Below, piece after piece: positions 1 through 57,098 of a stretch of DNA of 57,098 bases. Within the stretch, counting starts at the first letter, position 1. The number at the start of each line of letters is the position of its first letter. The stretch is from a virus. The position numbers and the translations under genes were made by a program. The notes beneath the pieces are model-generated. The model was not told where the DNA came from. It saw only the letters and a program-made list of their open reading frames with translations, and did no database searches. The stretch is taken from the IMG/VR virus record IMGVR_UViG_3300042934_000352, positions 1-57,098 of that record. One strand, 5' to 3'.

Positions 1-2
1 AT

Positions 3-119
3 GATGCGGATAAGTCGCATTTTGATGAAACGTTTAACCTTCGGAGGATTGTCACGCTGGAGATAGCACAGGAGCTATACGAAACTTGGAAAGATAAAAT
101 TGATAATATAATAGAATAG
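3..119 (+). CDS. C-terminal fragment of an unidentified protein (5' end outside window)
   Basis: The frame is open from the window edge to TAG at 117-119. It encodes 38 residues beginning DADKSHFDETFNLRR and ending KIDNIIE, with a charged helical character. The next gene follows 12 bases later with its own GGGGA-type ribosome binding site, so both probably belong to one plus-strand operon. Too little is visible to assign a function. A competing frame from the ATG at position 1 stops after 21 codons and is less likely. Confidence 0.5.
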   Translation, partial: DADKSHFDETFNLRRIVTLEIAQELYETWKDKIDNIIE

Positions 120-131
120 GGGAATTACATA

Positions 132-365
132 ATGGCATTTCATAATAAAAAGAAAGACTTCTTAAAGCAAACTATCTTCTCAAACGTACACGAAGGAACA
201 ACTAATCCTGTTAAGAAGTGGTATGCGTATATTACATTTGATGGAAAAGTTGTTCCTGTGTTTTATGACGGTAAATTTCGAGTAGAAGCTCTATCGCATT
301 TTGAAGAAGTTGCTCGGATCAACGGTGGAAAATATAACGGTAATTTACACGCACTTAAAAACTAA
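132..365 (+). CDS. Small phage protein of unknown function (77 aa)
   Basis: I do not recognise this gene. It starts at ATG after the purine-rich AGGGGAATT. The product is small and basic, with a Lys-rich start (residues 6-9) and an aromatic beta-like middle (WYAYITFDGKVVPVFYDGKF). It has no signal peptide, membrane segment or Cys motif. It is the first complete gene of the early plus-strand block that leads into ribonucleotide reductase, so a small accessory role is possible but unproven. Confidence 0.6.
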   Translation: MAFHNKKKDFLKQTIFSNVHEGTTNPVKKWYAYITFDGKVVPVFYDGKFRVEALSHFEEVARINGGKYNGNLHALKN

Positions 366-385
366 ATAGTGAAAAGGGGAGAGGT

Positions 386-667
386 ATGCAGTACTATTCA
401 AATCGAAAGTATACTGTCACTGTAGTATCTAGGGAGAATGGAATGGTCAAACTTCGCACCATTGATGGATTTACATACGAGTTAACTGAGGAACGTTTCA
501 AGGAATATTTGACGGTTGATGTAGTAGAAGAAAAGCCAGTTAGAAAGAAGTTTAAAGAAATGTCTCCATTTGAACAGCAAGAAATTGAGAAAATGTACGC
601 TCAGTCTTGGGTAACAAACGATGTTACATACATAAGTAGTGAGTTGGTAAAGAACAAATCATTATAA
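386..667 (+). CDS. Small phage protein of unknown function (93 aa)
   Basis: I do not recognise this gene. The ATG is preceded by AAAAGGGGAGAGGT, a strong ribosome binding site. Residues 1-45 look like a small beta barrel (alternating Tyr/Val/Thr, RKYTVTVVSRENGMVKLRTI); the rest is charged and helical. It lies 20 bases after the previous gene and 39 before the ribonucleotide reductase, in the same operon. No enzyme motif is visible. Confidence 0.6.
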   Translation: MQYYSNRKYTVTVVSRENGMVKLRTIDGFTYELTEERFKEYLTVDVVEEKPVRKKFKEMSPFEQQEIEKMYAQSWVTNDVTYISSELVKNKSL

Positions 668-706
668 ATTATACAATACAAAAATAAACAGTTAAAGGGT
701 GTTTAG

Positions 707-3529
707 ATGACTTTACATGAGTTTCAACATAATGATATGGAATTCTCAAAAGACGGTCAATTAGATGAGTTGATTGCATTAGATAGATATACTGTTACCG
801 CTTATGATGGTTATGCAGTAGGTGATACAGTAGTTGCTATTATTGATAAAGCAATGGGCAATAAAGTAGTAGGAGTAATTACAAAGGTAAATAACAATGA
901 AACTTATGAAATTAATGATAGATTAGGTAAAACACATACTGTAGCGAAGGAGTTATTACAAAAACCACTCGAAACTAAACCTTCTCAACTTTGGGAACGA
1001 TGGGCAAAAGGTGCTGCTAGTGTAGAAAAAACTCCAGAATTAAAACAAAAATGGGAAAATGAATTCCGTTGGTTGTTTGATGGATACCGTTATTCTCTAG
1101 GTGGACGTATTCAATTAATGTTAGGTCAAGAATTTGTAACTGGTAAACCTGCCGACTTAACAGCTTATAATTGCTTCGTTGTTAGATCACCTAGAAATAA
1201 ATCTATGGCAGTTGAGCAATTCTTAGATGTTGTAGATGTAGCCTATTACGAAGCATCAATTATGCGTAGAGGTGGCGGTGTTGGACTAAATATCTCAAAC
1301 ATCAACACTGTTGAAGGTAGTAAGTCTACTAAACAATCATTCAAGTTCTTACTTGAAGATACTCACGTTGATTCACAAGAATTACAAGACAGAATTAAGT
1401 TAGGCAAATTTGATTCGGTTGAAGTTTATACAGACCGTGAAGAATGGCTAAAGTCTAATGATAATGTATTCGAATTTAAAGTTGGGGATTCAGTCGATGA
1501 GTTATTCGCTGGAATTGTGACAATGGTTAATGAATCATACAATGGGAAAACAGTAGCAATTGACTTTACAGGACTAAGACACCGTAACTCAATTGTAAAA
1601 GGTGTTAATGGTAGAAGTTCAGGCTCAGTAAGTTGGATGGAATTGTTTGTACTAATTGCTAAATTACTTCAACAAGATACCATTGATAATGTTGAGTTTG
1701 CTGAGATTTTCAGTGATATTGTACATCTAATTATCCAAGGTGGAAGTAGAAGAGGAGCTTTAATGCTCATCTGTGCCGATGATAACCCAAATGTTTACAA
1801 GTTTATGGAACGTAAGAAAACAGCAGGTTATCTATCTGGAGCAAACATCTCGGTTGGTATTTCAGATACTTTCATGCAAAGTGTTAAACGTGCCAAACAA
1901 AGTCTAAAAGACATGATTATGCCTAACTCAGATGATCAGAAAGCGTTGAATTTATGGAATGTGTTAATTGAATCAGCATGGACTTCCGCAGAACCGGGAA
2001 TTGTTTGGATGGAAAGATATAATAAAGAGTCTAACAGTTGGTATTTCCATGAGATTGTTGCTACTAATCCATGTGGAGAGCAAGGCTTGCCAGAATTCGG
2101 TGTCTGTAACTTAGGACACTTTGTACTATCAAGATTCTTCGACAAAGAAAACAATGATGTTGCTTGGGATGATTTAGCACGAGCAGTAAGAGTTGCTGTG
2201 CGTCTACAAGACAATATCATTGACTATACTCAATACTTCCTTGATGAAAACAGAAATGTTCAATTATCTGAAAGACGTGTTGGAATTGGATCACTTGGAT
2301 TGGGAACATTGATGATTCAACTTGGTCATAGATACGGCTCTGATAAAGGTAATAAGTTTGTTGATACTCTTTATAAATTCATTGCTAAGATTGCATACGA
2401 AGCGTCAATGGATTATGCAGAAGAAAAAGGAGTGTTCCCTGAGTTTGATTATGACAAATTCATTCAAAGTGGATTTATGCAGAAGTTACTTGCTGAATTC
2501 CCACAGTTGAAAGAAAAGTTAAAAACTCAAGGGATTCGCAATGTCACGCTACTTACTCAAGCTCCGACAGGTAGCACAGGTACATATATTGACAATATTC
2601 CTGAATTCCGTAAACTTTATGGTGGGACTACAACAGGGATCGAACCTTATTTTTCATGGGAATATTGGAGAGCTGGACGATTAGGCATCACTAAGCAAAC
2701 TGTAGACTTAGCGAAAGAATATATGGATGCTAATGGTCTAACTGATATTAAACAATTACCTGATCACTTTGTTACAGCTATGGATTTACAACCTTCAGAC
2801 CATGTTAAAGTTCAAGCAGCAGTACAAAAATGGACTGATTCATCAATTAGTAAAACAGCCAACTGTCCAAAAGACTACACAATTGAACAAACTGATGAAT
2901 TGTATATGTTGTCGTATGACTTAGGTTTAAAAGGAATGACAATTTACCGTGATGGTAGTCGTGAGGCACAAGTATTAGCAACTAATGAGGAAGATGCTAA
3001 GTTAGAATCACATATTGAGGCTGATAAACTTAAGAAATTAAAGGAAACTAAAGTTGAAAAAGTTACACCTACATACGATTCTAAACACTTAATCCAGAAG
3101 CGTCCTAAACGTCTATACGGATTTACTGAAAAAGTTGGATTCTCATATGGCGATAAGTTTGGTCGTGCTTATGTAACTATCAATCTTAATGAATCAGAGC
3201 CTTGGGAAGTATTCATTTCCACTAAAGAAAAAGAGGTTAGTAGTTTAGCAAAAGCATTAGGATTAATGACAACTAAACTATTACGTTTAGGAGGAGCAAG
3301 TGACAATTTACAACAGGCCATTGATACTTTAACGTATGATCAAACTATGGGAACTTTACCAAGTGCGATTGCAAATATTCTTAAACAAATCCAAAAAGAA
3401 AAGTTGGAAGTTGAGATTAAGACAGGTAAAAAGGAATTTGAATTAGCTGAGTGTGCTAGTTGCGGAGAAAAGGCTTACGATAAAGGAAATTGCATCTGCC
3501 ACACTTGCGGTCAAAGTAAGTGTAATTAA
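707..3529 (+). CDS. nrdJ: Class II adenosylcobalamin-dependent ribonucleotide reductase NrdJ
   Basis: Reduces ribonucleotides to deoxyribonucleotides for phage DNA synthesis, using coenzyme B12 as radical source, so no NrdB-type subunit is needed. The catalytic set is complete: C156 and C467 fit the redox pair, and NPCGEQ at 454-459 supplies Asn454, thiyl Cys456 and Glu458, with the spacing of the Lactobacillus class II enzyme (406/408/410/419). A TSCPD-type domain spans roughly 800-905. A Cys-rich tail (915-940, CxxC repeats) probably passes electrons from the thioredoxin-like protein encoded next. At 940 aa it is longer than many family members, with about 75 extra N-terminal residues that look like a small beta domain. 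No intein or intron is seen. Confidence 0.93.
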   Translation: MTLHEFQHNDMEFSKDGQLDELIALDRYTVTAYDGYAVGDTVVAIIDKAMGNKVVGVITKVNNNETYEINDRLGKTHTVAKELLQKPLETKPSQLWERWAKGAASVEKTPELKQKWENEFRWLFDGYRYSLGGRIQLMLGQEFVTGKPADLTAYNCFVVRSPRNKSMAVEQFLDVVDVAYYEASIMRRGGGVGLNISNINTVEGSKSTKQSFKFLLEDTHVDSQELQDRIKLGKFDSVEVYTDREEWLKSNDNVFEFKVGDSVDELFAGIVTMVNESYNGKTVAIDFTGLRHRNSIVKGVNGRSSGSVSWMELFVLIAKLLQQDTIDNVEFAEIFSDIVHLIIQGGSRRGALMLICADDNPNVYKFMERKKTAGYLSGANISVGISDTFMQSVKRAKQSLKDMIMPNSDDQKALNLWNVLIESAWTSAEPGIVWMERYNKESNSWYFHEIVATNPCGEQGLPEFGVCNLGHFVLSRFFDKENNDVAWDDLARAVRVAVRLQDNIIDYTQYFLDENRNVQLSERRVGIGSLGLGTLMIQLGHRYGSDKGNKFVDTLYKFIAKIAYEASMDYAEEKGVFPEFDYDKFIQSGFMQKLLAEFPQLKEKLKTQGIRNVTLLTQAPTGSTGTYIDNIPEFRKLYGGTTTGIEPYFSWEYWRAGRLGITKQTVDLAKEYMDANGLTDIKQLPDHFVTAMDLQPSDHVKVQAAVQKWTDSSISKTANCPKDYTIEQTDELYMLSYDLGLKGMTIYRDGSREAQVLATNEEDAKLESHIEADKLKKLKETKVEKVTPTYDSKHLIQKRPKRLYGFTEKVGFSYGDKFGRAYVTINLNESEPWEVFISTKEKEVSSLAKALGLMTTKLLRLGGASDNLQQAIDTLTYDQTMGTLPSAIANILKQIQKEKLEVEIKTGKKEFELAECASCGEKAYDKGNCICHTCGQSKCN

Positions 3530-3548
3530 TAAAAAGGAGGAATGAAAA

Positions 3549-3791
3549 TTGGCTAAAATATTAAAGTTTTCAAGAGTTGGATGCGTACCTTGTAAAATCA
3601 TGAGTAATTACCTTAATGATAAAGGTGTAGAAGTAGTGGAATTAGACGTAGAAGAGGATGCTCAATTAGCTGCTAAGTTTGGGATTGGTAGTGTACCTAC
3701 ATTGTTATTAGTAGATGAATCAGATGACATCATTGAACGTGTAGTAGGTTTTAACGATGTAGAAGTAGATGAATTAGTAAGCAAACTGTAA
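3549..3791 (+). CDS. Thioredoxin/glutaredoxin-like reductant (NrdH-type)
   Basis: An 80-residue thioredoxin-fold protein with active site CVPC at residues 13-16 and a cis-Pro in SVPT near residue 50. It is probably the electron donor that re-reduces the Cys-rich tail of the ribonucleotide reductase 19 bases upstream. TTG is the start: AAAAAGGAGG at 3531-3540 is correctly spaced, and the nearby ATG at 3542 is out of frame with a stop after four codons. An intrinsic terminator follows. It could equally be called a small thioredoxin; the pairing with nrdJ favours an NrdH-like role. Confidence 0.85.
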   Translation: MAKILKFSRVGCVPCKIMSNYLNDKGVEVVELDVEEDAQLAAKFGIGSVPTLLLVDESDDIIERVVGFNDVEVDELVSKL

Positions 3792-3799
3792 CAAATACA

Positions 3800-3826
3800 A
3801 GAGGGCTTATTCAATTAATCCCTCTT
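3800..3826 (+). terminator. Intrinsic terminator after the reductase/redoxin genes
   Basis: AGAGGG (3800-3805) pairs with CCCTCT (3820-3825) across a 14-nt AT-rich loop, followed by a short T stretch. It separates nrdJ and the redoxin gene from dut. Confidence 0.65.
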
Positions 3827-3859
3827 TATAAAATAACTAATAGTAAAAGGGGATAGAAA

Positions 3860-4294
3860 ATGACTTTGCAAATTAAAGTAAAATACTTTGAAAATACATT
3901 ACCCAAGATTTCTAAACTAACTCAAGGTGACTGGTTAGACTTACGAGCAGCTCAAACAATTGAATTGAAACAATCTCAGTTTGGACTTATCCCACTAGGG
4001 ATTGCAATGGAATTACCAGAAGGTTATGAAGCTCATATTGTACCACGTTCTAGCACATTTAAGAATTTCGGTATTATCGAGACTAACTCAATGGGCGTTG
4101 TTGATGAATCCTATAAAGGTGACAATGATCAATGGTTCTTTCCGGCATACGCATTGAGAGATACAGTTATAGAATTCGGAGAACGCATCTGTCAATTCCG
4201 TATAGTGGAGAAAATGCCAGAAGTTGAAATAGTTGAAGTTGAACATTTAGATAATCCAGATAGAAACGGACACGGATCAACCGGAACAAAATAA
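3860..4294 (+). CDS. dut: dUTPase (dUTP diphosphatase)
   Basis: Hydrolyses dUTP to dUMP, keeping uracil out of phage DNA and feeding the thymidylate synthase encoded just downstream. All five motifs of the homotrimeric family are visible in order: DLRAA (near residue 27), PRSST (near 71), [11 protein letters not shown] (near 89), RICQFRIV (near 112) and the C-terminal RNGHGSTG arm that closes over the substrate. Length (144 aa) is normal. ATG follows AAAAGGGG. It lies between two terminators but clearly belongs to the nucleotide cassette. Confidence 0.95.
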
Positions 4295-4308
4295 AAGGGG
4301 GAATTAAC

Positions 4309-4530
4309 ATTAAATTTTATGCCGATATAACAGGTGAAAACTATATCTTACAACTAGACAAACGTGAAGCAACATTGCTACATGGTATCACAGAATTTAT
4401 ATATAGATGTCATAATAAAGACTTCCTAAAGGATAGAATCTCAACAGATGAAATTGTGTTAGCTGGAGATATATCTGATGACATTGAAGATTATTTAACT
4501 GAAGAAGACTTTTGGGACATAGTGGAATAA
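4309..4530 (+). CDS. Small acidic protein with probable ATT start (73 aa)
   Basis: The stretch between dut and the sigma-like gene has an uninterrupted frame of 74 codons with no ATG, GTG or TTG near its 5' end. ATT at 4309 lies 7 bases after the ribosome binding site GGGGG (4297-4301), so a rare ATT start is the best reading. The product begins IKFYADITGENYILQL, contains HGITEFIYRC, and ends in a strongly acidic helix (DDIEDYLTEEDFWDIVE). Function unknown; no metal or nucleotide motif. The good codon pattern, spacing and terminator just after the stop argue for a real gene. Confidence 0.6.
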   Translation: MKFYADITGENYILQLDKREATLLHGITEFIYRCHNKDFLKDRISTDEIVLAGDISDDIEDYLTEEDFWDIVE

Positions 4531-4548
4531 AAATACATAACTTAGACT

Positions 4549-4574
4549 AGGAAGGGATACACTCTCTTCCTTTT
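4549..4574 (+). terminator. Intrinsic terminator before the sigma-like gene
   Basis: AGGAAG (4549-4554) pairs with CTTCCT (4566-4571), followed by TTTT. It ends the dut segment just upstream of the ribosome binding site of the sigma-like gene. Confidence 0.6.
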
Positions 4575-4592
4575 ACTACAAAGGAGACAGCC

Positions 4593-5204
4593 ATGAATGA
4601 ACAATTAACACCGCAAGAAATTTTCGACAAATACAAGCATCTCGGAGAAAAGACAGTACGTGTCATGTTCCCAGATACTATTAATTTTGCAACCTCTATA
4701 GGACTACAACCAGATGACCTCTATCAGTTTGGATTGATAGGTTGTTGGAAAGGTGCAAATACATACTATAAAACGAATCAAAAATGTACTATAAAAGGTC
4801 ATATTATTCGAAATATCAGATGGACTATTCAACGCATGATTGCACAAGAAGGGCTATATCATCTGAGATGGAAATCAAAAGCAGCAGATGAAACTAATAC
4901 TGTAGCGGTAATGAGTTTTGATTATATTCCTAATAATCAAGGTGATGAGAATGATACTTTCCATGATTTAATTGGACTTGACTACAATCTTGAAGGGGAA
5001 GTTGTTGGAAATGTCCTCATGCAAATAATTGAAAGAAAGTTTTCCAATAAACCTAGAACAATTGAGATGTTGAAAAAGAGAATTAGCGGTATGAATTGTA
5101 AAGAAATCGGTGATGATTACGGTATTTCAAAAGAAAGAGCTAGACAGATATTGAAGAAAGCTCTGAATGAATTGAAAGAGAATGAATTACAAGGAGTGAT
5201 TTAA
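4593..5204 (+). CDS. Phage RNA polymerase sigma-70-like factor
   Basis: Probably redirects host RNA polymerase to phage promoters. Residues 38-60 (PDDLYQFGLIGCWKGANTY) match the core-binding region 2 helix. Residues 160-195 (MNCKEIGDDYGISKERARQIL) form the region 4 helix-turn-helix that reads the -35 element. At 203 aa it resembles compact sporulation or ECF-type sigma factors, without a clear region 3. ATG follows AAAGGAGACAGCC. Its TAA overlaps the ATG of thyA by one base, so the two are translationally coupled. It could activate the minus-strand late genes, but that is inference. Confidence 0.82.
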   Translation: MNEQLTPQEIFDKYKHLGEKTVRVMFPDTINFATSIGLQPDDLYQFGLIGCWKGANTYYKTNQKCTIKGHIIRNIRWTIQRMIAQEGLYHLRWKSKAADETNTVAVMSFDYIPNNQGDENDTFHDLIGLDYNLEGEVVGNVLMQIIERKFSNKPRTIEMLKKRISGMNCKEIGDDYGISKERARQILKKALNELKENELQGVI

Positions 5205-6013
5205 TGAATCTATATGATATTGGATTTAAAAATGATATTACAGCTATCCTCAGTCAAGAATGGGAAGTTGACAACAGAGCTACATGGAAAGATGGTACTC
5301 CTATAGCAACAAAACGAATACTGCACTCTGTTAATTCCTATGATCTGTCTAAAGAGTTTCCGGCATCAACACTTAAACCTACTCCGATTAAATCATGCTT
5401 CCTAGAAGATGATTGGATTTATCGTCAACAATCTAGTAATGTAAAGGATTTAGGTTTGAATATATGGAATGACTGGGCTGATGAAACAGGTTCAATAGGT
5501 GAAGCGTATGGAAGCCAAGTAGCGAAACCTGTATTCGGATACCCTAACCAAATTGAATATGTGTTAAATGAGATTCAAAAGAATCCTACCTCAAGACGAT
5601 TAATCATTGAATTATGGAATGTAAACGAATTACATAAGATGAATCTCGTACCTTGTTGTCATCATTTAAACTTTTCGGTTAAAGATGGTATGTTACATTT
5701 ATTCTTAAAGCAAAGGTCAAATGATTTCCTTGTAGCAAATAATTTCAACGTTGCACAATACGCTTTGTTAGTACATATGATTGCGATTCATTGTAAATTA
5801 GAAGCTGGAATATTAACTCATGCTGTAGTTGATAAACACATTTACAATAAACACGAGGATCAGGCTTTAGAATTGTTAAGTAGACCAATTCACAAAGCAC
5901 CTAAACTATGGATAAATCCAGAAGTAACTAATTTCTATGATTTCAAAGTGGATGATTTCAAGTTGCAGGATTACGAAACAGGAAAAAGTATGCGTTTCGA
6001 GGTGGCAGTATAG
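5204..6013 (+). CDS. thyA: Thymidylate synthase ThyA
   Basis: Methylates dUMP to dTMP with methylene-tetrahydrofolate. The nucleophile is Cys152 in LVPCCHH (148-154), the usual PCH motif with an extra Cys in front. The dUMP-binding stretch QRSNDFLVANNFNVAQYALL follows, with the conserved RS, D, FN and QYA positions. Length 269 is typical of the classical folate-dependent enzyme (not the ThyX type). It overlaps the sigma-like gene by one base and the DHFR gene by one base, giving a tight sigma-thyA-dfr unit in which DHFR recycles the dihydrofolate produced here. Confidence 0.93.
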   Translation: MNLYDIGFKNDITAILSQEWEVDNRATWKDGTPIATKRILHSVNSYDLSKEFPASTLKPTPIKSCFLEDDWIYRQQSSNVKDLGLNIWNDWADETGSIGEAYGSQVAKPVFGYPNQIEYVLNEIQKNPTSRRLIIELWNVNELHKMNLVPCCHHLNFSVKDGMLHLFLKQRSNDFLVANNFNVAQYALLVHMIAIHCKLEAGILTHAVVDKHIYNKHEDQALELLSRPIHKAPKLWINPEVTNFYDFKVDDFKLQDYETGKSMRFEVAV

Positions 6014-6522
6014 TGATTAATATTATTGCAGCATGTGGGCTTAATAATGAGATTGGAATTGAGAATAAATTATTATGCAAACTAGACAATGACATGGAAC
6101 ATTTCATAAGACTTACAACTGGAAATTTTGTTTGTATGGGTCGTAAAACATATGAAAGTATAGGTAAACCTTTAAAAAATAGACAAAACATCATTCTAAC
6201 TAGGGATGTTAATTATAAAGCACCTGTTGGAACATTTGTCTACCATTCCGTAGACGATGTAATTAAAGCTTATAACAACCTTAACAATAATGAATCTGAA
6301 TTGTTCTTCATAGGTGGCTCAGAGATTTATTCACAGGTAATTCCTTATGCAACAAGAATTTACCTTACAATCATTGAACACAAATTTGAAAATGCGGATG
6401 CATTCTTTCCACCTTTCAGTATGATGGATTGGAAGATAGTTAGCGATAAAACAGTTTTCCATCCGAAAGATGATGTGAATGAATATGATCATTATTTTGT
6501 TACTTATGAACGCAGAAAATAA
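6013..6522 (+). CDS. Dihydrofolate reductase
   Basis: Reduces dihydrofolate to tetrahydrofolate, completing the dTMP cycle with ThyA. Family features: IIAACGLNNEIG at the N terminus, catalytic acid region LDNDMEHF (near 25-32), MGRKTYESIGKPL NADPH-binding motif (near 43-55), and FIGGSEIYSQ (near 99-108). Length 169 is normal. The start is GTG at 6013, overlapping the last base of the thyA stop, with a purine-rich GAGGTGG upstream inside thyA. A phage-encoded DHFR of this kind may be less sensitive to host-level control. Confidence 0.93.
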   Translation: MINIIAACGLNNEIGIENKLLCKLDNDMEHFIRLTTGNFVCMGRKTYESIGKPLKNRQNIILTRDVNYKAPVGTFVYHSVDDVIKAYNNLNNNESELFFIGGSEIYSQVIPYATRIYLTIIEHKFENADAFFPPFSMMDWKIVSDKTVFHPKDDVNEYDHYFVTYERRK

Positions 6523-6545
6523 TATTAAATATACTAATATTTTAC

Positions 6546-6574
6546 TTGATTAATATAAATTAACTTAGTATAAT
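6546..6574 (+). promoter_or_regulatory. SigA-type promoter, copy 1 of a conserved phage promoter motif
   Basis: TTGATT (6546-6551), a 17-bp spacer AATATAAATTAACTTAG and TATAAT (6569-6574). The spacer itself is conserved at minus-strand promoters near 55602-55618 and 38835-38851, suggesting a bound regulator as well as RNA polymerase. The predicted start, about 6581, falls inside the hairpin at 6576-6602. It would drive the HNH gene and the genes after it. Confidence 0.75.
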
Positions 6575-6575
6575 G

Positions 6576-6605
6576 AGAGTAACCTAATAAATAGGTTGCT
6601 CTTTT
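6576..6605 (+). terminator. Terminator-like hairpin overlapping the promoter start region
   Basis: AGAG-t-AACCTA (6576-6586) pairs with TAGGTT-g-CTCT (6592-6602), then TTTT. It can end the DHFR transcript. Because the upstream promoter starts within it, only part can form in the new RNA, so it would not block that transcript. Confidence 0.6.
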
Positions 6606-6627
6606 ATTAATTTTAGGAGGTGAAAAG

Positions 6628-7020
6628 TTGTTACCAGTAACGGAATTAAGACCAGATTCAAATGGAGTAGTTGTTATTAAGTCAGCCGAAACTAATTGGA
6701 ATAGGTTTACTGGAGTAATAGATTATCAGAAAGCAGTTACACATGTAAAAGAAGGTAGTTGTGGTGTGATCGACTCTAACACTGTTGTTAAGTTTCTTTC
6801 CGATAAGCAGATGAGAAGACATGTATTCAAACGTGATAAAGGTAAGTGTCACTATTGTCGAGGGAAAGCCAACACATTAGATCATAAACTTCCTCGCTCA
6901 AAAGGTGGTTGTTCAACACCAGTCAATCTAGTAGCTTGTTGTAACGAATGCAATCAAAAGAAAAAGAATATGAGTTACATAGAATACATGACATTAATAG
7001 GAAAAGAGGTGAAACAATGA
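6628..7020 (+). CDS. HNH endonuclease
   Basis: A 130-residue nuclease with a compact HNH/treble-clef core in its second half: CHYCRGKANTLDHKLPRSKGG (two zinc Cys, then the DH pair with the catalytic His) and NLVACCNECNQKKKN (asparagine, second Cys pair). Free-standing phage HNH proteins of this size are usually homing endonucleases or nicking enzymes. Start is TTG after AGGAGGTGAAAAG. Its stop overlaps the next ATG (ATGA). It has its own motif promoter, separating it from the DHFR operon. Confidence 0.85.
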   Translation: MLPVTELRPDSNGVVVIKSAETNWNRFTGVIDYQKAVTHVKEGSCGVIDSNTVVKFLSDKQMRRHVFKRDKGKCHYCRGKANTLDHKLPRSKGGCSTPVNLVACCNECNQKKKNMSYIEYMTLIGKEVKQ

Positions 7021-7208
7021 GAAAAGTTAGTCGCAGCTTAGATGGACGTGTACAAGGCAGTCTGAATTATTGGCTAAACAGTCACGAAGAAGAAGTATGG
7101 CGAGATAAGAAAGTGAAACCTGATTCAATCTTATTTCCAAACAGTCGTGAAAGTATGGTTTATCCTGTACATACATATAAACTTAGTGAATTAAAAGAAA
7201 TTAACTAA
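7017..7208 (+). CDS. Small protein of unknown function (63 aa)
   Basis: I chose the ATG at 7017, which overlaps the HNH stop as ATGA and follows AAAGAGGTGAAACA; a longer upstream extension would overlap the HNH gene by over 70 bases without a ribosome site. The product (MRKVSRSLDGRVQ start) is basic, with a short helical middle SLNYWLNSHEEEVW. No domain recognised. Translational coupling suggests production together with the HNH protein. Confidence 0.6.
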   Translation: MRKVSRSLDGRVQGSLNYWLNSHEEEVWRDKKVKPDSILFPNSRESMVYPVHTYKLSELKEIN

Positions 7209-7327
7209 TAATACATAAAAGTAAGTGCTTAGAAACGTTGATTTAACAAGGTTTGTAAAATAATTTCACAAACTATATTACTATAAAACTGTGATTTTAT
7301 TGGGATTTTGAAGGGAGGTGAAAAATA

Positions 7328-7534
7328 ATGAAAGCGATTATTAATGGAATAGAAGTGTCTGGTACTCCTGAAGAAATACTACAATTTCAACAATTGTCAA
7401 ACGAAGCTAACAAAAACAGAAAATACATAGGAAATATTAATGCAATTACATATATAAAGCAACCGAATGATATTGCTAAAAAGATTATTCAAGAAATGGA
7501 GAAACTTGATAAATCAAAGACTTTTTGGGTGTAG
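7328..7534 (+). CDS. Small protein of unknown function (68 aa)
   Basis: ATG follows a strong GGGAGGTGAAAAATA site. The product begins MKAIINGIEVSGTPEEILQFQQL, a pattern seen in small phage proteins with a beta hairpin followed by a helix, then a Lys-rich tail. No catalytic motif. It is separated from the preceding gene by 119 AT-rich bases with a possible weak promoter (TTGATT near 7238). Function not assignable. Confidence 0.6.
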   Translation: MKAIINGIEVSGTPEEILQFQQLSNEANKNRKYIGNINAITYIKQPNDIAKKIIQEMEKLDKSKTFWV

Positions 7535-7588
7535 TATTAAATGCGAAACATATAGGGTGACGACCAATCGTTGAGGAGGAAAATTAAT

Positions 7589-8050
7589 ATGAAATTCGGA
7601 CAATTCCAAGCTTTAGAAGTTACTATATTTGATCAACAAGGAAATTTAATTACTGAACTTTACACATTAAAGAACAGTTATCTCCAAATAAAAGATAAAC
7701 ACGGATATTTATTTATCAAAGATGCTCTGTTAGATAAGAAATTCTTAGAATTTATTGGGAAAGTGGAAGAGGATAATTCAACTGATTTTGATAAATTCAT
7801 TAAAAATAAAAAGTATTCTACAACAATTACATTCAACAATAGACCTAATAAAGTGTGTAAAATTATTGGTAAAGGGGTACTAAGAAACGCTACTGATTTC
7901 AAGGATAATGAGTTTCTATTTGAAATTCCTGACGCTATTTACGATGGTAACATTGACTTTATTAGTGATATGGAACAGGTTTCTGAGTTTGATTTTGCCT
8001 TTAGAATATTACCTAATGATAATGGTGACTTATTCAAAATGCACATTTAA
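7589..8050 (+). CDS. Protein of unknown function (153 aa)
   Basis: The start is taken as ATG 7589 because TTGAGGAGG at 7571-7579 is its ribosome binding site; an upstream in-frame TTG would put the Shine-Dalgarno inside the gene. The product is mixed beta/alpha, begins MKFGQFQALEVTIFDQQGN, and is rich in Lys, Asp and Phe. No transmembrane segment or known motif is seen. It is followed by a terminator. Early phage gene of unknown role. Confidence 0.65.
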   Translation: MKFGQFQALEVTIFDQQGNLITELYTLKNSYLQIKDKHGYLFIKDALLDKKFLEFIGKVEEDNSTDFDKFIKNKKYSTTITFNNRPNKVCKIIGKGVLRNATDFKDNEFLFEIPDAIYDGNIDFISDMEQVSEFDFAFRILPNDNGDLFKMHI

Positions 8051-8072
8051 AAACAATTAACTAATACATAAC

Positions 8073-8101
8073 AAAGGTGGTCAGAGACTGGGCTACCTTT
8101 T
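8073..8101 (+). terminator. Intrinsic terminator upstream of the resolvase gene
   Basis: AAAGGT (8073-8078) pairs with ACCTTT (8095-8100) and runs into TTTT. It lies between the unknown gene and the RecU-like gene. Confidence 0.55.
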
Positions 8102-8120
8102 ACAACAAAGAGGTGATACA

Positions 8121-8666
8121 TTGACTAAAAAGAATCATGGAAAATTATTCGAAGAGGACATGAAATCATCAGCAAAGGATCAAGGGATATTCTTCTACAG
8201 AGTTAAAGACGTACCCCCAACATTACTTAAACCTAATGCTAGAGTGTCAAAGAATGATTTTGATAGTTTCATATATAGGAAACCTAATCTATTTCCAATA
8301 GAGTTTAAATCTACTCAAAATAGGTCAGTATCCTTTGACGAGAAAATCATCAAAGGACATCAAATTGAGGCCTTAAAAGAAGCTGTAGAATATGATGGAC
8401 TGATTGCTGGATTCATTTTCAACTTTAGAGAATATGACAACACTACATACTTTGTACATATCAATGACTTCCTTGCATATAAACACATAGCAGAAAATGA
8501 AATTACTGATCATACATACAAGAGTAAAGTTAATAAGAGTAGTATACCACTGGACATATGCAAGGAAATTGGAATTGAGGTACGGAATGTTAAGAAGAAG
8601 GTTAGGTACAGATATTACATAAATAAGCTACTGGATGAGTTGATTGAGAAGTTTAATAATAATTAA
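8121..8666 (+). CDS. RecU-type Holliday junction resolvase
   Basis: Expected to cut four-way DNA junctions made during phage replication and recombination. Family marks: N-terminal NHGKLFEEDMKSSAKDQGIFFYR, then FDSFIYRKPNLFPIEFKST, which carries the metal-binding D...ExK core (Asp near 51, Glu near 64, Lys near 66), KGHQIEALKEA and GLIAGFIFNFR. At 181 aa it is close to Bacillus RecU (about 200). Start is TTG after AAAGAGGTGATACA. It needs only dimerisation and Mg ions, so it fits a self-contained phage recombination system. Confidence 0.87.
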   Translation: MTKKNHGKLFEEDMKSSAKDQGIFFYRVKDVPPTLLKPNARVSKNDFDSFIYRKPNLFPIEFKSTQNRSVSFDEKIIKGHQIEALKEAVEYDGLIAGFIFNFREYDNTTYFVHINDFLAYKHIAENEITDHTYKSKVNKSSIPLDICKEIGIEVRNVKKKVRYRYYINKLLDELIEKFNNN

Positions 8667-8704
8667 CTTGAAAAATCTATTTGATAAGGAAAGGTGGAAA
8701 CAGA

Positions 8705-9022
8705 ATGAATATATTGGTAGATGAACGAGCATATGTTAAAGACGACAAACCTACAAATTCAGATTTATTTGTAGTTGTGAGAAAAAACAAACATCAAACA
8801 CCTTACTTTATTATTTCTAATAATGATAAATTTGGATTAATAAATCTTCATAGCGGTAAAACGAATTATGTTGGGGATACAGTAGAAGAAGTAGTAAGTA
8901 GTTATTTGGGAATGAATCTTAATGATAAATTGAATCCAATTACAGAGTATTTCTTCGTAAAATCATATGATTCAAGTATTTCAGTTAAGAGAACATTTGG
9001 ATATGAGAAGGTTAACAGATAA
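8705..9022 (+). CDS. Protein of unknown function (105 aa)
   Basis: ATG 8705 is chosen because AAAGGTGG lies just before it; an upstream in-frame TTG would put that site inside the gene. The product begins MNILVDERAYVKDDKPTNSDL and contains a beta-rich middle (YFIISNNDKFGLINLHSG) resembling small DUF-type phage proteins with a KFGLI-like strand. No enzyme motif. It lies between the resolvase and a second HNH gene. Confidence 0.6.
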   Translation: MNILVDERAYVKDDKPTNSDLFVVVRKNKHQTPYFIISNNDKFGLINLHSGKTNYVGDTVEEVVSSYLGMNLNDKLNPITEYFFVKSYDSSISVKRTFGYEKVNR

Positions 9023-9046
9023 AAATTCTCTTTTATTAGGATAGGA

Positions 9047-9808
9047 GTGGCTGATATAAAGACTTGCAAGAAATGTAATGAGCAAAAAGAATTGACTGAA
9101 TTTAGAAAAGTTAACAGTAATAAAGATGGATTGGATACTAGGTGTAAGGAATGTAGAAAACAAGAATATAAAGAAAATCCAGCACAAAAGGAATACTACT
9201 ACAGACACCACGAGACATTGTTACAACGCGAAGCAAAGAAACGAAAAAATAAAGATCATAAAGAATATCATGTTCAATATACCCGAAAAGACAGAATAGA
9301 AAACAAAGAGAAAGTGTCACTGAGGTCATCAAAGTATAGGGAAAATAATAAAGAATATTATAATGACTATCAGAAAAAACGAAGGGTATTACGCAATTCA
9401 TTGGATGATATGTACCCGGAATATATAGAATCACAAGTTTATGATTGTTTCGGTGACAAGTGTTACTTAACAAATACCGAAGATAACGTTATACTAGATC
9501 ATTTTATACCTATCGGTTGGGGCCATGGAGGAACATATCACGGCAATCTTTATCCCTTAAATGTAAATATTAACTCAACAAAAAGTGGTAATAATCCATT
9601 TGAGATAATTGAGTTTATAAACGAAAAATATCAAATTGACATACATAAATGGAACAAATTAATTGAAACATTAGCTACATTAAACGGAGTAACTGTCGAT
9701 GAATTTAAGGAGTTTGTTTACTGGTGTGAAGCTAATAAACGAACAGTGGATGATATTCAAGCGAATCCTGTTCCATCTATTGAATTATGGAAATCGACTA
9801 CATTATAA
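9047..9808 (+). CDS. HNH homing endonuclease with N-terminal zinc finger
   Basis: A 253-residue nuclease. Residues 6-38 form a small zinc finger (CKKCNEQKELTEFRK ... CKEC), a module common in phage nucleases and also present at the C terminus of the protein encoded at 53998. A Lys/Arg/Tyr-rich stretch of about 80 residues follows, probably DNA-binding. The HNH core is C(FGDK)C ... VILDHFIPIGWGHGG ... NLYPLNVNINSTKSG. Start is GTG at 9047 after AGGATAGGA. It is free-standing and interrupts no gene here; it is likely a selfish element in the early operon. Confidence 0.83.
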   Translation: MADIKTCKKCNEQKELTEFRKVNSNKDGLDTRCKECRKQEYKENPAQKEYYYRHHETLLQREAKKRKNKDHKEYHVQYTRKDRIENKEKVSLRSSKYRENNKEYYNDYQKKRRVLRNSLDDMYPEYIESQVYDCFGDKCYLTNTEDNVILDHFIPIGWGHGGTYHGNLYPLNVNINSTKSGNNPFEIIEFINEKYQIDIHKWNKLIETLATLNGVTVDEFKEFVYWCEANKRTVDDIQANPVPSIELWKSTTL

Positions 9809-9899
9809 ATTATACAATACTAATACACATAGAAGGTTATACATACTGTAGTAATAGGACAAACATACATAAGCATTAAATAGTACAGAGGTGAAACAT

Positions 9900-10091
9900 A
9901 TGGAGGCAACAACGACAATCATCAACGGAATTGAATATGAGATTACAGAGACAGATACACATCATATTCTCAAATCACTGACTAAATCAAAAAATGGACT
10001 GTTTCGCACACTTAGATTCACCAAGGACACTACTGTACACGAACAGTCCATCAATTTTATATCTGATTTCATTGCGAGAGAAATTTTGTAA
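9900..10091 (+). CDS. Small protein of unknown function (63 aa)
   Basis: ATG 9900 follows AGAGGTGAAACAT; the in-frame GTG at 9891 lies within that ribosome binding site. The product begins MEATTTIINGIEYEITETD, looks like a beta hairpin plus C-terminal helix, and ends within the stem of an intrinsic terminator. It resembles the small IING/IIDG-type phage proteins such as that at 7328, but I cannot name a family. Last gene of the early block before the recombinase. Confidence 0.55.
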   Translation: MEATTTIINGIEYEITETDTHHILKSLTKSKNGLFRTLRFTKDTTVHEQSINFISDFIAREIL

Positions 10092-10107
10092 TTCTTCTCG
10101 CTTTTTT
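10074..10107 (+). terminator. Strong intrinsic terminator before the serine recombinase
   Basis: GCGAGA (10074-10079) pairs with TCTCGC (10096-10101), extended by GAA/TTC with a bulge, and is followed by six T. It separates the early operon from the recombinase gene. Confidence 0.8.
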
Positions 10108-10108
10108 G

Positions 10109-10129
10109 TGTTATAATGTGGTTTATAAT
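10109..10129 (+). promoter_or_regulatory. Extended -10 promoter for the serine recombinase
   Basis: TG-T-TATAAT at 10109-10117 is a textbook extended -10; no good -35 is seen because that region is the terminator stem. A second TATAAT is at 10124-10129. Either would give a short leader to the recombinase ATG at 10157. Confidence 0.6.
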
Positions 10130-10135
10130 TAACTA

Positions 10136-10158
10136 CCCAAAAGGAGTATTACACACAT
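10136..10158 (+). repeat. Imperfect direct repeat, copy 1 (before the recombinase)
   Basis: A 23-bp segment, CCCAAAAG plus TACACACAT with a 6-bp variable middle, matches 11785-11807 at 19 of 23 positions. The two copies bracket the recombinase gene; this one contains the ribosome binding site and the first two bases of the start codon. Confidence 0.5.
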
Positions 10159-11740
10159 GAAAAGAGTATGGTGTCTTTACCGTGTTTCAACAAAAGGACA
10201 AGTCAATCCAGATGAAGATATTCCGATGCAAAAAAACGCATGTCATAAATTTATTGAATCTCATCCTGACTGGAAATTGGACAGAGAGTTGTATGAAAAA
10301 GGTGTGTCAGGTTGGAAGAATAAAACGGATGACCGTGATGAATTAGTTAAAATTAAAAAGGCTGCTGAACAGAAACAGTTTGATGTGTTGTTAGTATTTA
10401 TGTTTGATCGACTTGGAAGACGTGAAGATGAGAGTCCGTTGGTTGTTCAATATTTAGTAAGTCATGGTGTAGAAGTTTGGTCTGTGAATGAGGGAGAACG
10501 TAAAATCGAAGGCCATACCGATTTACTTATTAACTATATTACCTTTTGGCAGTCATCAGGCGAGAGTAAGAAAACGTCAATTCGTGTGAAGGAAATACTC
10601 GGACAAATGAATGAGAGGTCAGAGTACACAGGCTCAAATCCACCTTACGGCTATGAAGTTTATGATACTGGAGTTAAGCATTGGAAGTATGATAAGAACG
10701 TGAAGGATTTACGTATCAGTGAAACAGAATCAGAAGTTGTTAAATTAATGTATGATATGTATGTTCAAAAAGGTTTTGGAGTAGGTAGGATTACTAACTA
10801 TCTAAATTCCAACGGATATACCACACGTAAGCAAAATGCTTGGAGAATTAATACAGTGTTCAGCATATTAAAGAATCCGATTTATTATGGACGGAAGCGA
10901 TTCAACACCAAAGACAGCTCTAATCAAGGTAAGAATCTTCCTTCAAGTGAATGGAAGTTGGGCGAATATCGGGATGATTGGAAAATTATTGACGAGGATG
11001 TATTCAATCAAGTTCAAGAAACTATGTTCAATCGAGCAAGTAAGCAGTCTAAAACAGTCAGAAAAGGTAAGTTATTGCTTAATGGATTTGCTAGATGTGG
11101 TTATTGTAGGAATTTGCTAAATAGTGATACAGGTAGCAATTCTTACACGTTGAAAGATGGTACTAAAAAGAAGAGACAATTACACCGTTATAGATGTTTT
11201 ACGCAAAGACAATCAACTATTCCACATGATAGACATACTTTCACGTCACATAAATATGAGGACGAAGTTATTGAAATTATTAAGGATAAACTTAGATCAA
11301 TCAAACTGAATCAAAATTTATTAGAGAAATCAGCCTCATACAAAAAGGAAAATCACAATGTATTGTTGAAGGAAATTAACTCCATCAAGAAAACAATCCA
11401 ATCTAAAACGAACGAGTTGGAAGTATTAAATAATGAAATCGTCAAATCACTCATGGGACAAAGTAAATTTAAGCCGGAACAGTTGAGTGTTGCTATTGAA
11501 AATTTAGAAAGCCAACTCGAACAAATGAATGGTCAATTAACTGAAAAGGAAAAAAATTATCATTCACTTGACAAAGAAGTGGAAAAGGAAATTGACTTTA
11601 TTCAAAATGTGGACAAGTGGATAGAGGATTTAGACAGTGTGGATCATGACAAGAAGAAAGTTATGATTGGGAATTTAGTGAAGGAGATTTACTTTTACAA
11701 AGATAGTGTAGATGTGGAATTAAAGTTGAACCTACTCTGA
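10157..11740 (+). CDS. Large serine recombinase (phage integrase/resolvase family)
   Basis: Catalyses site-specific DNA exchange through a serine-DNA link, normally phage integration or excision. The N-terminal resolvase domain (1-150) has YRVSTKGQ with nucleophile Ser11, and the Arg-rich FDRLGRRE near residue 92. A recombinase domain spans about 165-290 (PPYGYEV, RITNYLNSNGYTT, ILKNPIYYGRKRF). A zinc ribbon follows (CGYC near 314, distal Cys in RYRC near 348), then a coiled coil around 385-480. 527 aa is typical of integrases such as those of phiC31 or SPbeta. It sits alone between a terminator and a terminator, pointing into 11741-12112, where its attP may lie. Confidence 0.93.
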   Translation: MKRVWCLYRVSTKGQVNPDEDIPMQKNACHKFIESHPDWKLDRELYEKGVSGWKNKTDDRDELVKIKKAAEQKQFDVLLVFMFDRLGRREDESPLVVQYLVSHGVEVWSVNEGERKIEGHTDLLINYITFWQSSGESKKTSIRVKEILGQMNERSEYTGSNPPYGYEVYDTGVKHWKYDKNVKDLRISETESEVVKLMYDMYVQKGFGVGRITNYLNSNGYTTRKQNAWRINTVFSILKNPIYYGRKRFNTKDSSNQGKNLPSSEWKLGEYRDDWKIIDEDVFNQVQETMFNRASKQSKTVRKGKLLLNGFARCGYCRNLLNSDTGSNSYTLKDGTKKKRQLHRYRCFTQRQSTIPHDRHTFTSHKYEDEVIEIIKDKLRSIKLNQNLLEKSASYKKENHNVLLKEINSIKKTIQSKTNELEVLNNEIVKSLMGQSKFKPEQLSVAIENLESQLEQMNGQLTEKEKNYHSLDKEVEKEIDFIQNVDKWIEDLDSVDHDKKKVMIGNLVKEIYFYKDSVDVELKLNLL

Positions 11741-11757
11741 GATATGGGTAGGTTTTT
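11729..11757 (+). terminator. Intrinsic terminator of the serine recombinase
   Basis: AACCTAC (11729-11735) pairs with GTAGGTT (11748-11754), then TTTTTA. The stem overlaps the last codons of the recombinase gene. Confidence 0.7.
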
Positions 11758-11784
11758 ATGTGTGTTTCTATTCGTCTACCACTT

Positions 11785-11807
11785 CCCAAAAGAATAGTTA
11801 CACACAT
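11785..11807 (+). repeat. Imperfect direct repeat, copy 2 (after the recombinase)
   Basis: Partner of the segment at 10136-10158 (19 of 23 identical). With the first copy it brackets a 1.6-kb module holding only the recombinase gene. Confidence 0.5.
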
Positions 11808-11913
11808 AATAATATGAGTGTAGAAACGTTGATAAGACTGATTATAGCATAATTTGGTGTCCCTCAATAGCGGTGGGTGAGTAGGGGATAGGTTGAAAAG
11901 TAGGAGAGAAGGG

Positions 11914-11982
11914 AGGTTGATTTAATCATAATAGGTACACATATATGTATCTAATTTATATTGATAGTGATTAAATCAACCT
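11914..11982. repeat. Perfect 15-bp inverted repeat between convergent genes
   Basis: AGGTTGATTTAATCA (11914-11928) is exactly inverted as TGATTAAATCAACCT (11968-11982), with 39 bases between. The 372-bp stretch 11741-12112 carries no gene that I can support. It lies between the 3' ends of the serine recombinase and the RepL-like gene, so these repeats are not promoter operators. An attachment site, replication or partition site, or RNA processing element are the options. Confidence 0.7.
11933..11952. repeat. 20-bp palindrome, copy A
   Basis: AGGTACA-N6-TGTATCT, one base from a perfect palindrome, lies inside the larger inverted repeat. Flanks match copy B (AT before, AAT after), giving a shared form of ATAGGTACA-N6-TGTAyCTAAT. 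Confidence 0.7.
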
Positions 11983-11995
11983 TTTCGCAAAAAAT

Positions 11996-12015
11996 AGGTA
12001 CACCAGAATGTACCT
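11996..12015. repeat. 20-bp palindrome, copy B
   Basis: AGGTACA-N6-TGTACCT, perfect 7-bp arms. It starts exactly 63 bp after copy A, which is six helical turns, so both would face the same side of the DNA. This suits a dimeric DNA-binding protein. Confidence 0.7.
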
Positions 12016-12112
12016 AATATTGCCCTTCAACCCTACGTACATCAATGTTTTGCCTCAATTTGCTCTTTTATAATCTATTCTTTTTTCACATTCACACGAA
12101 AAATGACAACAC

Positions 12113-12820
12113 TTAACTAGCTTCATTTATTAATTCCATTATCTCAGACGTAATTCTTTTATCATCTTTCGTTTCAAACTCAGCATCCAAAGGAATATTA
12201 ACTTTACCTTCTTCATTTAACTTTTTAATTTCAGCATGAACAGTTTTAGTAATTTTCAACAATGCCTTCTTTGCTTTATCGTCTATATATTTACCTCTAT
12301 AAAATAAATATGGAGATAAATAAAAAACCTTATTTCTTCTGTCAGTCGGGTGCTGTTCAGAGAGAATAAGGTTTTTCTTTTCCAATTCACGTATTTTCTT
12401 TTTTAAATATGATTCAGGTGATTTATTTTTATACTTTTTAATGGTCATCATATCTGCAATTAATTCTTTTTTAGTCAGATAGTTACCATCTTTTCTTAAA
12501 TAGTTATCTTCCATATTTGTATACTTTGAAGCAAGATATGTAAGAAATCCTAAATCATCAAAGTCAATAATATCTTCATCTATCAAATTAATCGCCTCAT
12601 TATCAAATATTTTTACAAATTTAGTTTTTCCAGCTTTCCACAAAGATTTCTTTGTGTGATTAACAAATATACTAAACGTCATTTCTTCAATTAATTCTTG
12701 TGATATTCCGTAAGCATCTGATAAGTCATTTACTTCACTACCAATTCGCTTTAGAAGAATTTCACGTACTAATAATGCTTCGTTTTGTTTATCGCCAATA
12801 CTTTCAAATTTTAAAGTCAT
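12113..12820 (-). CDS. Winged-helix DNA-binding protein, RepL-like (possible replication initiator)
   Basis: A 235-residue protein. Residues 60-190 fit the layout of Firmicutes RepL-type plasmid replication proteins: a lead-in like FVKIFDNEA, a helical segment DDLGFLTYLASKY, a winged-helix core with YLKKKIRELEKKNLIL as recognition helix and wing, and the closing strand VFYLSPYLFYRGKYI (compare LNPxLFxxG of RepL). The N-terminal 60 and C-terminal 50 residues are helical. ATG follows GGAAGGGG. It is transcribed toward the palindrome cluster at 11914-12015, which could be its target. A transcriptional regulator is the alternative; no direct proof of replication function is visible. Confidence 0.55.
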   Translation of the reverse strand: MTLKFESIGDKQNEALLVREILLKRIGSEVNDLSDAYGISQELIEEMTFSIFVNHTKKSLWKAGKTKFVKIFDNEAINLIDEDIIDFDDLGFLTYLASKYTNMEDNYLRKDGNYLTKKELIADMMTIKKYKNKSPESYLKKKIRELEKKNLILSEQHPTDRRNKVFYLSPYLFYRGKYIDDKAKKALLKITKTVHAEIKKLNEEGKVNIPLDAEFETKDDKRITSEIMELINEAS

Positions 12821-12869
12821 CTGTATGACCCCTTCCTGTTCACAATAGTTACATATATTTGTATAATTA

Positions 12870-13067
12870 TTATTTAAAGCTGTCTCTTACAGCAGAATAG
12901 TCATCCAAAGCCTTACTGAATTCTTCATTCCGTTCAAACACCCAAAAATATTTTCCTGTTGTATTGTGTTTATCTTTGTAAATGTAATAAAAGCCATTTA
13001 ACTTTAAGAAATGAAAAAGTTTAATTGAATAGCAGTAGTACACATTTTTCTGAACATATGTTGACAT
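12870..13067 (-). CDS. DUF5659-like small protein, paralogue 1 (65 aa)
   Basis: ATG 13067 is chosen because GAGGAGTG precedes it; upstream in-frame starts lack a site. The sequence pattern YCYSIKLFHFLKLNGFYY ... YFWVFERNEEFSKALDDY matches that of the proteins encoded at 50074 and 16777: a short helix, a strand, then FWVFERN and a closing helix. Such 60-70 residue proteins are common in Firmicutes phages and have no proven role. It lies in tandem with the RepL-like gene, behind a bidirectional terminator. Confidence 0.7.
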   Translation of the reverse strand: MSTYVQKNVYYCYSIKLFHFLKLNGFYYIYKDKHNTTGKYFWVFERNEEFSKALDDYSAVRDSFK

Positions 13068-13114
13068 ATTTAACACTCCTCGTATGAAATTGTTTATAAG
13101 TTTGTTTTCCAAAG

Positions 13115-13148
13115 AAAACAACAAAGGTCTTTCTTTTGACCTTGTTTT
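13115..13148. terminator. Bidirectional intrinsic terminator
   Basis: AAGGTC (13124-13129) pairs with GACCTT (13138-13143) across 8 bases. On the plus strand GTTTTTG follows; on the minus strand TTGTTTTC follows. It lies in the leader of the 13067 gene and could act as an attenuator. Confidence 0.6.
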
Positions 13149-13204
13149 TGCATATTCTGTTATGGGATAGGAAAATATATTTAGTACAACTAGACACCTT
13201 CACA

Positions 13205-13238
13205 CAGCAAAAAGGAGAGGGGAACAAATCCACTCTCC
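13205..13238 (-). terminator. Terminator ending the late structural operon
   Basis: On the minus strand GGAGAGTGG (13238-13230) pairs with CCCCTCTCC (13222-13214) and is followed by five T (13213-13209). It lies after the last tail gene (13370). The remaining bases 13239-13369 hold small AT-rich palindromes (ATCTATC/GATAGAT, GTAATT/AATTAC) but no gene that I can support. Confidence 0.75.
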
Positions 13239-13369
13239 AATTTCCTATGTATTCGACAAATTTTTACACGTTAAAAGTTTGATTTTAATTACTGTTTAAA
13301 GTAATTTAAATTACTATATAGCGTAACTATTATCTATCTCAGACGGATAGATTCCACTGTATATGTACA

Positions 13370-13666
13370 CTACAATTTCTTCCCAACAGTAAAGTATCCA
13401 ATCGAACTTGCAAACTCTTTCCCATCAGGAAATTTTACTGTGGCTTGAAAACTATAACTTGCAATTTCATCAATATCCTCACGATTTAAAGTGAATTCAC
13501 ACAAACCTTTCAATCCATCCTTAATTTGTGCAATTTTATTAATTCGTTTCGCACGTAGTTTGATTAAAACTTCGACTACAGTTCCACGCAGATCAACTAT
13601 TCCTACATCATCGACAATTTGAAGTTCTATCACAGTACCATTGTCACCTATTCTAATATCACTCAT
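13370..13666 (-). CDS. Small baseplate protein, BppU N-domain-like (98 aa)
   Basis: The sequence resembles the N-terminal domain of BppU-type baseplate proteins: GTVVEVLIKLRAKRINKIAQ, then a strand pattern CEFTLNREDIDEIASYSFQATVKFPDGKEF and SSIGYFTV. Here only that domain is present, whereas the gene at 20534 has the domain plus extensions. It is the last gene of the tail fibre cluster, 13 bases after the repeat-rich fibre. Probably a baseplate or fibre adaptor. Confidence 0.6.
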   Translation of the reverse strand: MSDIRIGDNGTVIELQIVDDVGIVDLRGTVVEVLIKLRAKRINKIAQIKDGLKGLCEFTLNREDIDEIASYSFQATVKFPDGKEFASSIGYFTVGKKL

Positions 13667-13679
13667 TTACTTCACCACC

Positions 13680-14951
13680 TTATATGTGAAGGTTGAATTT
13701 CTTATTCCGTACAATTTCTACATCAAAACTCTGCTTACGTTTAATCTCCAACACATACTTCAACACTTGCTGATACACGAAATAGTCATCTAGCAGTTGT
13801 TGCAAGGTGTCATAATCAACAGTGCCACTTTGATACATCGCTTGCTTCAGTTGATGTTCAACGGATGCTAACTTGTAGATAATTTGTTTTACATCATATT
13901 GTTGAGTAGACTGATTGTATATTTGATTCCTCACACTATAAGACACATTGTTGTTCTGATACATACTCTGTCTTGTGCTGAAAGGGGAGGAAGATACATT
14001 ATAGATAATCTGTTTATTATCAAAACTTTTTACACCAACTGAGTACAACATCAACTTCGTATCAAATGATAACGAGCCAACGAATCCACCATCTATTAAC
14101 TGTTGTAATGTGTCGAATGTTAGGGCGGAGGTAGAGTACATGGATTGCTTAGTTTGATAGTTTACATTTGAGTTGTTGTAGATGATTAGTTTCGAATCAA
14201 AGTTAGATAGGGTAGTGTCGTATAATTCGTTTTTTGTGTCGTAGCTAGTCTGACCCACACCATACACAATAATCTTACTGTCAAATGAGGATTCACTTGT
14301 GCGGTAGATTGATTGTTTTGTGTCAAGTTGACGGTTAGATATAGAGTATAATTGTTGCTTAGAATCGTAGTTACTAGTTGCAGTACGGTAAATGACATTT
14401 TTAGTCGAGTAGGATACTGAGCCTGTTGTACCTGTGTCTCCTCCGCCTGTGCCATCATCTAGCCAAGTTCCACCTGTCAGGGTTGCGTGTTTAGTGTTTC
14501 CGCTTTGATCTTGTACCGTCCCTGTAGCCATATCAATATACGAGACTACTGTTCCATTATTTAGGAATTTAACGTTATAAACGTTCCCTTTTAATTTTGC
14601 AAAACCGCTAGAATTGGAGAAAAGGTTTACATCATCCGTAAAAGCTGTATTCGCAATCAGTTGTAGGGTAGTTTTTTGATTAATTGGAATACCTAAATTG
14701 GCATCACTTGTTTTTCGTACCCCGTCTACATAGGTAAAACCATTTGTACCCAGAAAGGGGGATGAACTTGTAGTCCTAGAGACACCATCGGATTGCAGGT
14801 AAATATAAGCGTTAGCGTTGCCTGTTCTAGCATCAAACAAATATTGTGTACTTGTTGGCTGTGCAAGAAATTCAAAAATTACTTCGTTAAATGTAATGGA
14901 GGGCATTTTTAAAAGGTCGTCTACTCCATCTAAATAGAGGTATTTAACCAT
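13680..14951 (-). CDS. Tail fibre protein with lectin-like head and 14-residue tandem repeats
   Basis: Residues 1-165 look like a concanavalin/LamG-type beta sandwich (LYLDGVDDLLKMPS start, YIYLQSDGV, VYNVKFLNNGTVVSYIDM, GTVQDQSGN). A Gly/Thr linker (166-178) leads to about 15 copies of a 14-residue repeat from residue 181 to 392, with consensus FDTKQxIYxxSxxx: an aromatic, a Thr/Ser-Lys pair, then Ile/Met-Tyr. The C-terminal 30 residues are basic. This is a likely receptor-binding fibre. The repeat should form a regular elongated shaft. Start ATG follows GGAGGTAGCAACTC. Confidence 0.75.
   Translation of the reverse strand: MVKYLYLDGVDDLLKMPSITFNEVIFEFLAQPTSTQYLFDARTGNANAYIYLQSDGVSRTTSSSPFLGTNGFTYVDGVRKTSDANLGIPINQKTTLQLIANTAFTDDVNLFSNSSGFAKLKGNVYNVKFLNNGTVVSYIDMATGTVQDQSGNTKHATLTGGTWLDDGTGGGDTGTTGSVSYSTKNVIYRTATSNYDSKQQLYSISNRQLDTKQSIYRTSESSFDSKIIVYGVGQTSYDTKNELYDTTLSNFDSKLIIYNNSNVNYQTKQSMYSTSALTFDTLQQLIDGGFVGSLSFDTKLMLYSVGVKSFDNKQIIYNVSSSPFSTRQSMYQNNNVSYSVRNQIYNQSTQQYDVKQIIYKLASVEHQLKQAMYQSGTVDYDTLQQLLDDYFVYQQVLKYVLEIKRKQSFDVEIVRNKKFNLHI
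13776..14411 (-). repeat. Coding tandem repeat, about 15 units of 42 bp
   Basis: Protein period of 14 residues; one unit (near 14077-14127) is 17 residues long with an inserted GlyGly segment. The DNA copies are diverged, so the repeat is under protein-level selection and is not a recent slippage product. Confidence 0.8.
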
Positions 14952-14964
14952 GAGTTGCTACCTC

Positions 14965-15270
14965 CTAATCCACCATATATTCTTCTGCAATCACACAAGG
15001 CTTCTTTTCTTTATCGTCATGGGAGCAATCGTGACGGTCAAGTTTTCCCTTATGTTTATCTGCATGACGTTTCATGTCAGACCACAACTTTGATTCATCG
15101 GATTGATTTTCTACCCATACTTCGAAAATGAAGGTAGATTCTCCTGTTTCATCATCCACTACTTCTTGCGTATCAAGTTTCCAAAGTAGGTATTTGTTAA
15201 TGTCAGCTACTACGGCTTCCTTATCTGCTTGCGTTTTGGTTTTGAGATTACCACGAATGGATTTTTTCAT
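14965..15270 (-). CDS. Unknown protein of the tail fibre cluster (101 aa)
   Basis: A hydrophilic, highly charged protein (MKKSIRGNLKTKTQADKEA start), with a central strand ESTFIFEVWVENQSDESK and a His/Asp/Lys-rich tail (HADKHKGKLDRHDCSHDDKEKK) that could bind metal. No family recognised. It lies between two structural genes, 6 bases before the preceding stop and 13 bases before the fibre start, so it is probably a fibre chaperone or minor structural protein. Confidence 0.6.
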   Translation of the reverse strand: MKKSIRGNLKTKTQADKEAVVADINKYLLWKLDTQEVVDDETGESTFIFEVWVENQSDESKLWSDMKRHADKHKGKLDRHDCSHDDKEKKPCVIAEEYMVD

Positions 15271-15276
15271 AATTCA

Positions 15277-15660
15277 TCAGACCGCAAATTCAGTGAAGCT
15301 GACTTTTAGCTTGATATCTGTTTTATTCATAGAGTCTCCAACAGCAGGGGTAGTCACCTTAATCCAAAAAGGTTTTGCAACATTAGAATCAGAAATATTA
15401 GCCATAGATAAAGCTGCTCCACCTGATAAGAAAGTTGATCCATCACTGCTCATTTGTATCCAACTTGCTTCAGATGTAGAAACTAAATCCTCCGGCAAAA
15501 TTTGGATAGATTCATATCTCTTACTTGAAGAATCGTTATACAACCACAATTGGAGAGTCTGACTTCCGCCACTGATACTATGGCTCGTTGTAATTGGATT
15601 AGTTGAGTCTTGAGATACAATGTCAGTTAAACCTACGTTTTTACTAATCTTCAATGCCAT
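15277..15660 (-). CDS. Probable virion surface protein, beta-sandwich-like (127 aa)
   Basis: Ser/Thr-rich sequence with the alternating pattern of an immunoglobulin-like or CBM-like beta sandwich: TLQLWLYNDSSSKRYESIQI, SEASWIQMSSDGSTFLSG, KPFWIKVTTPAVGDSMNKTDIKLKV. Adjacent small tail genes often encode such decorations. ATG follows AGGAGGAATTTAACA. No enzyme residues are seen. A terminator stands just upstream, so it may be read mainly by leak-through or by its own promoter. Confidence 0.6.
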   Translation of the reverse strand: MALKISKNVGLTDIVSQDSTNPITTSHSISGGSQTLQLWLYNDSSSKRYESIQILPEDLVSTSEASWIQMSSDGSTFLSGGAALSMANISDSNVAKPFWIKVTTPAVGDSMNKTDIKLKVSFTEFAV

Positions 15661-15694
15661 TGTTAAATTCCTCCTAAATATTTATTTGCACAAG

Positions 15695-15724
15695 AAAAAA
15701 GAGAAGTCAGTTAAGACTCCTCTC
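15695..15724 (-). terminator. Minus-strand terminator after the homing endonuclease at 15750
   Basis: On the minus strand GAGAGGAGTC pairs with GACTTCTC (one bulge) across TTAACT, followed by TTTTTT. It is placed directly before the ribosome binding site of the next gene, a layout repeated across this operon. Confidence 0.75.
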
Positions 15725-15749
15725 AAAAAAACAGGGTAACTATTTTGTA

Positions 15750-16679
15750 TTAGTTAATTAATTTTAGATAATCATTCAATATACAATCAATATTATTTTC
15801 ATCCCAATAAGGAATCCTAAGTAGAGGTATATTATTATCTATACAATATTGATTTTTAATCTGATCACGTTTTTGGCCTTCCACAAATCCTTCTTCACCA
15901 CCAAACCAATCAATAGGTCTATAATGTTGCTCACCATCGAATTCAATAAGCAAAGTGACATTATCATCATGGAATAAGGCGAAGTCAAACCTTAGTAGAT
16001 TTATGTAAGAACAATCTGGAAAAGTGTACTCTTTTTTAAAAACTAATTGTTTTTCTGTTAAGTGATTAAATATCTTTCTTTCACCATTGCTCATACTATC
16101 TTTGCAATTAGGGCATCTTGAGTTAGAATACATGAAGTTAATTGGAGCGGATTCAAATACAGTATCGCAATTAGTATGTATAAATTTAAGAAAAGTATAA
16201 TTATTAATATAGGAATCTAAGACTTTATATTCAGCATTGGTAACTTCCTCTACTTTTCTCTTAAACTCATCATCTGTATATCTTTCACGATTTTGACACC
16301 GTGGACATCTTTGACCACGAGCTGTAAATTGAGCAGGGGTCATATTCCATATATAATCACAAACGATGTGTTTAAATTTAACTTGTATTAGTGCGTTTCT
16401 GTAGTCGCTTAATACTTCATATTCATCACCAACTATATCATAAACTTTCTTTTTGAATGATTCAGTATTACACTTGATTCTCCCTGAGCAATTCGGACAT
16501 TTACTTTGACCAGTTAGTAAATTTCTAGGATAAACATCCCATTCATAATCGCATTCATTATGTTTGGTTAATATTTTAGTAGTTGTGTTAACATACTCTC
16601 CAAGAAAAGTGTAGATATTTTCACCGTATATATCTTCAATTTCTTTAACAAACTGCACATGTGTTTTTCTTTTCGACAT
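15750..16679 (-). CDS. Homing endonuclease: three zinc-ribbon repeats plus PD-(D/E)XK-like nuclease
   Basis: Three homologous units of about 65 residues (1-70, 71-135, 136-200) share F...V....Y.VL..Y.N, an H..C...W motif and a closing CPxC, typical of zinc-ribbon DNA-binding repeats in phage mobile endonucleases. The C-terminal domain (205-309) has NGERKIFNHL, then LLIEFDGEQHYRPIDWFGG and IPLLRIPYWD, an ExDG..HY core like that of Vsr/EDxHD-type nucleases such as I-Bth0305I. It is free-standing between tail genes and flanked by terminators on both sides, as expected for a late insertion. Role: spread of its own gene. Confidence 0.82.
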   Translation of the reverse strand: MSKRKTHVQFVKEIEDIYGENIYTFLGEYVNTTTKILTKHNECDYEWDVYPRNLLTGQSKCPNCSGRIKCNTESFKKKVYDIVGDEYEVLSDYRNALIQVKFKHIVCDYIWNMTPAQFTARGQRCPRCQNRERYTDDEFKRKVEEVTNAEYKVLDSYINNYTFLKFIHTNCDTVFESAPINFMYSNSRCPNCKDSMSNGERKIFNHLTEKQLVFKKEYTFPDCSYINLLRFDFALFHDDNVTLLIEFDGEQHYRPIDWFGGEEGFVEGQKRDQIKNQYCIDNNIPLLRIPYWDENNIDCILNDYLKLIN

Positions 16680-16719
16680 ATTCGAATTCCTCCATTTAGA
16701 TAACTAAGATTAGACAAAC

Positions 16720-16746
16720 AAAAAAGAGACCACTAAGTGTGATCCC
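16720..16746 (-). terminator. Minus-strand terminator after the 16777 gene
   Basis: In RNA, GGGAUCAC (16746-16739) pairs with GUGGUCUC (16733-16726) in eight pairs including two G-U, followed by TTTTTTG. The wobble pairs work only on the minus strand. Confidence 0.75.
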
Positions 16747-16776
16747 TTGTCATTGTTCTATTTTTATAAAATTGTT

Positions 16777-16956
16777 TTATTTTGTTAAATTATTTTTGAA
16801 GTGTCTTACTTGTTCTAATAACTCATGCGATTCATTAAAGAAGAAAATATTTCGTGTAACATCTTTATCAGATTTCCCCATACGTTTCAATACGAATCCA
16901 CACTGCATTAGATAACCTGCTAATCTCTGATTAAATATAATATATTCCTTCTTCAT
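16777..16956 (-). CDS. DUF5659-like small protein, paralogue 2 (59 aa)
   Basis: ATG 16956 follows CAAGGAGGATTTAT. The product begins MKKEYIIFNQRLAGYLMQCG and continues with RNIFFFNESHELLEQV. It shares the layout of the proteins at 12870 and 50074: a strand, a short helix (RLAGYLMQCGFVL), then a N-I-F-F-F-N-E type strand and a final helix. It lies just before a homing endonuclease and has its own terminator. No function is known for such proteins. Confidence is lower than for the other two because the key FWVFERN motif is changed to IFFFNES. Confidence 0.65.
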   Translation of the reverse strand: MKKEYIIFNQRLAGYLMQCGFVLKRMGKSDKDVTRNIFFFNESHELLEQVRHFKNNLTK

Positions 16957-17041
16957 ATAAATCCTCCTTGTTTAGAAATTCCTTTAAAATTTTACTTTTA
17001 ACGTGAAAATTACACTGTCGTCATCTCGTCCGATGGCGACA

Positions 17042-17845
17042 TTAAGCTACTAAAATAACATCAAAATAGACATCTGCTTCAACCGTTGATAGTTCCGCAA
17101 ATGTACCATCTGACTTTACCAATCGAATATATACAAATGTTTTATCAGCATATCCAGCAGCAGGTCGGTATTTATATGAGTTACCGTAGTATTCTCCACC
17201 ACACACACATATAGGTCGAGTTTCAAATGCGTTAGTAAATGTTATTTTTAATGTATTTGTATCTAATATAGTTATTGTGCCACCATCACTTGCAAACACA
17301 TCGCTCCGAATCATCCAACCTAGAGTTGCATCTTTCTTGACCACAAACTTTTGCAAGTTGATCGGCTTAATAGGAGGTTGTGTATTTTTTGTACTTACTT
17401 TCATGACTGGATTTCTAACCTCATATTCGCCACCATCTGCGGTATAGTAACCAATATTAATTCTTGATGTAGTGTTACCTTTGGGGATATTTCTCTGTAC
17501 TACATGTTTAAATGTGAGAATTTCATATTCTTCATTTGAACTAGTAATCTCAAATAAATTTTGTCCGAATTCTTCGATAGACAAACGGAAGGGTGATCCA
17601 CTGATTAAGCGACATTCTACCTGAATTTCAACGATATCACCTATATATAAATCCCTGTCAAAATAAACTTTAAAACCTCCACCTGTCGCACCAGTCGCTT
17701 TTTTAACTCTGGCCGTTTTTGTTGTTTCGTTAAATGTCCATTGACCATCAACAAGTGTTCCGCTTGACACAAACGTCCCACCATTACTAGCACTTGAGAA
17801 GTCGGTTTGTTCAATTAATGATTTTGCGTATTCATTATAGAGCAT
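17042..17845 (-). CDS. Tail fibre/receptor-binding type protein (267 aa)
   Basis: An all-beta protein with a carbohydrate-binding-module look: residues 1-150 have the jelly-roll rhythm (GTFVSSGTLVDGQWTFNETT, FKVYFDRDLYIGDIVEIQVECRLI, RINIGYYTADGGEYEVRNPVMKV). The C-terminal 90 residues resemble a fibre tip domain (GWMIRSDVFASDGGTITI, ADKTFVYIRLVKSDGT, YFDVILVA). It follows GDPD by 15 bases, so it could guide that enzyme to the cell wall. No catalytic residues are seen. Confidence 0.6.
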   Translation of the reverse strand: MLYNEYAKSLIEQTDFSSASNGGTFVSSGTLVDGQWTFNETTKTARVKKATGATGGGFKVYFDRDLYIGDIVEIQVECRLISGSPFRLSIEEFGQNLFEITSSNEEYEILTFKHVVQRNIPKGNTTSRINIGYYTADGGEYEVRNPVMKVSTKNTQPPIKPINLQKFVVKKDATLGWMIRSDVFASDGGTITILDTNTLKITFTNAFETRPICVCGGEYYGNSYKYRPAAGYADKTFVYIRLVKSDGTFAELSTVEADVYFDVILVA

Positions 17846-17860
17846 GATTCCACCACCTTT

Positions 17861-18682
17861 TTATATCAAAATGTCTGTCATGAAAAAATCAACACCGCTT
17901 GTTACACATTTACCATAATCACTGCCGTTATTAATTGTATAAGTCATTACTTTTCGCCCTAGTTCATGCACCTTTTGCATATCTTCAACGGTAACGGCAG
18001 AAATACTCATAACAAACATATAGTCTTTTAAAGGTGTTACATACGCTATATTTTCATCCGTAGGATTTGCAAGAACTCCTATTGTTACTTCTTTATTTAC
18101 TTCTCTAATCGTGAATAAATTTCCACCACTTGCCTGTAAAATGATTTTATCTATCATGTTGTATTTATTAATGATTGCAAACAGACTTTCTAATTGTTGA
18201 GAAGTAACGGTATGCTTCAACTCTACAATTGCAACCATTTCCCACTTTTTACAAATTTGTAAGTATTGTTCAAAAGTTGGGATTTTTAAGTTGTTATATA
18301 AGGCAATATTACTGCCTGCATCAATGGTCAATGCTTTTAATTGGCTGAGTGTCATAGATGATACACTTCCAGTACCATTCGTCATTCGATCTACTGTAGG
18401 GTCATGAAAAGTTACCCATTGACCGTCTGAAGTAAGGTGTATGTCTGTTTCGCACCCCCACATACCGTATCTTCCTGCTGCTTCAAAAGAAGGTAAAGTG
18501 TTTTCTGGTGCTAGTTTACTTAACCCTCTATGCCCCACCCTTTTTATTTCCTTATATGAGAATTTACTCATAATATTTTGCTGAACATTCTCCGCCAATG
18601 ACGACTCAATACCATCAATTTTATCTATCCTATTTTTCACTTCGTCTTCTAACATTACCTTGGAAATTTTATTTAATGACAA
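17861..18682 (-). CDS. Glycerophosphodiester phosphodiesterase, tail-associated
   Basis: The GDPD catalytic set is complete: VGHRG (His51, Arg52), APENT, CETDIH (Glu78, Asp80) and TSDGQWVTFHD (His93, Asp94), then IVELKH (metal-binding Glu) near 156. The family hydrolyses glycerophosphodiesters, and phage tail versions can cut glycerol teichoic acid in the Gram-positive wall. A helical N-terminal 45 residues may attach it to the tail. TTG at 18682 is chosen because AAGGAAGTGA is spaced correctly before it; GTG 18691 lies within that site. It lies between the amidase gene and a fibre gene. Confidence 0.87.
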   Translation of the reverse strand: MSLNKISKVMLEDEVKNRIDKIDGIESSLAENVQQNIMSKFSYKEIKRVGHRGLSKLAPENTLPSFEAAGRYGMWGCETDIHLTSDGQWVTFHDPTVDRMTNGTGSVSSMTLSQLKALTIDAGSNIALYNNLKIPTFEQYLQICKKWEMVAIVELKHTVTSQQLESLFAIINKYNMIDKIILQASGGNLFTIREVNKEVTIGVLANPTDENIAYVTPLKDYMFVMSISAVTVEDMQKVHELGRKVMTYTINNGSDYGKCVTSGVDFFMTDILI

Positions 18683-18711
18683 AATTTTCACTTCCTTAAA
18701 AGTGTGATTTA

Positions 18712-18783
18712 TTGTTCGTTACATAGAACAAGTCTGTGAATTTCCAGCGAAATTCCACTCATTTATACCTATATAACGAACAA
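18712..18783 (-). ncRNA. Long stem-loop in the leader of the GDPD gene
   Basis: In minus-strand RNA, UUGUUCGUUAUAUAG (18783-18769) pairs fully with CUAUGUAACGAACAA (18726-18712), 15 pairs with one U-G that becomes a C-A mismatch on the plus strand. Inside is a second hairpin, GAAUUUC/GAAAUUC. No T run follows, so it is not a simple terminator. RNase processing or translational control of GDPD is possible. Confidence 0.6.
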
Positions 18784-18816
18784 ATATTCCAATAAAAAGT
18801 TTATTTTAACGTGTTG

Positions 18817-19665
18817 TTAAATTCCTTTACGTTTAGCAGCATAAAGTATCGCTACGGCTTCCCAACTTGACATTTCATTCTTCAGAAATTTATCCAGCCA
18901 CATTGTACTTAACGCATCCTTACCGTATCTCTGAATGTCTGTTAAATCTTGTAACTCTGCTTTAACGTATTCTTTAAGTGCAGGTGATAAATTCATTAAT
19001 TCTTCATCTCCTTGAATATCCTCTACTTTTTCTGGTTTAGGTTGTGACTTAACTACAATTTGTTCAACATAAGCAACACCGTAGTATTCACATATACCTT
19101 TACATATCTCAATTGCACATTCTTTCCGGTACTCATCATTGAGTAAATGTACATAATCTTGATTCGAATCCATAAAACCTAATTCAAGTAGTATAGAAGG
19201 CATATTCGTCTTTCTAATCACCCATAAATGCGATCCATCTTTAACTCCTCTATCCTTAAATGCAGTACCTTTTATCACATGTTTATGAACAATATCAGCT
19301 AACTTTTTAGATTCACCTGTAGGCATTCCGAACGTTTCAATTCCACCACCATCAAACCATTTACCAGCAGAAGCATTAGCATGAACAGAAACGAATAGGT
19401 TAACTTTCTTGTCATTGGCTAATTTAGTTCTTTGCTCAAGTGGAGTATCAACATCAGTAGGGGCTATAAGTAATGTCTTAAACCCGCACCGTTCCAACTC
19501 AACTTTCAAATAATTAACTACCGCACGATTAAATAAATTTTCATTCATGTAAGGCAACCCAATCTCACTTGTTTGTTCGTTAGGGAGAAGGGGAGTACGT
19601 TTACCTGAAGTTTCAAGTCCATGTCCATCATCTAAGGCAATTGTAATGTTATTAGGATTTATCAT
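18817..19665 (-). CDS. Endolysin: N-acetylmuramoyl-L-alanine amidase (Amidase_3 type)
   Basis: Cuts the amide link between MurNAc and the stem peptide at the end of infection. The zinc site is complete: His15 (DDGHG), Glu42 (YMNENLFN), His95 (FVSVHANA), with catalytic Glu161 (ILLELGF). The catalytic domain fills 1-180. A linker (QPKPEKVEDIQGDEEL) leads to a helical C-terminal domain (215-282, WLDKFLKNEMSSWEAVAIL), probably for cell-wall binding. No signal peptide, so it needs the holin encoded just before. ATG follows AGGTGAAACAAC. Confidence 0.93.
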   Translation of the reverse strand: MINPNNITIALDDGHGLETSGKRTPLLPNEQTSEIGLPYMNENLFNRAVVNYLKVELERCGFKTLLIAPTDVDTPLEQRTKLANDKKVNLFVSVHANASAGKWFDGGGIETFGMPTGESKKLADIVHKHVIKGTAFKDRGVKDGSHLWVIRKTNMPSILLELGFMDSNQDYVHLLNDEYRKECAIEICKGICEYYGVAYVEQIVVKSQPKPEKVEDIQGDEELMNLSPALKEYVKAELQDLTDIQRYGKDALSTMWLDKFLKNEMSSWEAVAILYAAKRKGI

Positions 19666-19695
19666 GTTGTTTCACCTACTTTCAGTTAATTTGCA

Positions 19696-19968
19696 TTACT
19701 TAGGTTCGTTATAGTTTAATGCTTTCTCACTGTCAGAAATTGATTTAGTAGTAGGGTCGATTACAACTCCAAGAAAAGACAAATAAACTAACACAGTATC
19801 AACCAATCCCAAAATAATCTTAATAGAGTGATCAACTTCTTCAAGGCTGATGTTTATCAATCCTAAACTAACCAATCCAGCTAATATAGCTTGAATCATT
19901 AATGCAGTTTGTGATAGAAGGGAAGTCACCCATAATTTGTTTCGGAATCTTACTTTCCAGTTAATCAT
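19696..19968 (-). CDS. Holin, phi-LC3 family (90 aa)
   Basis: Forms membrane lesions that release the amidase. The pattern INWKVRFRNKLWV start, two hydrophobic segments (about 18-40 and 48-70), then DPTTKSISDSEKALNYNEPK is diagnostic for the phi-LC3 holin family; the DPTTKG/SISDS tail is strongly conserved there. Length is normal. It is followed within 30 bases by the endolysin and preceded by a coiled-coil membrane protein, a standard lysis cassette. Confidence 0.9.
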   Translation of the reverse strand: MINWKVRFRNKLWVTSLLSQTALMIQAILAGLVSLGLINISLEEVDHSIKIILGLVDTVLVYLSFLGVVIDPTTKSISDSEKALNYNEPK

Positions 19969-19988
19969 TTTCTATTCCTCCTATTTAA

Positions 19989-20414
19989 TTATTTTAAATT
20001 CAATTGAATCAATAACCACGCAGTAATTAAAGTAGGAATGATCATGCATATTCCTACGAGAATCTTAACACCCAAACTAGGGACATGAACTTTACTTGAT
20101 TCATCATTAATCTCTAATTTTTCTACACGTTTATCAATAGTCTCAAACTTCATGTTTAAACCATCTAAATTCTTATCAATACGTGAAAGAGTTTTATCGA
20201 ACTTCTCCATCTGGTCAACTTGTTTTTTACTAGCATCAACTTGCATTTGAAGTATTGTTTTCAATTCTATTAAAGTATCATTCTTTACTTCTTGCTGTTG
20301 TAACTTTCTGTCATGTTCATCTAATCTCGTTTCAACCTTTGTGATTCTCTGGTATAAATCTTCAACCACAGCCAACACTCCAAATCTATTAAAAGGGTAT
20401 CTATATGAAGTCAT
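19989..20414 (-). CDS. XhlA-like coiled-coil membrane protein of the lysis cassette
   Basis: A long coiled coil (about residues 18-105, RITKVETRLDEHDRKLQQ onwards) followed by one C-terminal membrane helix (118-140, ILVGICMIIPTLITAWLLI). This matches XhlA/hemolysin-like proteins that work with holins in Bacillus prophages such as PBSX. The ATG at 20414 has no ribosome site. GTG at 20369, with GGAG eight bases before it, would give a 126-residue protein starting at VEDLYQRI, and is a serious alternative start. The conserved promoter motif and a strong leader hairpin lie just upstream. Confidence 0.8.
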   Translation of the reverse strand: MTSYRYPFNRFGVLAVVEDLYQRITKVETRLDEHDRKLQQQEVKNDTLIELKTILQMQVDASKKQVDQMEKFDKTLSRIDKNLDGLNMKFETIDKRVEKLEINDESSKVHVPSLGVKILVGICMIIPTLITAWLLIQLNLK

Positions 20415-20447
20415 TTGTGGTACAATCTAAATGACTAGCGATAGTCA

Positions 20448-20491
20448 AAGACACTACTTTTCCTTTCTGTGTGGTTAGGGGAGTAGCGTCT
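20448..20491 (-). promoter_or_regulatory. Leader hairpin of the lysis genes
   Basis: In minus-strand RNA, AGACGCUACU (20491-20482) pairs with AGUAGUGUCU near 20459-20450, ten pairs with one G-U that would be a mismatch on the plus strand. The first base of the stem is where the motif promoter at 20499-20527 should start. On the plus strand the same sequence is followed by seven T and could also stop antisense transcription. Confidence 0.6.
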
Positions 20492-20498
20492 TTTTTTG

Positions 20499-20527
20499 TT
20501 TATATTTAGTTAATTTTTATTGGCTTA
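20499..20527 (-). promoter_or_regulatory. Probable weaker copy of the conserved phage promoter motif (lysis genes)
   Basis: Minus strand: TAAGCC, spacer AATAAAAATTAACTAAA (17 bp; 13 of 17 match AATATAAATTAACTTAG), then TATAAA. The -35 is poor, so it may need an activator. It is positioned for the coiled-coil/holin/amidase genes. Confidence 0.45.
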
Positions 20528-20533
20528 ATTTAA

Positions 20534-21544
20534 TTAATTCGTTATCTGTTTCCAATCAGCAGTAGAAGAAGTACCAACCGCTAAATAACCAATACTGCCA
20601 ACAACAGCAATTTGACCGACAAATTGAGGGGTTGAAGTTATATTGGTTGATACAGCAGTTCTATTGATGATTGAAGTTGTGCCTTCATTCCAAATCGCAT
20701 AAACATCAGTACCAGTCGGAATTACCTCGAAAAAAGTTATAGTGGTTTCACTACTTTCTGTGAAACTTATTCCTCTTGCTTGTGGAACTCCTCCAACCCA
20801 TACTTGTATATTACCTCCACCGATTGCATAACTTCCGTTTGACAAGGTAAAAGTTTTCTGTCCAGATGTTGCCACCCATGATTGGTCTCTAATTGTTGTT
20901 TTGGGTGCAACAACATCCCAATAGGTAGGGTTTGTTGGAATAACACCTAAAGCGTTCTGCTTACAGAAGTAATTTACACCTCCATAAGAAATTACGTTAC
21001 CTTCTAAATACTGAGTAGTAGGGGAGTAATCACCTTTATGACCGAATTGATCACGAATCGCACGAGCGTAGTCACCTGATTCTTGAGCATACTGTGCTTT
21101 TTCTTGTGCGGTAGATTTAACGGTATCAACCTCGATAAATAATTCCTGTAATGCACTGTAACCTTCTTCTGAAGGGATACCTTCCTCGTAATCTTTTAGA
21201 ATACGTACCATGAATGGACGAGTTGAAATCCTAGATTCACCTAGAAATAAAGAAATACTAACCTCTAAATTCCCTGCTAATTCCATTTCCGTACTGCCAA
21301 AATTGTACTTGATTTTTTGAGTTTCAGTATCATATGTGGCTAGACCTGTGATGATTTTCCCATCAGGTCTTTTCATGTTAATGACATAACGATCAGCCGA
21401 AGCGAAATCATACGCTTTTCCGTTATCCATTAGTGTAATGAAAAGGGTAGATGTGTCATTTTGAATGAATGTAGGGATTTGACTAGCAACCGCAATTTGC
21501 TTTTTGAGGTCTAGTGTAATATTAAAATTTTGTTGTAATGCCAT
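20534..21544 (-). CDS. Baseplate upper protein (BppU-like) with carbohydrate-binding domain
   Basis: Residues 1-125 match the BppU N-terminal domain, which anchors receptor-binding parts to the baseplate (LKKQIAVASQIPTFIQND, YVINMKRPDGKIITG, STRPFMVRILKDYEEG). A short coiled linker (135-165) follows. Residues 168-215 resemble a CBM5/12-like module (KGDYSPTTQYLEGNVISYGGVNYFC ... PTYWDVV). The remaining 120 residues form a beta-rich tip. It is a probable host-recognition part of the tail, next to the lysis genes. Confidence 0.75.
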   Translation of the reverse strand: MALQQNFNITLDLKKQIAVASQIPTFIQNDTSTLFITLMDNGKAYDFASADRYVINMKRPDGKIITGLATYDTETQKIKYNFGSTEMELAGNLEVSISLFLGESRISTRPFMVRILKDYEEGIPSEEGYSALQELFIEVDTVKSTAQEKAQYAQESGDYARAIRDQFGHKGDYSPTTQYLEGNVISYGGVNYFCKQNALGVIPTNPTYWDVVAPKTTIRDQSWVATSGQKTFTLSNGSYAIGGGNIQVWVGGVPQARGISFTESSETTITFFEVIPTGTDVYAIWNEGTTSIINRTAVSTNITSTPQFVGQIAVVGSIGYLAVGTSSTADWKQITN

Positions 21545-21580
21545 CTTTTCACCTTCCTGTAAATGTGGTTGTGAAATATA

Positions 21581-21604
21581 AAAAGAGAGCCTTATAGACT
21601 CTCT
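21581..21604 (-). terminator. Minus-strand terminator after the 21620 gene
   Basis: AGAGAG (minus, 21604-21599) pairs with CTCTCT (21589-21584), followed by TTTTAT. It stands between the 65-residue gene and the BppU-like gene. Confidence 0.7.
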
Positions 21605-21619
21605 GAAATTTGAGTTTTA

Positions 21620-21817
21620 TTAAGCTGTTGGTTCAGCAGGTGCAATAGTAACAGGGACTATAACTTTTACGGTAGAACGAGCCACGATAAGCCCTGAGAT
21701 ATTTACAACTGTGAGAGCATTATTATTAAGTAATTCTGTCATTTTCACTGAATCGTAATTTTCTAAGTTAACAGTGTAAGATGTTCCATCGTGTAACTTT
21801 ACTAAAATCGCTTGCAT
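21620..21817 (-). CDS. Small tail-cluster protein of unknown function (65 aa)
   Basis: Begins MQAILVKLHDGTSYTVNLENYD, a small beta-type protein with a Val/Ile-rich C-terminal half and a final Pro/Ala segment (VPVTIAPAEPTA). ATG follows TAGGAGGAAAAATAC. It is similar in length and place to small proteins found beside receptor-binding genes in Gram-positive siphoviruses. Function unknown; a structural or chaperone role would fit. Confidence 0.6.
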   Translation of the reverse strand: MQAILVKLHDGTSYTVNLENYDSVKMTELLNNNALTVVNISGLIVARSTVKVIVPVTIAPAEPTA

Positions 21818-21843
21818 GTATTTTTCCTCCTAGATAATTTATA

Positions 21844-22686
21844 TTAAACTATTGAATTTAAAGCAGTTTTAAGATTTACAAGCTTACTATAATAACCGCC
21901 ACTTTGGTCTACGGTAGCCATTGGGCTAATTGCACTAACCGCTTGATTATATAAACTCCATACATTCGCTCCACTTGTAGCAGATGTAAAAGTAAATTGA
22001 TTTCCTTCACCTAATTTATACTTACGAAACTCATTGATTCGTAATGTAAATTGATTCCATTCATCATGGCCTACTATGGCTAATGGAATTGTTTCAGCAT
22101 AAATGTCACTAGGGTTAGTTTGCTTTGAACTTACTAAAGTTGACCATGACCAATTAGATGGTCTACTTCCAGTACCACTACCTTTTAATGGTACGTCCCC
22201 AGAATAATAAGCTGTTCCGCTTGTACTAGTTGTAGCAGTATCACCGTTATATGAACCATTGTGACTAGGAGGGGAGGGACTGCCACTAACACTGTCTAGA
22301 TATAATGTTCCTGCATATGTTCCGTCATCATATGAAATAGAGGGACTTGCGTTATCTGTTGTGCTAACTGCACCCCAAATATAAATCGGATCGCCACCAG
22401 ATGTAGTAGTTACGTCTGCCATACCTGACCCATTAGTGGTAATTGTCGCACCGTCTTGACTGCTACCCCCCGGATAAGGTGGGGGAGTAGTTTCTACGAA
22501 ATTAGTACCTTCATATTGGAGTGCTCCATCTTTTGCCCAAGTGTCATACATTGCACTATATACCCATCTCTGAGAGGTGACGACACTTTTTCTTTCAGTT
22601 GTGGTTGTAATGGGAGTTGTGCCATTTTGAACCCATTCCCAATTTGTCGTAACAGTGCATGACCTAGAATCATATTTCATTGTCAT
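21844..22686 (-). CDS. Ser/Thr/Gly-rich tail protein (280 aa)
   Basis: No family recognised. The composition is extreme in Ser, Thr, Gly and Tyr with short aromatic strands (WEWVQNGTTPITTTTERKS, TPPPYPGGSSQDG, SGSPSPPSHNGSYNGDT), like surface-exposed fibre or collar proteins. A less repetitive C-terminal part (200-280) contains HDEWNQFTLRINEFRKYK and may anchor it. It lies directly after the Tal-like protein, so it is likely a tail tip accessory part. Confidence 0.6.
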   Translation of the reverse strand: MTMKYDSRSCTVTTNWEWVQNGTTPITTTTERKSVVTSQRWVYSAMYDTWAKDGALQYEGTNFVETTPPPYPGGSSQDGATITTNGSGMADVTTTSGGDPIYIWGAVSTTDNASPSISYDDGTYAGTLYLDSVSGSPSPPSHNGSYNGDTATTSTSGTAYYSGDVPLKGSGTGSRPSNWSWSTLVSSKQTNPSDIYAETIPLAIVGHDEWNQFTLRINEFRKYKLGEGNQFTFTSATSGANVWSLYNQAVSAISPMATVDQSGGYYSKLVNLKTALNSIV

Positions 22687-22696
22687 AGTCTGTCAC

Positions 22697-25129
22697 CTAC
22701 CCGAACACAACATTGATATTTAATCCGAAAACTTGCGTACCTGTAAAATCAACCATTGAACCGGGTTCAAATGTCACTGTATTAGCCGATAACATCATAA
22801 TCCCATTCGAACTTTCGTAAATTCCTGAACCACCTGAAAATTTATACCACGCACTTGAAGTTATATCAGCAGTCATAGTACCAGCCGTAAGTTTATCCAC
22901 ACTAAGACTTTCAATCATCGCATTGGTGATTTTGGCTGTACCAGCTACTAATTGGTCAGTAGTGATACTATCAACGAATTGACCGTTAATTTTGGTTTTG
23001 TCACCTGTGAGGACGCTCTGACCATTTACCGTAATTTCTGTTGCGTCTAAACGACCTTTGAGGATTAATTCATCTTCGTTGCTGTCATAGTATAATTTGT
23101 CTTGGTACACACCGTTCACTTTCGCTTGAAACTTAAGACCGCTATCCACATCTAATAGGACACGTTTTTTACCATCATCTGTAGAAGTTATTGTAAAACC
23201 ATTGCCATCCATGACGTAATTCCCAGACTCATTCTGGATAACTAAATTATTACCAGCAATTATTTTTCCGTACAATCTTTCACTCACTACACCTTCTGAC
23301 GTTATTGCTGTCTTGAATGTGTTGGAATTATCATTGCTTAGCCCAATTACACCGTTGTTCATACGAATTAATTTGTTTGGGTCATCCGAACTCGTAATAG
23401 TAATTCCTCGACCATTTATTTCTACGGAGTTATTAAGTCCACCAAGTAGGGAACGTTTTGCACTATCCCAAGCATTGTTTATTAAATCACTAACATCATT
23501 TTTTACTGTGTTAATCTGATCCCACTTATACTTATTCATATTAACTCTATTTCCAGTTGAGATTGAACCGTACAATAGTTTGGCTAACTTATCCTCGTCA
23601 CGTTGAATATCCTTTGTATTAGCAAATGTGACATTAATATTAGATGATCCGTCATGATCAATTTCTAACTCAATCAACTGAGTTTCCACATCAATTCCAA
23701 ACCGTTCATAATCAATATAGAATTTATCGCCAATGACAACTTTTTTCCAATCCTGTTTACCTTCGAGCAACTTGAAAATATTGATGATGTTGGTTGTGAT
23801 AATTTCTTTCGGTTTCTTTAAATCTTCAAACACCTTTAGAGCATCATTATACAATTCTTCATCATTCGTATAATTTTGGTCTTCCCATTCTTCTTCAATA
23901 ATGTAATCGTCCAACTCTATAATTTGAGCTGCGGTTAGATTATTTTCAACGGAGAGGGTAGTTTTCAGATTCGCAATTTGCGTATCGACACCTTGAATTT
24001 GTGTGATAACTGTTGCGATTTCAGACTTCTTAGTAGCGATTAAACCATCTAATTCAGTCTTTCTAGCCAACTCAACACTTGCATCCGAACCAGTAGATTG
24101 TTTCAAGTCAATAGCGTTAAGCACTGTTTTTAACTCAGTCTCTAAGGCTACTAACTCGAAATCTTTCTGTATGAACTGACCTTCGTAAGTTTCCTTCTGA
24201 GATAGCAAACTATCAAAGCTTCCTTTGTTGCTCAGAATCACATTCTGATAGTCTAAGAGGGCATTACACAGGCTATCACTCATATATACGCTAGATGAAA
24301 GGACGTTTTTATTGGAATCACGTTGGAAGCCTTGCATGAAGTAGGATAAGTCCTCAATGTAATCCGTCCCTAATGGATTAATACGATTAATAGACAACCC
24401 ATCTTTACCGTACACTCTTAATCTAGTTACAATTTCATCCGACTTTTCTTCCTTGTTAATTGACTTCATATACTTACGTTCTGATACACGGAATCCTTTA
24501 TTGATACCGACATTTTCCTGTTTCACTAGGCTGAATGATTTATTAACCGTATCCCATTGAATAATTGCTCCGAATGTTTCAGCCACATTGAAAATTGCAT
24601 CGAGAAGGGTAGTACCTGAGAAATCGAATGAACGATATTTTGTAAGAAACTCTGAATCAATGTAACTTATTGACCAAGCCGAATCGGAAAGTAAGTCATT
24701 TAACACTTGTTGAGCATTGAGGGAATCTTTGACAAATTCACCGTTTAAGTAAACTCCTGCCCACGTTTTAATTTTCTTGTTCTTCAGTTGATAACCTAAA
24801 CTTTTTAATTGAACAGTAAGGAATGATTTACCGTCATCTGATGTGGCTTTTTGTAAGTTGGAAACAATGTACCATTCTATTTGATCACCAAATGTTGCTC
24901 GAATGTGATACATAGACTTTAACTTGTTGATGATAGGGTGCTTAATGGGATTCCCATCTTTATCAACCTTCATATAAGGAACAACAAAATCAATCTCATT
25001 TATTTGACCTAGTTTAATACGGGACTTACGGTTAAAAGCATCTGTTACACGCCCAACAATCGTTCGGTTAGGTTTAGCTATTTCTAATGTTAACTTTGGT
25101 AATAATTCGGGATGAACATATTCAATCAA
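22697..25129 (-). CDS. Tail tip protein Tal-like (prophage endopeptidase tail family)
   Basis: Residues 1-300 follow the Tal/gp44-like hub fold (KLTLEIAKPNRTIVGRVTDAF, VVPYMKVDKDG, WYIVSNLQKATSDDGKSFLTVQLKSLGYQL, LLDAIFNVAETFGAIIQWD). A coiled-coil segment lies near 315-400. The C-terminal half is a repetitive beta region (NGRGITITSSDDPNKLI, GNYVMDGNGFTITSTDDGK) as in tail spike stems. 810 aa is typical of Bacillus phages. It joins the tail tube to the host-binding parts. Start is TTG after AGGAGGTGAAAAGGA. Confidence 0.82.
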   Translation of the reverse strand: MIEYVHPELLPKLTLEIAKPNRTIVGRVTDAFNRKSRIKLGQINEIDFVVPYMKVDKDGNPIKHPIINKLKSMYHIRATFGDQIEWYIVSNLQKATSDDGKSFLTVQLKSLGYQLKNKKIKTWAGVYLNGEFVKDSLNAQQVLNDLLSDSAWSISYIDSEFLTKYRSFDFSGTTLLDAIFNVAETFGAIIQWDTVNKSFSLVKQENVGINKGFRVSERKYMKSINKEEKSDEIVTRLRVYGKDGLSINRINPLGTDYIEDLSYFMQGFQRDSNKNVLSSSVYMSDSLCNALLDYQNVILSNKGSFDSLLSQKETYEGQFIQKDFELVALETELKTVLNAIDLKQSTGSDASVELARKTELDGLIATKKSEIATVITQIQGVDTQIANLKTTLSVENNLTAAQIIELDDYIIEEEWEDQNYTNDEELYNDALKVFEDLKKPKEIITTNIINIFKLLEGKQDWKKVVIGDKFYIDYERFGIDVETQLIELEIDHDGSSNINVTFANTKDIQRDEDKLAKLLYGSISTGNRVNMNKYKWDQINTVKNDVSDLINNAWDSAKRSLLGGLNNSVEINGRGITITSSDDPNKLIRMNNGVIGLSNDNSNTFKTAITSEGVVSERLYGKIIAGNNLVIQNESGNYVMDGNGFTITSTDDGKKRVLLDVDSGLKFQAKVNGVYQDKLYYDSNEDELILKGRLDATEITVNGQSVLTGDKTKINGQFVDSITTDQLVAGTAKITNAMIESLSVDKLTAGTMTADITSSAWYKFSGGSGIYESSNGIMMLSANTVTFEPGSMVDFTGTQVFGLNINVVFG

Positions 25130-25142
25130 TCCTTTTCACCTC

Positions 25143-25916
25143 CTAGATGAACCGTTTAGATTGATAGGTAAAGGTAATCTTTGCGTTACCTGTGACTTTT
25201 AAGTTATTTGTTCCAGCTACAAGTGTAAGGAACTTATTATTGAAATTGTTGTAACGGTGAGTGTTAGGTAGGGAAGTGGCAATATCTTCGTTGTAACCGT
25301 CAATCGTAACGACTTCGCCATCTAACAAACCTGTGATTTTCGTTTCAACTTCTTCATAAGAGTGATTGATAATGGAAATGTCTCCTGTACCAGTTTTCTC
25401 TATTTTTATAGTAGGGAGACAGTCTGTGTGGCCGATATTGAATAATTCAATTTCTTGACCTAGAGTGTTGTTTGTAAATGTAAAATCTCTTTCATCAATC
25501 GGTGTGAATGAGAAAGGGGAGTTACATCTCATGTTTAGGGTAACGTAGCCTTGGGATAATCCAGCGTGAAATAATCTTGGATCACCTTCATAGACACAAT
25601 AGAATATACGACTAATATCTTCATCAAAAATAAGCGGTTGATATGTTTTTTGATTCAACCAACTGACTACTTCATGCAATTTAAACTCATCCCATTTATC
25701 CTCAAAAAAGATAGTGATAGGGAAGGAGAGGGGAGAGTATTTAAAGCCCATGAAATAAGGCTCATCTCTACCAAATGTTTCTTCTTCGATAATAGACCGA
25801 TTAGCCATGAAACTTTCTTCAAATAAACCCGAACTCATATGGACACGTAAGATGCCGAATTCACTTGTATGTCGATTTCCATACCAAAATCCAGTTGATT
25901 CGCTTATTGTAGACAT
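25143..25916 (-). CDS. Distal tail protein Dit
   Basis: Forms the hexameric ring below the tail tube. Typical features are the N-terminal STISESTGFWYGNRHTSEFGILRV strand-turn pattern and FMGFKYSPLSFPITIFFEDKW belt, then LVSWLNQKTYQPLIFDED-like text (here EVVSWLNQKTYQPLIF) that marks siphovirus tail family proteins. The C-terminal galectin-like part contains ITFTYQSKRFI. 257 aa is a normal length. It lies between tape measure and Tal, the standard order. Confidence 0.87.
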   Translation of the reverse strand: MSTISESTGFWYGNRHTSEFGILRVHMSSGLFEESFMANRSIIEEETFGRDEPYFMGFKYSPLSFPITIFFEDKWDEFKLHEVVSWLNQKTYQPLIFDEDISRIFYCVYEGDPRLFHAGLSQGYVTLNMRCNSPFSFTPIDERDFTFTNNTLGQEIELFNIGHTDCLPTIKIEKTGTGDISIINHSYEEVETKITGLLDGEVVTIDGYNEDIATSLPNTHRYNNFNNKFLTLVAGTNNLKVTGNAKITFTYQSKRFI

Positions 25917-25933
25917 TTATTCACCTCCAAAAG

Positions 25934-25959
25934 AAAAAGAGGAGCAATTAAGCCCCTCT
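25934..25959 (-). terminator. Minus-strand terminator after the tape measure gene
   Basis: AGAGGGGC (minus, 25959-25952) pairs with GCTCCTCT (25945-25938), then TTTTTC. The stem touches the tape measure stop codon and ends just before the Dit ribosome binding site. Confidence 0.75.
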
Positions 25960-28900
25960 ACAGTACACCTTTATTCTTTAATTTATTTACTAATGCGTTA
26001 CCTAAGTTGTCGATTTCTGCTCTCGTACCATTAAAATTCTCAATGTGAACAAGATTCTCGAAACTCATTCCTCCACTTGTAGCAGTTTGCTTAGGAATTA
26101 ATCCACTAATCATACCGCTAATAGATGAGAAGATATTCGGAATATTCTTAGGTGGAATTTGTAGCTCACCCGGAAGTGACTTAATCAACATTCCATTTGA
26201 ATCATTAAACATCTTATTCGCTAATTCTGCCAATCGACTACCTTTACCGCCAACAATTCCACCTTCATGGAAAACTCGACCAGTAGCAATTAGTTTACGT
26301 TCAATAATACGTTTCAATACATCTTCTGCACGTTTTAAGTTTTCAAATTCAGCGTTGACACGGAATCCACCATTATCACTTGAAACATTTGCTTTTTCTG
26401 CTCCGTATTGTAACTGTAGAATATCAGCCAATTCTGAAGCTTTTAACCCATCTTTAAATGTACCTGTGATTAGGTTTCCTTTGTTTGAAGTTGTGTTACC
26501 ACCTGTTGAACCTGTATTTCCTGTGTTTCCAGTATTAGTAGAAGGAGTAGGTGTATTTCTGCCCACTTCTAATCCTAAACTTGCCTGAGCATCTTGGACT
26601 GCGTTAATTGAATTAACAACATTCTGCCAACTAGCATCAATTTCCTTTGTTATGTCTTCGTTATACTTTGCGAATTCATCAAGGAAATTGTTTAGTTCAA
26701 TTTGAATATTCGCTAAGTTATCGTGAATGATTTCTTCACGTAAAGCAGCAAATCTTTCTTCATTGTTTAGCAATTCCGAATAATGACGGTCAGTAAGTTT
26801 ACGTTTGTCATCTAATGATTCTTTCTCATTATCATAGGAATCTTGTAAACTTTCCTTTTGCAACTCAATAGAACGGTCATGATTTTTCTCATCAATCTGC
26901 TCCATTAATTCAGCAAGTTGTTTCTGTAACTCTAACCGTTTCACTTTGGCCTCTTGTGAATCATCTAATGAAAGTCGGCTAATTTGAGTTTGAAGGGATA
27001 ACTGCTCCTTCTGCATTTTCGATAATTCTTTATTGTGATCACGAGCAGCTTCTTCCTTATCAAGTAAGGCAACTTTCTTTTGATAAGCTTTTTCGAGAGC
27101 ATCAATTTCATCGTCAATCGCAGCAAGTTTCAAGTCACGTTCAGTCTCAATAGCTTTCTTAACCGTTTCAATTACCTTGTCAGCCATTTCAGCTTTAGCT
27201 TCAGCAAGTGTTTGTTCATTATCACGAATAGCGTCCGTTAATTCGCCATATGAAATAGACAATTCATCGACTTTTTTCTTGAGATTGGCTTTTTCTTCAG
27301 CAGATAAGTTTTCAGTGCGAAGAGCTTTCTTTAACTCTTCACGTTCAAGAATAGTGAATTCCATTTTCTTTTTGTGAATGTCGTTTTGGAGTTTAAGTTC
27401 CGCTTCCCAATCCTTCGAGCCAACCTCATACATAGATTGTCTACGTTGAGAGTCTATGATTTGTTTGTCAAATTTGGATTGAGTTGCTGCGAAATTCTTT
27501 TGGACTTGCTCAATTTTCTTCGCTACTTTTTCCTGTACTTCGGCTAATTCGGCAAGTTTGGATTGGGCAATGTCTGTATTGATTTGGTCAAGGGAAGATT
27601 GGAAATCACGATTATTACTTGTTAAAGAAGAGATGGTTTTTTCATTATCATCAAATTCTTTCTTTAACTCGTTGTATAATCCCTTTTTCTCATTGTTGAG
27701 TTTAGTCGGATCACCCATACCTGAAATGATATTACTGATTTTCTGATTGCGTTCAGCTAAACGTTTCTGTTCAGCGTCATTTACTGTCATTAGATTCTTC
27801 AGAATAGGTTTCTGTTTCTCTAGTTCTTTACGATACGCTTCAGAAGTGTCTTTTAGTTTAGAAAGTTTATGTTCAGATGCGTCCAATTGGTCATTATACT
27901 TCGTTTGTTCTTTTTCATACTTAGATGATGTGTACAGTGATACAGGTGCGTCTCTTCGGCTAGAGGTATTACGTGTTTCTCTTTCTTTTTTCTTATCTTC
28001 TTGCTTAGGTTTATCAGGAGTTAAATACCCTGTAAAGTCGATACCTTTTGCAAGATCATCAATAGCTTTTTTATAGCTACCAGTCTCAACATCTAAATCC
28101 ACTTTAATTTTATTGATTCTATCCATTGCGTTGATTTTATCTTGCAAAGCATCCGTTATTTTGTTATCTTCATTCAGAACTAACTTATCTTTAGCATTAG
28201 CATCCTTAATTTGTTGTGCAATTTCATTGAATTTATCGACTATTTTTTGTAGGAATTCAAGTTCACTTTTTAAAATGTCGATACGATTCTTAGAAGCTTG
28301 AGCAGTTGCTAATAACATTGCTTGTTCTTGTGTAATTTTACCTTGAGCTAGTAATTCGAATGCTTGTTTCAATACTTCCGATGCTTTTATTTCATTTTGC
28401 ATAGCTTCAATATTTATTTCTTTACCTTTAACTAAATGAGGATAAAGTTCTGATAAATAACCAACCGCACTTGCTAACTCATTGGACGAATTCGCACTCA
28501 ACTTTTCAGCTTTAGATAACAGTTGGTAAACACCAATCGCTTCTTTTGCTTGTGTGAGTTGAGATTCAGAAACTCCTAATAATCGTTCTATTGCACTTCT
28601 AAGTTCGTCTGCTCCATCAGCAGCCCCACTAGTTGCGTCACCTAAATCGGCTATTTCCTCAGTCGGAGCAAATGCTAAAGCTGCTTTTAATTCTTCTTTG
28701 GTTTTACCTGTTGACTTAGATAATTTATCAAAATCAATGGATGCCATTACTGCCGCATTACCAGAATGTGTTAGGGAAGTTGCTATTTCGTCTACAATTT
28801 TATCACTTGTGCCTTTAGGAAGTAATTTAATGAGGGAGTTTCTTAGTTCTTCAAATGAACTTTTAACGTTTTCTTTATACTCTTCAAAATGGTCAGCACT

Positions 28901-30574
28901 CCAGTTACCATCCAAGTTATCTTGAAATTTAACAACTGCATCACTGTAATCTTTTAGAATACCGTTAAACTCACCGCTATTTAAGGCTAGTAATGTATTA
29001 TCAAAAGCTTTGCTAACCTTACCAGAAGTCATTTCTGATTCAGCGACAAACAATGTGAAATCATTGATAATTCCATTTGTAATTTTATTGGAATTAGCTC
29101 CTAATGCTTGATTGGCTTTAATCATTTCCATTGCTGATAAACGATGTGACATTTTAGCAGTTTCTAATTCGCCACCAAGCATTTGATATTTCTCAACAAC
29201 TTTTTCTAGGTCTTTGAACATTCCTTTTTCAAAGGAACTTACCTTTTTACCATCAGCTTGTTTCGCAAGAATTTCCTCATATTTCTTTATTGCATCTTCA
29301 ATCTTTGTGATACCATAGTCATCAATGTTAGTTCCTGTTAGAATCATTTCCATTGCATTTTCGGTATCTTTTATTAAATCTTTGGAGCTATCGTAATTTT
29401 CTTTAGCCTCTGTTCTGTTTTTAATAGCATCTAATTTTTCCTGAACAGCAATCTGTTTTTCTAATAAGTCGATTTGACTTCTAATTTTTTCACTACTACC
29501 GAGTATTTTGTTGCCGTATTGATCTTCACCTACGACAAGTTCAGGCATCAGACGTGCCAATTCATTTCTTACTGAGTTAAACTCTTGTAAGTCTTCAAGT
29601 TTATAATCCTGTTTACTAACAACTTCACTTAATCTCTCATATTCTTCTGCTAGAACGCCAACTTCATTTTTACTAGCTTTATAGCTTTCAGTTAAATCCT
29701 TAGTTTTTCTTTCAAATTCTTCTAGTCGTTCTCTTGCTTTACCCATTGACTTAAGTAGAGCTTCAACACCAAAACTAATACCAACAATAACTGCACCAAT
29801 TCCAGTAGAAATTAGTGTAGCTCTCAATGCTTTAGATGTAATTCCTACAGCAGTTAATGCCCGACCAAACATATGTGTTTCAGCAGCCATTAATTTTACT
29901 TGTGTTCTAAATGTTGTACTCATCAACATTGTAGAAGTTGTGATTAATCCCATTATTAAAGGTAGTCCACCAAGGTTTTTCACTAACCAAGTAACACCTT
30001 CTGCAACTGTTTTTAAGCCTTTCATTGACTGAATAAATCCCTCTGTAATGAATGCCTCTCCCATACTCAAAGCTAATTCCTCGAAACTTTGTTTCATTAA
30101 ATTAATTCTAGCTTGAAGTGATTTCATGTATTGGTCATTCTCACGAGAAGCAGAGCCTAAACTATCCTTTGAATCGGTTAACATTTTCTCAAATAAATGC
30201 CAATTATCCAATAGGGCGGTCATTCTACTGATATGATATTTACCAGCTAAACCTTCCATTACCGCAGCTTTTTCAACAGTGCTAATGTGTTTTACTTTTT
30301 CAGCAATTTCACTGTATAAATCAACAGCGTTACGCATATCACCAGTATTTTGATCAATGAATTGTACATTCAACATCTTCATCGCATCTTGTGCTGGTTG
30401 ACCTAAAAGACGAGGGAGGACACTTTTCACAAAGTTACCAACCTCATTACCACTTTGTTTAGTGGCAGCCGTTACTGTTCCAATTATCGCATTTAGTTGA
30501 TCCATATCTAATCCAAATGCATTAGCAGTCGCTCCAGCTTTTGCCATACCTTGTGCCAATTTTTCTACAGTTGT
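25958..30574 (-). CDS. Tape measure protein, exon 3 (residues 456-1993)
   Basis: The tape measure protein sets tail length and helps DNA entry. This exon opens with TTVEKLAQGMAKAGATANAFG, the conserved TMP core sequence, followed by TVTAATKQSGNEVGNFVKSVLPRL. Hydrophobic segments near its start (LGGLPLIMGLITTSTMLM, ALRATLISTGIGAVIVGIS) may span the membrane during ejection. Most of the rest is coiled coil, with a Gly/Thr/Asn linker (NTGNTGNTGSTGG) before the C-terminal domain. The frame joins exon 2 at 30848 after removal of the intron 30575-30847. The apparent start TTG 30559 is inside the exon and is not a real start. Confidence 0.88.
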   Translation of the reverse strand, partial: TTVEKLAQGMAKAGATANAFGLDMDQLNAIIGTVTAATKQSGNEVGNFVKSVLPRLLGQPAQDAMKMLNVQFIDQNTGDMRNAVDLYSEIAEKVKHISTVEKAAVMEGLAGKYHISRMTALLDNWHLFEKMLTDSKDSLGSASRENDQYMKSLQARINLMKQSFEELALSMGEAFITEGFIQSMKGLKTVAEGVTWLVKNLGGLPLIMGLITTSTMLMSTTFRTQVKLMAAETHMFGRALTAVGITSKALRATLISTGIGAVIVGISFGVEALLKSMGKARERLEEFERKTKDLTESYKASKNEVGVLAEEYERLSEVVSKQDYKLEDLQEFNSVRNELARLMPELVVGEDQYGNKILGSSEKIRSQIDLLEKQIAVQEKLDAIKNRTEAKENYDSSKDLIKDTENAMEMILTGTNIDDYGITKIEDAIKKYEEILAKQADGKKVSSFEKGMFKDLEKVVEKYQMLGGELETAKMSHRLSAMEMIKANQALGANSNKITNGIINDFTLFVAESEMTSGKVSKAFDNTLLALNSGEFNGILKDYSDAVVKFQDNLDGNWSADHFEEYKENVKSSFEELRNSLIKLLPKGTSDKIVDEIATSLTHSGNAAVMASIDFDKLSKSTGKTKEELKAALAFAPTEEIADLGDATSGAADGADELRSAIERLLGVSESQLTQAKEAIGVYQLLSKAEKLSANSSNELASAVGYLSELYPHLVKGKEINIEAMQNEIKASEVLKQAFELLAQGKITQEQAMLLATAQASKNRIDILKSELEFLQKIVDKFNEIAQQIKDANAKDKLVLNEDNKITDALQDKINAMDRINKIKVDLDVETGSYKKAIDDLAKGIDFTGYLTPDKPKQEDKKKERETRNTSSRRDAPVSLYTSSKYEKEQTKYNDQLDASEHKLSKLKDTSEAYRKELEKQKPILKNLMTVNDAEQKRLAERNQKISNIISGMGDPTKLNNEKKGLYNELKKEFDDNEKTISSLTSNNRDFQSSLDQINTDIAQSKLAELAEVQEKVAKKIEQVQKNFAATQSKFDKQIIDSQRRQSMYEVGSKDWEAELKLQNDIHKKKMEFTILEREELKKALRTENLSAEEKANLKKKVDELSISYGELTDAIRDNEQTLAEAKAEMADKVIETVKKAIETERDLKLAAIDDEIDALEKAYQKKVALLDKEEAARDHNKELSKMQKEQLSLQTQISRLSLDDSQEAKVKRLELQKQLAELMEQIDEKNHDRSIELQKESLQDSYDNEKESLDDKRKLTDRHYSELLNNEERFAALREEIIHDNLANIQIELNNFLDEFAKYNEDITKEIDASWQNVVNSINAVQDAQASLGLEVGRNTPTPSTNTGNTGNTGSTGGNTTSNKGNLITGTFKDGLKASELADILQLQYGAEKANVSSDNGGFRVNAEFENLKRAEDVLKRIIERKLIATGRVFHEGGIVGGKGSRLAELANKMFNDSNGMLIKSLPGELQIPPKNIPNIFSSISGMISGLIPKQTATSGGMSFENLVHIENFNGTRAEIDNLGNALVNKLKNKGVL

Positions 30575-30847
30575 CTTTATGTTCCATTAAGTTCGCTACA
30601 CTTAATGCGTTCTCTTATGAACTGCTACATGTCGCCATATAGAACAGACTATATCAAAAACTCAATGAGTTCCTTCCCGTTTCCCGTTTCCCTATCCGAA
30701 GATAGCCCTCAATCGCTTAGGGGGTACGTCTTTCGACTAGTCGTTACACCTTCCTCAATAGAGGCTTGGCTCGGTATTATCTCAAGAGACTTTCACCGAA
30801 TTAGAGAAGTTTAGATATGGTATCACTACCATAAATGCCTAATATTA
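30575..30847 (-). other. Group I intron 2 in the tape measure gene (273 nt, no ORF)
   Basis: On the minus strand the segment contains the group I core: GAGCCAAGCC, GUGUAACGACUAG (R element) and UUGAUAUAGUCUG (S element). The 5' exon ends ...AACGCU, a required U; GGC within the intron (30837-30835) pairs with it including the U-G at the splice site, with one C-A mismatch further up. The intron ends in G (30575). Removal joins NISNKNA to TTVEKLAQG in frame. No endonuclease ORF is present. Confidence 0.85.
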
Positions 30848-31247
30848 AGCGTTTTTGTTAGAAATATTATTCCAAGAATCTATAACTTTCATGGAATTTT
30901 TCGTTTCTAAGTTAAATTGCACCATTGCAGAAGTTAAATATTCGGCTGCTTGGCCTGCTGAAACCTCACCTACGTTTGAGGTAATTAGACCTGCTTCCCC
31001 AAGATTAATTAAGTCTTGTTCCTTATAACCTTGTCGAGCGAATTCACCATATGCGTCTAATACTTCGGTCAATGTTTTACCAAATTTAGCAGCACTCGAA
31101 CTAGCATTGTCCATAATTTTAGCGAAATTTGTCTCTTCCGACATTACTTTTTTCAAATTCGTTAAACGAGTATCCACGTCAATTATTATTCCGACAGTAC
31201 TCTGAAGTGCCTGAATTGACCCATAAAATGCCGTTGTAGCTGCCATC
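30848..31247 (-). CDS. Tape measure protein, exon 2 (residues 322-455)
   Basis: 133 full codons plus the last base of codon 322. It encodes MAATTAFYGSIQALQSTVG and VDTRLTNLKKVMSEE, classic tape measure core motifs, and ends SWNNISNKNA. The following in-frame TAA belongs to intron 2. The ATG at 31246 is simply the second codon of the exon and has no ribosome site. Confidence 0.88.
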
Positions 31248-31571
31248 CATTGTTTGTATTAATTATCAATCGTGCTTTTGATAACTCACCAATTAAGGTG
31301 ACTATATGTTTCCATATAGACTAGACCATATCTTGACATTTACATGTCCTTCCCGTTTCAGCTCGCCATTTGGCACTTGCAAGCCTACGATACTCCCAAT
31401 AAGGTTTCTCTGGTCGTTGAGCGTTCCTCTATTCAAGGCTTCGTTGCTGATTGCCCAATCCATTTAATTTTCAAACATTCACGCTTAGGCTTATTTCATC
31501 CTTACGTTGTAGTTTAAATGGCTCTAAGGGGTTTCCAGCAGTTAAAGAAGTTTTACTCCTGCATGAATTTT
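31248..31571 (-). other. Group I intron 1 in the tape measure gene (324 nt, no ORF)
   Basis: Minus-strand core elements: GGGCAAUCAGCAACGAAGCC (P/Q side), CUCAACGACCAGAGAAACC (R) and UCAAGAUAUGGUCUAGUC (S). The 5' exon ends UCCUGU, which pairs with GCAGGA inside the intron, giving P1 with the required U-G at the cleavage site. The intron ends in G (31248). The junction restores codon 322 as GT+G (Val) and reads FPV-MAATTAFYG. Strongly supported by sequence, pairing and frame together. Confidence 0.9.
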
Positions 31572-32536
31572 ACAGGAAATTTAACCATCGCTGTTCTGAA
31601 TGCATCCATCATCGTCATTGATGAACGTGCAGTTTCTTTCGCTGAATTTTGGAAACTTTTTAATTGCTTCTCCATATGTTTAAGCGAATTACCAGCGTTA
31701 GTAGCAGTAGGGTCAATTTTTTCTAATGACTTTATTAATGCATTTACACCTGAACCATCAACTGTTTTTGAATGTGTTCTGAGTAGGTTTTTAGAATTCG
31801 AGATAAGCTTTTCTTGTAACGTCTTATTGTCGGCTTCTTTATTGAGATTGATGACAGCCTGACGTACTTTATCAATTTCTTTAGCATTCCTAGCACCATT
31901 GATAGCGTTATTTAACTTATTAAACATATCAGTAGTGAGTTTACCTTGATCATATAGCTTAACTAAAGATTCTCTAGTTTTATCTAAAGTTTTACCAGAG
32001 GTGTCAGCAACAGTGCTACCTGTTACTTTTCTCTCGTTGTTGTAATTAATAGTAGTACCAATACTACCATCTTTAAAAGTTTGAGAGCCACCAGTTAAAT
32101 TACCTTTACCATCAAACTTTTGTACTTCTTTTTGCTTTTGTCCTAATTTAGTAGTGGCGTCTATTAATTCACCAACAGCTTTGGTTTCCTTTTTAGTTGA
32201 TTCGGTACGCTTATCGGTTATGGTTTTTACTTTCTCAATGATTTCGCCACTTTTTAGATACTGTTTTGTTATTTCTTTTGTTACTCCATTGACATCCTTT
32301 AGGATTTCTTTCTCTTCCCGTATAACCTTATTTAAATCTTTAGCAACAACTCTATGATTTTCCATTGCCTTAGAGAAGTCAGTTAGAGTTTTTACGATTT
32401 TGTCATCTAATTCAACATTCAATTTAAGTTTGTTAATCTTTTTTTCGATACCCTTTAATGCAGTGTTGATCTCACCGATAGTAGCACCAACATTAAGCGT
32501 ACCAATTATTTTTAATCTTAAGTCGTTTCCTGCCAT
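31572..32536 (-). CDS. Tape measure protein, exon 1 (residues 1-321 plus part of 322)
   Basis: Start ATG 32536 follows AAAGGAGCGTCTAT. The N terminus (AGNDLRLKIIGTLNVGATIGEINTALKGIEKKI) is the usual tape measure opening, then a long helical/coiled-coil region rich in Lys and Glu. The exon ends MMDAFRTAMVKFPV at 31572. If unspliced, translation stops at TAA after FMQE within the intron, so the gene needs splicing to make a functional protein. Confidence 0.88.
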
Positions 32537-32553
32537 ATAGACGCTCCTTTCTT

Positions 32554-32590
32554 AAAATAAAAAAAGAAGCGTCTAAGTCAGACACTTCTT
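32554..32590 (-). terminator. Minus-strand terminator before the tape measure gene
   Basis: AAGAAGUGUCU (32590-32580) pairs with AGACGCUUCUU (32574-32564), 11 pairs with one U-G, followed by TTTTTTTATTTT. It overlaps the stop of the membrane protein gene. Confidence 0.8.
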
Positions 32591-33264
32591 GCTTCTTGAT
32601 TCCTATGAATGATTACTGTAAATATGCGATACCAATTTTCAACATTATTAATGATGTCTTGATTTTTTTCTTTTGTTGTATCTAATGCTAACTCACTAAA
32701 GTAGAAAGGAATAACTATTCTAGGATTTAGGAGACTATTCACAACAATTTCTAATGATAATTCTTTAATATGTTCATTAGATTTTGTTTTTCCTCCCATA
32801 CCTCCTATTAATGCACCTAATCCACCTGCTATAATTCCACCTGCAACACCTCTGATGATTTGCGATGAGGTAGAAGTGGTTGTAATTGTTTGTTTATTTT
32901 TAATTACTTTCGCTTCAATGATAGATGAGAAGGGGATGGATTCGAATGTGTAGTCTTGCGTATATGGTGATTTAGTAAGGATTGCTAATCTCATCTTTTC
33001 ATCGTTTATTCCGATTACTTGTATTTGATCATATGAAATTCCTTGCTTACTTGGAGTAAAGTCATTATCTCTGAAAGCTTTATTGATTGCGTTAGTGGTG
33101 ATGATTTCTTGGTCTGAGCTAATTTTCCTAGCTAGAAAAATAAAACCAATCAACGATACAAATCCTAATCCAATTATGAAGAAATTACGCAATGCGATTC
33201 CTATGCCAAGGAACAAGAAGAATGAAACAATACAAGTCCAACCGATTATTTTAACATTGTGCAA
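32578..33264 (-). CDS. Membrane protein with glycine-zipper segment (228 aa), possible superinfection exclusion
   Basis: Two N-terminal membrane helices (about 6-24 and 28-46, IGWTCIVSFFLFLGIGIALR and FFIIGLGFVSLIGFIFLAR), a cytoplasmic middle domain, and a Gly-rich segment (138-158, GVAGGIIAGGLGALIGGMGG) that could insert in membranes. Start is TTG after GAGGTGAATTCCA. It stands between a homing endonuclease and the tape measure gene, bounded by terminators on both sides, so it looks like an accessory moron rather than a tail part. Superinfection exclusion or lysogen fitness is a guess from location and topology. Confidence 0.6.
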   Translation of the reverse strand: MHNVKIIGWTCIVSFFLFLGIGIALRNFFIIGLGFVSLIGFIFLARKISSDQEIITTNAINKAFRDNDFTPSKQGISYDQIQVIGINDEKMRLAILTKSPYTQDYTFESIPFSSIIEAKVIKNKQTITTTSTSSQIIRGVAGGIIAGGLGALIGGMGGKTKSNEHIKELSLEIVVNSLLNPRIVIPFYFSELALDTTKEKNQDIINNVENWYRIFTVIIHRNQEARSV

Positions 33265-33312
33265 TGGAATTCACCTCAATAGGTTTTTTTTATTCCATTA
33301 TATACAATATTT

Positions 33313-33351
33313 AGGTAAAATAAAAGCCACCTAATAATTAATTAGATGACT
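33313..33351 (-). terminator. Minus-strand terminator after the homing endonuclease at 33338
   Basis: AGUCAUCUAAU (33351-33341) pairs with AUUAGGUGGCU (33335-33325), 11 pairs with two U-G, followed by TTTTATTTTACC. The stem lies over the last codons of the endonuclease gene. Confidence 0.78.
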
Positions 33352-34624
33352 TCTGATAAATAGTATTTGCTCTCATAAAATAAGGTAAGATTATATTCTT
33401 ATTTAATTTTAGGTTATTGATTGACAATATATAATTATAACTATTGTAATCTTTAAGAATGCCATTGTTCTTAACATAGTCAATTATTAGCTTTTTGCAT
33501 AATTCTGGATTGTCATTTATATCTTTTTCCCATAGATACAAGATATTTACATTGTGATATTTTTTAAGATAAGTGTTTTTAGACTTATCTCTAATAACAT
33601 CTTTCTTTTGGATATCATGTAAAGAATCATAATCTTTATATTTAATTGGATTAGCGTGCCAATAGTCACCCATTACTTCAATACCCAAACAATTTTCTTT
33701 ATTATAGAAATCTAATACATAATACTTGAATGGAATTTCTTCTTCAAAATTCATACTTAATTCGTCAACAATTTCTTTAATTTTTATTTGAATTGACGTG
33801 TTAGTTTGAGGGAATTCACCATTTGCTATACGGTTGGCAGTGACAATTCTCATATGTTCGATTTGTTCTGGTGTTTTTGCTACACCAAATTGAGGGTGTT
33901 TTTCACCAACATAGTACATTGACCTAAATTTATAATAGCATTCTTGAGAACAAAATTTATCTTTGTTATTTTCTTTTCCCCATTTGTACGTTTTGTATTC
34001 TTTGTCGCACACTGTACATTTGGTTTTTATATCTTGATAATTATACATTTTGTCACCGAATAAATTTTCACTTCTAAAAGTTGCATAGCAATATCTTGAG
34101 CAAAAATGCCACTTATTAGTTTTAACTTTAGATTCATTCACTTCATATTCATTACCACAGTGGTCACACTTAACTAACTTCTTATCTTTTTTAGGATTGG
34201 GATTATGTTTAACAAGAGTGTCTTTAGCAACACAGCTTCTTGAACAATAGTGTTCACCATGTCCTTTAAATTCTGATGGTTTTTTATCAAATACTTTTCC
34301 ACAAACCTTACAATTTGTCTCAATACTTGTTTTTCTACTTTTCCCACGTAATTTTGCAGTTCCAGTGCGAGTTTCCCATATCCCTCTACATTTCGCATTA
34401 CAAAAATGATTGGTAGAATTTATAACACTTCCATACCTTTTATCGAGTATCTTATTGCAATTATCACATTTAACTTTTATTATTTCGTGTGAATTGGAAG
34501 ATAAATGTTCGATTGGTACGATTAATTCATCATGTAGTTTTGTATATACATATCCAAGTGATTCATAATGTTTTCTATTTGCTCCAACCCACTTCACTTT
34601 AATAGATTGATTAGGTAATATCAC
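33338..34624 (-). CDS. Homing endonuclease with four zinc fingers and Vsr-like nuclease domain
   Basis: Residues 50-245 hold four treble-clef-like fingers, each CxxC ... (F/Y)CS/N...C (CDNCNKILDKR, CKVCGKVFDKK, CDHCGNEYEV, CTVCDKEYKT), probably reading a long DNA site. The C-terminal domain (260-400) has FKYYVLDFYNKENCLGIEVMGDYWHANP, D..K..YLKK and VNILYLWEKDI, the D/E/H arrangement of Vsr-type mobile nucleases. Start is GTG 34624 after AAAGGAGATGG. A structured leader (34665-34732) carries a loop complementary to this ribosome site. The gene lies close to the intron-bearing tape measure gene and could help mobilise those introns; this is unproven. Confidence 0.83.
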   Translation of the reverse strand: MILPNQSIKVKWVGANRKHYESLGYVYTKLHDELIVPIEHLSSNSHEIIKVKCDNCNKILDKRYGSVINSTNHFCNAKCRGIWETRTGTAKLRGKSRKTSIETNCKVCGKVFDKKPSEFKGHGEHYCSRSCVAKDTLVKHNPNPKKDKKLVKCDHCGNEYEVNESKVKTNKWHFCSRYCYATFRSENLFGDKMYNYQDIKTKCTVCDKEYKTYKWGKENNKDKFCSQECYYKFRSMYYVGEKHPQFGVAKTPEQIEHMRIVTANRIANGEFPQTNTSIQIKIKEIVDELSMNFEEEIPFKYYVLDFYNKENCLGIEVMGDYWHANPIKYKDYDSLHDIQKKDVIRDKSKNTYLKKYHNVNILYLWEKDINDNPELCKKLIIDYVKNNGILKDYNSYNYILSINNLKLNKNIILPYFMRANTIYQKSSN

Positions 34625-34628
34625 TCAA

Positions 34629-34732
34629 ACCATCTCCTTTATTATATCTCCCATATATAAAGTAGGCAGACGTTAGTGGGGGAGATGGTATCCACATAAA
34701 CAACAGGTAGCTAATCCGTTGCAACGTCTGCC
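34629..34732 (-). ncRNA. Structured leader RNA of the 33338 endonuclease gene (RNA 1)
   Basis: Minus-strand RNA: an outer 10-bp stem GGCAGACGUU/AACGUCUGCC (34732-34723 with 34674-34665); hairpin A, CAACGG-AUUAGCUA-CC-u-GUUG (34721-34701); hairpin B, GUGG...CCAC (34695-34676), whose loop has ACCAUCUCC. That loop is exactly complementary, over nine bases, to GGAGAUGGU at 34637-34629, the ribosome binding site of the endonuclease. The same layout occurs at 38759-38825. A loop-to-ribosome-site pseudoknot would shut off translation. Confidence 0.7.
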
Positions 34733-34770
34733 AAAGTTGAAACCTAAATTAATAATATGTATATCACATT

Positions 34771-34989
34771 CTAATAATCTATAAACTCCGTCAATTCAAC
34801 ACTATCAGCCTCATAAGTTTCCACTTTAAACCGTTCACCATTTCCTGCGATAGCATACAATTCGAATACAGCAATTCTGAGAGGATGGAGCTTAAAGTTG
34901 GCTTCCAATAACGCTAAAGTTTCATCTGTGTTTTGGACAGGTAAACTGATATTGAGTGTTACTTTACCGAAAACGTGATTTTGATTCAT
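34771..34989 (-). CDS. Unknown small protein (72 aa)
   Basis: Begins MNQNHVFGKVTLNISLPVQNTDETLALLEANFKLHPLRIAVFELYAIAGNGERF. The product looks like a regular alpha/beta protein, with no known motif. The ATG lacks a ribosome binding site on this strand; oddly, TTTTAGGAGG is present in the opposite direction at 34996-35005. It therefore may be poorly translated, coupled to another start, or an inverted remnant. It is the nearest minus-strand gene to the RHH regulator, which is divergent. Confidence 0.5.
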   Translation of the reverse strand: MNQNHVFGKVTLNISLPVQNTDETLALLEANFKLHPLRIAVFELYAIAGNGERFKVETYEADSVELTEFIDY

Positions 34990-35109
34990 ATTAAATTTTA
35001 GGAGGAATTTAATACAAGTAAGATACCTTGTTGTTAATTATAATACCTTAACCTTAATGTATTGTAAAGTATTAATCTATAAATTTTTCCATATTATATT
35101 TTAATTTTA

Positions 35110-35139
35110 TTGCACAAATATGCATGTTTAATTTATAAT
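35110..35139 (+). promoter_or_regulatory. Promoter of the ribbon-helix-helix gene
   Basis: TTGCAC (35110-35115), 18-bp spacer, TATAAT (35134-35139). The expected start near 35146 lies just before two abutting palindromes, which fits repression by a protein bound downstream of the start. Confidence 0.7.
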
Positions 35140-35151
35140 AAGTTTATAAAG

Positions 35152-35181
35152 GGTTAATTAACCTTCTATAACGTTATAGAA
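35152..35181. promoter_or_regulatory. Two abutting operator-like palindromes
   Basis: GGTTAATTAACC (35152-35163) is followed directly by TTCTATAACGTTATAGAA (35164-35181), both perfect. TTAATTAAC resembles part of the conserved promoter spacer (AATTAACTTAG). Outer inverted copies TAATACCTTAA (near 35039) and TTAAGGTATTA (near 35184) flank the region. Probable autoregulatory operators. Confidence 0.65.
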
Positions 35182-35207
35182 TATTAAGGTATTAAATAGG
35201 AGGATGT

Positions 35208-35459
35208 ATGGCTAAAAAAGTATTGAAAAACCGAACGCAAATCACATCAACGCTTAGAAATGAATTAAATAATGAGTTAAAGATATTATCAGAAGAAACT
35301 GATATTCCAATATCTAAGCTATTAGATCAAGCGGTAGAATTACTTATTGAAAACAAAAGAGGAGTCCAACGTGACACTCAACGTCATCTAGCTCCACAAG
35401 GACTAGAAAGAGACACAAATAAATATCACATTGACATTAACCTACCCGTTAACGACTAG
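35208..35459 (+). CDS. Ribbon-helix-helix DNA-binding regulator (83 aa)
   Basis: The only plus-strand gene between 11.8 and 55.7 kb. Residues 8-52 form an RHH fold: a strand NRTQITSTL, then helices LRNELNNELKILSEETD and PISKLLDQAVELLIENK, as in CopG/Arc-type dimers. The remainder (NKRGVQRDTQRHLAPQG onward) is hydrophilic. It has its own promoter, palindromic operators and terminator, so it is an independently controlled regulator within the late block. It might set the timing of late genes or maintain lysogeny; which one cannot be told from sequence. Confidence 0.82.
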   Translation: MAKKVLKNRTQITSTLRNELNNELKILSEETDIPISKLLDQAVELLIENKRGVQRDTQRHLAPQGLERDTNKYHIDINLPVND

Positions 35460-35483
35460 CCTTTCTCAATGGAAGGCTTTTTT
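35458..35483 (+). terminator. Terminator of the ribbon-helix-helix gene
   Basis: AGCCTT (35458-35463) pairs with AAGGCT (35473-35478), followed by TTTTT. The stem includes the stop codon. Confidence 0.75.
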
Positions 35484-35549
35484 CTTTTAATTTCAAGTTG
35501 ACAGTCAAATCAATTCAACTGCCAAATTCAAATAAAAGGGGCGTTTAAA

Positions 35550-36578
35550 CTAAATATCATCCAAACTCTTTTTCTCTACTTTCTTAACTCCTTCAGAAGT
35601 GAAGAATTTCGAGAAATCATCCTCAGCTTCATTGTCATCATAAATTTCAATCATGTCGATAGATTCCCATCCAAAAAACTCTTTAATAATTTTATCCGGA
35701 ATGTTATTTGCTCTAAGTTTAGTAGTTAAATAGTGACGTAGGGAGTGGAAATAAAAATCCACACCTAAAAGCTTTGAAAATGAATTACTCCAACTCGAAA
35801 GGGTAGTATCGGAAGCAGGAATCCACTCTTCATTTCTCCTAGTTACAAATAAATCATCAGTAGTTATACCTAATCGCTCTCTTTCTTCCATCCACAAGTC
35901 GAAATATTCTTGGAATCCTGACTTTAAAACGAATTTATGTTTCTCAGCACCATTACGACCTCGACCCTTAATTTTTATCTTTATCGGAGTTTTGTAATAT
36001 GCATTATTTTGAATATATTCTTCCTTAAAGAAACTTACTTTGAATCTCAACAATTCGTTCAATCTAGCCCCTGAGTTAGCTGCTAAAGCAAACACACATG
36101 CTTTTTGATATTGTTTAGTTTCAACTAAAGATTGAAGTAAATTATTTACTTGTTCTGCGGTTAAAATAGTTTTCTCACGAACAGGTTTCTTTTGGGGCGA
36201 TTCGATTTTATTCACTATATTGCGAAAATCAGGGTATAGATCATCCATGATATTTTCAATAAAATTACAAAGACTACTCAAACAAGACTTTATACGTCTT
36301 GTTCTATTTGAACTGTGACTCCATGAGTTTATCGAGTAACCTTGAAATGCAATTATGTCACGTTTATTCAAGTCACCAATGAAACGATTACCACAATTAT
36401 GTAAAAGAAATATAAATATAATTCGCATATCATTTTCGTATTGTTTTATTGTTCCGGGTGATTTGTCCGTTGACATTAAATAGGTCTTCCACTCTTGAAG
36501 TAGTTGCTTATTTTGCGGATTAACTTTTTCCCAATCCGATTCATTAAATATTCGATTGTAAACTGTACCTCTAGCCAA
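35550..36578 (-). CDS. Tyrosine recombinase (phage integrase/XerC-D family)
   Basis: Residues 20-115 form a SAM-like DNA-binding domain (PGTIKQYENDMRIIFIFL). The catalytic domain (about 135-330) shows Arg172 (NSGARLNELLRF), a beta-hairpin Lys region (IKGRGRNGAEKHKF), HSLRHY (His278, Arg281), Trp304 (FFGWES) and nucleophile Tyr313 (IEIYDDN). All key positions are present, so it should be active. It lies inside the tail assembly region, an unusual place for an integrase, and is the second recombinase in the window. It may resolve multimers, or invert or mobilise a segment, rather than integrate the phage. Confidence 0.88.
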   Translation of the reverse strand: MARGTVYNRIFNESDWEKVNPQNKQLLQEWKTYLMSTDKSPGTIKQYENDMRIIFIFLLHNCGNRFIGDLNKRDIIAFQGYSINSWSHSSNRTRRIKSCLSSLCNFIENIMDDLYPDFRNIVNKIESPQKKPVREKTILTAEQVNNLLQSLVETKQYQKACVFALAANSGARLNELLRFKVSFFKEEYIQNNAYYKTPIKIKIKGRGRNGAEKHKFVLKSGFQEYFDLWMEERERLGITTDDLFVTRRNEEWIPASDTTLSSWSNSFSKLLGVDFYFHSLRHYLTTKLRANNIPDKIIKEFFGWESIDMIEIYDDNEAEDDFSKFFTSEGVKKVEKKSLDDI

Positions 36579-36595
36579 TTCTTATTCCACCTCCA

Positions 36596-37120
36596 TTAAT
36601 TACCATAACTATACGTTTCACCAGTTACGTCTTTACCACCGTGATACACTTGAACTACTAATCCATGCTTGTTACTTCTGTTAAACTTCTCTACAGCATT
36701 CGTGACATAATTCGTACCTTTGAAACGAGTAAAGTTTTCTATATCTAATGTAGAATCCAATTTGTTCCGCCAACCAGTGTTGAGTAACCAAGGAGTATAT
36801 CCGTCAGGCTGACCTTCACCAAATACAGAAGGGTGGTTAGCTAATCCATCATCAAAGTAAATCTCAATACTCCAATTATTAATACTTATTTTCTTAGGCT
36901 CACTTACTCGGAATGATTGTAATGTACGTCCAGTACGTTCATATACCACAGGGTCATATGAATTGAAATAAGCGTTTAATTCATCTTTGAGTAGTTTTTC
37001 TAATTCCTGTGCTGATTCACGAAGAATCTTTTTTATGCTAGTTTCATCTAATGCAGTAGCTTGACCTTTACTACTGTTGATCCATTTTTCTAATTCACGA
37101 ATATTATTAAATGTCGGCAT
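36596..37120 (-). CDS. Minor tail/neck-type protein (174 aa)
   Basis: Pattern like HK97 gp10-type tail completion proteins: helical N terminus (NNIRELEKWINSSKGQATALDETS ... LKDELNAYFNSYDPVVYERTGRTLQSF) followed by a beta-rich part with PSVFGEGQPDGYTPWLLNTGW. The ERTGRTLQSF turn is common to that group. It starts at ATG 37120, touching the stop of the preceding gene. Its place, between tail tube/chaperones and tape measure, is slightly unusual, so the assignment is tentative. Confidence 0.55.
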   Translation of the reverse strand: MPTFNNIRELEKWINSSKGQATALDETSIKKILRESAQELEKLLKDELNAYFNSYDPVVYERTGRTLQSFRVSEPKKISINNWSIEIYFDDGLANHPSVFGEGQPDGYTPWLLNTGWRNKLDSTLDIENFTRFKGTNYVTNAVEKFNRSNKHGLVVQVYHGGKDVTGETYSYGN

Positions 37121-37644
37121 TAAGCATCAACAACTTCCGCTTGAGCTAAACTCAAATTCTTAAACAATTCAGCATTCTTAATTTCCAACTTCCCAAACTC
37201 TTCTTGCATTTTCTCCGTCATTTTATCCATGTACATAGACGTTGCACCAAACTTAGCTAGGTGATCAAATACTTTTCGGATTTCAACAGGGAGGAAGATG
37301 TCATCTATAATTAAGTCGAATAAGCCTGCGTTAATGATGGATTCCATTTCATTGATTTGACCAACAAAAGTATCAGCTTTCAATTGGCTCTTTAGGTGAG
37401 TGAAGTGCTTGATGCACATGAACAGGATATAGTCATGGTATCGTTGTGCTGATAATTCAATTTCTTCGTCAACTTGACTTAGGATTGTTTGAATCTCAGT
37501 CAACATTGACTTAATGAGTAGGGGAGGGAAGGAAGGGTAAAATGTGATTGTGCTGCCATTGTCGAGCGTGTATTGTTCAAGTGTGTTGGTTTCTTTGGCG
37601 ATTTGTTTGATTGTGGATAGTTTAATGTCTGTTTTCTTGGACAT
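37120..37644 (-). CDS. Probable tail assembly chaperone-type protein (174 aa)
   Basis: A helical, acidic protein (MSKKTDIKLSTIKQIAKETN; STITFYPSFPPLLIKSMLTEIQTILSQVDEEIELSAQRYHDYILFMCIKHF) with no enzyme motif. Position between the tail tube gene and the tape measure gene is typical of tail assembly chaperones. The next gene begins at the stop without a gap. I saw no convincing slippery frameshift site, so a gpG/gpGT-type fusion is not supported. Confidence 0.55.
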   Translation of the reverse strand: MSKKTDIKLSTIKQIAKETNTLEQYTLDNGSTITFYPSFPPLLIKSMLTEIQTILSQVDEEIELSAQRYHDYILFMCIKHFTHLKSQLKADTFVGQINEMESIINAGLFDLIIDDIFLPVEIRKVFDHLAKFGATSMYMDKMTEKMQEEFGKLEIKNAELFKNLSLAQAEVVDA

Positions 37645-37680
37645 GTTGATTCCTCCTTGTGGATTCCTTTTTGGGCAAAT

Positions 37681-37708
37681 AAAAAAAACATCCTATTGGT
37701 TAGGATGT
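37681..37708 (-). terminator. Minus-strand terminator after the homing endonuclease at 37700
   Basis: ACATCCTA (minus, 37708-37701) pairs with TAGGATGT (37695-37688), followed by eight T. It overlaps the end of the endonuclease gene. Confidence 0.82.
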
Positions 37709-38722
37709 CTGTGAATATAATCTATCAAAATAGTCCTTATCCATTCTTATTAGATTACCGAAATTATAAGTTAATATATTTTTACCTAATCTAACATAAC
37801 CTTCGTCTATATTAATCTCTGAATTTGTACCATTATCATTCACGTATTCTAAACATTTATAAATTGCATCTAGTAAAATATCTTTTTCTGGTAATTTATC
37901 TCTGGTAGATACTAATCTAACAATCTTGTAACCTCGTCTTTTTAAATAGAATTCTCTTGCTATTTCTTTTTTATCAAATTCTTCATCTGTTAAATTACCG
38001 AACTTCACTTGTAGTCTATGACCGCCACCATCATATTCAAAAGCTATGTTGTCATTTAATACAATATCTATGTAATAATTCCCTAATGGATAATTTAATT
38101 TTCCACCTAATAATTCATGTAAGTATTTTTGGGTTCTTGATGTAGGTGCAGTATTGTTTTTGAAAAGCGTTCGTTTACTTTTTCGTTTAACTTCTTCATT
38201 TTGCAAACTATACTCAACACCGTATCTTTCTATATTAGTGTTTATTTGCTTTTGTCTAATTTCAGGGCTTTGAGCAGAGTATTCTACACCATAACGTTCC
38301 ATCATTGTAGATTTCATTTGATTCTGTACTTCTTGTGATTGAGCAGGATTTTCTACTCCATATCGAATGATATTTGTTTTCTTTATTTGGTTTTTCACAT
38401 CTTCTAATTGGAGTGTAGATTTCACACCATATTTGATCATGTTAACTTCTTCAGACTTAATAAACTTACACTTTTCACAAGCACATTTATTAACATATTC
38501 ATGATTTTTTACTCTATTGGTATAGTCATTCATTTTCATAAAATATACGGTATCACAATAATCACAAATAACTTTAACGTCACGATGACTTTTAGAAGAA
38601 AGGTCTTTTTGCTTAATGAGAAAAGGTTCGCCAATTTTTGTGAATATATATCCCTTTTGAGTATAGATTGGTTTACTTCTTCTTTCCCAAGTCATTTCAA
38701 TCAATTCATCTTCCAAGAACAT
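37700..38722 (-). CDS. Homing endonuclease with YGV repeats and Vsr-like nuclease domain
   Basis: A N-terminal zinc-finger region (CDYCD ... CACEKC, near 57-90) is followed by four repeats of about 24 residues, each built on (M/I)x(R/K)YGV(E/K)...Q..EV...(M/I)K(S/T)T, which resemble DNA-reading motifs of phage mobile nucleases. The C-terminal domain has NYYIDIVLNDNIAFEYDGGGHRLQ, and RGYKIVRLVSTRD, a D/ExDG..H core. ATG 38722 is chosen since GAAGGGAATG lies just before it; an in-frame TTG at 38761 lies within the leader. It is controlled by its own motif promoter and a structured leader like that of the 33338 gene. Confidence 0.82.
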   Translation of the reverse strand: MFLEDELIEMTWERRSKPIYTQKGYIFTKIGEPFLIKQKDLSSKSHRDVKVICDYCDTVYFMKMNDYTNRVKNHEYVNKCACEKCKFIKSEEVNMIKYGVKSTLQLEDVKNQIKKTNIIRYGVENPAQSQEVQNQMKSTMMERYGVEYSAQSPEIRQKQINTNIERYGVEYSLQNEEVKRKSKRTLFKNNTAPTSRTQKYLHELLGGKLNYPLGNYYIDIVLNDNIAFEYDGGGHRLQVKFGNLTDEEFDKKEIAREFYLKRRGYKIVRLVSTRDKLPEKDILLDAIYKCLEYVNDNGTNSEINIDEGYVRLGKNILTYNFGNLIRMDKDYFDRLYSQTS

Positions 38723-38728
38723 AATATC

Positions 38729-38825
38729 ATTCCCTTCTATGATTTCCCTTAAATTAATCAATGGTAAGAGGGATAAGGGAATCCCTCTTTATTAAGCATG
38801 GTAGCTAATCACGCTCTAACCATTG
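38729..38825 (-). ncRNA. Structured leader RNA of the 37700 endonuclease gene (RNA 2)
   Basis: Minus-strand RNA: outer 7-bp stem CAAUGGU/ACCAUUG (38825-38819 with 38765-38759); hairpin A, GCGUG-AUUAGCUAC-CAUGC (38814-38796), five pairs with a G-U that exists only on this strand; hairpin B, AAGAGGGAU-ucccuu-AUCCCUCUU (38789-38766). The hairpin B loop region AUUCCCUU is an exact 8-base complement of AAGGGAAU (38736-38729), the ribosome binding site of the endonuclease. It matches RNA 1 in layout and in the loop of hairpin A, but not in stem sequences. Confidence 0.7.
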
Positions 38826-38828
38826 TTT

Positions 38829-38857
38829 AATATATTAAGTTAATTAATATTAGTCAA
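38829..38857 (-). promoter_or_regulatory. Conserved phage promoter motif, copy 3 (endonuclease leader)
   Basis: Minus strand: TTGACT, 17-bp spacer AATATTAATTAACTTAA, TATATT. Its expected start, near 38822, falls at the first bases of the structured leader RNA 2, so the RNA structure is at the 5' end of the transcript. Confidence 0.75.
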
Positions 38858-38870
38858 CGATAATTAAAAA

Positions 38871-39086
38871 TTATTTCAACTTTTTAAACTTAATACTATG
38901 TGGTTTACTTAATTCACCTTCATGTTCAACTTCAATAAATTGTCCACCACGGATTGCTCCTTGCAACTTTGCATCAAAGTAAATACGTATTCGCCAACCA
39001 TCAATAATTGTGATGAATGACTCTTGCTCAACTTCGAATACTTCAACGAATGATTTGTTAATTTTAACTTCATTGAATTTACTCAT
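38871..39086 (-). CDS. Small protein after the tail tube gene (71 aa)
   Basis: Begins MSKFNEVKINKSFVEVFEVEQESFITIIDGWRIRIYF, a small beta-rich protein ending in Lys-rich residues (HSIKFKKLK). ATG follows TAGGAGGTAGAAA. The position right after the tail tube gene suggests a minor tail or assembly part. No known family is recognised. Confidence 0.6.
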   Translation of the reverse strand: MSKFNEVKINKSFVEVFEVEQESFITIIDGWRIRIYFDAKLQGAIRGGQFIEVEHEGELSKPHSIKFKKLK

Positions 39087-39097
39087 TTTCTACCTCC

Positions 39098-39129
39098 TAA
39101 AAAGGGGAGGTGAGCAATTAATCTCACCT
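39098..39129 (-). terminator. Minus-strand terminator after the tail tube gene
   Basis: AGGTGAG (minus, 39129-39123) pairs with CTCACCT (39114-39108), followed by CCCC and TTTTT. Intergenic terminators of this kind follow several strongly expressed structural genes here. Confidence 0.6.
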
Positions 39130-39146
39130 TATTAAGTTAATTTATA

Positions 39147-39932
39147 TTAAATAATTTGTTCTTTATCGAATACGATTAATTCATACATATCGGTGCTGGT
39201 CGGAGCTTTCAAAATTTCCATGTTAAGGTCTAACACTGCGGGTTCACCTTCTGAAGTAAATTGTAAGGAGAAGTTGTCCTCGAACTTGGCGTTAGGAATG
39301 TTGATTTGACCATTAAAGCTTTTCTTTGTAAAAATATCTGTCACGAGTACATCAATTGATACACGAAACGACTTTCCGAAAGAGTCTGCTGTAACTTTGA
39401 TAGTCTTAGCATCAGAAGCAGTATCAGCTTTATAGTAAACTCGGATTTTAGTAGAATTTGCAACAGATGTGTGGAAAGTCAAAACCTTAGCGTTAATCGA
39501 GTATTCTAAGGCATTTGTCCCCGGAGTACCTAAAGTATATTCTTGACCGTTAGTACCATCAGCATTAACTTTAAAAACTGAAATTAAAGCACCTTTCGGA
39601 GTTTTTGCTAAAGTAATAGTGTTAGAAGTTACGCTTTGCACTTCATTTAAATCAACTGTTTTGACACCAGAAACAAGGTCGTTACCAGTTAACATCGCAA
39701 CGGCTTTATTGTCGAAAATTGCGTCCTGCATGACAAGTTTCGCTTCTCTGTTTGAGCTGAAACCCACTATCTTAGCATTTCCGCGACCACCTCGGCTATA
39801 TTGTGTTTCTCCAGTTGTGTCGATTGATGTCGATTTTAAAGTAGAGAGAGTAACGATCGCTTTATTTGTTACTAAGTCAAAGAAACTTACATCTCCTGAC
39901 TCTGAAATTGCCCACTGATTAGGTGTTGCCAT
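39147..39932 (-). CDS. Major tail tube protein
   Basis: A 261-residue protein opening MATPNQWAISESGDVSFFDL, followed by repeated beta strands and turns (TLKSTSIDTTGETQYSRGGRGNAKIVGF, KSFRVSIDVLVTDIFTKKSFNGQINIPNAKFEDNFSLQF), ending MYELIVFDKEQII. Pattern, size, place after connector genes and the strong terminator point to the tail tube. The strand layout TGETQYSRGG is typical of Gram-positive siphovirus tubes. An Ig-like insertion is possible in the middle (YTLGTPGTNALEYS). Confidence 0.75.
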   Translation of the reverse strand: MATPNQWAISESGDVSFFDLVTNKAIVTLSTLKSTSIDTTGETQYSRGGRGNAKIVGFSSNREAKLVMQDAIFDNKAVAMLTGNDLVSGVKTVDLNEVQSVTSNTITLAKTPKGALISVFKVNADGTNGQEYTLGTPGTNALEYSINAKVLTFHTSVANSTKIRVYYKADTASDAKTIKVTADSFGKSFRVSIDVLVTDIFTKKSFNGQINIPNAKFEDNFSLQFTSEGEPAVLDLNMEILKAPTSTDMYELIVFDKEQII

Positions 39933-39965
39933 TTATAAATCATTCCTTTCTTATTTGTGTTAAAT

Positions 39966-40688
39966 TTATATCTTAATAACGTTAGCCCAATTAATATCAG
40001 GCAACTTTATTTTCGATTGATCTACGTTTCCTGTGTAAATACCAGTTGTAATTTGGTAGTAATTATCTATCAATCCTAATCGAAAATACATATCGTATAA
40101 TTGATAGATTGTTAGACTTAATGTTTTTTCAATACCGTGTGTGCGACAAGAAACAGCAGATAGAATACTATGAAGATTGATTTTTTCTTCCTTCTTAACT
40201 GATTTCGCTGCTAATTCGCGTTTCTTACGCATCTTTTCCCAAAATGATTTTACTTCATCATCTGCATATACAATTTTTTCTTCCTTCTTCTCCTGAATAA
40301 AGTTGCCAATCTTAGCTACTTTCTTAATCATCATCCATTTCTCCTCGGTGAAAACTGTATCCTCACGCAATTCATCGAAATAGATAACTCCTTCGTCCGT
40401 AACTTTCATTTCCTTATTCAAGAAAAGTTTAAAGGCTTTTGTTACTGTGTCACGGAAATAATGGTCATAAAAAATAGAAGTCACAAAGACTTCTAAGTCA
40501 GTATACTCATCAATTCCATCACGATTATTCAAGTAATCTTTGTTGAAGAGTAGCATTGACAAATACTCATTATGTTTACTTTCACCCATCCGAATAATCT
40601 CACGAACAGTAGGTAACTGAAACTGACCAATTCCAACATCAATAGGCTCATTTGCTAGTAGTCTTAAATGAATATCTGAATCTATCAT
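39966..40688 (-). CDS. Head-tail region protein of unknown function (240 aa)
   Basis: A mostly helical protein: LLANEPIDVGIGQFQLPTVREII at the N terminus (typical of tail assembly or gp15-like proteins), a charged middle (IQEKKEEKIVYADDEVKSFWEKMRKKREL), and INLHSILSAVSCRTHGIEKTLSLTIYQLYDMYFRLGLI near the C terminus. The ATG overlaps the stop of the preceding gene by four bases. It could be an assembly chaperone; the family is not certain. Confidence 0.55.
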   Translation of the reverse strand: MIDSDIHLRLLANEPIDVGIGQFQLPTVREIIRMGESKHNEYLSMLLFNKDYLNNRDGIDEYTDLEVFVTSIFYDHYFRDTVTKAFKLFLNKEMKVTDEGVIYFDELREDTVFTEEKWMMIKKVAKIGNFIQEKKEEKIVYADDEVKSFWEKMRKKRELAAKSVKKEEKINLHSILSAVSCRTHGIEKTLSLTIYQLYDMYFRLGLIDNYYQITTGIYTGNVDQSKIKLPDINWANVIKI

Positions 40689-41182
40689 TTCTTAAACTCC
40701 ACAAAATCATATTCAAACCGATACGCCACATGTTGACTAGGTGTTCTTCCAATTGTCCTACGCTTCACGAAATCCATCTTCCAACTACCAGTCACATATT
40801 CCATAGCAAATAACTGTTTCAGCCTATCTTCAATCCTAGCCGAACGGAAATCACCATTCTCGAAATCAACATGACAAAACACATCAAATATGACACTTTG
40901 ATTTACATACATGTGATTACCTCTGTTGGCATATCCGTCACCAAGATAAACAAACAACTTGCACGATTCCAGATTAGTTAAATCACTTTCTTTAGGAACG
41001 AGCATAATCTTGTCATTTCGTATTTCCCACGTTTCGTCAATGTCAAGTAAATTTGGTAATGAAGGGTCTAACGGATCGGGTGTGTTTGATTTTTTGGGTT
41101 TATAGTGCAATAGCCTCAACAATTCCTCATCATTCCATAGAACTTTGAGAATATCTTGTATGTTTTTATACGCCCCCATCAT
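40685..41182 (-). CDS. Tail terminator/neck-type protein (165 aa)
   Basis: Position four genes after the capsid protein and just before the tail region fits a tail terminator or neck protein. It begins MMGAYKNIQDILKVLWNDEELLRLLHYKP and contains SVIFDVFCHVDFENGDFRSARIEDRLKQLF, which resembles the strand-helix arrangement of tail completion proteins. The final VAYRFEYDFVEFKK ends overlapping the next start. Assigned by position and fold-like pattern only. Confidence 0.6.
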   Translation of the reverse strand: MMGAYKNIQDILKVLWNDEELLRLLHYKPKKSNTPDPLDPSLPNLLDIDETWEIRNDKIMLVPKESDLTNLESCKLFVYLGDGYANRGNHMYVNQSVIFDVFCHVDFENGDFRSARIEDRLKQLFAMEYVTGSWKMDFVKRRTIGRTPSQHVAYRFEYDFVEFKK

Positions 41183-41810
41183 TAATCACCCTTTCACCTG
41201 TAACGGTTATAACACCTTTACCATTAATCACTCTTGAGTAGTCAATGAATGTAATCTTGTATCTTGATTTGTACATGTCAAATTCTTGGTTTTCTTGTAG
41301 ACTGTCAGATTCTTGATATTTCAATGTTACCGCTATGCTATCTTGTGGGTTAGTCATTTGGTCAACCATACCTTTGAAGAAGTATCTAGGCTCTACGATG
41401 CAAGGCTCTTGTTTGGTAGATTCAACTGTTTCAAATTCAGGTCTGCCATATTCGTCTGTTCCCACTAAGACGGAAGCTTTATTCATTTGGATAGGGAAGG
41501 TGGAGTTGCAAAGTTTCATTTCTGCTTTTCTATAAATCTTGTTATCTTCAGGTAATGTAATAATCAACCAATGCAGATCACCTTGTTTTAATACGTTACC
41601 TCGTTCAATGTCAGCAATTTGACCAATGACTTGTTTAGTTTCACTGTCAGCATCATGTTTTTGGTAGATTAAAACTCTGGAATTAATGGTTTCATTGATT
41701 GTTACATCAAAACCTTCAAAGCCACTTAATGAATGCTCAAGGAGTAGCAATCCATCATGAGATAGTTTTTCATTTGTGTTAGTGTTGTGATAGTTTCTAT
41801 AATCTCTCAT
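41166..41810 (-). CDS. Head closure/connector-type protein (214 aa)
   Basis: ATG 41810 follows GTGGTGATAACA; a TTG six codons upstream (41828) is possible but would overlap the previous gene more. The product is beta-rich (LLLLEHSLSGFEGFDVTINETINSRVLIYQ, KQGDLHWLIITLPEDNKIYRKAEMKLCNS) with several turn motifs. Order and size suggest a head-tail closure protein, but no motif proves it. It overlaps both neighbours, as is common in connector gene groups. Confidence 0.55.
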   Translation of the reverse strand: MRDYRNYHNTNTNEKLSHDGLLLLEHSLSGFEGFDVTINETINSRVLIYQKHDADSETKQVIGQIADIERGNVLKQGDLHWLIITLPEDNKIYRKAEMKLCNSTFPIQMNKASVLVGTDEYGRPEFETVESTKQEPCIVEPRYFFKGMVDQMTNPQDSIAVTLKYQESDSLQENQEFDMYKSRYKITFIDYSRVINGKGVITVTGERVINDGGV

Positions 41811-42042
41811 TGTTATCACCACATTCAATGTGTATATGACTTGTTAATTTAGAAATATCAGCACTAACAGTTAATAATACATCTCTGATTTCGGCTAATT
41901 CTGGTTCATCCAATAACTTTTTATGAAGATATTCTTCAAGAAGATAAAGTATAGAATTGTTACGCTTACTTAACCTTGAACAGTAACTATATAGACTTTC
42001 CATTTCATCAGACTTATCAACTTTTACCTTAATTTCGATCAT
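41797..42042 (-). CDS. Small helical protein of the connector cluster (81 aa)
   Basis: Begins MIEIKVKVDKSDEMESLYSYCSRLSKRNNSILYLLEEYLHKKLLDEPELAEIRD. It appears helical with no metal site. It overlaps the preceding gene by four bases and the next start by fourteen, so it is cotranslated with head-tail connector parts. Function unknown. Confidence 0.6.
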   Translation of the reverse strand: MIEIKVKVDKSDEMESLYSYCSRLSKRNNSILYLLEEYLHKKLLDEPELAEIRDVLLTVSADISKLTSHIHIECGDNNERL

Positions 42043-42434
42043 AAGAAATCACTCTCCATATACATAATTAACGAATCAATTGTTCGTTGTTGTTCTTTTA
42101 CGGAGGTTTCTAATGATTTCAATTGCGTACCAAAGTTTTTCAAGCCTACATCTTTTGAAAATGGTTGCCATAATGATTCAAAGTATGTCTTTTGATTAAT
42201 TAAGAATATCAATCGGATATAGTGTACAAGGACTAACAAAAGGTCATTACTTAATTCTTTGTCAAGTGTTTCATTTATATCATCACAAACTACTTCTTCA
42301 CGTAGACGATTGTTGAAATGCATAACACCATTTCGAATAGTCTCATATATTTTTTCAGGCGTTTGTGGCAAGTCAATATCTGAAACCTTGCAGTTATTTA
42401 AGAATGTCTGCCATACTTGATCGTAAGAGGTCAT
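42039..42434 (-). CDS. Head-tail connector-type protein (131 aa)
   Basis: A helical protein (MTSYDQVWQTFLNNCKVSDIDLPQTPEKIYETIRNGVMHFNNRLREEV ... ELSNDLLLVLVHYIRLIFLINQKTYFESLWQPFSKDVGLKNF). The pattern of a start resembling a DNA-packaging adaptor (gp6-like), two helices and a last coiled segment fits a connector. It lies between the capsid and tail-closure genes, as expected. ATG follows AGGGGTGAATAAAA. Confidence 0.6.
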   Translation of the reverse strand: MTSYDQVWQTFLNNCKVSDIDLPQTPEKIYETIRNGVMHFNNRLREEVVCDDINETLDKELSNDLLLVLVHYIRLIFLINQKTYFESLWQPFSKDVGLKNFGTQLKSLETSVKEQQRTIDSLIMYMESDFL

Positions 42435-42447
42435 TTTTATTCACCCC

Positions 42448-42915
42448 TTAATCTTCAAATAGAATATCTTGTTTTACTCCGTACCAATCAGAAATAAACT
42501 TTAACTTAGAATTAGCATCTAATTCAATTTCTTTTGCAACGTCAACAAAGAATTTCTTCTCTTGTTTGTTAGTGATTTTGTTTAGTTCTGTCTTCATTTT
42601 ATTAAAGTTACCTTCGAGAATTTTTATTGCTTCTTCTTTTGTGTGTGAGTTATTGCGGTATTCTTCAACATCATCAATAGATTCTACTACTTCTTTTGCT
42701 GTTGGAGTATCCTCGATAATTTTTAATTCGCCATCTCTAAAACACATACTATTCAACAATAAATATTCTACTACTTCAGAAGGTAAAGGCTTTATATCAA
42801 CTTTAAGACCTTTGCTTCCAGCCCAAATATAAGTTTTTAAACCACCTGTATTAGTTGGATAGTTAACAATATACTGTGATGTTCTTTGTCTTGCTACTTT
42901 AATTAATTCTTCCAT
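42448..42915 (-). CDS. Unknown head-region protein (155 aa)
   Basis: Begins MEELIKVARQRTSQYIVNYPTNTGGLKTYIWAGSKGLKVDIKPLPSEVVEYLLLN, then helices rich in Glu and Lys (EEAIKILEGNFNKMKTELNKITNKQEKKFF). It is separated from the capsid gene by a terminator, and has a strong GGAGGAAATGACAA site. It could be a capsid-associated or connector part; no family recognised. Confidence 0.55.
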   Translation of the reverse strand: MEELIKVARQRTSQYIVNYPTNTGGLKTYIWAGSKGLKVDIKPLPSEVVEYLLLNSMCFRDGELKIIEDTPTAKEVVESIDDVEEYRNNSHTKEEAIKILEGNFNKMKTELNKITNKQEKKFFVDVAKEIELDANSKLKFISDWYGVKQDILFED

Positions 42916-42944
42916 TTGTCATTTCCTCCTTAGTTATCCTATAG

Positions 42945-42970
42945 AAAAAGAGAGAGGACTAAGCCTCTCC
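42945..42970 (-). terminator. Minus-strand terminator after the major capsid gene
   Basis: GAGAGG (minus, 42969-42964) pairs with CCTCTC (42957-42952), extended by GCTTAGT, followed by TTTTTC. It could lower expression of downstream connector genes relative to the capsid protein. Confidence 0.78.
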
Positions 42971-42979
42971 CAATTCAAA

Positions 42980-43993
42980 TTATAGAGTGATAGAATCGTC
43001 TTTCACGTAACCAATAGCTTGACCGAAAATTAATTCGATGTCAGCGTCTTGTACTAACTTAAGTTTGATACGCTCGTCTTCGATATCTTGTTCAGTCATT
43101 TGACGTAATCCACCAAATTCAACAACTACGAACGGCTTTTGAGAAACTGAACCAGCAAACATGTAACCAGTGTTTACAGGAAGTTCAACAGCAGTGTTAG
43201 CATCATTGATGAATGGGTTTACTAAGTTAACAGCGTCAGTACGAGCAATCTTAGTGATATTTAAAGCTTCACGAAGTTCGTCTTTTACTTTGTCGCTTAA
43301 AAGTTCTTTGTAAGTAGCATCAGAAGTTTGTTTCATTGCGAAATGGTCAATTAATAAAGTGTCAGCAACGAATACTGGACGACCACCATAACGAGCAAGA
43401 ACTGAAGCTAATTTGTTGTATTGTACTAAAGTTGCATTAGTAGCAGATAAAACGTTAGCAGCAGGGATGTCTCCACCTGCAACAGCAGCAGTGATTAATT
43501 TGTTAATAGTGTCAAGGTATAAACGAACTTTTGCATTAGCAATATCGTTGATTAAAGTACGAAGACTAGCTTCAGCATCTTGAATCATTCCGAATGGCTC
43601 ATAGTAGAAACCAGTTGAGAATGTACGAGGCACAGCGATTTCTGACTTTTTACCTTCTACACGCACTAAATCAACGCCTGAACCGTTAGCAGACCAACGA
43701 ACTTTAGCTTTAGATTTTTGTGGAATTTCATACTTTACAATTTGATCACGAGCAGCAGTTTTAACATCAGCAAAAATGCTAATCATGTCAGTAACGATTG
43801 GCTTTGCAATTTCATCAGCTTTTTGAACTACTAAGTTATTGAATTGGTGTAGTAAAGAAGGGTCTGGATTAAAAGAACCATCACCGAATACACGCTTTGC
43901 GAATTCTTGAATATCACGACCATCATTTTCTTCCATTTTCCCATTATATACACGAGAGAATAATCCTTTTAATTTATTTGTATCTAGTGCCAT
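42980..43993 (-). CDS. Major capsid protein (HK97-fold type)
   Basis: A 337-residue protein in the right place and size, with a helical N-arm (MALDTNKLKGLFSRVYNGKMEENDGRDIQEFAKRVFG), central IPRTFSTGFYYEPF-like strand (AVPRTFSTGFYYEPFGMIQDAEASLRTLINDIA), and TGYMFAGSVSQKPFVVVEFGGLRQM near the end. The long E-loop-like region and a GGRPVFVADTLLIDHFAM motif are typical of capsid proteins of Bacillus siphoviruses. A strong GGAGGTTTTTT site lies before the ATG, and a terminator after the gene. Scaffold and protease are encoded upstream. Confidence 0.82.
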   Translation of the reverse strand: MALDTNKLKGLFSRVYNGKMEENDGRDIQEFAKRVFGDGSFNPDPSLLHQFNNLVVQKADEIAKPIVTDMISIFADVKTAARDQIVKYEIPQKSKAKVRWSANGSGVDLVRVEGKKSEIAVPRTFSTGFYYEPFGMIQDAEASLRTLINDIANAKVRLYLDTINKLITAAVAGGDIPAANVLSATNATLVQYNKLASVLARYGGRPVFVADTLLIDHFAMKQTSDATYKELLSDKVKDELREALNITKIARTDAVNLVNPFINDANTAVELPVNTGYMFAGSVSQKPFVVVEFGGLRQMTEQDIEDERIKLKLVQDADIELIFGQAIGYVKDDSITL

Positions 43994-44028
43994 TATTAAA
44001 AAACCTCCTAATTATAGTATAATTTATA

Positions 44029-44565
44029 TTAAGCTTTTGTTACTTCTAAACGTACGACAGCCTTGCCTAAAGTGTAATCTAAGTCAGCTTCGTTAGAAAC
44101 TACAACGAATTGAGCAGAAGAAGTTGCATAGTCAGCATGAGGTGTACCAGCAGCAGAAAGAATAAATTTCTTAGTAGTTACATCAAAGTGAGCAACTTGA
44201 CCAACTGCAACAGCAGATTGTCCAGCATTTAATGAGAATGCAGAAGTGTCAAAACGAGTATAACCCGGCTCTAAAACTACGATTCTAGCAGCTTCTCCAA
44301 CAGCGTTGTAGAAATCTACCATTTCTTCACCCATGTAACGTGCTTCTGGAGATGCGATTAAATATGCTTTGTTTCCTTTTGCTGCTAATTGCTTTGCAGT
44401 ACGTTCACCTTCAGCGTTAAACCCAAGTTCAACAAGTGTAAATTGGTCAACGTCTGATCCTACGATAACTGCACCGTGAGCAACAGTTTTAACCTTTAAA
44501 TTCGATAGATTTCCAACCTCGTGATTTCCACGCTCTGTTAGAGTTTTTAATTGACGAGTAGCCAT
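44029..44565 (-). CDS. Head decoration/capsid-associated protein (178 aa)
   Basis: A beta-rich, Ala/Val/Gly-rich protein placed directly before the capsid gene. It begins MATRQLKTLTERGNHEVGNLSNLKVKTVAHGAVIVGSDVDQFTLVELGF and contains RYMGEEMVDFYNAVGEAARIVVLEPGYTRFDTSAFSLN. Size, composition and order (protease/scaffold, this, capsid) match decoration or head-stabilising proteins. No sequence proof of the interaction is visible. Confidence 0.68.
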   Translation of the reverse strand: MATRQLKTLTERGNHEVGNLSNLKVKTVAHGAVIVGSDVDQFTLVELGFNAEGERTAKQLAAKGNKAYLIASPEARYMGEEMVDFYNAVGEAARIVVLEPGYTRFDTSAFSLNAGQSAVAVGQVAHFDVTTKKFILSAAGTPHADYATSSAQFVVVSNEADLDYTLGKAVVRLEVTKA

Positions 44566-44594
44566 TTATAAATTCCTCCTTGATATTATTGTTT

Positions 44595-45863
44595 TTATAG
44601 TGAATATCTGCTTTCAAAGTCAATGTCAACCGGAATTAATTTTTCACGTTTGTTGGCCACTTCTCTGATAACAGCGTCTTCAGTATTTGATTCTACAGAA
44701 ACTTCCACTAACTCTACTAACATAGAATTAAGTTGAAGTACCGCTTGTTTACCATCTTCATTTTCATAAACTGCTTTCTTAACTAATTCTTGAACTTCTG
44801 CAGAATCAAACTTTTCAGCAGCTTTTAAAGCAGTAAACTTCTTTGCATAAAACTCTTTCTTTTCGTTTAATGCTTTCTCGAAGTTTTCTTGATCAACTTG
44901 TTCTTTGAAAGGTTTTAATTCTTCAACCACAGAGTTCAATTGAACAAGTTTGTCAGTCGCCTCATTAAGTTTAGTTAATAATGAATCATTTTCAGTTGTT
45001 AAAGAAGTTACTTTTTCAGTTAATTCATTTATTTGATTTTGCAGTTGAGTTAATTGATCATTTTCTTCAACGACTTCTTCTTGAGATTGTTCTACAACCT
45101 CTTCAACTGATTCTTCAATTGTTTCCTCGACTGTTACATCTTCGACATTAGTTTCTTCTACTACTTCACTAACTTCTTGAATTACTTTCTCATCTTCCAC
45201 TGTTTCACCTTCTTTACTAGCGTCTTGGTCAATAGCTTGTGCTACCAATTTTGTAAGTTTTGATACGTCATAAGCAGGGTAAACCTTTGAGTGATTTCCT
45301 CTAGATTCTGAATTTAATAGACAATGACCTTCGTATACATATGAAAGAATTTCTTCTATTCCATCTTTAACTGCGTAACTGTCGTATAAAATCTCCATAC
45401 TTGAAACAACATCAACACCTGAATCAACCCATTCTTTCAATAAACCAATTACATTAGGAAATCTAGATGCCCATAAAATACCTTTACCAGCAACAACTTC
45501 TTTTTGATTTCCGTTTTCATCAGTAATAGTTGTGATGTAAGCATCCTCATTAAACACACCAATTGGAACAGTATTTAACCCAACCATTAAATCTCCAGTA
45601 TCTCTATCCTCATCAATATAAACTTCATGAGAACCTAAAGCATCGTCTTTCGCTCCAGCCTCAGAAACAGAGTAGTATTTTGCAACAATAGGCATATCCT
45701 TAAGGGTATGTAATGTTTTATGTGCAGTTTCTTTGGATATAAAAGCTTTATTATGACTTACTTCAAAATCATGAAGGATAAACTCACAATCTTTTCTTGT
45801 AGGATTGTTAGAATCGGTAATTGAATTCAACTTAATGTCGAATAAATGTCTCTTCTTATCCAA
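44595..45863 (-). CDS. Capsid maturation protease fused to scaffold-like domain
   Basis: Residues 1-215 resemble a prohead protease-like domain (FILHDFEVSHNKAFISKETAHKTL, DALGSHEVYIDEDRDTGDLMVGLN, YEGHCLLNSESRGNHSKVYPAYD). A Glu/Val-rich stretch (about 225-275, EEVVEQSQEEVVEEND-type) leads to a coiled coil (QLQNQINELTEKVTSLTTENDSLLTKL), then a charged C-terminal segment. TTG 45863 is chosen because GAAGGAGGTGAGAAA lies just before it; ATG 45887 has no site and sits inside the interval from the portal stop. Protease-scaffold fusions exist in several phages; catalytic residues are not certain here. Confidence 0.68.
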   Translation of the reverse strand: MDKKRHLFDIKLNSITDSNNPTRKDCEFILHDFEVSHNKAFISKETAHKTLHTLKDMPIVAKYYSVSEAGAKDDALGSHEVYIDEDRDTGDLMVGLNTVPIGVFNEDAYITTITDENGNQKEVVAGKGILWASRFPNVIGLLKEWVDSGVDVVSSMEILYDSYAVKDGIEEILSYVYEGHCLLNSESRGNHSKVYPAYDVSKLTKLVAQAIDQDASKEGETVEDEKVIQEVSEVVEETNVEDVTVEETIEESVEEVVEQSQEEVVEENDQLTQLQNQINELTEKVTSLTTENDSLLTKLNEATDKLVQLNSVVEELKPFKEQVDQENFEKALNEKKEFYAKKFTALKAAEKFDSAEVQELVKKAVYENEDGKQAVLQLNSMLVELVEVSVESNTEDAVIREVANKREKLIPVDIDFESRYSL

Positions 45864-45893
45864 TTTCTCACCTCCTTCAGAGGACATTTTTCA

Positions 45894-47423
45894 TTAAGTT
45901 GGAGTACTGTTTCCGTCAGTTGTTTTGGATTTAATAGTGTTCTCATTATCAGAATTATCCTCAGATGGTCTACCTGCATCTTCACCATTCATAGTGAAAG
46001 AACTTTGATAAGGTTTAATCTTTTCTTGTAATTTGAGTTCTTCAGTTTCATAAAGAGTTTGCTCAAGATAAGACTCCCACGAAACACCTGCAATATTATC
46101 AACGACATGTTTAATTGACCAACCTTTATCATTAAGTTTAGAAAGAATATCAATCTTTTCCTTAAGAGTAAGAGGGGTTTCCTTGTCATATGTCATATAA
46201 TAATTATCTCTTTGGTTACTAGGTAATATTAAGTTAATTAACTTTTGGTATATTTCTTGCTCAATATCTTCAAGCATTACTGCAATCCGTTTGTAAATAG
46301 TATCTAAATTAAGTTTAGCAGTGGCGAAATTTCCACCTGTACCATTTAATATTGATCCTGAAATACCATAAGCAGATTGAATATCACCATTGATATGCTC
46401 GAACTTTTTACCATCTAAACCATCCGTCTTAACATCAGGAAATTCAATCTTTGCAAAATCAGGTATAGAAACAACGGTGATTCCATTTGAGTTATTCTTT
46501 TCTAAAGCTGATTTAACTCCACTATGAACTTTTTGTTTTACTGGTTTAGGTAGTTTCATATTAGAATAGTCATTGTTTTTATCACCAGTACCAATATGAC
46601 CAATAGTTAAAACTGCAACAGCGTTAATAATCTTATTTGCTATTGAACGTTCTACATCTTTAAGTTTCTTCTTATGAAGAACATCATATAATCCGGGAGT
46701 TACCCAAGAAGTACCTAAGCCTTGATTTCGTTTAAGAGTGCCTGTTCGTAAGACAAATGTTCTGTCTTGTGGTAATTCCTTATACTTATACTTTTTTCTA
46801 TCACTCTTGTAATTTTGAAAATCAGTTTCCTTAATATAAGGGGAGAGGTTGTCGAATTGAGATTTTCTATAATCATCACTCATTGTAGAAAAATACTCCA
46901 TATCGACTACACATACCCAATCACCATTTCTACGAAATGCAGGGAATACAAGTTTTACATCATCAAAGATATAAGGATACGGATTCGATTTAGCACCTAA
47001 CCAAATTCCAACAAGTGTACCAGCAGTTGCATTTTGTTTAAGTGTGTCTCTAGTCAAACGCTTGTGTTTAACCTTGTGCAAGGCTTTATTGATAATACCA
47101 ATATATTTATCATTACTTTTCGGCTTATCAAATGAATCAATTTTATAATTCAAAGTAGGGAGAGCTTCAATCAATTCAAACAATTGATGAATTTCTGCCG
47201 ATGAAATGTAATAATATTGTGCCAAGTCCTCGATTTCTTTTTGGAATTCGTCAGGATTGGCAAAGTATTCTTTTAATTTTTCAGAATCAACTTCATTGAT
47301 AATTCCTTGTGAGAAAATCTTTGAAATGAATCCATCTGCAAATGATGATATATATTCTTTATAATCATTTGTTGCACGTAAATATTCTTCTGATTCAGTA
47401 TCAACTGTTATTATTTCGTTCAT
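45894..47423 (-). CDS. Portal protein
   Basis: Forms the ring for DNA entry and exit at one capsid vertex. A 509-residue protein, between terminase and protease/scaffold, with a helical wing, a central region with KLVFPAFRRNGDWVCVVDMEYFSTMSDDYRKSQFDNLSPYI, and a C-terminal helical crown (GLGTSWVTPGLYDVLHKKKLKDVERSIANKIINAVAVLTIG). GTGGNFATAKLNLDTIYKRIAVMLEDIEQEIYQKLIN fits the conserved stem and clip segment. The C-terminal 30 residues are disordered (GEDAGRPSEDNSDNEN). Confidence 0.82.
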   Translation of the reverse strand: MNEIITVDTESEEYLRATNDYKEYISSFADGFISKIFSQGIINEVDSEKLKEYFANPDEFQKEIEDLAQYYYISSAEIHQLFELIEALPTLNYKIDSFDKPKSNDKYIGIINKALHKVKHKRLTRDTLKQNATAGTLVGIWLGAKSNPYPYIFDDVKLVFPAFRRNGDWVCVVDMEYFSTMSDDYRKSQFDNLSPYIKETDFQNYKSDRKKYKYKELPQDRTFVLRTGTLKRNQGLGTSWVTPGLYDVLHKKKLKDVERSIANKIINAVAVLTIGHIGTGDKNNDYSNMKLPKPVKQKVHSGVKSALEKNNSNGITVVSIPDFAKIEFPDVKTDGLDGKKFEHINGDIQSAYGISGSILNGTGGNFATAKLNLDTIYKRIAVMLEDIEQEIYQKLINLILPSNQRDNYYMTYDKETPLTLKEKIDILSKLNDKGWSIKHVVDNIAGVSWESYLEQTLYETEELKLQEKIKPYQSSFTMNGEDAGRPSEDNSDNENTIKSKTTDGNSTPT

Positions 47424-47434
47424 TGTTTCACCTC

Positions 47435-49219
47435 CTAGAAGTAAACTAAGTCATCTTCTATGTCATAATTATCTTCACTTTGTAGGTTTTCACCCTCAAG
47501 TATCTTAGCTAAGTAGTTAGCAAAACTCAAACTACTATATCTATCTTTTCGTTTACCTGATTTTTCTTTAATCTTAATGAAACCACCAACAATTTCGTGT
47601 TCAAGGTTAACTAATTCATTTACAAGTAATGTAGTTTGAAGGAAAGGTAATTCCATTTGAACTCTATCTTCAACTGAAGCATCTTGATAACTTTTTTTAT
47701 CAGACAAGAAATCTCTCGCTTCAATTTCGCTTATCATTAACTCGATATTTGAACTTTGTAAATTCACACGTAACGAAGTTGCCATTTCATGATTCAATCT
47801 GTTACCAGCTTTAATTGAAAAAACAACTGGCAGTGGATTTGGATTTTTTGCTCTTGATCTCATTTCATCATCATTAAAAGAACACCAAGCATCATATTCA
47901 ACATCACGTTGGTCATCATAGTTAATTTTAACTAGAGCGTCATAAATAGACATACCGTTACCGTGACAGTCAAGAGCAATATAACTAGCCTGAAAATCTT
48001 CGAATATTTGCTTTATACGAATTGCCTGATCATCAGTGTGATTACCTTCAATAGTTTCAATATAAGCAACTTTTCTAATGTACTTGTCACCATTAGGAAT
48101 TAATCTTAAGCAAGTTAATACAGTAGCATCGTTTGCGTTACCGCCCATTAGGGCTATATCGACACCTATGATCCTAACTTCACCATCTTTTAATTTTTCC
48201 TTCCTTTTGTTTTTCCTATTTGCATAATCTAAATTTGAAATAGGGTAGAAGGGGTTTTTAAGTTTTCGGTTTTTAGTGATGTCTTCTAATTTAAAAATGG
48301 CATTTGAATTCTGACCATACATTAAATTTTCATACTCCATTAAAAATGAAACCTCGTCAAAGTCAGAACTTTCTTTTTCCTTCTCAATACGTTTTTTACT
48401 TAGTAATCCATGATGAATAGAAGTTAGATAGTCCAAGGAGAAGAATGCAACATCTTTACCTTTTAACATCATATCTCTAGCAGATTGCATTGACTTCCAC
48501 ATCCAATGTGATGTGTAATAAGCCGAAGAAATGTACAACTCAATATTCTCTTCTGTTAAATGACTGTACTCTTCTTTTTTCAAATAAGGAGGCTGTCTAA
48601 AAACGTTAAGGAAAGGCTTTAGTACTGTATTAAGTATAGTTTCATCAATCATACGGAACTCTTCTAGTATTAAAATATTCCCACGATAACCCCTTGAATT
48701 TTCACTTGATGTTACAGCTTCAATAGTTGATCCATTGTGGAATATAACTGTAGCATCATTCGATGAACTTTTTATTTGCTTAATTTCTCTCGCTAAGTTA
48801 GGGTACTGCATTAATTCTTTTTCTATCTTTTCGGTGATTATCAGCTTGGCCTGTTTTTTAACACCTGAAGCAATTATTACTTTTGTGTTTGGGTATAGTA
48901 CACATCTAGCACATGCAAAGATTGAAATCATGAAACTTTTCGATAATCCACGAGCTGCAACAATCATTACAAAAGTATTAAGATTCATAAAGTACAAGAG
49001 TATCTTTTGAAAGAAGAACAGTTCAATTCCAAAATAGTGATCAATGAATCTATGGATGTTCAATCTATAGAATGTTGTCCATTTTTTCATTTGTAATCTC
49101 ATTCGTTCGTTTTTACTCAAGTTTTCTTTTACTTTACTAACATTAGTTGGTTTTTCTAATTGATTCTGACCCTTGGAGTTTTTATTTCTATTAACTTCGA
49201 AATTTTGTATTCCAGCCAT
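47435..49219 (-). CDS. Terminase large subunit
   Basis: ATP-driven DNA packaging motor with nuclease. N-terminal ATPase: Walker A-like AARGLSKS (88-95), SGVKKQAKLII, and Walker B ILILEEF (182-188). C-terminal RNase H-like nuclease: VRIIGVDIALMGG (first Asp), YIALDCHGNGMSIYDALV (second Asp) and a last acidic site near VEDRVQMELPF. 594 aa is a typical length. It follows the putative small subunit directly, with no gap, and is followed by the portal. Confidence 0.92.
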   Translation of the reverse strand: MAGIQNFEVNRNKNSKGQNQLEKPTNVSKVKENLSKNERMRLQMKKWTTFYRLNIHRFIDHYFGIELFFFQKILLYFMNLNTFVMIVAARGLSKSFMISIFACARCVLYPNTKVIIASGVKKQAKLIITEKIEKELMQYPNLAREIKQIKSSSNDATVIFHNGSTIEAVTSSENSRGYRGNILILEEFRMIDETILNTVLKPFLNVFRQPPYLKKEEYSHLTEENIELYISSAYYTSHWMWKSMQSARDMMLKGKDVAFFSLDYLTSIHHGLLSKKRIEKEKESSDFDEVSFLMEYENLMYGQNSNAIFKLEDITKNRKLKNPFYPISNLDYANRKNKRKEKLKDGEVRIIGVDIALMGGNANDATVLTCLRLIPNGDKYIRKVAYIETIEGNHTDDQAIRIKQIFEDFQASYIALDCHGNGMSIYDALVKINYDDQRDVEYDAWCSFNDDEMRSRAKNPNPLPVVFSIKAGNRLNHEMATSLRVNLQSSNIELMISEIEARDFLSDKKSYQDASVEDRVQMELPFLQTTLLVNELVNLEHEIVGGFIKIKEKSGKRKDRYSSLSFANYLAKILEGENLQSEDNYDIEDDLVYF

Positions 49220-50077
49220 CTAATTATCATCCTTAACATCAAAGTCTTTTGAAATGTTAAAAATATTTTTAAATGGACGAACGAACCACTTATCAATATA
49301 CTTTTTAAATTTATCGTAATCTTCATATATTGGTTTGTTTTCAAAATACTCACAAGGTTCATCTTGCTCAACAATTTTTATCCACAATCCATAAGTGGAT
49401 AATCCTTTATCGTCATTCGCTCCAGAAGATTGAATAGGTTTAATATTACCGTCATTGTGAAGTTTCGAAGATAACTCCATTAAATCTTTGAAATTCTTAG
49501 TTTGACCATTAGCCAATTCTTTTTCTGCTTGTAAATGAACTTTTGCAATATTCTTATATAAGTTAATTTGTACTGGAGTGTCCGTAGCGTAACTGTTTTC
49601 ATACTCTCCATAAAAATTCTCTAAGTATTCATATTCATTATCCTCAAACACCCCCCATTTCTTTCTAAGGGAGCTGTAATCTTCATATTTTACAATATTA
49701 GAAGGGGAAGAGTTTTGGGTAATAACTTTACTATTTTTATGTCCTTCAAAATCACTGTCATTCCATGTCATATGCCTGAAATCTTTAGCGTTAACAAGTT
49801 TGAAATATTCACCTACAAATGCATTGTTTTGAATTGCTGATTCATATAAGTGTGTAATGAAAGGCTTATCAAATTTCCTTAGCATATCCATGAAAGATTC
49901 CGCATCATTTTCTTTTACAGAATCTTGGACACATTGTTTACATACATGCATTCTCCCTGTGTGACTATGAAAGTGAGAGAAGGAAGTGTAAAAATCTTTT
50001 GTTGAATCTTTATCTTTACCGCAGCAAGAACAAGTAATCTTTTCTGAAGTTGTTTTAATTACTTTCTTTTTACTCAT
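49220..50077 (-). CDS. Probable terminase small subunit-like zinc-finger protein (285 aa)
   Basis: Residues 15-50 form a zinc finger of the type seen in phage DNA-binding proteins (CSCCGKDKDSTKDFYTS ... CKQC). A helical part with a DNA-binding look follows (ESFMDMLRKFDKPFITHLYESAI), and the C-terminal 120 residues are acidic. It sits where the small terminase subunit is expected, immediately before the large subunit (adjacent start). Length is larger than usual, so the assignment is by position and finger only. ATG follows GAGGTGACGACCAC. Confidence 0.6.
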   Translation of the reverse strand: MSKKKVIKTTSEKITCSCCGKDKDSTKDFYTSFSHFHSHTGRMHVCKQCVQDSVKENDAESFMDMLRKFDKPFITHLYESAIQNNAFVGEYFKLVNAKDFRHMTWNDSDFEGHKNSKVITQNSSPSNIVKYEDYSSLRKKWGVFEDNEYEYLENFYGEYENSYATDTPVQINLYKNIAKVHLQAEKELANGQTKNFKDLMELSSKLHNDGNIKPIQSSGANDDKGLSTYGLWIKIVEQDEPCEYFENKPIYEDYDKFKKYIDKWFVRPFKNIFNISKDFDVKDDN

Positions 50078-50265
50078 GTGGTCGTCACCTCGTTATATTG
50101 CGACCATTTAGTTAAAGAATTATTTAGATTAACATTTCTTTCATACACCCAAAATGTTCTTTGAGTACTTTCATTCAAACCTTTGTGTAAAAACTTAATT
50201 CCATGTTCAGTAAGGAAGTTTTTTAAGTTTGGGCTGTAGCAGTAAAACAAATAATTTCTTTTCAT
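50074..50265 (-). CDS. DUF5659-like small protein, paralogue 3 (63 aa)
   Basis: ATG 50265 is placed after AGGATGATCATT; an upstream ATG three codons earlier (50274) lies too close to that site. The product begins MKRNYLFYCYSPNLKNFLTEHGIKFLHKG and has TFWVYERNVNLNNSLTKWSQYN, clearly related to the protein at 12870 (YCYS, FWVFERN, spaced helices). Overlap of its stop with the next start by four bases suggests coupling with the small terminase-like protein. No known role. Confidence 0.72.
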   Translation of the reverse strand: MKRNYLFYCYSPNLKNFLTEHGIKFLHKGLNESTQRTFWVYERNVNLNNSLTKWSQYNEVTTT

Positions 50266-50320
50266 AATGATCATCCTATTCTATTTAAAAGAGTTAAATT
50301 ATAATTGAGAATCCCTTTAA

Positions 50321-50382
50321 TTGACACTTATTATTGAAAAACAAAGTAAAAGGGGAGGGGAAACTTTGTGTATAAGTGTCAA
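50321..50382. repeat. Nested perfect inverted repeats upstream of the terminase genes
   Basis: TTGACACTTAT (50321-50331) is matched by ATAAGTGTCAA (50372-50382), 11 bp. Inside, ACAAAGT (50341-50347) pairs with ACTTTGT (50363-50369) around an AAAAGGGGAGGGG loop. It could be a packaging-start (cos/pac) structure, a terminator (minus strand has T-rich TTTTC after the inner stem) or a processed RNA. The position right before the terminase genes favours packaging recognition, but this is inference. Confidence 0.6.
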
Positions 50383-50400
50383 TCAAAAGAATTCTGCATA

Positions 50401-50442
50401 ATAAAACCCCTCTAAATAATTGGATAATTACCTAGAGGGGTT
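50401..50442 (-). terminator. Strong terminator after the ClpP-like gene
   Basis: AACCCCTCTA (minus, 50442-50433) pairs with TAGAGGGGTT (50414-50405), followed by TTTTATT. Ten pairs with an 18-nt AT-rich loop. Confidence 0.85.
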
Positions 50443-50460
50443 GGTAGATTTTATTTAGTT

Positions 50461-51045
50461 TTAAATTAATTCATCAAACAATTGATACTTTGTAGATTCT
50501 TCTAATCCAATGTACCAATCTGAAACTTTTTCTTGATGTTCATCTAAGATTTCTTGAGTGATCAGAGATTTAGCAATAATATAGTCATCATAAAGTTTCT
50601 GTAGTCTGTCATACTCTTTATCAAGTCGCTTAACCTCTTGACGAGTACCGTGAGCACCGCCACGTAATTCATGATAAAGAAGAGTAGCATATTTCCCTAA
50701 ATGTTTTTTCGCACCCGATAAGTAAATAGGTAGTGCCATACTCATTGCGTAGCCTTCGACATATGTATAAACAGGTGTTTTGGAATTCTCAATAGTAGAA
50801 ACTAATTGCCAACCATCATAAGCACTGCCACCATAAGATGTAATGTGTAAATGAATTGGTCTGCGTTTTTCAACTTCAATTCCTTCATCTTCTTTATTAA
50901 TCTTATGAATCAATGGAACAATGCCTGAAATTGTGAATGAACTAATGTCCTCATTCAGATAAATCACTCTATCTTTAAATAATTCCTTTTCAACTTTATC
51001 CAACAGTCCACTTGTGAATTTTTCATCTTCTAATAAGAAATCCAT
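50461..51045 (-). CDS. ClpP-like serine protease
   Basis: A 194-residue serine protease of the ClpP/crotonase fold: ITSYGGSAYDGWQLVSTIE (oxyanion-hole Gly pair), EGYAMSMALPIYLSG (nucleophile Ser102) and LLYHELRGGAHG (His125). Many phages use such enzymes for head maturation; here a separate protease-scaffold fusion is encoded, so the role may be host protein turnover, or another maturation step. It lies upstream of terminase and has its own strong terminator. ATG follows AAGGAGGATGAATT. Confidence 0.87.
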   Translation of the reverse strand: MDFLLEDEKFTSGLLDKVEKELFKDRVIYLNEDISSFTISGIVPLIHKINKEDEGIEVEKRRPIHLHITSYGGSAYDGWQLVSTIENSKTPVYTYVEGYAMSMALPIYLSGAKKHLGKYATLLYHELRGGAHGTRQEVKRLDKEYDRLQKLYDDYIIAKSLITQEILDEHQEKVSDWYIGLEESTKYQLFDELI

Positions 51046-51134
51046 AATTCATCCTCCTTAGTATAAATAATCTTGCAGGAAGATAGCGGAGAGACTGACT
51101 CTCATATCAATTTAAAATTATTGTATAATTAATA

Positions 51135-52349
51135 TTAATTTAAAACAAAATTATAACTTATTGTTCTGCCTTTACCTTCTTCGAATATAGATAAGTTCGC
51201 TCCAGCTTTAGCACCAGTCATCAAACTGTCACTGTACTCATCTGATCCCATAATAGAATCCAATTGAATAGTTTCAATGTTATGAGTATCTGTTTCACCA
51301 ACCGTTAAAGAACTACCATGATGGAAATGTGACACATAAAGGAAATCGAAAAACTTACGTTTCATCATCGAAATGTCCTTTATTGCATTCTTTTTACCTT
51401 TTAATTGATGTCCATGACAAGCTGCAATATTAAAACTCAATAATTCGAAATCGACAATTCCTTCATCATAAAGTGGTACATCAATTCGTTCGTTATCTTT
51501 CAACATGTCATGTATGTATACTGCAATTATGCGTTCAACGTCTTCTTTCGGCATTTCACCACGACTTGAACCATGTAAACGTAATTCTGTATGATTTGCA
51601 GAAGGTATATGTACGTACCTAACTTTTACATACTTAGATAATTCTTTTAGCCATTCCACTTTATATCTCGAATATTTAATTACCTGATCTACGAATCCGT
51701 ATTGTAATGCTGTAAGCTGACTAACTCTTAGAGCCATTCCTTCAACACTATCTGCACCATTCAGAACAGTCAGTTCATCTAACTTTTCTTTCTTAATCAC
51801 TGCAATAGCATCAGAAAGAAGTTTATTCATGCGTTCAAGATATATTTTCTCATTGTATTCATTGTTTTCGCTCACAAATTCTTTACCGAAATGCTCGTCC
51901 CCGAAACCTAATATTGCACCACGTTTACCATCATTGGTTTGCAATGGTTGAAAAGTAGGGGAGGGTAGACTGCCTATTTCTTCAATCTTCTGTGACACAA
52001 ACTCAAACAATAAATCTTTTCTTGATTTCTCACGAGCGATTTTCTTATATTCACCACGGATTGCTTGGAGCTTATTTCGTTCTTCAAGTAATTCAATTTT
52101 CTTTAACTCTAATTCATTTAAAACATCATCAGATAGAATATTATTTGTTGATTGTTGTTCAACGTATGATTCATATTCATATATCCCATAAGCTGTTTTT
52201 CGTAAATGGTCTGGACTGCACTCAAGCTCCAACAAATCTCGAATTTCTACCCAATCTAAATCAATTTCTCTATTTAACTTTAATTTTATTAATCTTAATT
52301 TCCACTCGAAGTTAGTCTCATTAGGTTTACGGTCATGTAATTGAGTCAT
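51135..52349 (-). CDS. Calcineurin-like metallophosphoesterase with N-terminal HTH-like region
   Basis: Residues 1-60 are helical and may bind DNA (WVEIRDLLELECSPDHLRKTAYGIYEY). A coiled coil spans 70-110. The phosphoesterase core has FGDEHFG (Asp, His metal ligands), LNGADSVEG (Asp), SANHTE (Asn, His), ACHGHQL and VSHFHHG (His ligands), the complete dinuclear set. Likely a nuclease or phosphatase in phage DNA metabolism. It lies in the first part of the late operon, with PhoH and ClpP-like genes. ATG follows AATAGGAGATAGCCT. Confidence 0.83.
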   Translation of the reverse strand: MTQLHDRKPNETNFEWKLRLIKLKLNREIDLDWVEIRDLLELECSPDHLRKTAYGIYEYESYVEQQSTNNILSDDVLNELELKKIELLEERNKLQAIRGEYKKIAREKSRKDLLFEFVSQKIEEIGSLPSPTFQPLQTNDGKRGAILGFGDEHFGKEFVSENNEYNEKIYLERMNKLLSDAIAVIKKEKLDELTVLNGADSVEGMALRVSQLTALQYGFVDQVIKYSRYKVEWLKELSKYVKVRYVHIPSANHTELRLHGSSRGEMPKEDVERIIAVYIHDMLKDNERIDVPLYDEGIVDFELLSFNIAACHGHQLKGKKNAIKDISMMKRKFFDFLYVSHFHHGSSLTVGETDTHNIETIQLDSIMGSDEYSDSLMTGAKAGANLSIFEEGKGRTISYNFVLN

Positions 52350-52359
52350 AGGCTATCTC

Positions 52360-52557
52360 CTATTCTTCAATATCTTCGAATGTGTCTTCTTGTTTAATTG
52401 CTATTGATATTTCTTGACCATCTTTAGCAATCAGAGCAAGTATATCTAATATATTCGTTTCTTCACCGTCTTTTGTTCCGATGATTGTTTGAGTTTCTGA
52501 ATTGTATAACCCTTTTTCATTAAACCCTTTAATTGTTTTTGTGAATTTCTTTGCCAT
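52360..52557 (-). CDS. Unknown small protein (65 aa)
   Basis: Begins MAKKFTKTIKGFNEKGLYNSETQTIIGTKDGEETNILDILALIAKDGQEIS, an alpha/beta protein with acidic C terminus (KQEDTFEDIEE). ATG follows AAGGGGGAAATAAA. Such small proteins often partner the PIN-PhoH or metallophosphoesterase enzymes, but nothing here shows it. It is 10 bases before the phosphoesterase start. Confidence 0.6.
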   Translation of the reverse strand: MAKKFTKTIKGFNEKGLYNSETQTIIGTKDGEETNILDILALIAKDGQEISIAIKQEDTFEDIEE

Positions 52558-52589
52558 TTTATTTCCCCCTTGTGAATATCCTCTTGTAT

Positions 52590-53843
52590 CTAAATTAACT
52601 CTGCCAAACTCGCAATCTCTGACCTTTCAGTACGATCAAAAGTAACTACTCCGAATAATTTATTACCTTTAAGTTTCTTCAAAGTATTAATTGCACTATT
52701 AGATTTGAAAGACTCTTTATCCACTTGTTTTATGTCACCATTTAGGTATAAAGTTGAATTTTTCCCGATTCGTGAAAGTATCATTCTAGCATGGTCTCCA
52801 GACATGTTCTGGATTTCTGTACAATATACACCGCAATTTGTATAACTGCGTCCACGAATACTCTCGAAATGTTGAATTTCAATCTTGCCTTTTTCAATCA
52901 ACATTCTAAATCCGTCTTCTCCACCTAAAGCATCAATAAATGGAGCAGCAAGATTAATCATTTTTTCTAATAAATCCCCCGGTAAGTAACCAGTTTGACC
53001 AGCATCCTTAAGAGGAACTATATTTCTAATGAATACAATCTTATCAATTTCTTCCTTCTGTAAGGATTGCATTAAGTGAGCCACCATCACATAATCTTTA
53101 CCAGTACCTTGTGAACCTAGTAGAAGTTTCACACCTATATTCTTATTTTGTAACATATCGAACGCAATGGACTGTTTGATATTCAATGGTTTTGTTTTAC
53201 CCATAAACATATCTTCAGTAGCTTTGTATTTCAATTTAACTAACTTTTCACCATCGAAACGAAAAGTGTCAATAGATTCATAACCATTCATAATTCCTAA
53301 ACTATTATAAGTAGGTTTACTTTTATCCCAAATAGCTAAATATTCATTCTCAACCATTTCGAATTGATCAGTAACATTATGTTGATAAATATGAGCTAGT
53401 GCTAGTTGGCTTTCAACGGTATCATCAATGTACAAATCTTTTATTCCTGTATATTTAGTGTGGTCTTCGATTTTCTCGTTATTTAAATCAATTACTTCAA
53501 GTCCAAATCCTTCTGCTTTGTACCCTAACAACACATCATTAGTTATAATTCCATATTGATTACTAACACACGCAGCAAGAATGTTATTATCTTGATATGA
53601 ATCATCGTAATCAGCACCTAATTCAAAACCATTGTAATCTTTAACATCGAATATGAAATTATCTTTATTGTCTTTTATGTATCTAACTGCTTTCCTTGCA
53701 CGAAAAGCTAATTCATCATTATGTGAGGACTTGTGTTTATCTAGTTCCCTTAACGTGTGAGACAGGAGAACTATGTTGTAGCTTTGTAGACTTTCAAGCG
53801 AATCAAGTAAGACATTAGTATCAGCTACAAATTGTTTTGTCAT
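52590..53843 (-). CDS. PIN-PhoH fusion protein with altered Walker motifs
   Basis: An N-terminal PIN RNase domain (1-140: Asp8 in VADTN, Glu33, an Asp cluster near 79-85, IITND at 99-103) is joined to a PhoH-type ATPase (220-417), as in PhoH2-like RNA-unwinding and cutting proteins. The ATPase has GSQGTGKD (243-250) where GxxGxGK(T/S) is expected, so the last residue is Asp. YCTEIQN (340-346) replaces the usual DEAQN Walker B. LNGDIKQVD (367-375) is the normal PhoH motif. ATP use may be weak or altered. ATG follows AAAGGGGCAAAAAT. Confidence 0.82.
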   Translation of the reverse strand: MTKQFVADTNVLLDSLESLQSYNIVLLSHTLRELDKHKSSHNDELAFRARKAVRYIKDNKDNFIFDVKDYNGFELGADYDDSYQDNNILAACVSNQYGIITNDVLLGYKAEGFGLEVIDLNNEKIEDHTKYTGIKDLYIDDTVESQLALAHIYQHNVTDQFEMVENEYLAIWDKSKPTYNSLGIMNGYESIDTFRFDGEKLVKLKYKATEDMFMGKTKPLNIKQSIAFDMLQNKNIGVKLLLGSQGTGKDYVMVAHLMQSLQKEEIDKIVFIRNIVPLKDAGQTGYLPGDLLEKMINLAAPFIDALGGEDGFRMLIEKGKIEIQHFESIRGRSYTNCGVYCTEIQNMSGDHARMILSRIGKNSTLYLNGDIKQVDKESFKSNSAINTLKKLKGNKLFGVVTFDRTERSEIASLAELI

Positions 53844-53869
53844 ATTTTTGCCCCTTTAAGATTATTTTG

Positions 53870-53901
53870 GGATGACAGGGGAGAGGGGGGAACTGCCATC
53901 C
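53870..53901 (-). other. Leader hairpin before the PIN-PhoH gene
   Basis: Minus-strand RNA: GGAUGGCAG (53901-53893) pairs with CUGUCAUCC (53878-53870), nine pairs with one G-U, around a C-rich loop. The G-U shows it is a minus-strand RNA structure. No T run follows, so it is not a plain terminator. Confidence 0.5.
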
Positions 53902-53908
53902 ATAGATT

Positions 53909-53924
53909 TGTTTCACATGAAACA
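53909..53924. promoter_or_regulatory. parS-like 16-bp palindrome
   Basis: TGTTTCACATGAAACA differs at one central base from the Bacillus ParB/Spo0J recognition sequence TGTTTCACGTGAAACA. It lies in the gap between the sigma-like zinc protein gene and PIN-PhoH, not in a coding sequence. Part of the same pattern occurs in ribosome binding sites (GGTGAAACA), but here both arms are present. Confidence 0.55.
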
Positions 53925-53997
53925 TTCGTATAATTAATAATAGGATTTTACCCCTACACCTAATATAAATAGATAAACCTTAAAAATTTAGATATTT

Positions 53998-55269
53998 TTA
54001 CAATTTACTACATTTTATACAAGTGTTATGAAATCCATCTTTAGCGTCCTTCTTTTTGTAGAAGTTTCTTTCATTTAGTATTTTATTTTCCTCGCATTTT
54101 TTACATTGTTTGTACTTACCTTTAACTCTGTATGTATAAACCCATTCCTCATAAATGTCATCATGCTTATTAGTTAATTTCTTAGGGATAACCTCACTGT
54201 ATATCCTAACTAAGTTGCTTTCTTTTAAATCCATCTCATACTTACTATTAATCTCTAAGCAAATATCCTCACCAGTCATCTTATCAATCTTGTAGATTAA
54301 TATATCTTTCTCATATGGCTCTAAATCACTCTTATCCACTAAATTTTCAAACTCATGAAGTAGAATCCACAAATCCGAATCAGGTTTATCCCATACTCCT
54401 TCTTTTAACTCAGCATAATTATCCATCAATGCAAATAGATGTTGGGGATTATTCAACTCAATCTTATTCTCGCTAATCTCTACATAATCACCTTGCTCAT
54501 TGACATATCCAGTATCACAATCCAAGTCATAGACAGGTGAGCCCTTATCTAATTTCTTGAAATAGATTGTTCCACGGATTCTGTCCTTAATCAATGGCAA
54601 ATCTTTTTGCAACTCTGAACGAATTCTCTTCAACATTTGTAAATAGTTATCTCCATGTTTTCTTGCTATTTTATCTTGCATTATAAACTGTCTTTCTTTA
54701 GATACTCCTTTTACAAATCCTAATGTTTCATTAATCATTTCTAAAAACAAAGCATACTCATTCAATTCTGGATATTCCATTCTGTCTTTTGCCGTAATTG
54801 TCTGTTTAGGTATAAGTCGAACATTCTTGTCTTTCCTTCTTGCTTGATTTTGGAAATCTACATCTACTATCTGGCTTTGTATTTTCACTAAATCTTCGGA
54901 TAGTCCAATCGCACCGCTTTGTTGCTTTGTTTTGTAATACGATAACGTATCGAGTTTATCCTGTATTTCTTTATCTTTAGAATATTGGTTGTTATATTTA
55001 GCAAAATCTATGTAATAGGAAAATCTCAACAACAATTTACTTATTGGATCAGATTCAGATAAGAAGCTGTTCTTTGTTTTAATTTGTTTCATTCTAAAAC
55101 CATCTGACGAAAAGTACTTACTCAATGTTCCATCTTCATTTAACTCATTTAAAATATCCCAAACCAACTTATTCCTATCCTCAGCAAACTCTAAATCATA
55201 GTCCAACTTCTTTATCCCACTAGTAATGTATTTGTTGATATCTATATCTACATTCCATTTCTCACTCAA
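53998..55269 (-). CDS. Phage sigma-like/HTH protein with C-terminal zinc finger (423 aa)
   Basis: A family common in Bacillus-type phages: a large helical N-terminal part, a segment near 320-385 (LLHEFENLVDKSDLEPYEKDILIYKIDKMTGEDICLEI) that looks like a sigma region 4 or HTH recognition block, and a C-terminal zinc finger (CKKCEENKILNERNFYKK ... CIKC). It is the second gene of the minus-strand late operon, close to its motif promoter, so it is a candidate regulator of late transcription. Start is TTG after AGAGGAGGATTACATA. The DNA-binding role is inferred from pattern. Confidence 0.68.
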   Translation of the reverse strand: MSEKWNVDIDINKYITSGIKKLDYDLEFAEDRNKLVWDILNELNEDGTLSKYFSSDGFRMKQIKTKNSFLSESDPISKLLLRFSYYIDFAKYNNQYSKDKEIQDKLDTLSYYKTKQQSGAIGLSEDLVKIQSQIVDVDFQNQARRKDKNVRLIPKQTITAKDRMEYPELNEYALFLEMINETLGFVKGVSKERQFIMQDKIARKHGDNYLQMLKRIRSELQKDLPLIKDRIRGTIYFKKLDKGSPVYDLDCDTGYVNEQGDYVEISENKIELNNPQHLFALMDNYAELKEGVWDKPDSDLWILLHEFENLVDKSDLEPYEKDILIYKIDKMTGEDICLEINSKYEMDLKESNLVRIYSEVIPKKLTNKHDDIYEEWVYTYRVKGKYKQCKKCEENKILNERNFYKKKDAKDGFHNTCIKCSKL

Positions 55270-55294
55270 TATGTAATCCTCCTCTGTTCAGGGT

Positions 55295-55480
55295 TCACTC
55301 CCCTCTATATGATTTTTTCATTTCATTCACTAATTGCTTATATGTATAATTGTTTTTACTTAACTTATTTTCCCACTGATATTCTTCATAAAGTTGTTCT
55401 TCATCTTCACTTGCTAACCCATCATGAATTTTCTCTTCAAGATAGGAGATCACCTCACTTCTCCGAAATTGTACTTTCAT
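55295..55480 (-). CDS. First small gene of the late operon (61 aa)
   Basis: Begins MKVQFRRSEVISYLEEKIHDGLASEDEEQLYEEYQWENK, a helical, acidic protein with no recognised family. ATG follows TTGGAGGTGACGAC, a strong site. It starts about 109 bases after the motif promoter at 55596-55624, so it is probably the first product of late transcription. It may be a regulator or host-takeover factor, which the sequence does not show. Confidence 0.6.
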   Translation of the reverse strand: MKVQFRRSEVISYLEEKIHDGLASEDEEQLYEEYQWENKLSKNNYTYKQLVNEMKKSYRGE

Positions 55481-55567
55481 GTCGTCACCTCCAATCTGCT
55501 AAAATATGAATCTATATAAACGACATAATTTCGAGATAAAGCACTTGCTATATTAATCTTAAGTGTA

Positions 55568-55584
55568 GTAAACTATGAGTTTAC
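55568..55584. promoter_or_regulatory. Operator-like palindrome near the late promoter start
   Basis: GTAAAC-tatga-GTTTAC lies 5 to 21 bases beyond the expected start of the promoter at 55596-55624. It could be an operator or a 5' hairpin in the minus-strand RNA. Confidence 0.5.
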
Positions 55585-55595
55585 CTGTTATCTTT

Positions 55596-55624
55596 ATTAT
55601 ACTAAGTTAATTCATATTAGGCAA
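55596..55624 (-). promoter_or_regulatory. Conserved phage promoter motif, copy 2 (late operon)
   Basis: Minus strand: TTGCCT, 17-bp spacer AATATGAATTAACTTAG, TATAAT. Spacer and -10 differ from copy 1 (6546) by a single base over 23 positions. It is placed to transcribe the minus-strand genes starting with the one at 55480. Confidence 0.78.
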
Positions 55625-55633
55625 CCTATGAAA

Positions 55634-55764
55634 TTGTAAAATTACAACTTTTATTGTTATTTTACATATTTTTGGTATCAGGACTTGCATATAGAGAATA
55701 TATCTAGAGCAAGTAAGATTTTCAAAGATATTCATTGCTCCACGTAGATATTTGAATATCCACG
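55634..55764. promoter_or_regulatory. Candidate tubC (partition) region with palindromes and 20-bp-spaced repeats
   Basis: Upstream of tubR: the palindrome TTGTAA-aa-TTACAA (55634-55647), and two direct repeats GATATT-N7-CCACG starting at 55727 and 55747, the second containing the palindrome GATATTTGAATATC (55747-55760). Twenty-base spacing would place binding on one DNA face. TubR-type proteins bind repeated sites next to their own gene, so this is the natural place for the centromere and autorepression site. Confidence 0.5.
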
Positions 55765-55795
55765 AGAATCTTCAAAAATCCTAAAGGAGTGGTTA

Positions 55796-56086
55796 ATGGT
55801 GAAAGGTTATTTCGAAGCGTTAGTTGAAAGTTTGTCTCAAGAGGATTTATTGTTTCTGAATGAGTTATATTCTAACGATGCTACAAGTAATTACAAGTCG
55901 ATTTCAAAGGATTCTATAATGGAAAAAACTAATCTAACTCAAGCTGCATTTAGAAAAACAGTTACTCGGATGGAAGTAATTAACTTTGTATTTGTGAGCA
56001 GAACACAAAAAAGTCCGATGTATTCTTTAACTGATTGGGGATTAGTGGCTATTAATAAGATTGCGGAAGGTGTGAATGTAGAATGA
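55796..56086 (+). CDS. tubR: TubR-like winged-helix DNA-binding protein (96 aa)
   Basis: A small winged-helix protein: helices SLSQEDLLFLNELYSND and SKDSIMEKTNLTQAAFRKTVTRMEVINFV (recognition helix) followed by a wing (VSRTQKSPMYSLTDWGLVAINKI). It lies directly before tubZ with an ATGA overlap, as TubR does in type III partition systems of Bacillus plasmids and phages. TubR binds the centromere tubC and links it to TubZ filaments. ATG follows AAAGGAGTGGTTA. Sequence similarity to TubR is weak, so gene order is the main evidence. Confidence 0.72.
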   Translation: MVKGYFEALVESLSQEDLLFLNELYSNDATSNYKSISKDSIMEKTNLTQAAFRKTVTRMEVINFVFVSRTQKSPMYSLTDWGLVAINKIAEGVNVE

Positions 56087-57098
56087 ATTTATCTGTTTTG
56101 GCAGTCGGGCAAGCAGGCGGAAATATAGCTAATTTGTTTTCTGAAAAAGGTTATAATGCTTTAGTTATCAATAGTTCACAAAGAGATTTAGAAACTTGTC
56201 ATAATATTGATCCGAAACATCGTTTACATTTAGTTAATAGTGAGGGGGCTGGAAAGGATAGAGAAGAGGCTATTCGACTTATATCTAACAATTGGGAATC
56301 CTGTTTATCCTTTGTAAGAGAACACTTTTCACAACCTTCAACAGAGTTAATATTCGTTATATTCTCATGTGGAGGAGGTACTGGTAGTGGTTCATCTCCA
56401 TTATTGCTTAATATTTTGACGAATGAATTAGAAAACAAAACAATAGTCGCATGTCCAATCCTTCCTAGCACAAATGATTCCATCCTTGCACACATCAACA
56501 CCTTAGAGTGCTTAGAACAACTATCAGAACTAGATATTTGCATTGTTCCGATTGATAATTCCAAGGCTGAATCTGATAGTAAAAATCAAATATACAAACA
56601 AGTCAATAATACCTTCGTTGATTTAGTGGATACAATTCTCAAGCAGACCGAATTAAACTCACAGTACGGTAATCTGGATAGGAAGGACTTGTTGAATCTA
56701 TTTAAGACACCCGGTTTTTCTTGTTTATCTCATGTAGACATTACTAATGCAAACAAATCTATATCATTAACATCTGATTCAATCACTCAAGCAATCACAG
56801 ATTCATGGAATAGTTCGATCATTACTACTCCTTCATATGAGAAAATCATTCGGTTTGGATTAATTTTCAATGGTCAAGAGAGTTTTATGCCACTAATCAA
56901 AACTAAGAAAATACTAAGTGATTTCGGGAATTTACCATTGGATATTTTCGAAGGAATGTATACTCAAAACAAAGGTGACATCTATACGATTCTAACAGGT
57001 TTAGCGTTCAATACAGACCGATTAAAGCAGATTGAATATAAGACTACCCATGAAACCGAAAGCCTTCAGAATGCACTCTCAAGTAGCCACAGCATATC
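56083..57098 (+). CDS. tubZ: TubZ-like tubulin/FtsZ-family GTPase (3' end outside window)
   Basis: Forms moving filaments that pull the TubR-centromere complex and so segregate low-copy DNA. The first 338 codons are visible. Family marks: GQAGGN (9-14), the tubulin signature GGGTGSG (97-103) that contacts GTP phosphates, CPILPSTNDS, and the T7 loop NLDRKD (near 201-206), whose acidic residues activate GTP cleavage in the neighbouring subunit. Start ATG overlaps the tubR stop as ATGA. It belongs to the phage/plasmid TubZ/PhuZ branch; full-length homologues have about 400-480 residues. Confidence 0.88.
   Translation, partial: MNLSVLAVGQAGGNIANLFSEKGYNALVINSSQRDLETCHNIDPKHRLHLVNSEGAGKDREEAIRLISNNWESCLSFVREHFSQPSTELIFVIFSCGGGTGSGSSPLLLNILTNELENKTIVACPILPSTNDSILAHINTLECLEQLSELDICIVPIDNSKAESDSKNQIYKQVNNTFVDLVDTILKQTELNSQYGNLDRKDLLNLFKTPGFSCLSHVDITNANKSISLTSDSITQAITDSWNSSIITTPSYEKIIRFGLIFNGQESFMPLIKTKKILSDFGNLPLDIFEGMYTQNKGDIYTILTGLAFNTDRLKQIEYKTTHETESLQNALSSSHSI

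What the first reader, a model, noticed from the sequence alone, without database searches (positions are those of the whole stretch)
25958..32536. Tape measure gene interrupted by two small group I introns
Three frames at 32536-31572, 31247-30848 and 30574-25958 together make one 1993-residue tape measure protein. The two interruptions (324 and 273 nt) each contain group I R and S core elements, end in G, and follow an exon U. Intron 1 has a perfect P1 (UCCUGU with GCAGGA, U-G at the cut). Both junctions restore frame and conserved protein text (FPV-MAATTAFYG and NKNA-TTVEKLAQG). Phage group I introns usually sit in polymerase, reductase, terminase or lysin genes; two in one tape measure gene is uncommon, and neither carries an endonuclease.
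Basis: partly seen in the sequence, partly recalled or inferred. Interest (0 to 1): 0.72.

Follow-up and report, generated by a model that had tools for sequence, protein, structure and literature searches.

The report
Two group I introns in tape-measure gene
A Bacillus-type phage has its tail-ruler (tape measure) gene cut into three pieces by two small self-splicing RNA introns, an arrangement already known from other phages; the only unusual point is that one intron either ends in A instead of the near-universal G or costs the protein a strongly conserved residue.

Summary
Rfam finds two full-length group I introns (RF00028, 66.2 and 70.4 bits, cut-off 50) at the two interruptions. Joining the three exons gives one 1993-residue protein without internal stops. 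Intron-free relatives (best: Lysinibacillus phage LC76P1, 52%) read straight through both junctions. Splicing itself is predicted, not shown.

The claim of rarity fails. Vibrio phage ICP1's tape measure gene has three introns with splicing shown by RT-PCR (PMC10448857), and intron 1 here is 87% identical over 114 nt to a stretch of one of them. Of 96 relatives fetched, six carry tape-measure introns (five group I type, one group II); Geobacillus virus E3 is another.

One detail is doubtful. Ending intron 1 three nucleotides earlier restores FPVWMAATT and a contiguous 6-bp P10 helix, but the intron would then end in A; seven other tape-measure group I introns examined end in G. So intron 1 either ends in A, drops a conserved residue, or holds a one-base change or error. 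RT-PCR would decide.

Verdict: new member of a known kind, with one testable anomaly.

The parts
31572..32536 (-). Tape measure gene, exon 1 (965 nt; ATG at 32536)
   Evidence: PHROG 4211 tail length tape measure protein, E 4.5e-13; ribosome-binding site GAAAGGAG upstream
31248..31571 (-). Group I intron 1. The 5' splice site after 31572 is firm.
   Evidence: RF00028 66.2 bits; P1 UCCUGU/GCAGGA; P10 AUGGAU/AUUCAU only with the 31251 end
30848..31247 (-). Tape measure gene, exon 2 (400 nt; 403 nt starting at 31250 if intron 1 ends at 31251)
   Evidence: PHROG 4211, E 7.6e-42, profile positions 593-723
30575..30847 (-). Group I intron 2 (273 nt, ends in G)
   Evidence: RF00028 70.4 bits; 81% identical over 110 nt and 77% over 77 nt to a tape-measure intron of another phage, L054
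25958..30574 (-). Tape measure gene, exon 3 (4617 nt with stop)
   Evidence: PHROG 4211, E 4.4e-158, profile from position 726
33338..34624 (-). Free-standing gene resembling a homing endonuclease, 0.8 kb upstream of exon 1; possible partner in intron mobility (inferred)
   Evidence: PHROG 1271 HNH endonuclease E 1.3e-14, PHROG 12131 homing endonuclease E 1.2e-10

Best explanation
The tape measure gene of an SPbeta-related Bacillaceae-type phage carries two group I introns without endonuclease genes. Each RNA folds into the group I core, cuts after an exon U paired to G in P1, and joins the exons by the usual guanosine-started two-step reaction. The product is one tape measure protein of 1993 or 1994 residues. 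Shown: intron family, frame, continuity with intron-free relatives. Inferred: self-splicing in the cell. Open: the exact 3' end of intron 1.
For: RF00028 full-length hits above the gathering score at both interruptions. Exons join in frame with no stop. Intron-free homologs (LC76P1, Mammaliicoccus phi36, Staphylococcus SPbeta-like) align without a gap through junction 2 and with one missing residue at junction 1. Exon 2 and exon 3 match adjacent positions of the same PHROG profiles (593-723 then 726 on; 318-449 then 452 on). Good P1 with U-G at both 5' sites. Related introns lie in tape measure genes elsewhere: ICP1 with experimentally shown splicing, E3 and IMG/VR phages.
Against: No RNA data. 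Intron 1 cannot satisfy both the end-in-G rule and the conserved aromatic residue, so it may splice slowly, at more than one site, or at an altered site. Simple minimum-free-energy folds do not reproduce the whole core, and the energy of intron 1 is only modestly below shuffles (z -1.55).
Confidence: 0.93

Rival explanations
1. Intron 1 ends at 31251 with A as its last nucleotide; the product keeps FPVWMAATT (1994 aa). It would be a natural exception to the terminal-G rule.
For: 90 of 90 alignable relatives have W, Y or F at this residue. This site alone gives a 6-bp P10 contiguous with the guide sequence; 0.3% of positions in the window would reach that. No U..G junction in frame restores the W.
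Against: Seven other tape-measure group I introns with protein-defined ends all end in G; PMC9223047 calls the terminal guanosine universally conserved. The P7 guanosine-binding pair reads as the ordinary G-C by eye, so an A should bind poorly (general knowledge of group I introns). P9.0 pairing by eye favours neither end clearly.
Confidence: 0.4
2. Intron 1 ends at 31248 with G. An earlier terminal G, 3 nt upstream, mutated to A, and the next in-frame G took over, so the protein lost one residue.
For: Keeps the terminal-G rule; a G lies exactly 3 nt downstream and in frame; explains why the P10 match is left over as a relic.
Against: Deletes a residue that is aromatic in every alignable relative and leaves P10 with one pair.
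Confidence: 0.4
3. The base at 31251 is an assembly or sequencing error, or a minority variant; the true intron ends ...AAACG and splices in the ordinary way with the W kept.
For: One A-for-G change would make everything canonical. The window is a metagenomic or otherwise assembled virus record without reads.
Against: Single-base consensus errors at one given position are rare in general; no second copy of this site was found.
Confidence: 0.15
4. The introns are dead and the gene is a pseudogene in three pieces.
For: Intron 1 has the 3' end anomaly.
Against: All three exons stay open over 5982 nt and match the profile end to end; both intron cores score above Rfam's cut-off.
Confidence: 0.04

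Closest known systems
Vibrio phage ICP1 tape measure gene introns (PMC10448857)
   Same: Several introns in one tape measure gene; intron 1 here is 86.8% identical over 114 nt to L016:5001-5114, which by position is the third ICP1 intron, itself without endonuclease.
   Different: Three introns instead of two, one with an HNH endonuclease; unrelated tape measure protein and a Gram-negative host.
Geobacillus virus E3 tape measure gene (KP144388)
   Same: Homologous tape measure gene with a group I intron (48.7 bits, E 2.8e-11) without endonuclease, 4 codons from the site of intron 2.
   Different: One intron, a different site, a different intron subtype; annotated only as N- and C-terminal genes.
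IMG/VR phages L054 and L044 (IMGVR_UViG_2615840593_000003, IMGVR_UViG_2645727636_000004)
   Same: Homologous tape measure genes with two insertions each; the first L054 intron is a relative of intron 2 and also sits after GCT in an Ala codon.
   Different: Other insertion sites; one shared intron carries a 613-residue nuclease-like gene in L054 and a skipping-rope RNA in L044.
Staphylococcus epidermidis phages Quidividi, Terranova, Twillingate (PMC6597688)
   Same: Introns reported in the tape measure coding region.
   Different: Boundaries were not determined there; Herelleviridae myophages.

Membership tests
Group I intron (RF00028) | Covariance-model match over the full core (P3-P9) | tested here: met
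   66.2 and 70.4 bits, gathering score 50, model 1-253 of 253
Group I intron (RF00028) | U at the end of the 5' exon, paired to G in P1 | tested here: met
   Read from the sequence: intron 1 UCCUGU/GCAGGA; intron 2 GCU/GGC with U-G at the cut
Group I intron (RF00028) | G as the last intron nucleotide | tested here: inconclusive
   Intron 2: met, G at 30575. Intron 1: G at 31248 only if a residue that is aromatic in 90 of 90 relatives is lost; A at 31251 if it is kept
Group I intron (RF00028) | Precise exon joining in frame | tested here: met
   1993 aa (or 1994 aa with the W) without internal stop; homologs continuous
Group I intron (RF00028) | Self-splicing activity | not testable with these tools
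   Needs in-vitro transcription or RT-PCR
Mobile group I intron | Homing endonuclease in the intron | tested here: not met
   No ORF of that size in either intron; homing-endonuclease-like genes stand outside at 33338-34624, 37700-38761 and 15750-16679
Tape measure protein (PHROG 4211) | Profile match and place in the tail operon | tested here: met
   E 4.4e-158 for exon 3; Dit and a minor tail protein follow directly

The most novel reading that the evidence does not exclude
Intron 1 is a natural, working group I intron whose last nucleotide is A instead of G while its guanosine-binding pair is still G-C, with P10 pairing doing most of the work of choosing the 3' splice site.
Probability: 0.3. 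Interest if true: 0.6.

Novelty: new member of a known kind. Interest (0 to 1): 0.33.

Why it matters
As two introns in a tape measure gene it adds one case to a known pattern: this gene is a repeated target for group I and group II introns, at many different sites, in Firmicutes and Vibrio phages. Its real use is a clean test. Intron 1 sets the rule that group I introns end in G against a protein position that is aromatic in every alignable relative, and one RT-PCR product decides between them. If the A end is used, a near-universal rule has a natural exception; if not, the intron has shifted its 3' site and cost the phage a conserved residue.

Tried and rejected
Rarity of tape-measure introns: rejected. 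P9.0 pairing as evidence for the A end of intron 1: I first saw a GU/AC pairing, but in the register of the Tetrahymena structure (P7 extension, PMC10020454) it does not hold, so P9.0 is left out. Other splice pairs for intron 1: of 50 in-frame U..G junctions near the ends, only 31572/31247 keeps FPV and MAATT together, and none restores the W. A second copy of the same intron at the same site: two DNA pattern scans of viral contigs found none. Close relatives of exon 3 by single-protein scan: none; the scan with an alignment worked. Literature on non-G intron ends: searches gave no natural case in this library, which is weak evidence because most older papers on this are not held. Frameshift or fragmentation by sequencing error: rejected, because the gaps are full intron cores. 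Quidividi's tape measure gene was not reached: the stretch fetched does not contain it.

Full report
What was checked. The window is one virus record of 57,098 bases. All three match PHROG 4211, tail length tape measure protein, in order along the profile. The gene has a good ribosome-binding site, GAAAGGAG, and is followed by Dit and a minor tail protein. The nearest relatives by this protein are SPbeta-like phages and Lysinibacillus phage LC76P1.

The interruptions. Rfam reports two matches above its gathering score in the whole window, both RF00028 group I intron and both at the interruptions: 70.4 bits (30857-30625) and 66.2 bits (31633-31302). Both are full-length to the model. Neither holds an endonuclease frame. 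The two introns are only distant relatives of each other (short matches).

Relatives without introns. LC76P1 (52% over the joined stretch), Mammaliicoccus phi36 and Staphylococcus SPbeta-like phages read through both junctions. Junction 2 fits exactly: NKNA|TTVEKLAQG against NNYATTVEKLAQG. Junction 1 does not fit exactly. Over 90 alignable sequences the missing residue is W in 42, Y in 46 and F in 2; some of these are near-duplicates, so the number of independent lineages is smaller.

The 3' end of intron 1. Starting exon 2 three nucleotides earlier, at 31250, reads GTA TGG ATG and restores FPVWMAATT (1994 aa). The same site gives a contiguous 6-bp P10 between the exon (AUGGAU) and the bases just 5' of the guide sequence (AUUCAU). 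But the intron would then end in A. No U..G pair of splice sites in frame restores the W. I compared the ends of other tape-measure group I introns whose junctions are fixed by protein continuity: intron 2, L054 first intron, L028, L039, L029, Geobacillus E3, and the intron shared by L044 and L054 at a further site (read). All end in G and follow a U. PMC9223047 describes the terminal guanosine as universally conserved. So intron 1 breaks one of two rules, or one base in the record is wrong. I cannot decide this from sequence; I give the A end and the shifted G end equal weight.

How common tape-measure introns are. [quoted passage not shown] Our intron 1 is 86.8% identical over 114 nt to a stretch between the ICP1 endonuclease gene and the last tape-measure exon. 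Introns in the tape measure gene are also reported for Quidividi, Terranova and Twillingate (PMC6597688). Among 96 homologous loci from genomes and virus contigs, insertions break the homologous stretch in L028, L029, L030, L039, L044 and L054. L028 and L039 are Rfam group I hits (92.9 and 53.4 bits). L030 holds a group II intron. L054, L044 and L029 hold group I type introns that Rfam does not score above threshold; there the assignment is by eye or by relation to intron 2. Geobacillus virus E3 has one at 48.7 bits, annotated so far only as a split gene. The sites differ in nearly every case. Intron 2 and the first L054 intron are relatives at different sites, both after GCT in an Ala codon, which fits movement to new sites that need only a short guide match (inference).

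Mobility. The introns carry no endonuclease. The window has three free-standing homing-endonuclease-like genes, one of them at 33338-34624, 0.8 kb upstream of the tape measure start. Collaborative homing, where a neighbouring free-standing endonuclease cuts the intron-free site, is discussed for ICP1 terminase in PMC10448857. That it applies here is a guess.

Verdict. The finding is correct and ordinary in kind.

Noticed in passing
L044:4595-6052: A tape-measure group I intron of another phage carries a 140-residue ORF and a skipping-rope RNA (RF02924, 65.2 bits, 5546-5631), while the homologous intron in L054 carries a 613-residue nuclease-like gene: a change of cargo inside one intron.
   Followed up: partly
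L030:3384-4000: The tape measure gene of a Saccharibacillus deserti prophage is interrupted by a group II intron (RF02004 104 bits, RF00029 62.1 bits).
   Followed up: partly
L007:3466-3769 (Geobacillus virus E3): Unannotated group I intron between genes E3_042 and E3_043, which together are one tape measure gene.
   Followed up: yes
L029:4565-4788: A 224-nt insertion in a Bacillus pumilus tape measure gene looks like a small group I intron (P1, an 8-position P10 with one mismatch, ends in G) but Rfam does not score it at all.
   Followed up: partly
window:15750-16679, 33338-34624 and 37700-38761 (minus strand): Three free-standing genes resembling homing endonucleases in one 57-kb fragment.
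   Followed up: partly
window:10157-11740 (+) and 35550-36578 (-): A serine recombinase and a tyrosine integrase in the same phage fragment.
   Followed up: no

What the first reader, a model, noticed from the sequence alone, without database searches (positions are those of the whole stretch)
34629..38825. Two homing endonuclease genes share a structured leader RNA with a built-in anti-ribosome-site loop
Leaders 34665-34732 and 38759-38825 (minus strand) share no long sequence except GATTAGCTACC, yet fold alike: an outer stem (10 and 7 bp), hairpin A with loop UUAGCUA, hairpin B. In each, the hairpin B loop is an exact complement of that gene's own ribosome site: ACCAUCUCC with GGAGAUGGU (9 bases), AUUCCCUU with AAGGGAAU (8 bases). 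The complementary bases differ between the two, so this is functional covariation. Hairpin A of the second leader uses a G-U that only exists in the transcribed strand. This looks like a translational off-switch family for mobile endonucleases, with the UUAGCUA loop as a possible binding site for a trans factor. I know of no described class that fits, but cannot search.
Basis: partly seen in the sequence, partly recalled or inferred. Interest (0 to 1): 0.82.

Follow-up and report, generated by a model that had tools for sequence, protein, structure and literature searches.

The report
Shared RNA switch on phage endonuclease genes
Phage genes for selfish DNA-cutting enzymes of several unrelated families begin with the same kind of small folded RNA, whose loop can pair with the gene's own ribosome-binding site and with a copy of that site just upstream, so the RNA probably turns enzyme production on and off; no such RNA family was found in Rfam or in the papers searched.

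Summary
Both leaders fold into the same three-way junction (z -4.7 and -5.6). Pattern and covariance-model searches recovered about 20 further distinct members in phage contigs and a few Bacillota genomes. Twenty aligned members keep 97.4% of cells paired, with 146 double compensatory cells against 42 in shuffles. G-U cells outnumber A-C/C-A cells 26 to 1, placing the structure in the sense RNA. Hairpin A keeps a 9-nt loop, AUUAGCUAC (rarely AUUAAUUAC). Hairpin B's loop complements each gene's own ribosome site better than exchanged loops do (0 of 3000 shuffles reach it).

This suggests a competition switch. Downstream genes are mostly homing endonucleases of unrelated families. One exception, before terS, is a leader left by endonuclease deletion.

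No Rfam 15 family matches. Simple ribosome-site hairpins on phage endonuclease genes are known (I-TevI, mobE); a leader family shared across unrelated nucleases was not found described. The trigger, and which state is on, are untested.

The parts
34665..34732 (-). Leader 1: three-way-junction RNA of the first endonuclease gene (outer stem 34723-34732 with 34665-34674)
   Evidence: fold z -4.69; covariance-model match; coordinates. Its own seed, so the match is by construction
34700..34722 (-). Leader 1 hairpin A, 7 bp, loop AUUAGCUAC at 34707-34715
34676..34695 (-). Leader 1 hairpin B; anti-Shine-Dalgarno ACCAUCUCC at 34681-34689
34646..34652 (-). Leader 1 site 1 (decoy): GGGAGAU, 7 bp complement to loop B
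34629..34637 (-). Leader 1 site 2 (ribosome site): GGAGAUGGU, 9 bp complement to loop B
33338..34624 (-). Endonuclease gene 1 (GTG start, 428 aa): zinc-finger-like N-terminal part; C-terminal part looks PD-(D/E)XK-like by eye
   Evidence: ORF; PHROG HNH/homing endonuclease families; relatives; Pfam hits weak and below cut-off
38829..38857 (-). Promoter-like sequence of leader 2: TTGACT (38852-38857), 17 bases, TATATT (38829-38834)
   Evidence: read from sequence; consensus match only
38759..38825 (-). Leader 2: three-way-junction RNA of the second endonuclease gene (outer stem 38819-38825 with 38759-38765)
   Evidence: fold z -5.58; covariance-model match; coordinates. Its own seed
38794..38816 (-). 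Leader 2 hairpin A, 7 bp, loop AUUAGCUAC
38766..38789 (-). Leader 2 hairpin B; anti-Shine-Dalgarno AUUCCCUU at 38775-38782
38744..38751 (-). Leader 2 site 1 (decoy): UAAGGGAA, 8-nt complement to loop B and flank
38729..38736 (-). Leader 2 site 2 (ribosome site): AAGGGAAU
37700..38722 (-). Endonuclease gene 2 (ATG start, 340 aa), DUF7487 / homing endonuclease family
   Evidence: Pfam DUF7487 E 2.8e-19; PHROG homing endonuclease E 6e-53; start chosen by ribosome site

Best explanation
This is a cis-acting leader RNA family carried mainly by phage homing endonuclease genes of several unrelated nuclease families. The leader folds into a three-way junction and often lies just downstream of a promoter-like sequence. 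The loop of hairpin B is an anti-Shine-Dalgarno matched to its own gene. It can pair, as a pseudoknot, with the true ribosome site (off) or, in most members, with a near-copy of that site usually 10-20 nt upstream (ribosome site free, on). Hairpin A, with its nearly invariant 9-nt loop AUUAGCUAC or AUUAAUUAC, is most likely the sensor through which a host or phage factor biases the choice. Shown by comparison: the fold, the sense strand, covariation of loop B with both sites, association with endonuclease genes. Inferred: that pairing blocks translation, that the two sites compete, which state is on, and that hairpin A is the sensor.
For: Fold of both leaders. Stem length around the core bimodal in unselected pattern hits. 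Model finds non-seed members, e.g. L057 E 5e-9, L096, L135 E 1.5e-8, L193. 97.4% of cells paired, 146 double-change cells against 41.6 shuffled, slid controls 49% or less. 26 G-U cells against 1 A-C. Own loop-B match 6.95 nt against 3.06 on exchange; two sites in 19 of 22 against 5.7; 0 of 3000 reach either; same in nine members picked without a loop-B requirement. L103 and L117, 93% identical, changed loop B, site 1 and site 2 together. Unrelated endonuclease families downstream. The terS case is a deletion remnant of a leader-endonuclease unit.
Against: No experiment. Searches mostly fixed the loop-A core and many also asked for CUCC and GGAG, so loop-A invariance and part of the ribosome-site match are selected for; the alignment was fitted to the model. 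Loop-B boundaries were set by hand, in L154 after seeing the complement. Three of 22 members lack a second site and two more have only an AU-rich one. L103, L105 and L182 precede genes that are not recognised endonucleases. Endonuclease relatives in the cultured phages examined lack the leader. U-rich tracts after the outer stem in several members also fit a terminator.
Confidence: 0.6

Rival explanations
1. Plain pseudoknot off-switch: loop B simply masks the ribosome site, for example on read-through transcripts, and site 1 adds a second masking point or has no separate role. No signal is sensed; expression comes from transcripts lacking the leader or from leaky opening.
For: Ribosome-site masking on phage endonuclease genes is documented for I-TevI and mobE (PMC3014915). 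Three members have one site only.
Against: It does not explain why site 1 is kept matched to loop B in most members, nor the nearly invariant loop A.
Confidence: 0.2
2. Loop A is a self-complementary kissing loop (UAGCUA or UAAUUA at positions 3-8 of a 9-nt loop, as in the HIV-1 dimerisation loop as I recall it). Leaders pair loop to loop, so translation depends on leader concentration or on other leaders in the cell.
For: Structured members have GC or AU at the loop centre and no convincing AC or GU case, a change that keeps the palindrome. HIV-1 uses a 6-nt palindromic loop (PMC7357161).
Against: Predicted pairing of UAAUUA is only -0.4 kcal/mol against -5.1 for UAGCUA. No CG or convincing UA palindromes seen, so the exact sequence matters. 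The AU type could descend from one change.
Confidence: 0.12
3. Transcription attenuator: the outer stem and a following U-rich stretch act as a terminator, so the leader controls transcript completion.
For: U-rich stretches follow the outer stem in several members, e.g. L193, L113, L058 (read).
Against: No clear U-run in others such as L135, L103, L104 or the window leaders. It does not explain matching of loop B to both sites.
Confidence: 0.07
4. Chance: a recurring 11-mer with coincidental folds and purine-rich to pyrimidine-rich matches.
For: Most of the 68 pattern hits are unstructured, so the 11-mer alone recurs by chance.
Against: Bimodal stem lengths, covariation, exchange test, model hits to non-seed members.
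Confidence: 0.01

Closest known systems
Ribosome-site hairpins on phage homing endonuclease genes (T4 I-TevI, Aeromonas phage Aeh1 mobE, T4 segB; PMC3014915)
   Same: RNA structure at the start of a phage homing endonuclease gene that can hide the ribosome site
   Different: Those are described as helices that include the ribosome site or start codon, gene by gene. Here a distal loop matches the site, a decoy copy is present, and one conserved architecture spans unrelated nuclease families
Pseudoknot translational riboswitches such as preQ1 (family knowledge; review PMC11625349 listed, not read)
   Same: A folded leader whose loop can pair with the ribosome site
   Different: No ligand known here; different architecture; no Rfam match
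HIV-1 dimerisation initiation loop (PMC7357161)
   Same: Hairpin loop carrying a 6-nt palindrome
   Different: Different sequence and much weaker pairing for the AU variant; no evidence of dimers
HEARO / IscB-associated RNA (from memory)
   Same: Structured RNA directly upstream of a nuclease gene in mobile elements
   Different: As recalled, much larger and tied to one nuclease family; no Rfam match here

Membership tests
Any Rfam 15 family | Score at or above the family's gathering score | tested here: not met
   Whole window gives only two group I introns; leader 1 region and 13 member loci at E up to 0.5 give no credible match to the leaders
T4-type ribosome-site hairpin of homing endonuclease genes | A homing endonuclease gene follows | tested here: met
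   Most members; exceptions L103, L105, L182 and the L048 remnant
T4-type ribosome-site hairpin of homing endonuclease genes | Ribosome site or start codon lies inside a local helix | tested here: not met
   In the nested folds of the two window leaders the ribosome site is not in a helix of the leader; the predicted pairing is a loop-to-site pseudoknot. Leader 2's weak local pairing downstream was not analysed further
T4-type ribosome-site hairpin of homing endonuclease genes | A late promoter inside the structure gives transcripts that escape it | tested here: inconclusive
   Promoter-like -10 sequences lie upstream of the outer stem in 10 of 21 members; internal promoters were not analysed systematically
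Riboswitch | Conserved structured sensor with an expression platform | tested here: met
   Conserved junction and loop A with loop-B to ribosome-site pairing option, by comparison only
Riboswitch | Binds a small-molecule ligand | not testable with these tools
   No ligand or binding data
Kissing-loop homodimer | Palindromic loop kept through compensatory change | tested here: inconclusive
   GC and AU centres only, but very weak predicted pairing for UAAUUA and a truncated scan

The most novel reading that the evidence does not exclude
A previously undescribed RNA regulatory class is shared by unrelated selfish nucleases of Bacillota phages: a three-way-junction leader whose anti-Shine-Dalgarno loop chooses between the ribosome site and a matched decoy, set by a nearly invariant loop that reads one common signal or other leaders. 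Independent mobile endonucleases would then be under one shared control code.
Probability: 0.4. Interest if true: 0.9.

Novelty: new variant of a known kind. Interest (0 to 1): 0.78.

Why it matters
As reviewed for T4-like phages, translational silencing of phage homing endonucleases is described as local hairpins on single genes. A common leader family across GIY-YIG, LAGLIDADG, HNH and PD-(D/E)XK-like enzymes implies that a regulatory RNA travels with, or is repeatedly acquired by, unrelated selfish genes, and that they may answer a common signal. It gives a direct handle on how such genes avoid harming their phage and when they are switched on. The decoy ribosome site, if it works as proposed, is also a compact switch design.

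Tried and rejected
Rfam matches to the leaders were noise. Protein searches with the two window endonucleases gave few relatives in contig collections and none in genome contigs; records of several relatives gave no leader by model search. The pattern with G/C flanks gave only chance hits. L028 and L047 fit hairpin A but lack a convincing rest and are left out. L286 looks like group I intron sequence; L194, L195, L196, L197, L097, L098 and L292 look like chance. DNA similarity searches in the phage collection found no convincing copy of a leader. Resemblance of the loop to 16S rRNA (GAUUAGCUAGU, from memory) was considered but not tested. A DNA-level function of the structure is disfavoured by G-U cells (26 against 1 A-C). 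A pattern search of 399 Bacillota genomes gave six hits, of which only the already known Paenibacillus copy (G014) is a member; the other five were judged from the printed match and not folded. No other phylum was surveyed properly (one search covers two genomes), so a Bacillota range is only suggested.

Full report
What was checked. Folding the leaders alone gives the same three-way junction in both, with z-scores of -4.7 and -5.6. Hairpin A is exactly 7 bp with the 9-nt loop AUUAGCUAC in both, although its stem sequences differ. The loop of hairpin B is complementary to each gene's own ribosome site over 9 and 8 nt.

More members. GATTAGCTACC followed by AAGGAG gave 68 viral stretches. With the two window leaders included, stem length around the core is bimodal: 13 cases of 6-8 bp, none of 5, the rest 1-4. 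Two of the 11 outside cases, L028 and L047, are doubtful. A covariance model from five seeds found L057, which was not a seed, at E 5e-9 and the L063 group at about 1e-5, a second copy in another phage (L096) and a Paenibacillaceae genome copy (L135). A second model found L193. Patterns that also asked for CUCC and GGAG added L101, L103, L104, L105, L106, L109, L110, L113, L117 and L120. An L113-like copy is in a Bacilli genome (L192). Members are rare in sequenced Bacillota genomes and are mainly a phage feature.

Structure. On 20 aligned members (some of them close relatives), 97.4% of cells form standard pairs. All three helices show changes on both sides, with 146 such cells against 41.6 in shuffles, and sliding the partner by 1-3 columns drops pairing to 49% or less. 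The alignment was fitted to the model, which leans towards the structure, but the controls are far off. G-U cells outnumber A-C/C-A cells 26 to 1, so the fold belongs to the RNA of the endonuclease sense strand.

Loop B and two sites. Each loop B was compared with the stretch between the outer stem and the start codon; loop boundaries were set by hand from the folds. Own pairs match over 6.95 nt on average; exchanging loops among members gives 3.06 (maximum 4.59 in 3000 trials). By simple count 19 of 22 members have two complementary sites, against 5.7 after exchange (maximum 12). Nine members found without any requirement on loop B give the same picture. Two of the 19 (L101, L063) have an AU-only second match, so about 17 is fairer. 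Strong single cases: L135 pairs through GCCUA/UAGGC rather than CUCC/GGAG; L193, found by model only, matches over 9 and 6 nt; L182 over 8 and 8 nt. L103 and L117 are 93% identical over about 800 bp, yet loop B, site 1 and site 2 have all changed in step. Site 1 usually lies 10-20 nt upstream of site 2, which is the ribosome site.

Loop A. The core was fixed in most searches, so its invariance is partly by construction. Two scans with the centre left open help. GATTNNNTACC gave structured hits only with AGC (3), plus L154 with AAT. L182 also has the AU centre. UAGCUA and UAAUUA are both palindromes. That fits loop-loop kissing, but UAAUUA pairing is predicted to be very weak, so I prefer recognition by an unknown partner.

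Genes. Downstream genes are GIY-YIG (L058, L027, L096, L101, L135, L184; L104 by reading), LAGLIDADG (L113, L120, L110), HNH (L185; weaker, below the Pfam cut-off, L106, L188, L193; L154 by PHROG), endonuclease VII-like (L117), HNH_repeat (L059), CapR/DUF723 zinc-finger endonucleases (L057; the L063 group by PHROG), and the two window enzymes, which look PD-(D/E)XK-like by eye. L048 lies before a terminase small-subunit gene. Its relative L113 (L124) has leader, LAGLIDADG gene, then terS, and L048 keeps the last codons of that gene joined to the end of the outer stem, so it is a deletion remnant. L103 (replication initiation-like), L105 and L182 are cases without a recognised endonuclease and are unexplained. 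Endonuclease relatives in the cultured phages examined lack the leader, so the leader is not a fixed part of any one endonuclease family.

Promoter. A near-consensus -10 hexamer lies 3-12 nt upstream of the outer stem in 10 of 21 members; other windows of the same width have 0-7. Leader 2 has TTGACT, 17 bases, TATATT; L096 has TTGACT, 17 bases, TATAAT. The enrichment over the next window is modest, so a dedicated promoter is plausible but not shown.

Mechanism. Most likely the leader is a translational switch: loop B pairs with the ribosome site (off) or with the decoy (on), and hairpin A receives the signal. The pairing options are supported by comparison; their effects, their order and the signal are inference. 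A plain masking pseudoknot is the main rival.

What is known. T4 I-TevI and Aeh1 mobE carry, and T4 segB is thought to carry, local RNA structures that reduce translation (PMC3014915). Seven literature searches found no shared leader family; the library holds open-licence papers only, so absence is weak evidence. Rfam 15 has no match. I file it as a new RNA family that is a new variant of a known kind of control.

Noticed in passing
window 30625-30857 and 31302-31633, minus strand: Two group I introns in the tape-measure region, between pieces of what looks like one long open frame.
   Followed up: no
window 35550-36578, minus strand: Tyrosine recombinase gene (Pfam Phage_integrase) between tail genes. 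In L057 a recombinase-like gene also lies just upstream of the leader, and in L057 and L059 a tape-measure-like gene follows the endonuclease, so this may be a shared hot spot holding different endonucleases.
   Followed up: partly
L048 / L085 and L113 / L124: L048 is an endonuclease deletion remnant: the leader is kept and the last codons of a LAGLIDADG gene are joined to the outer stem before terS.
   Followed up: yes
L103 and L117: Same upstream region, leader and first codons, but unrelated coding sequences behind the leader: replication initiation-like in L103, endonuclease VII-like in L117.
   Followed up: partly
L063 from 2710 and L126 from the GIY-YIG start: In-frame TAG codons and few other stops: these phages probably read TAG as an amino acid; L063 read with TAG=Q matches endonuclease families.
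   Followed up: partly
L104, just upstream of the leader at 9781: The sequence before this leader looks like the 3' end of a tRNA gene (read); not checked with a tRNA finder.
   Followed up: no
joints of L058, L059, L104, L135, L154, L184, L185, L188: The stretch before hairpin A often reads AUA and the stretch after it GANA, suggesting a conserved junction core in a subset (read).
   Followed up: no
window 35208-35459, plus strand: Short gene on the opposite strand whose product looks like a ribbon-helix-helix regulator by eye, next to leader 1; no family search was run.
   Followed up: no
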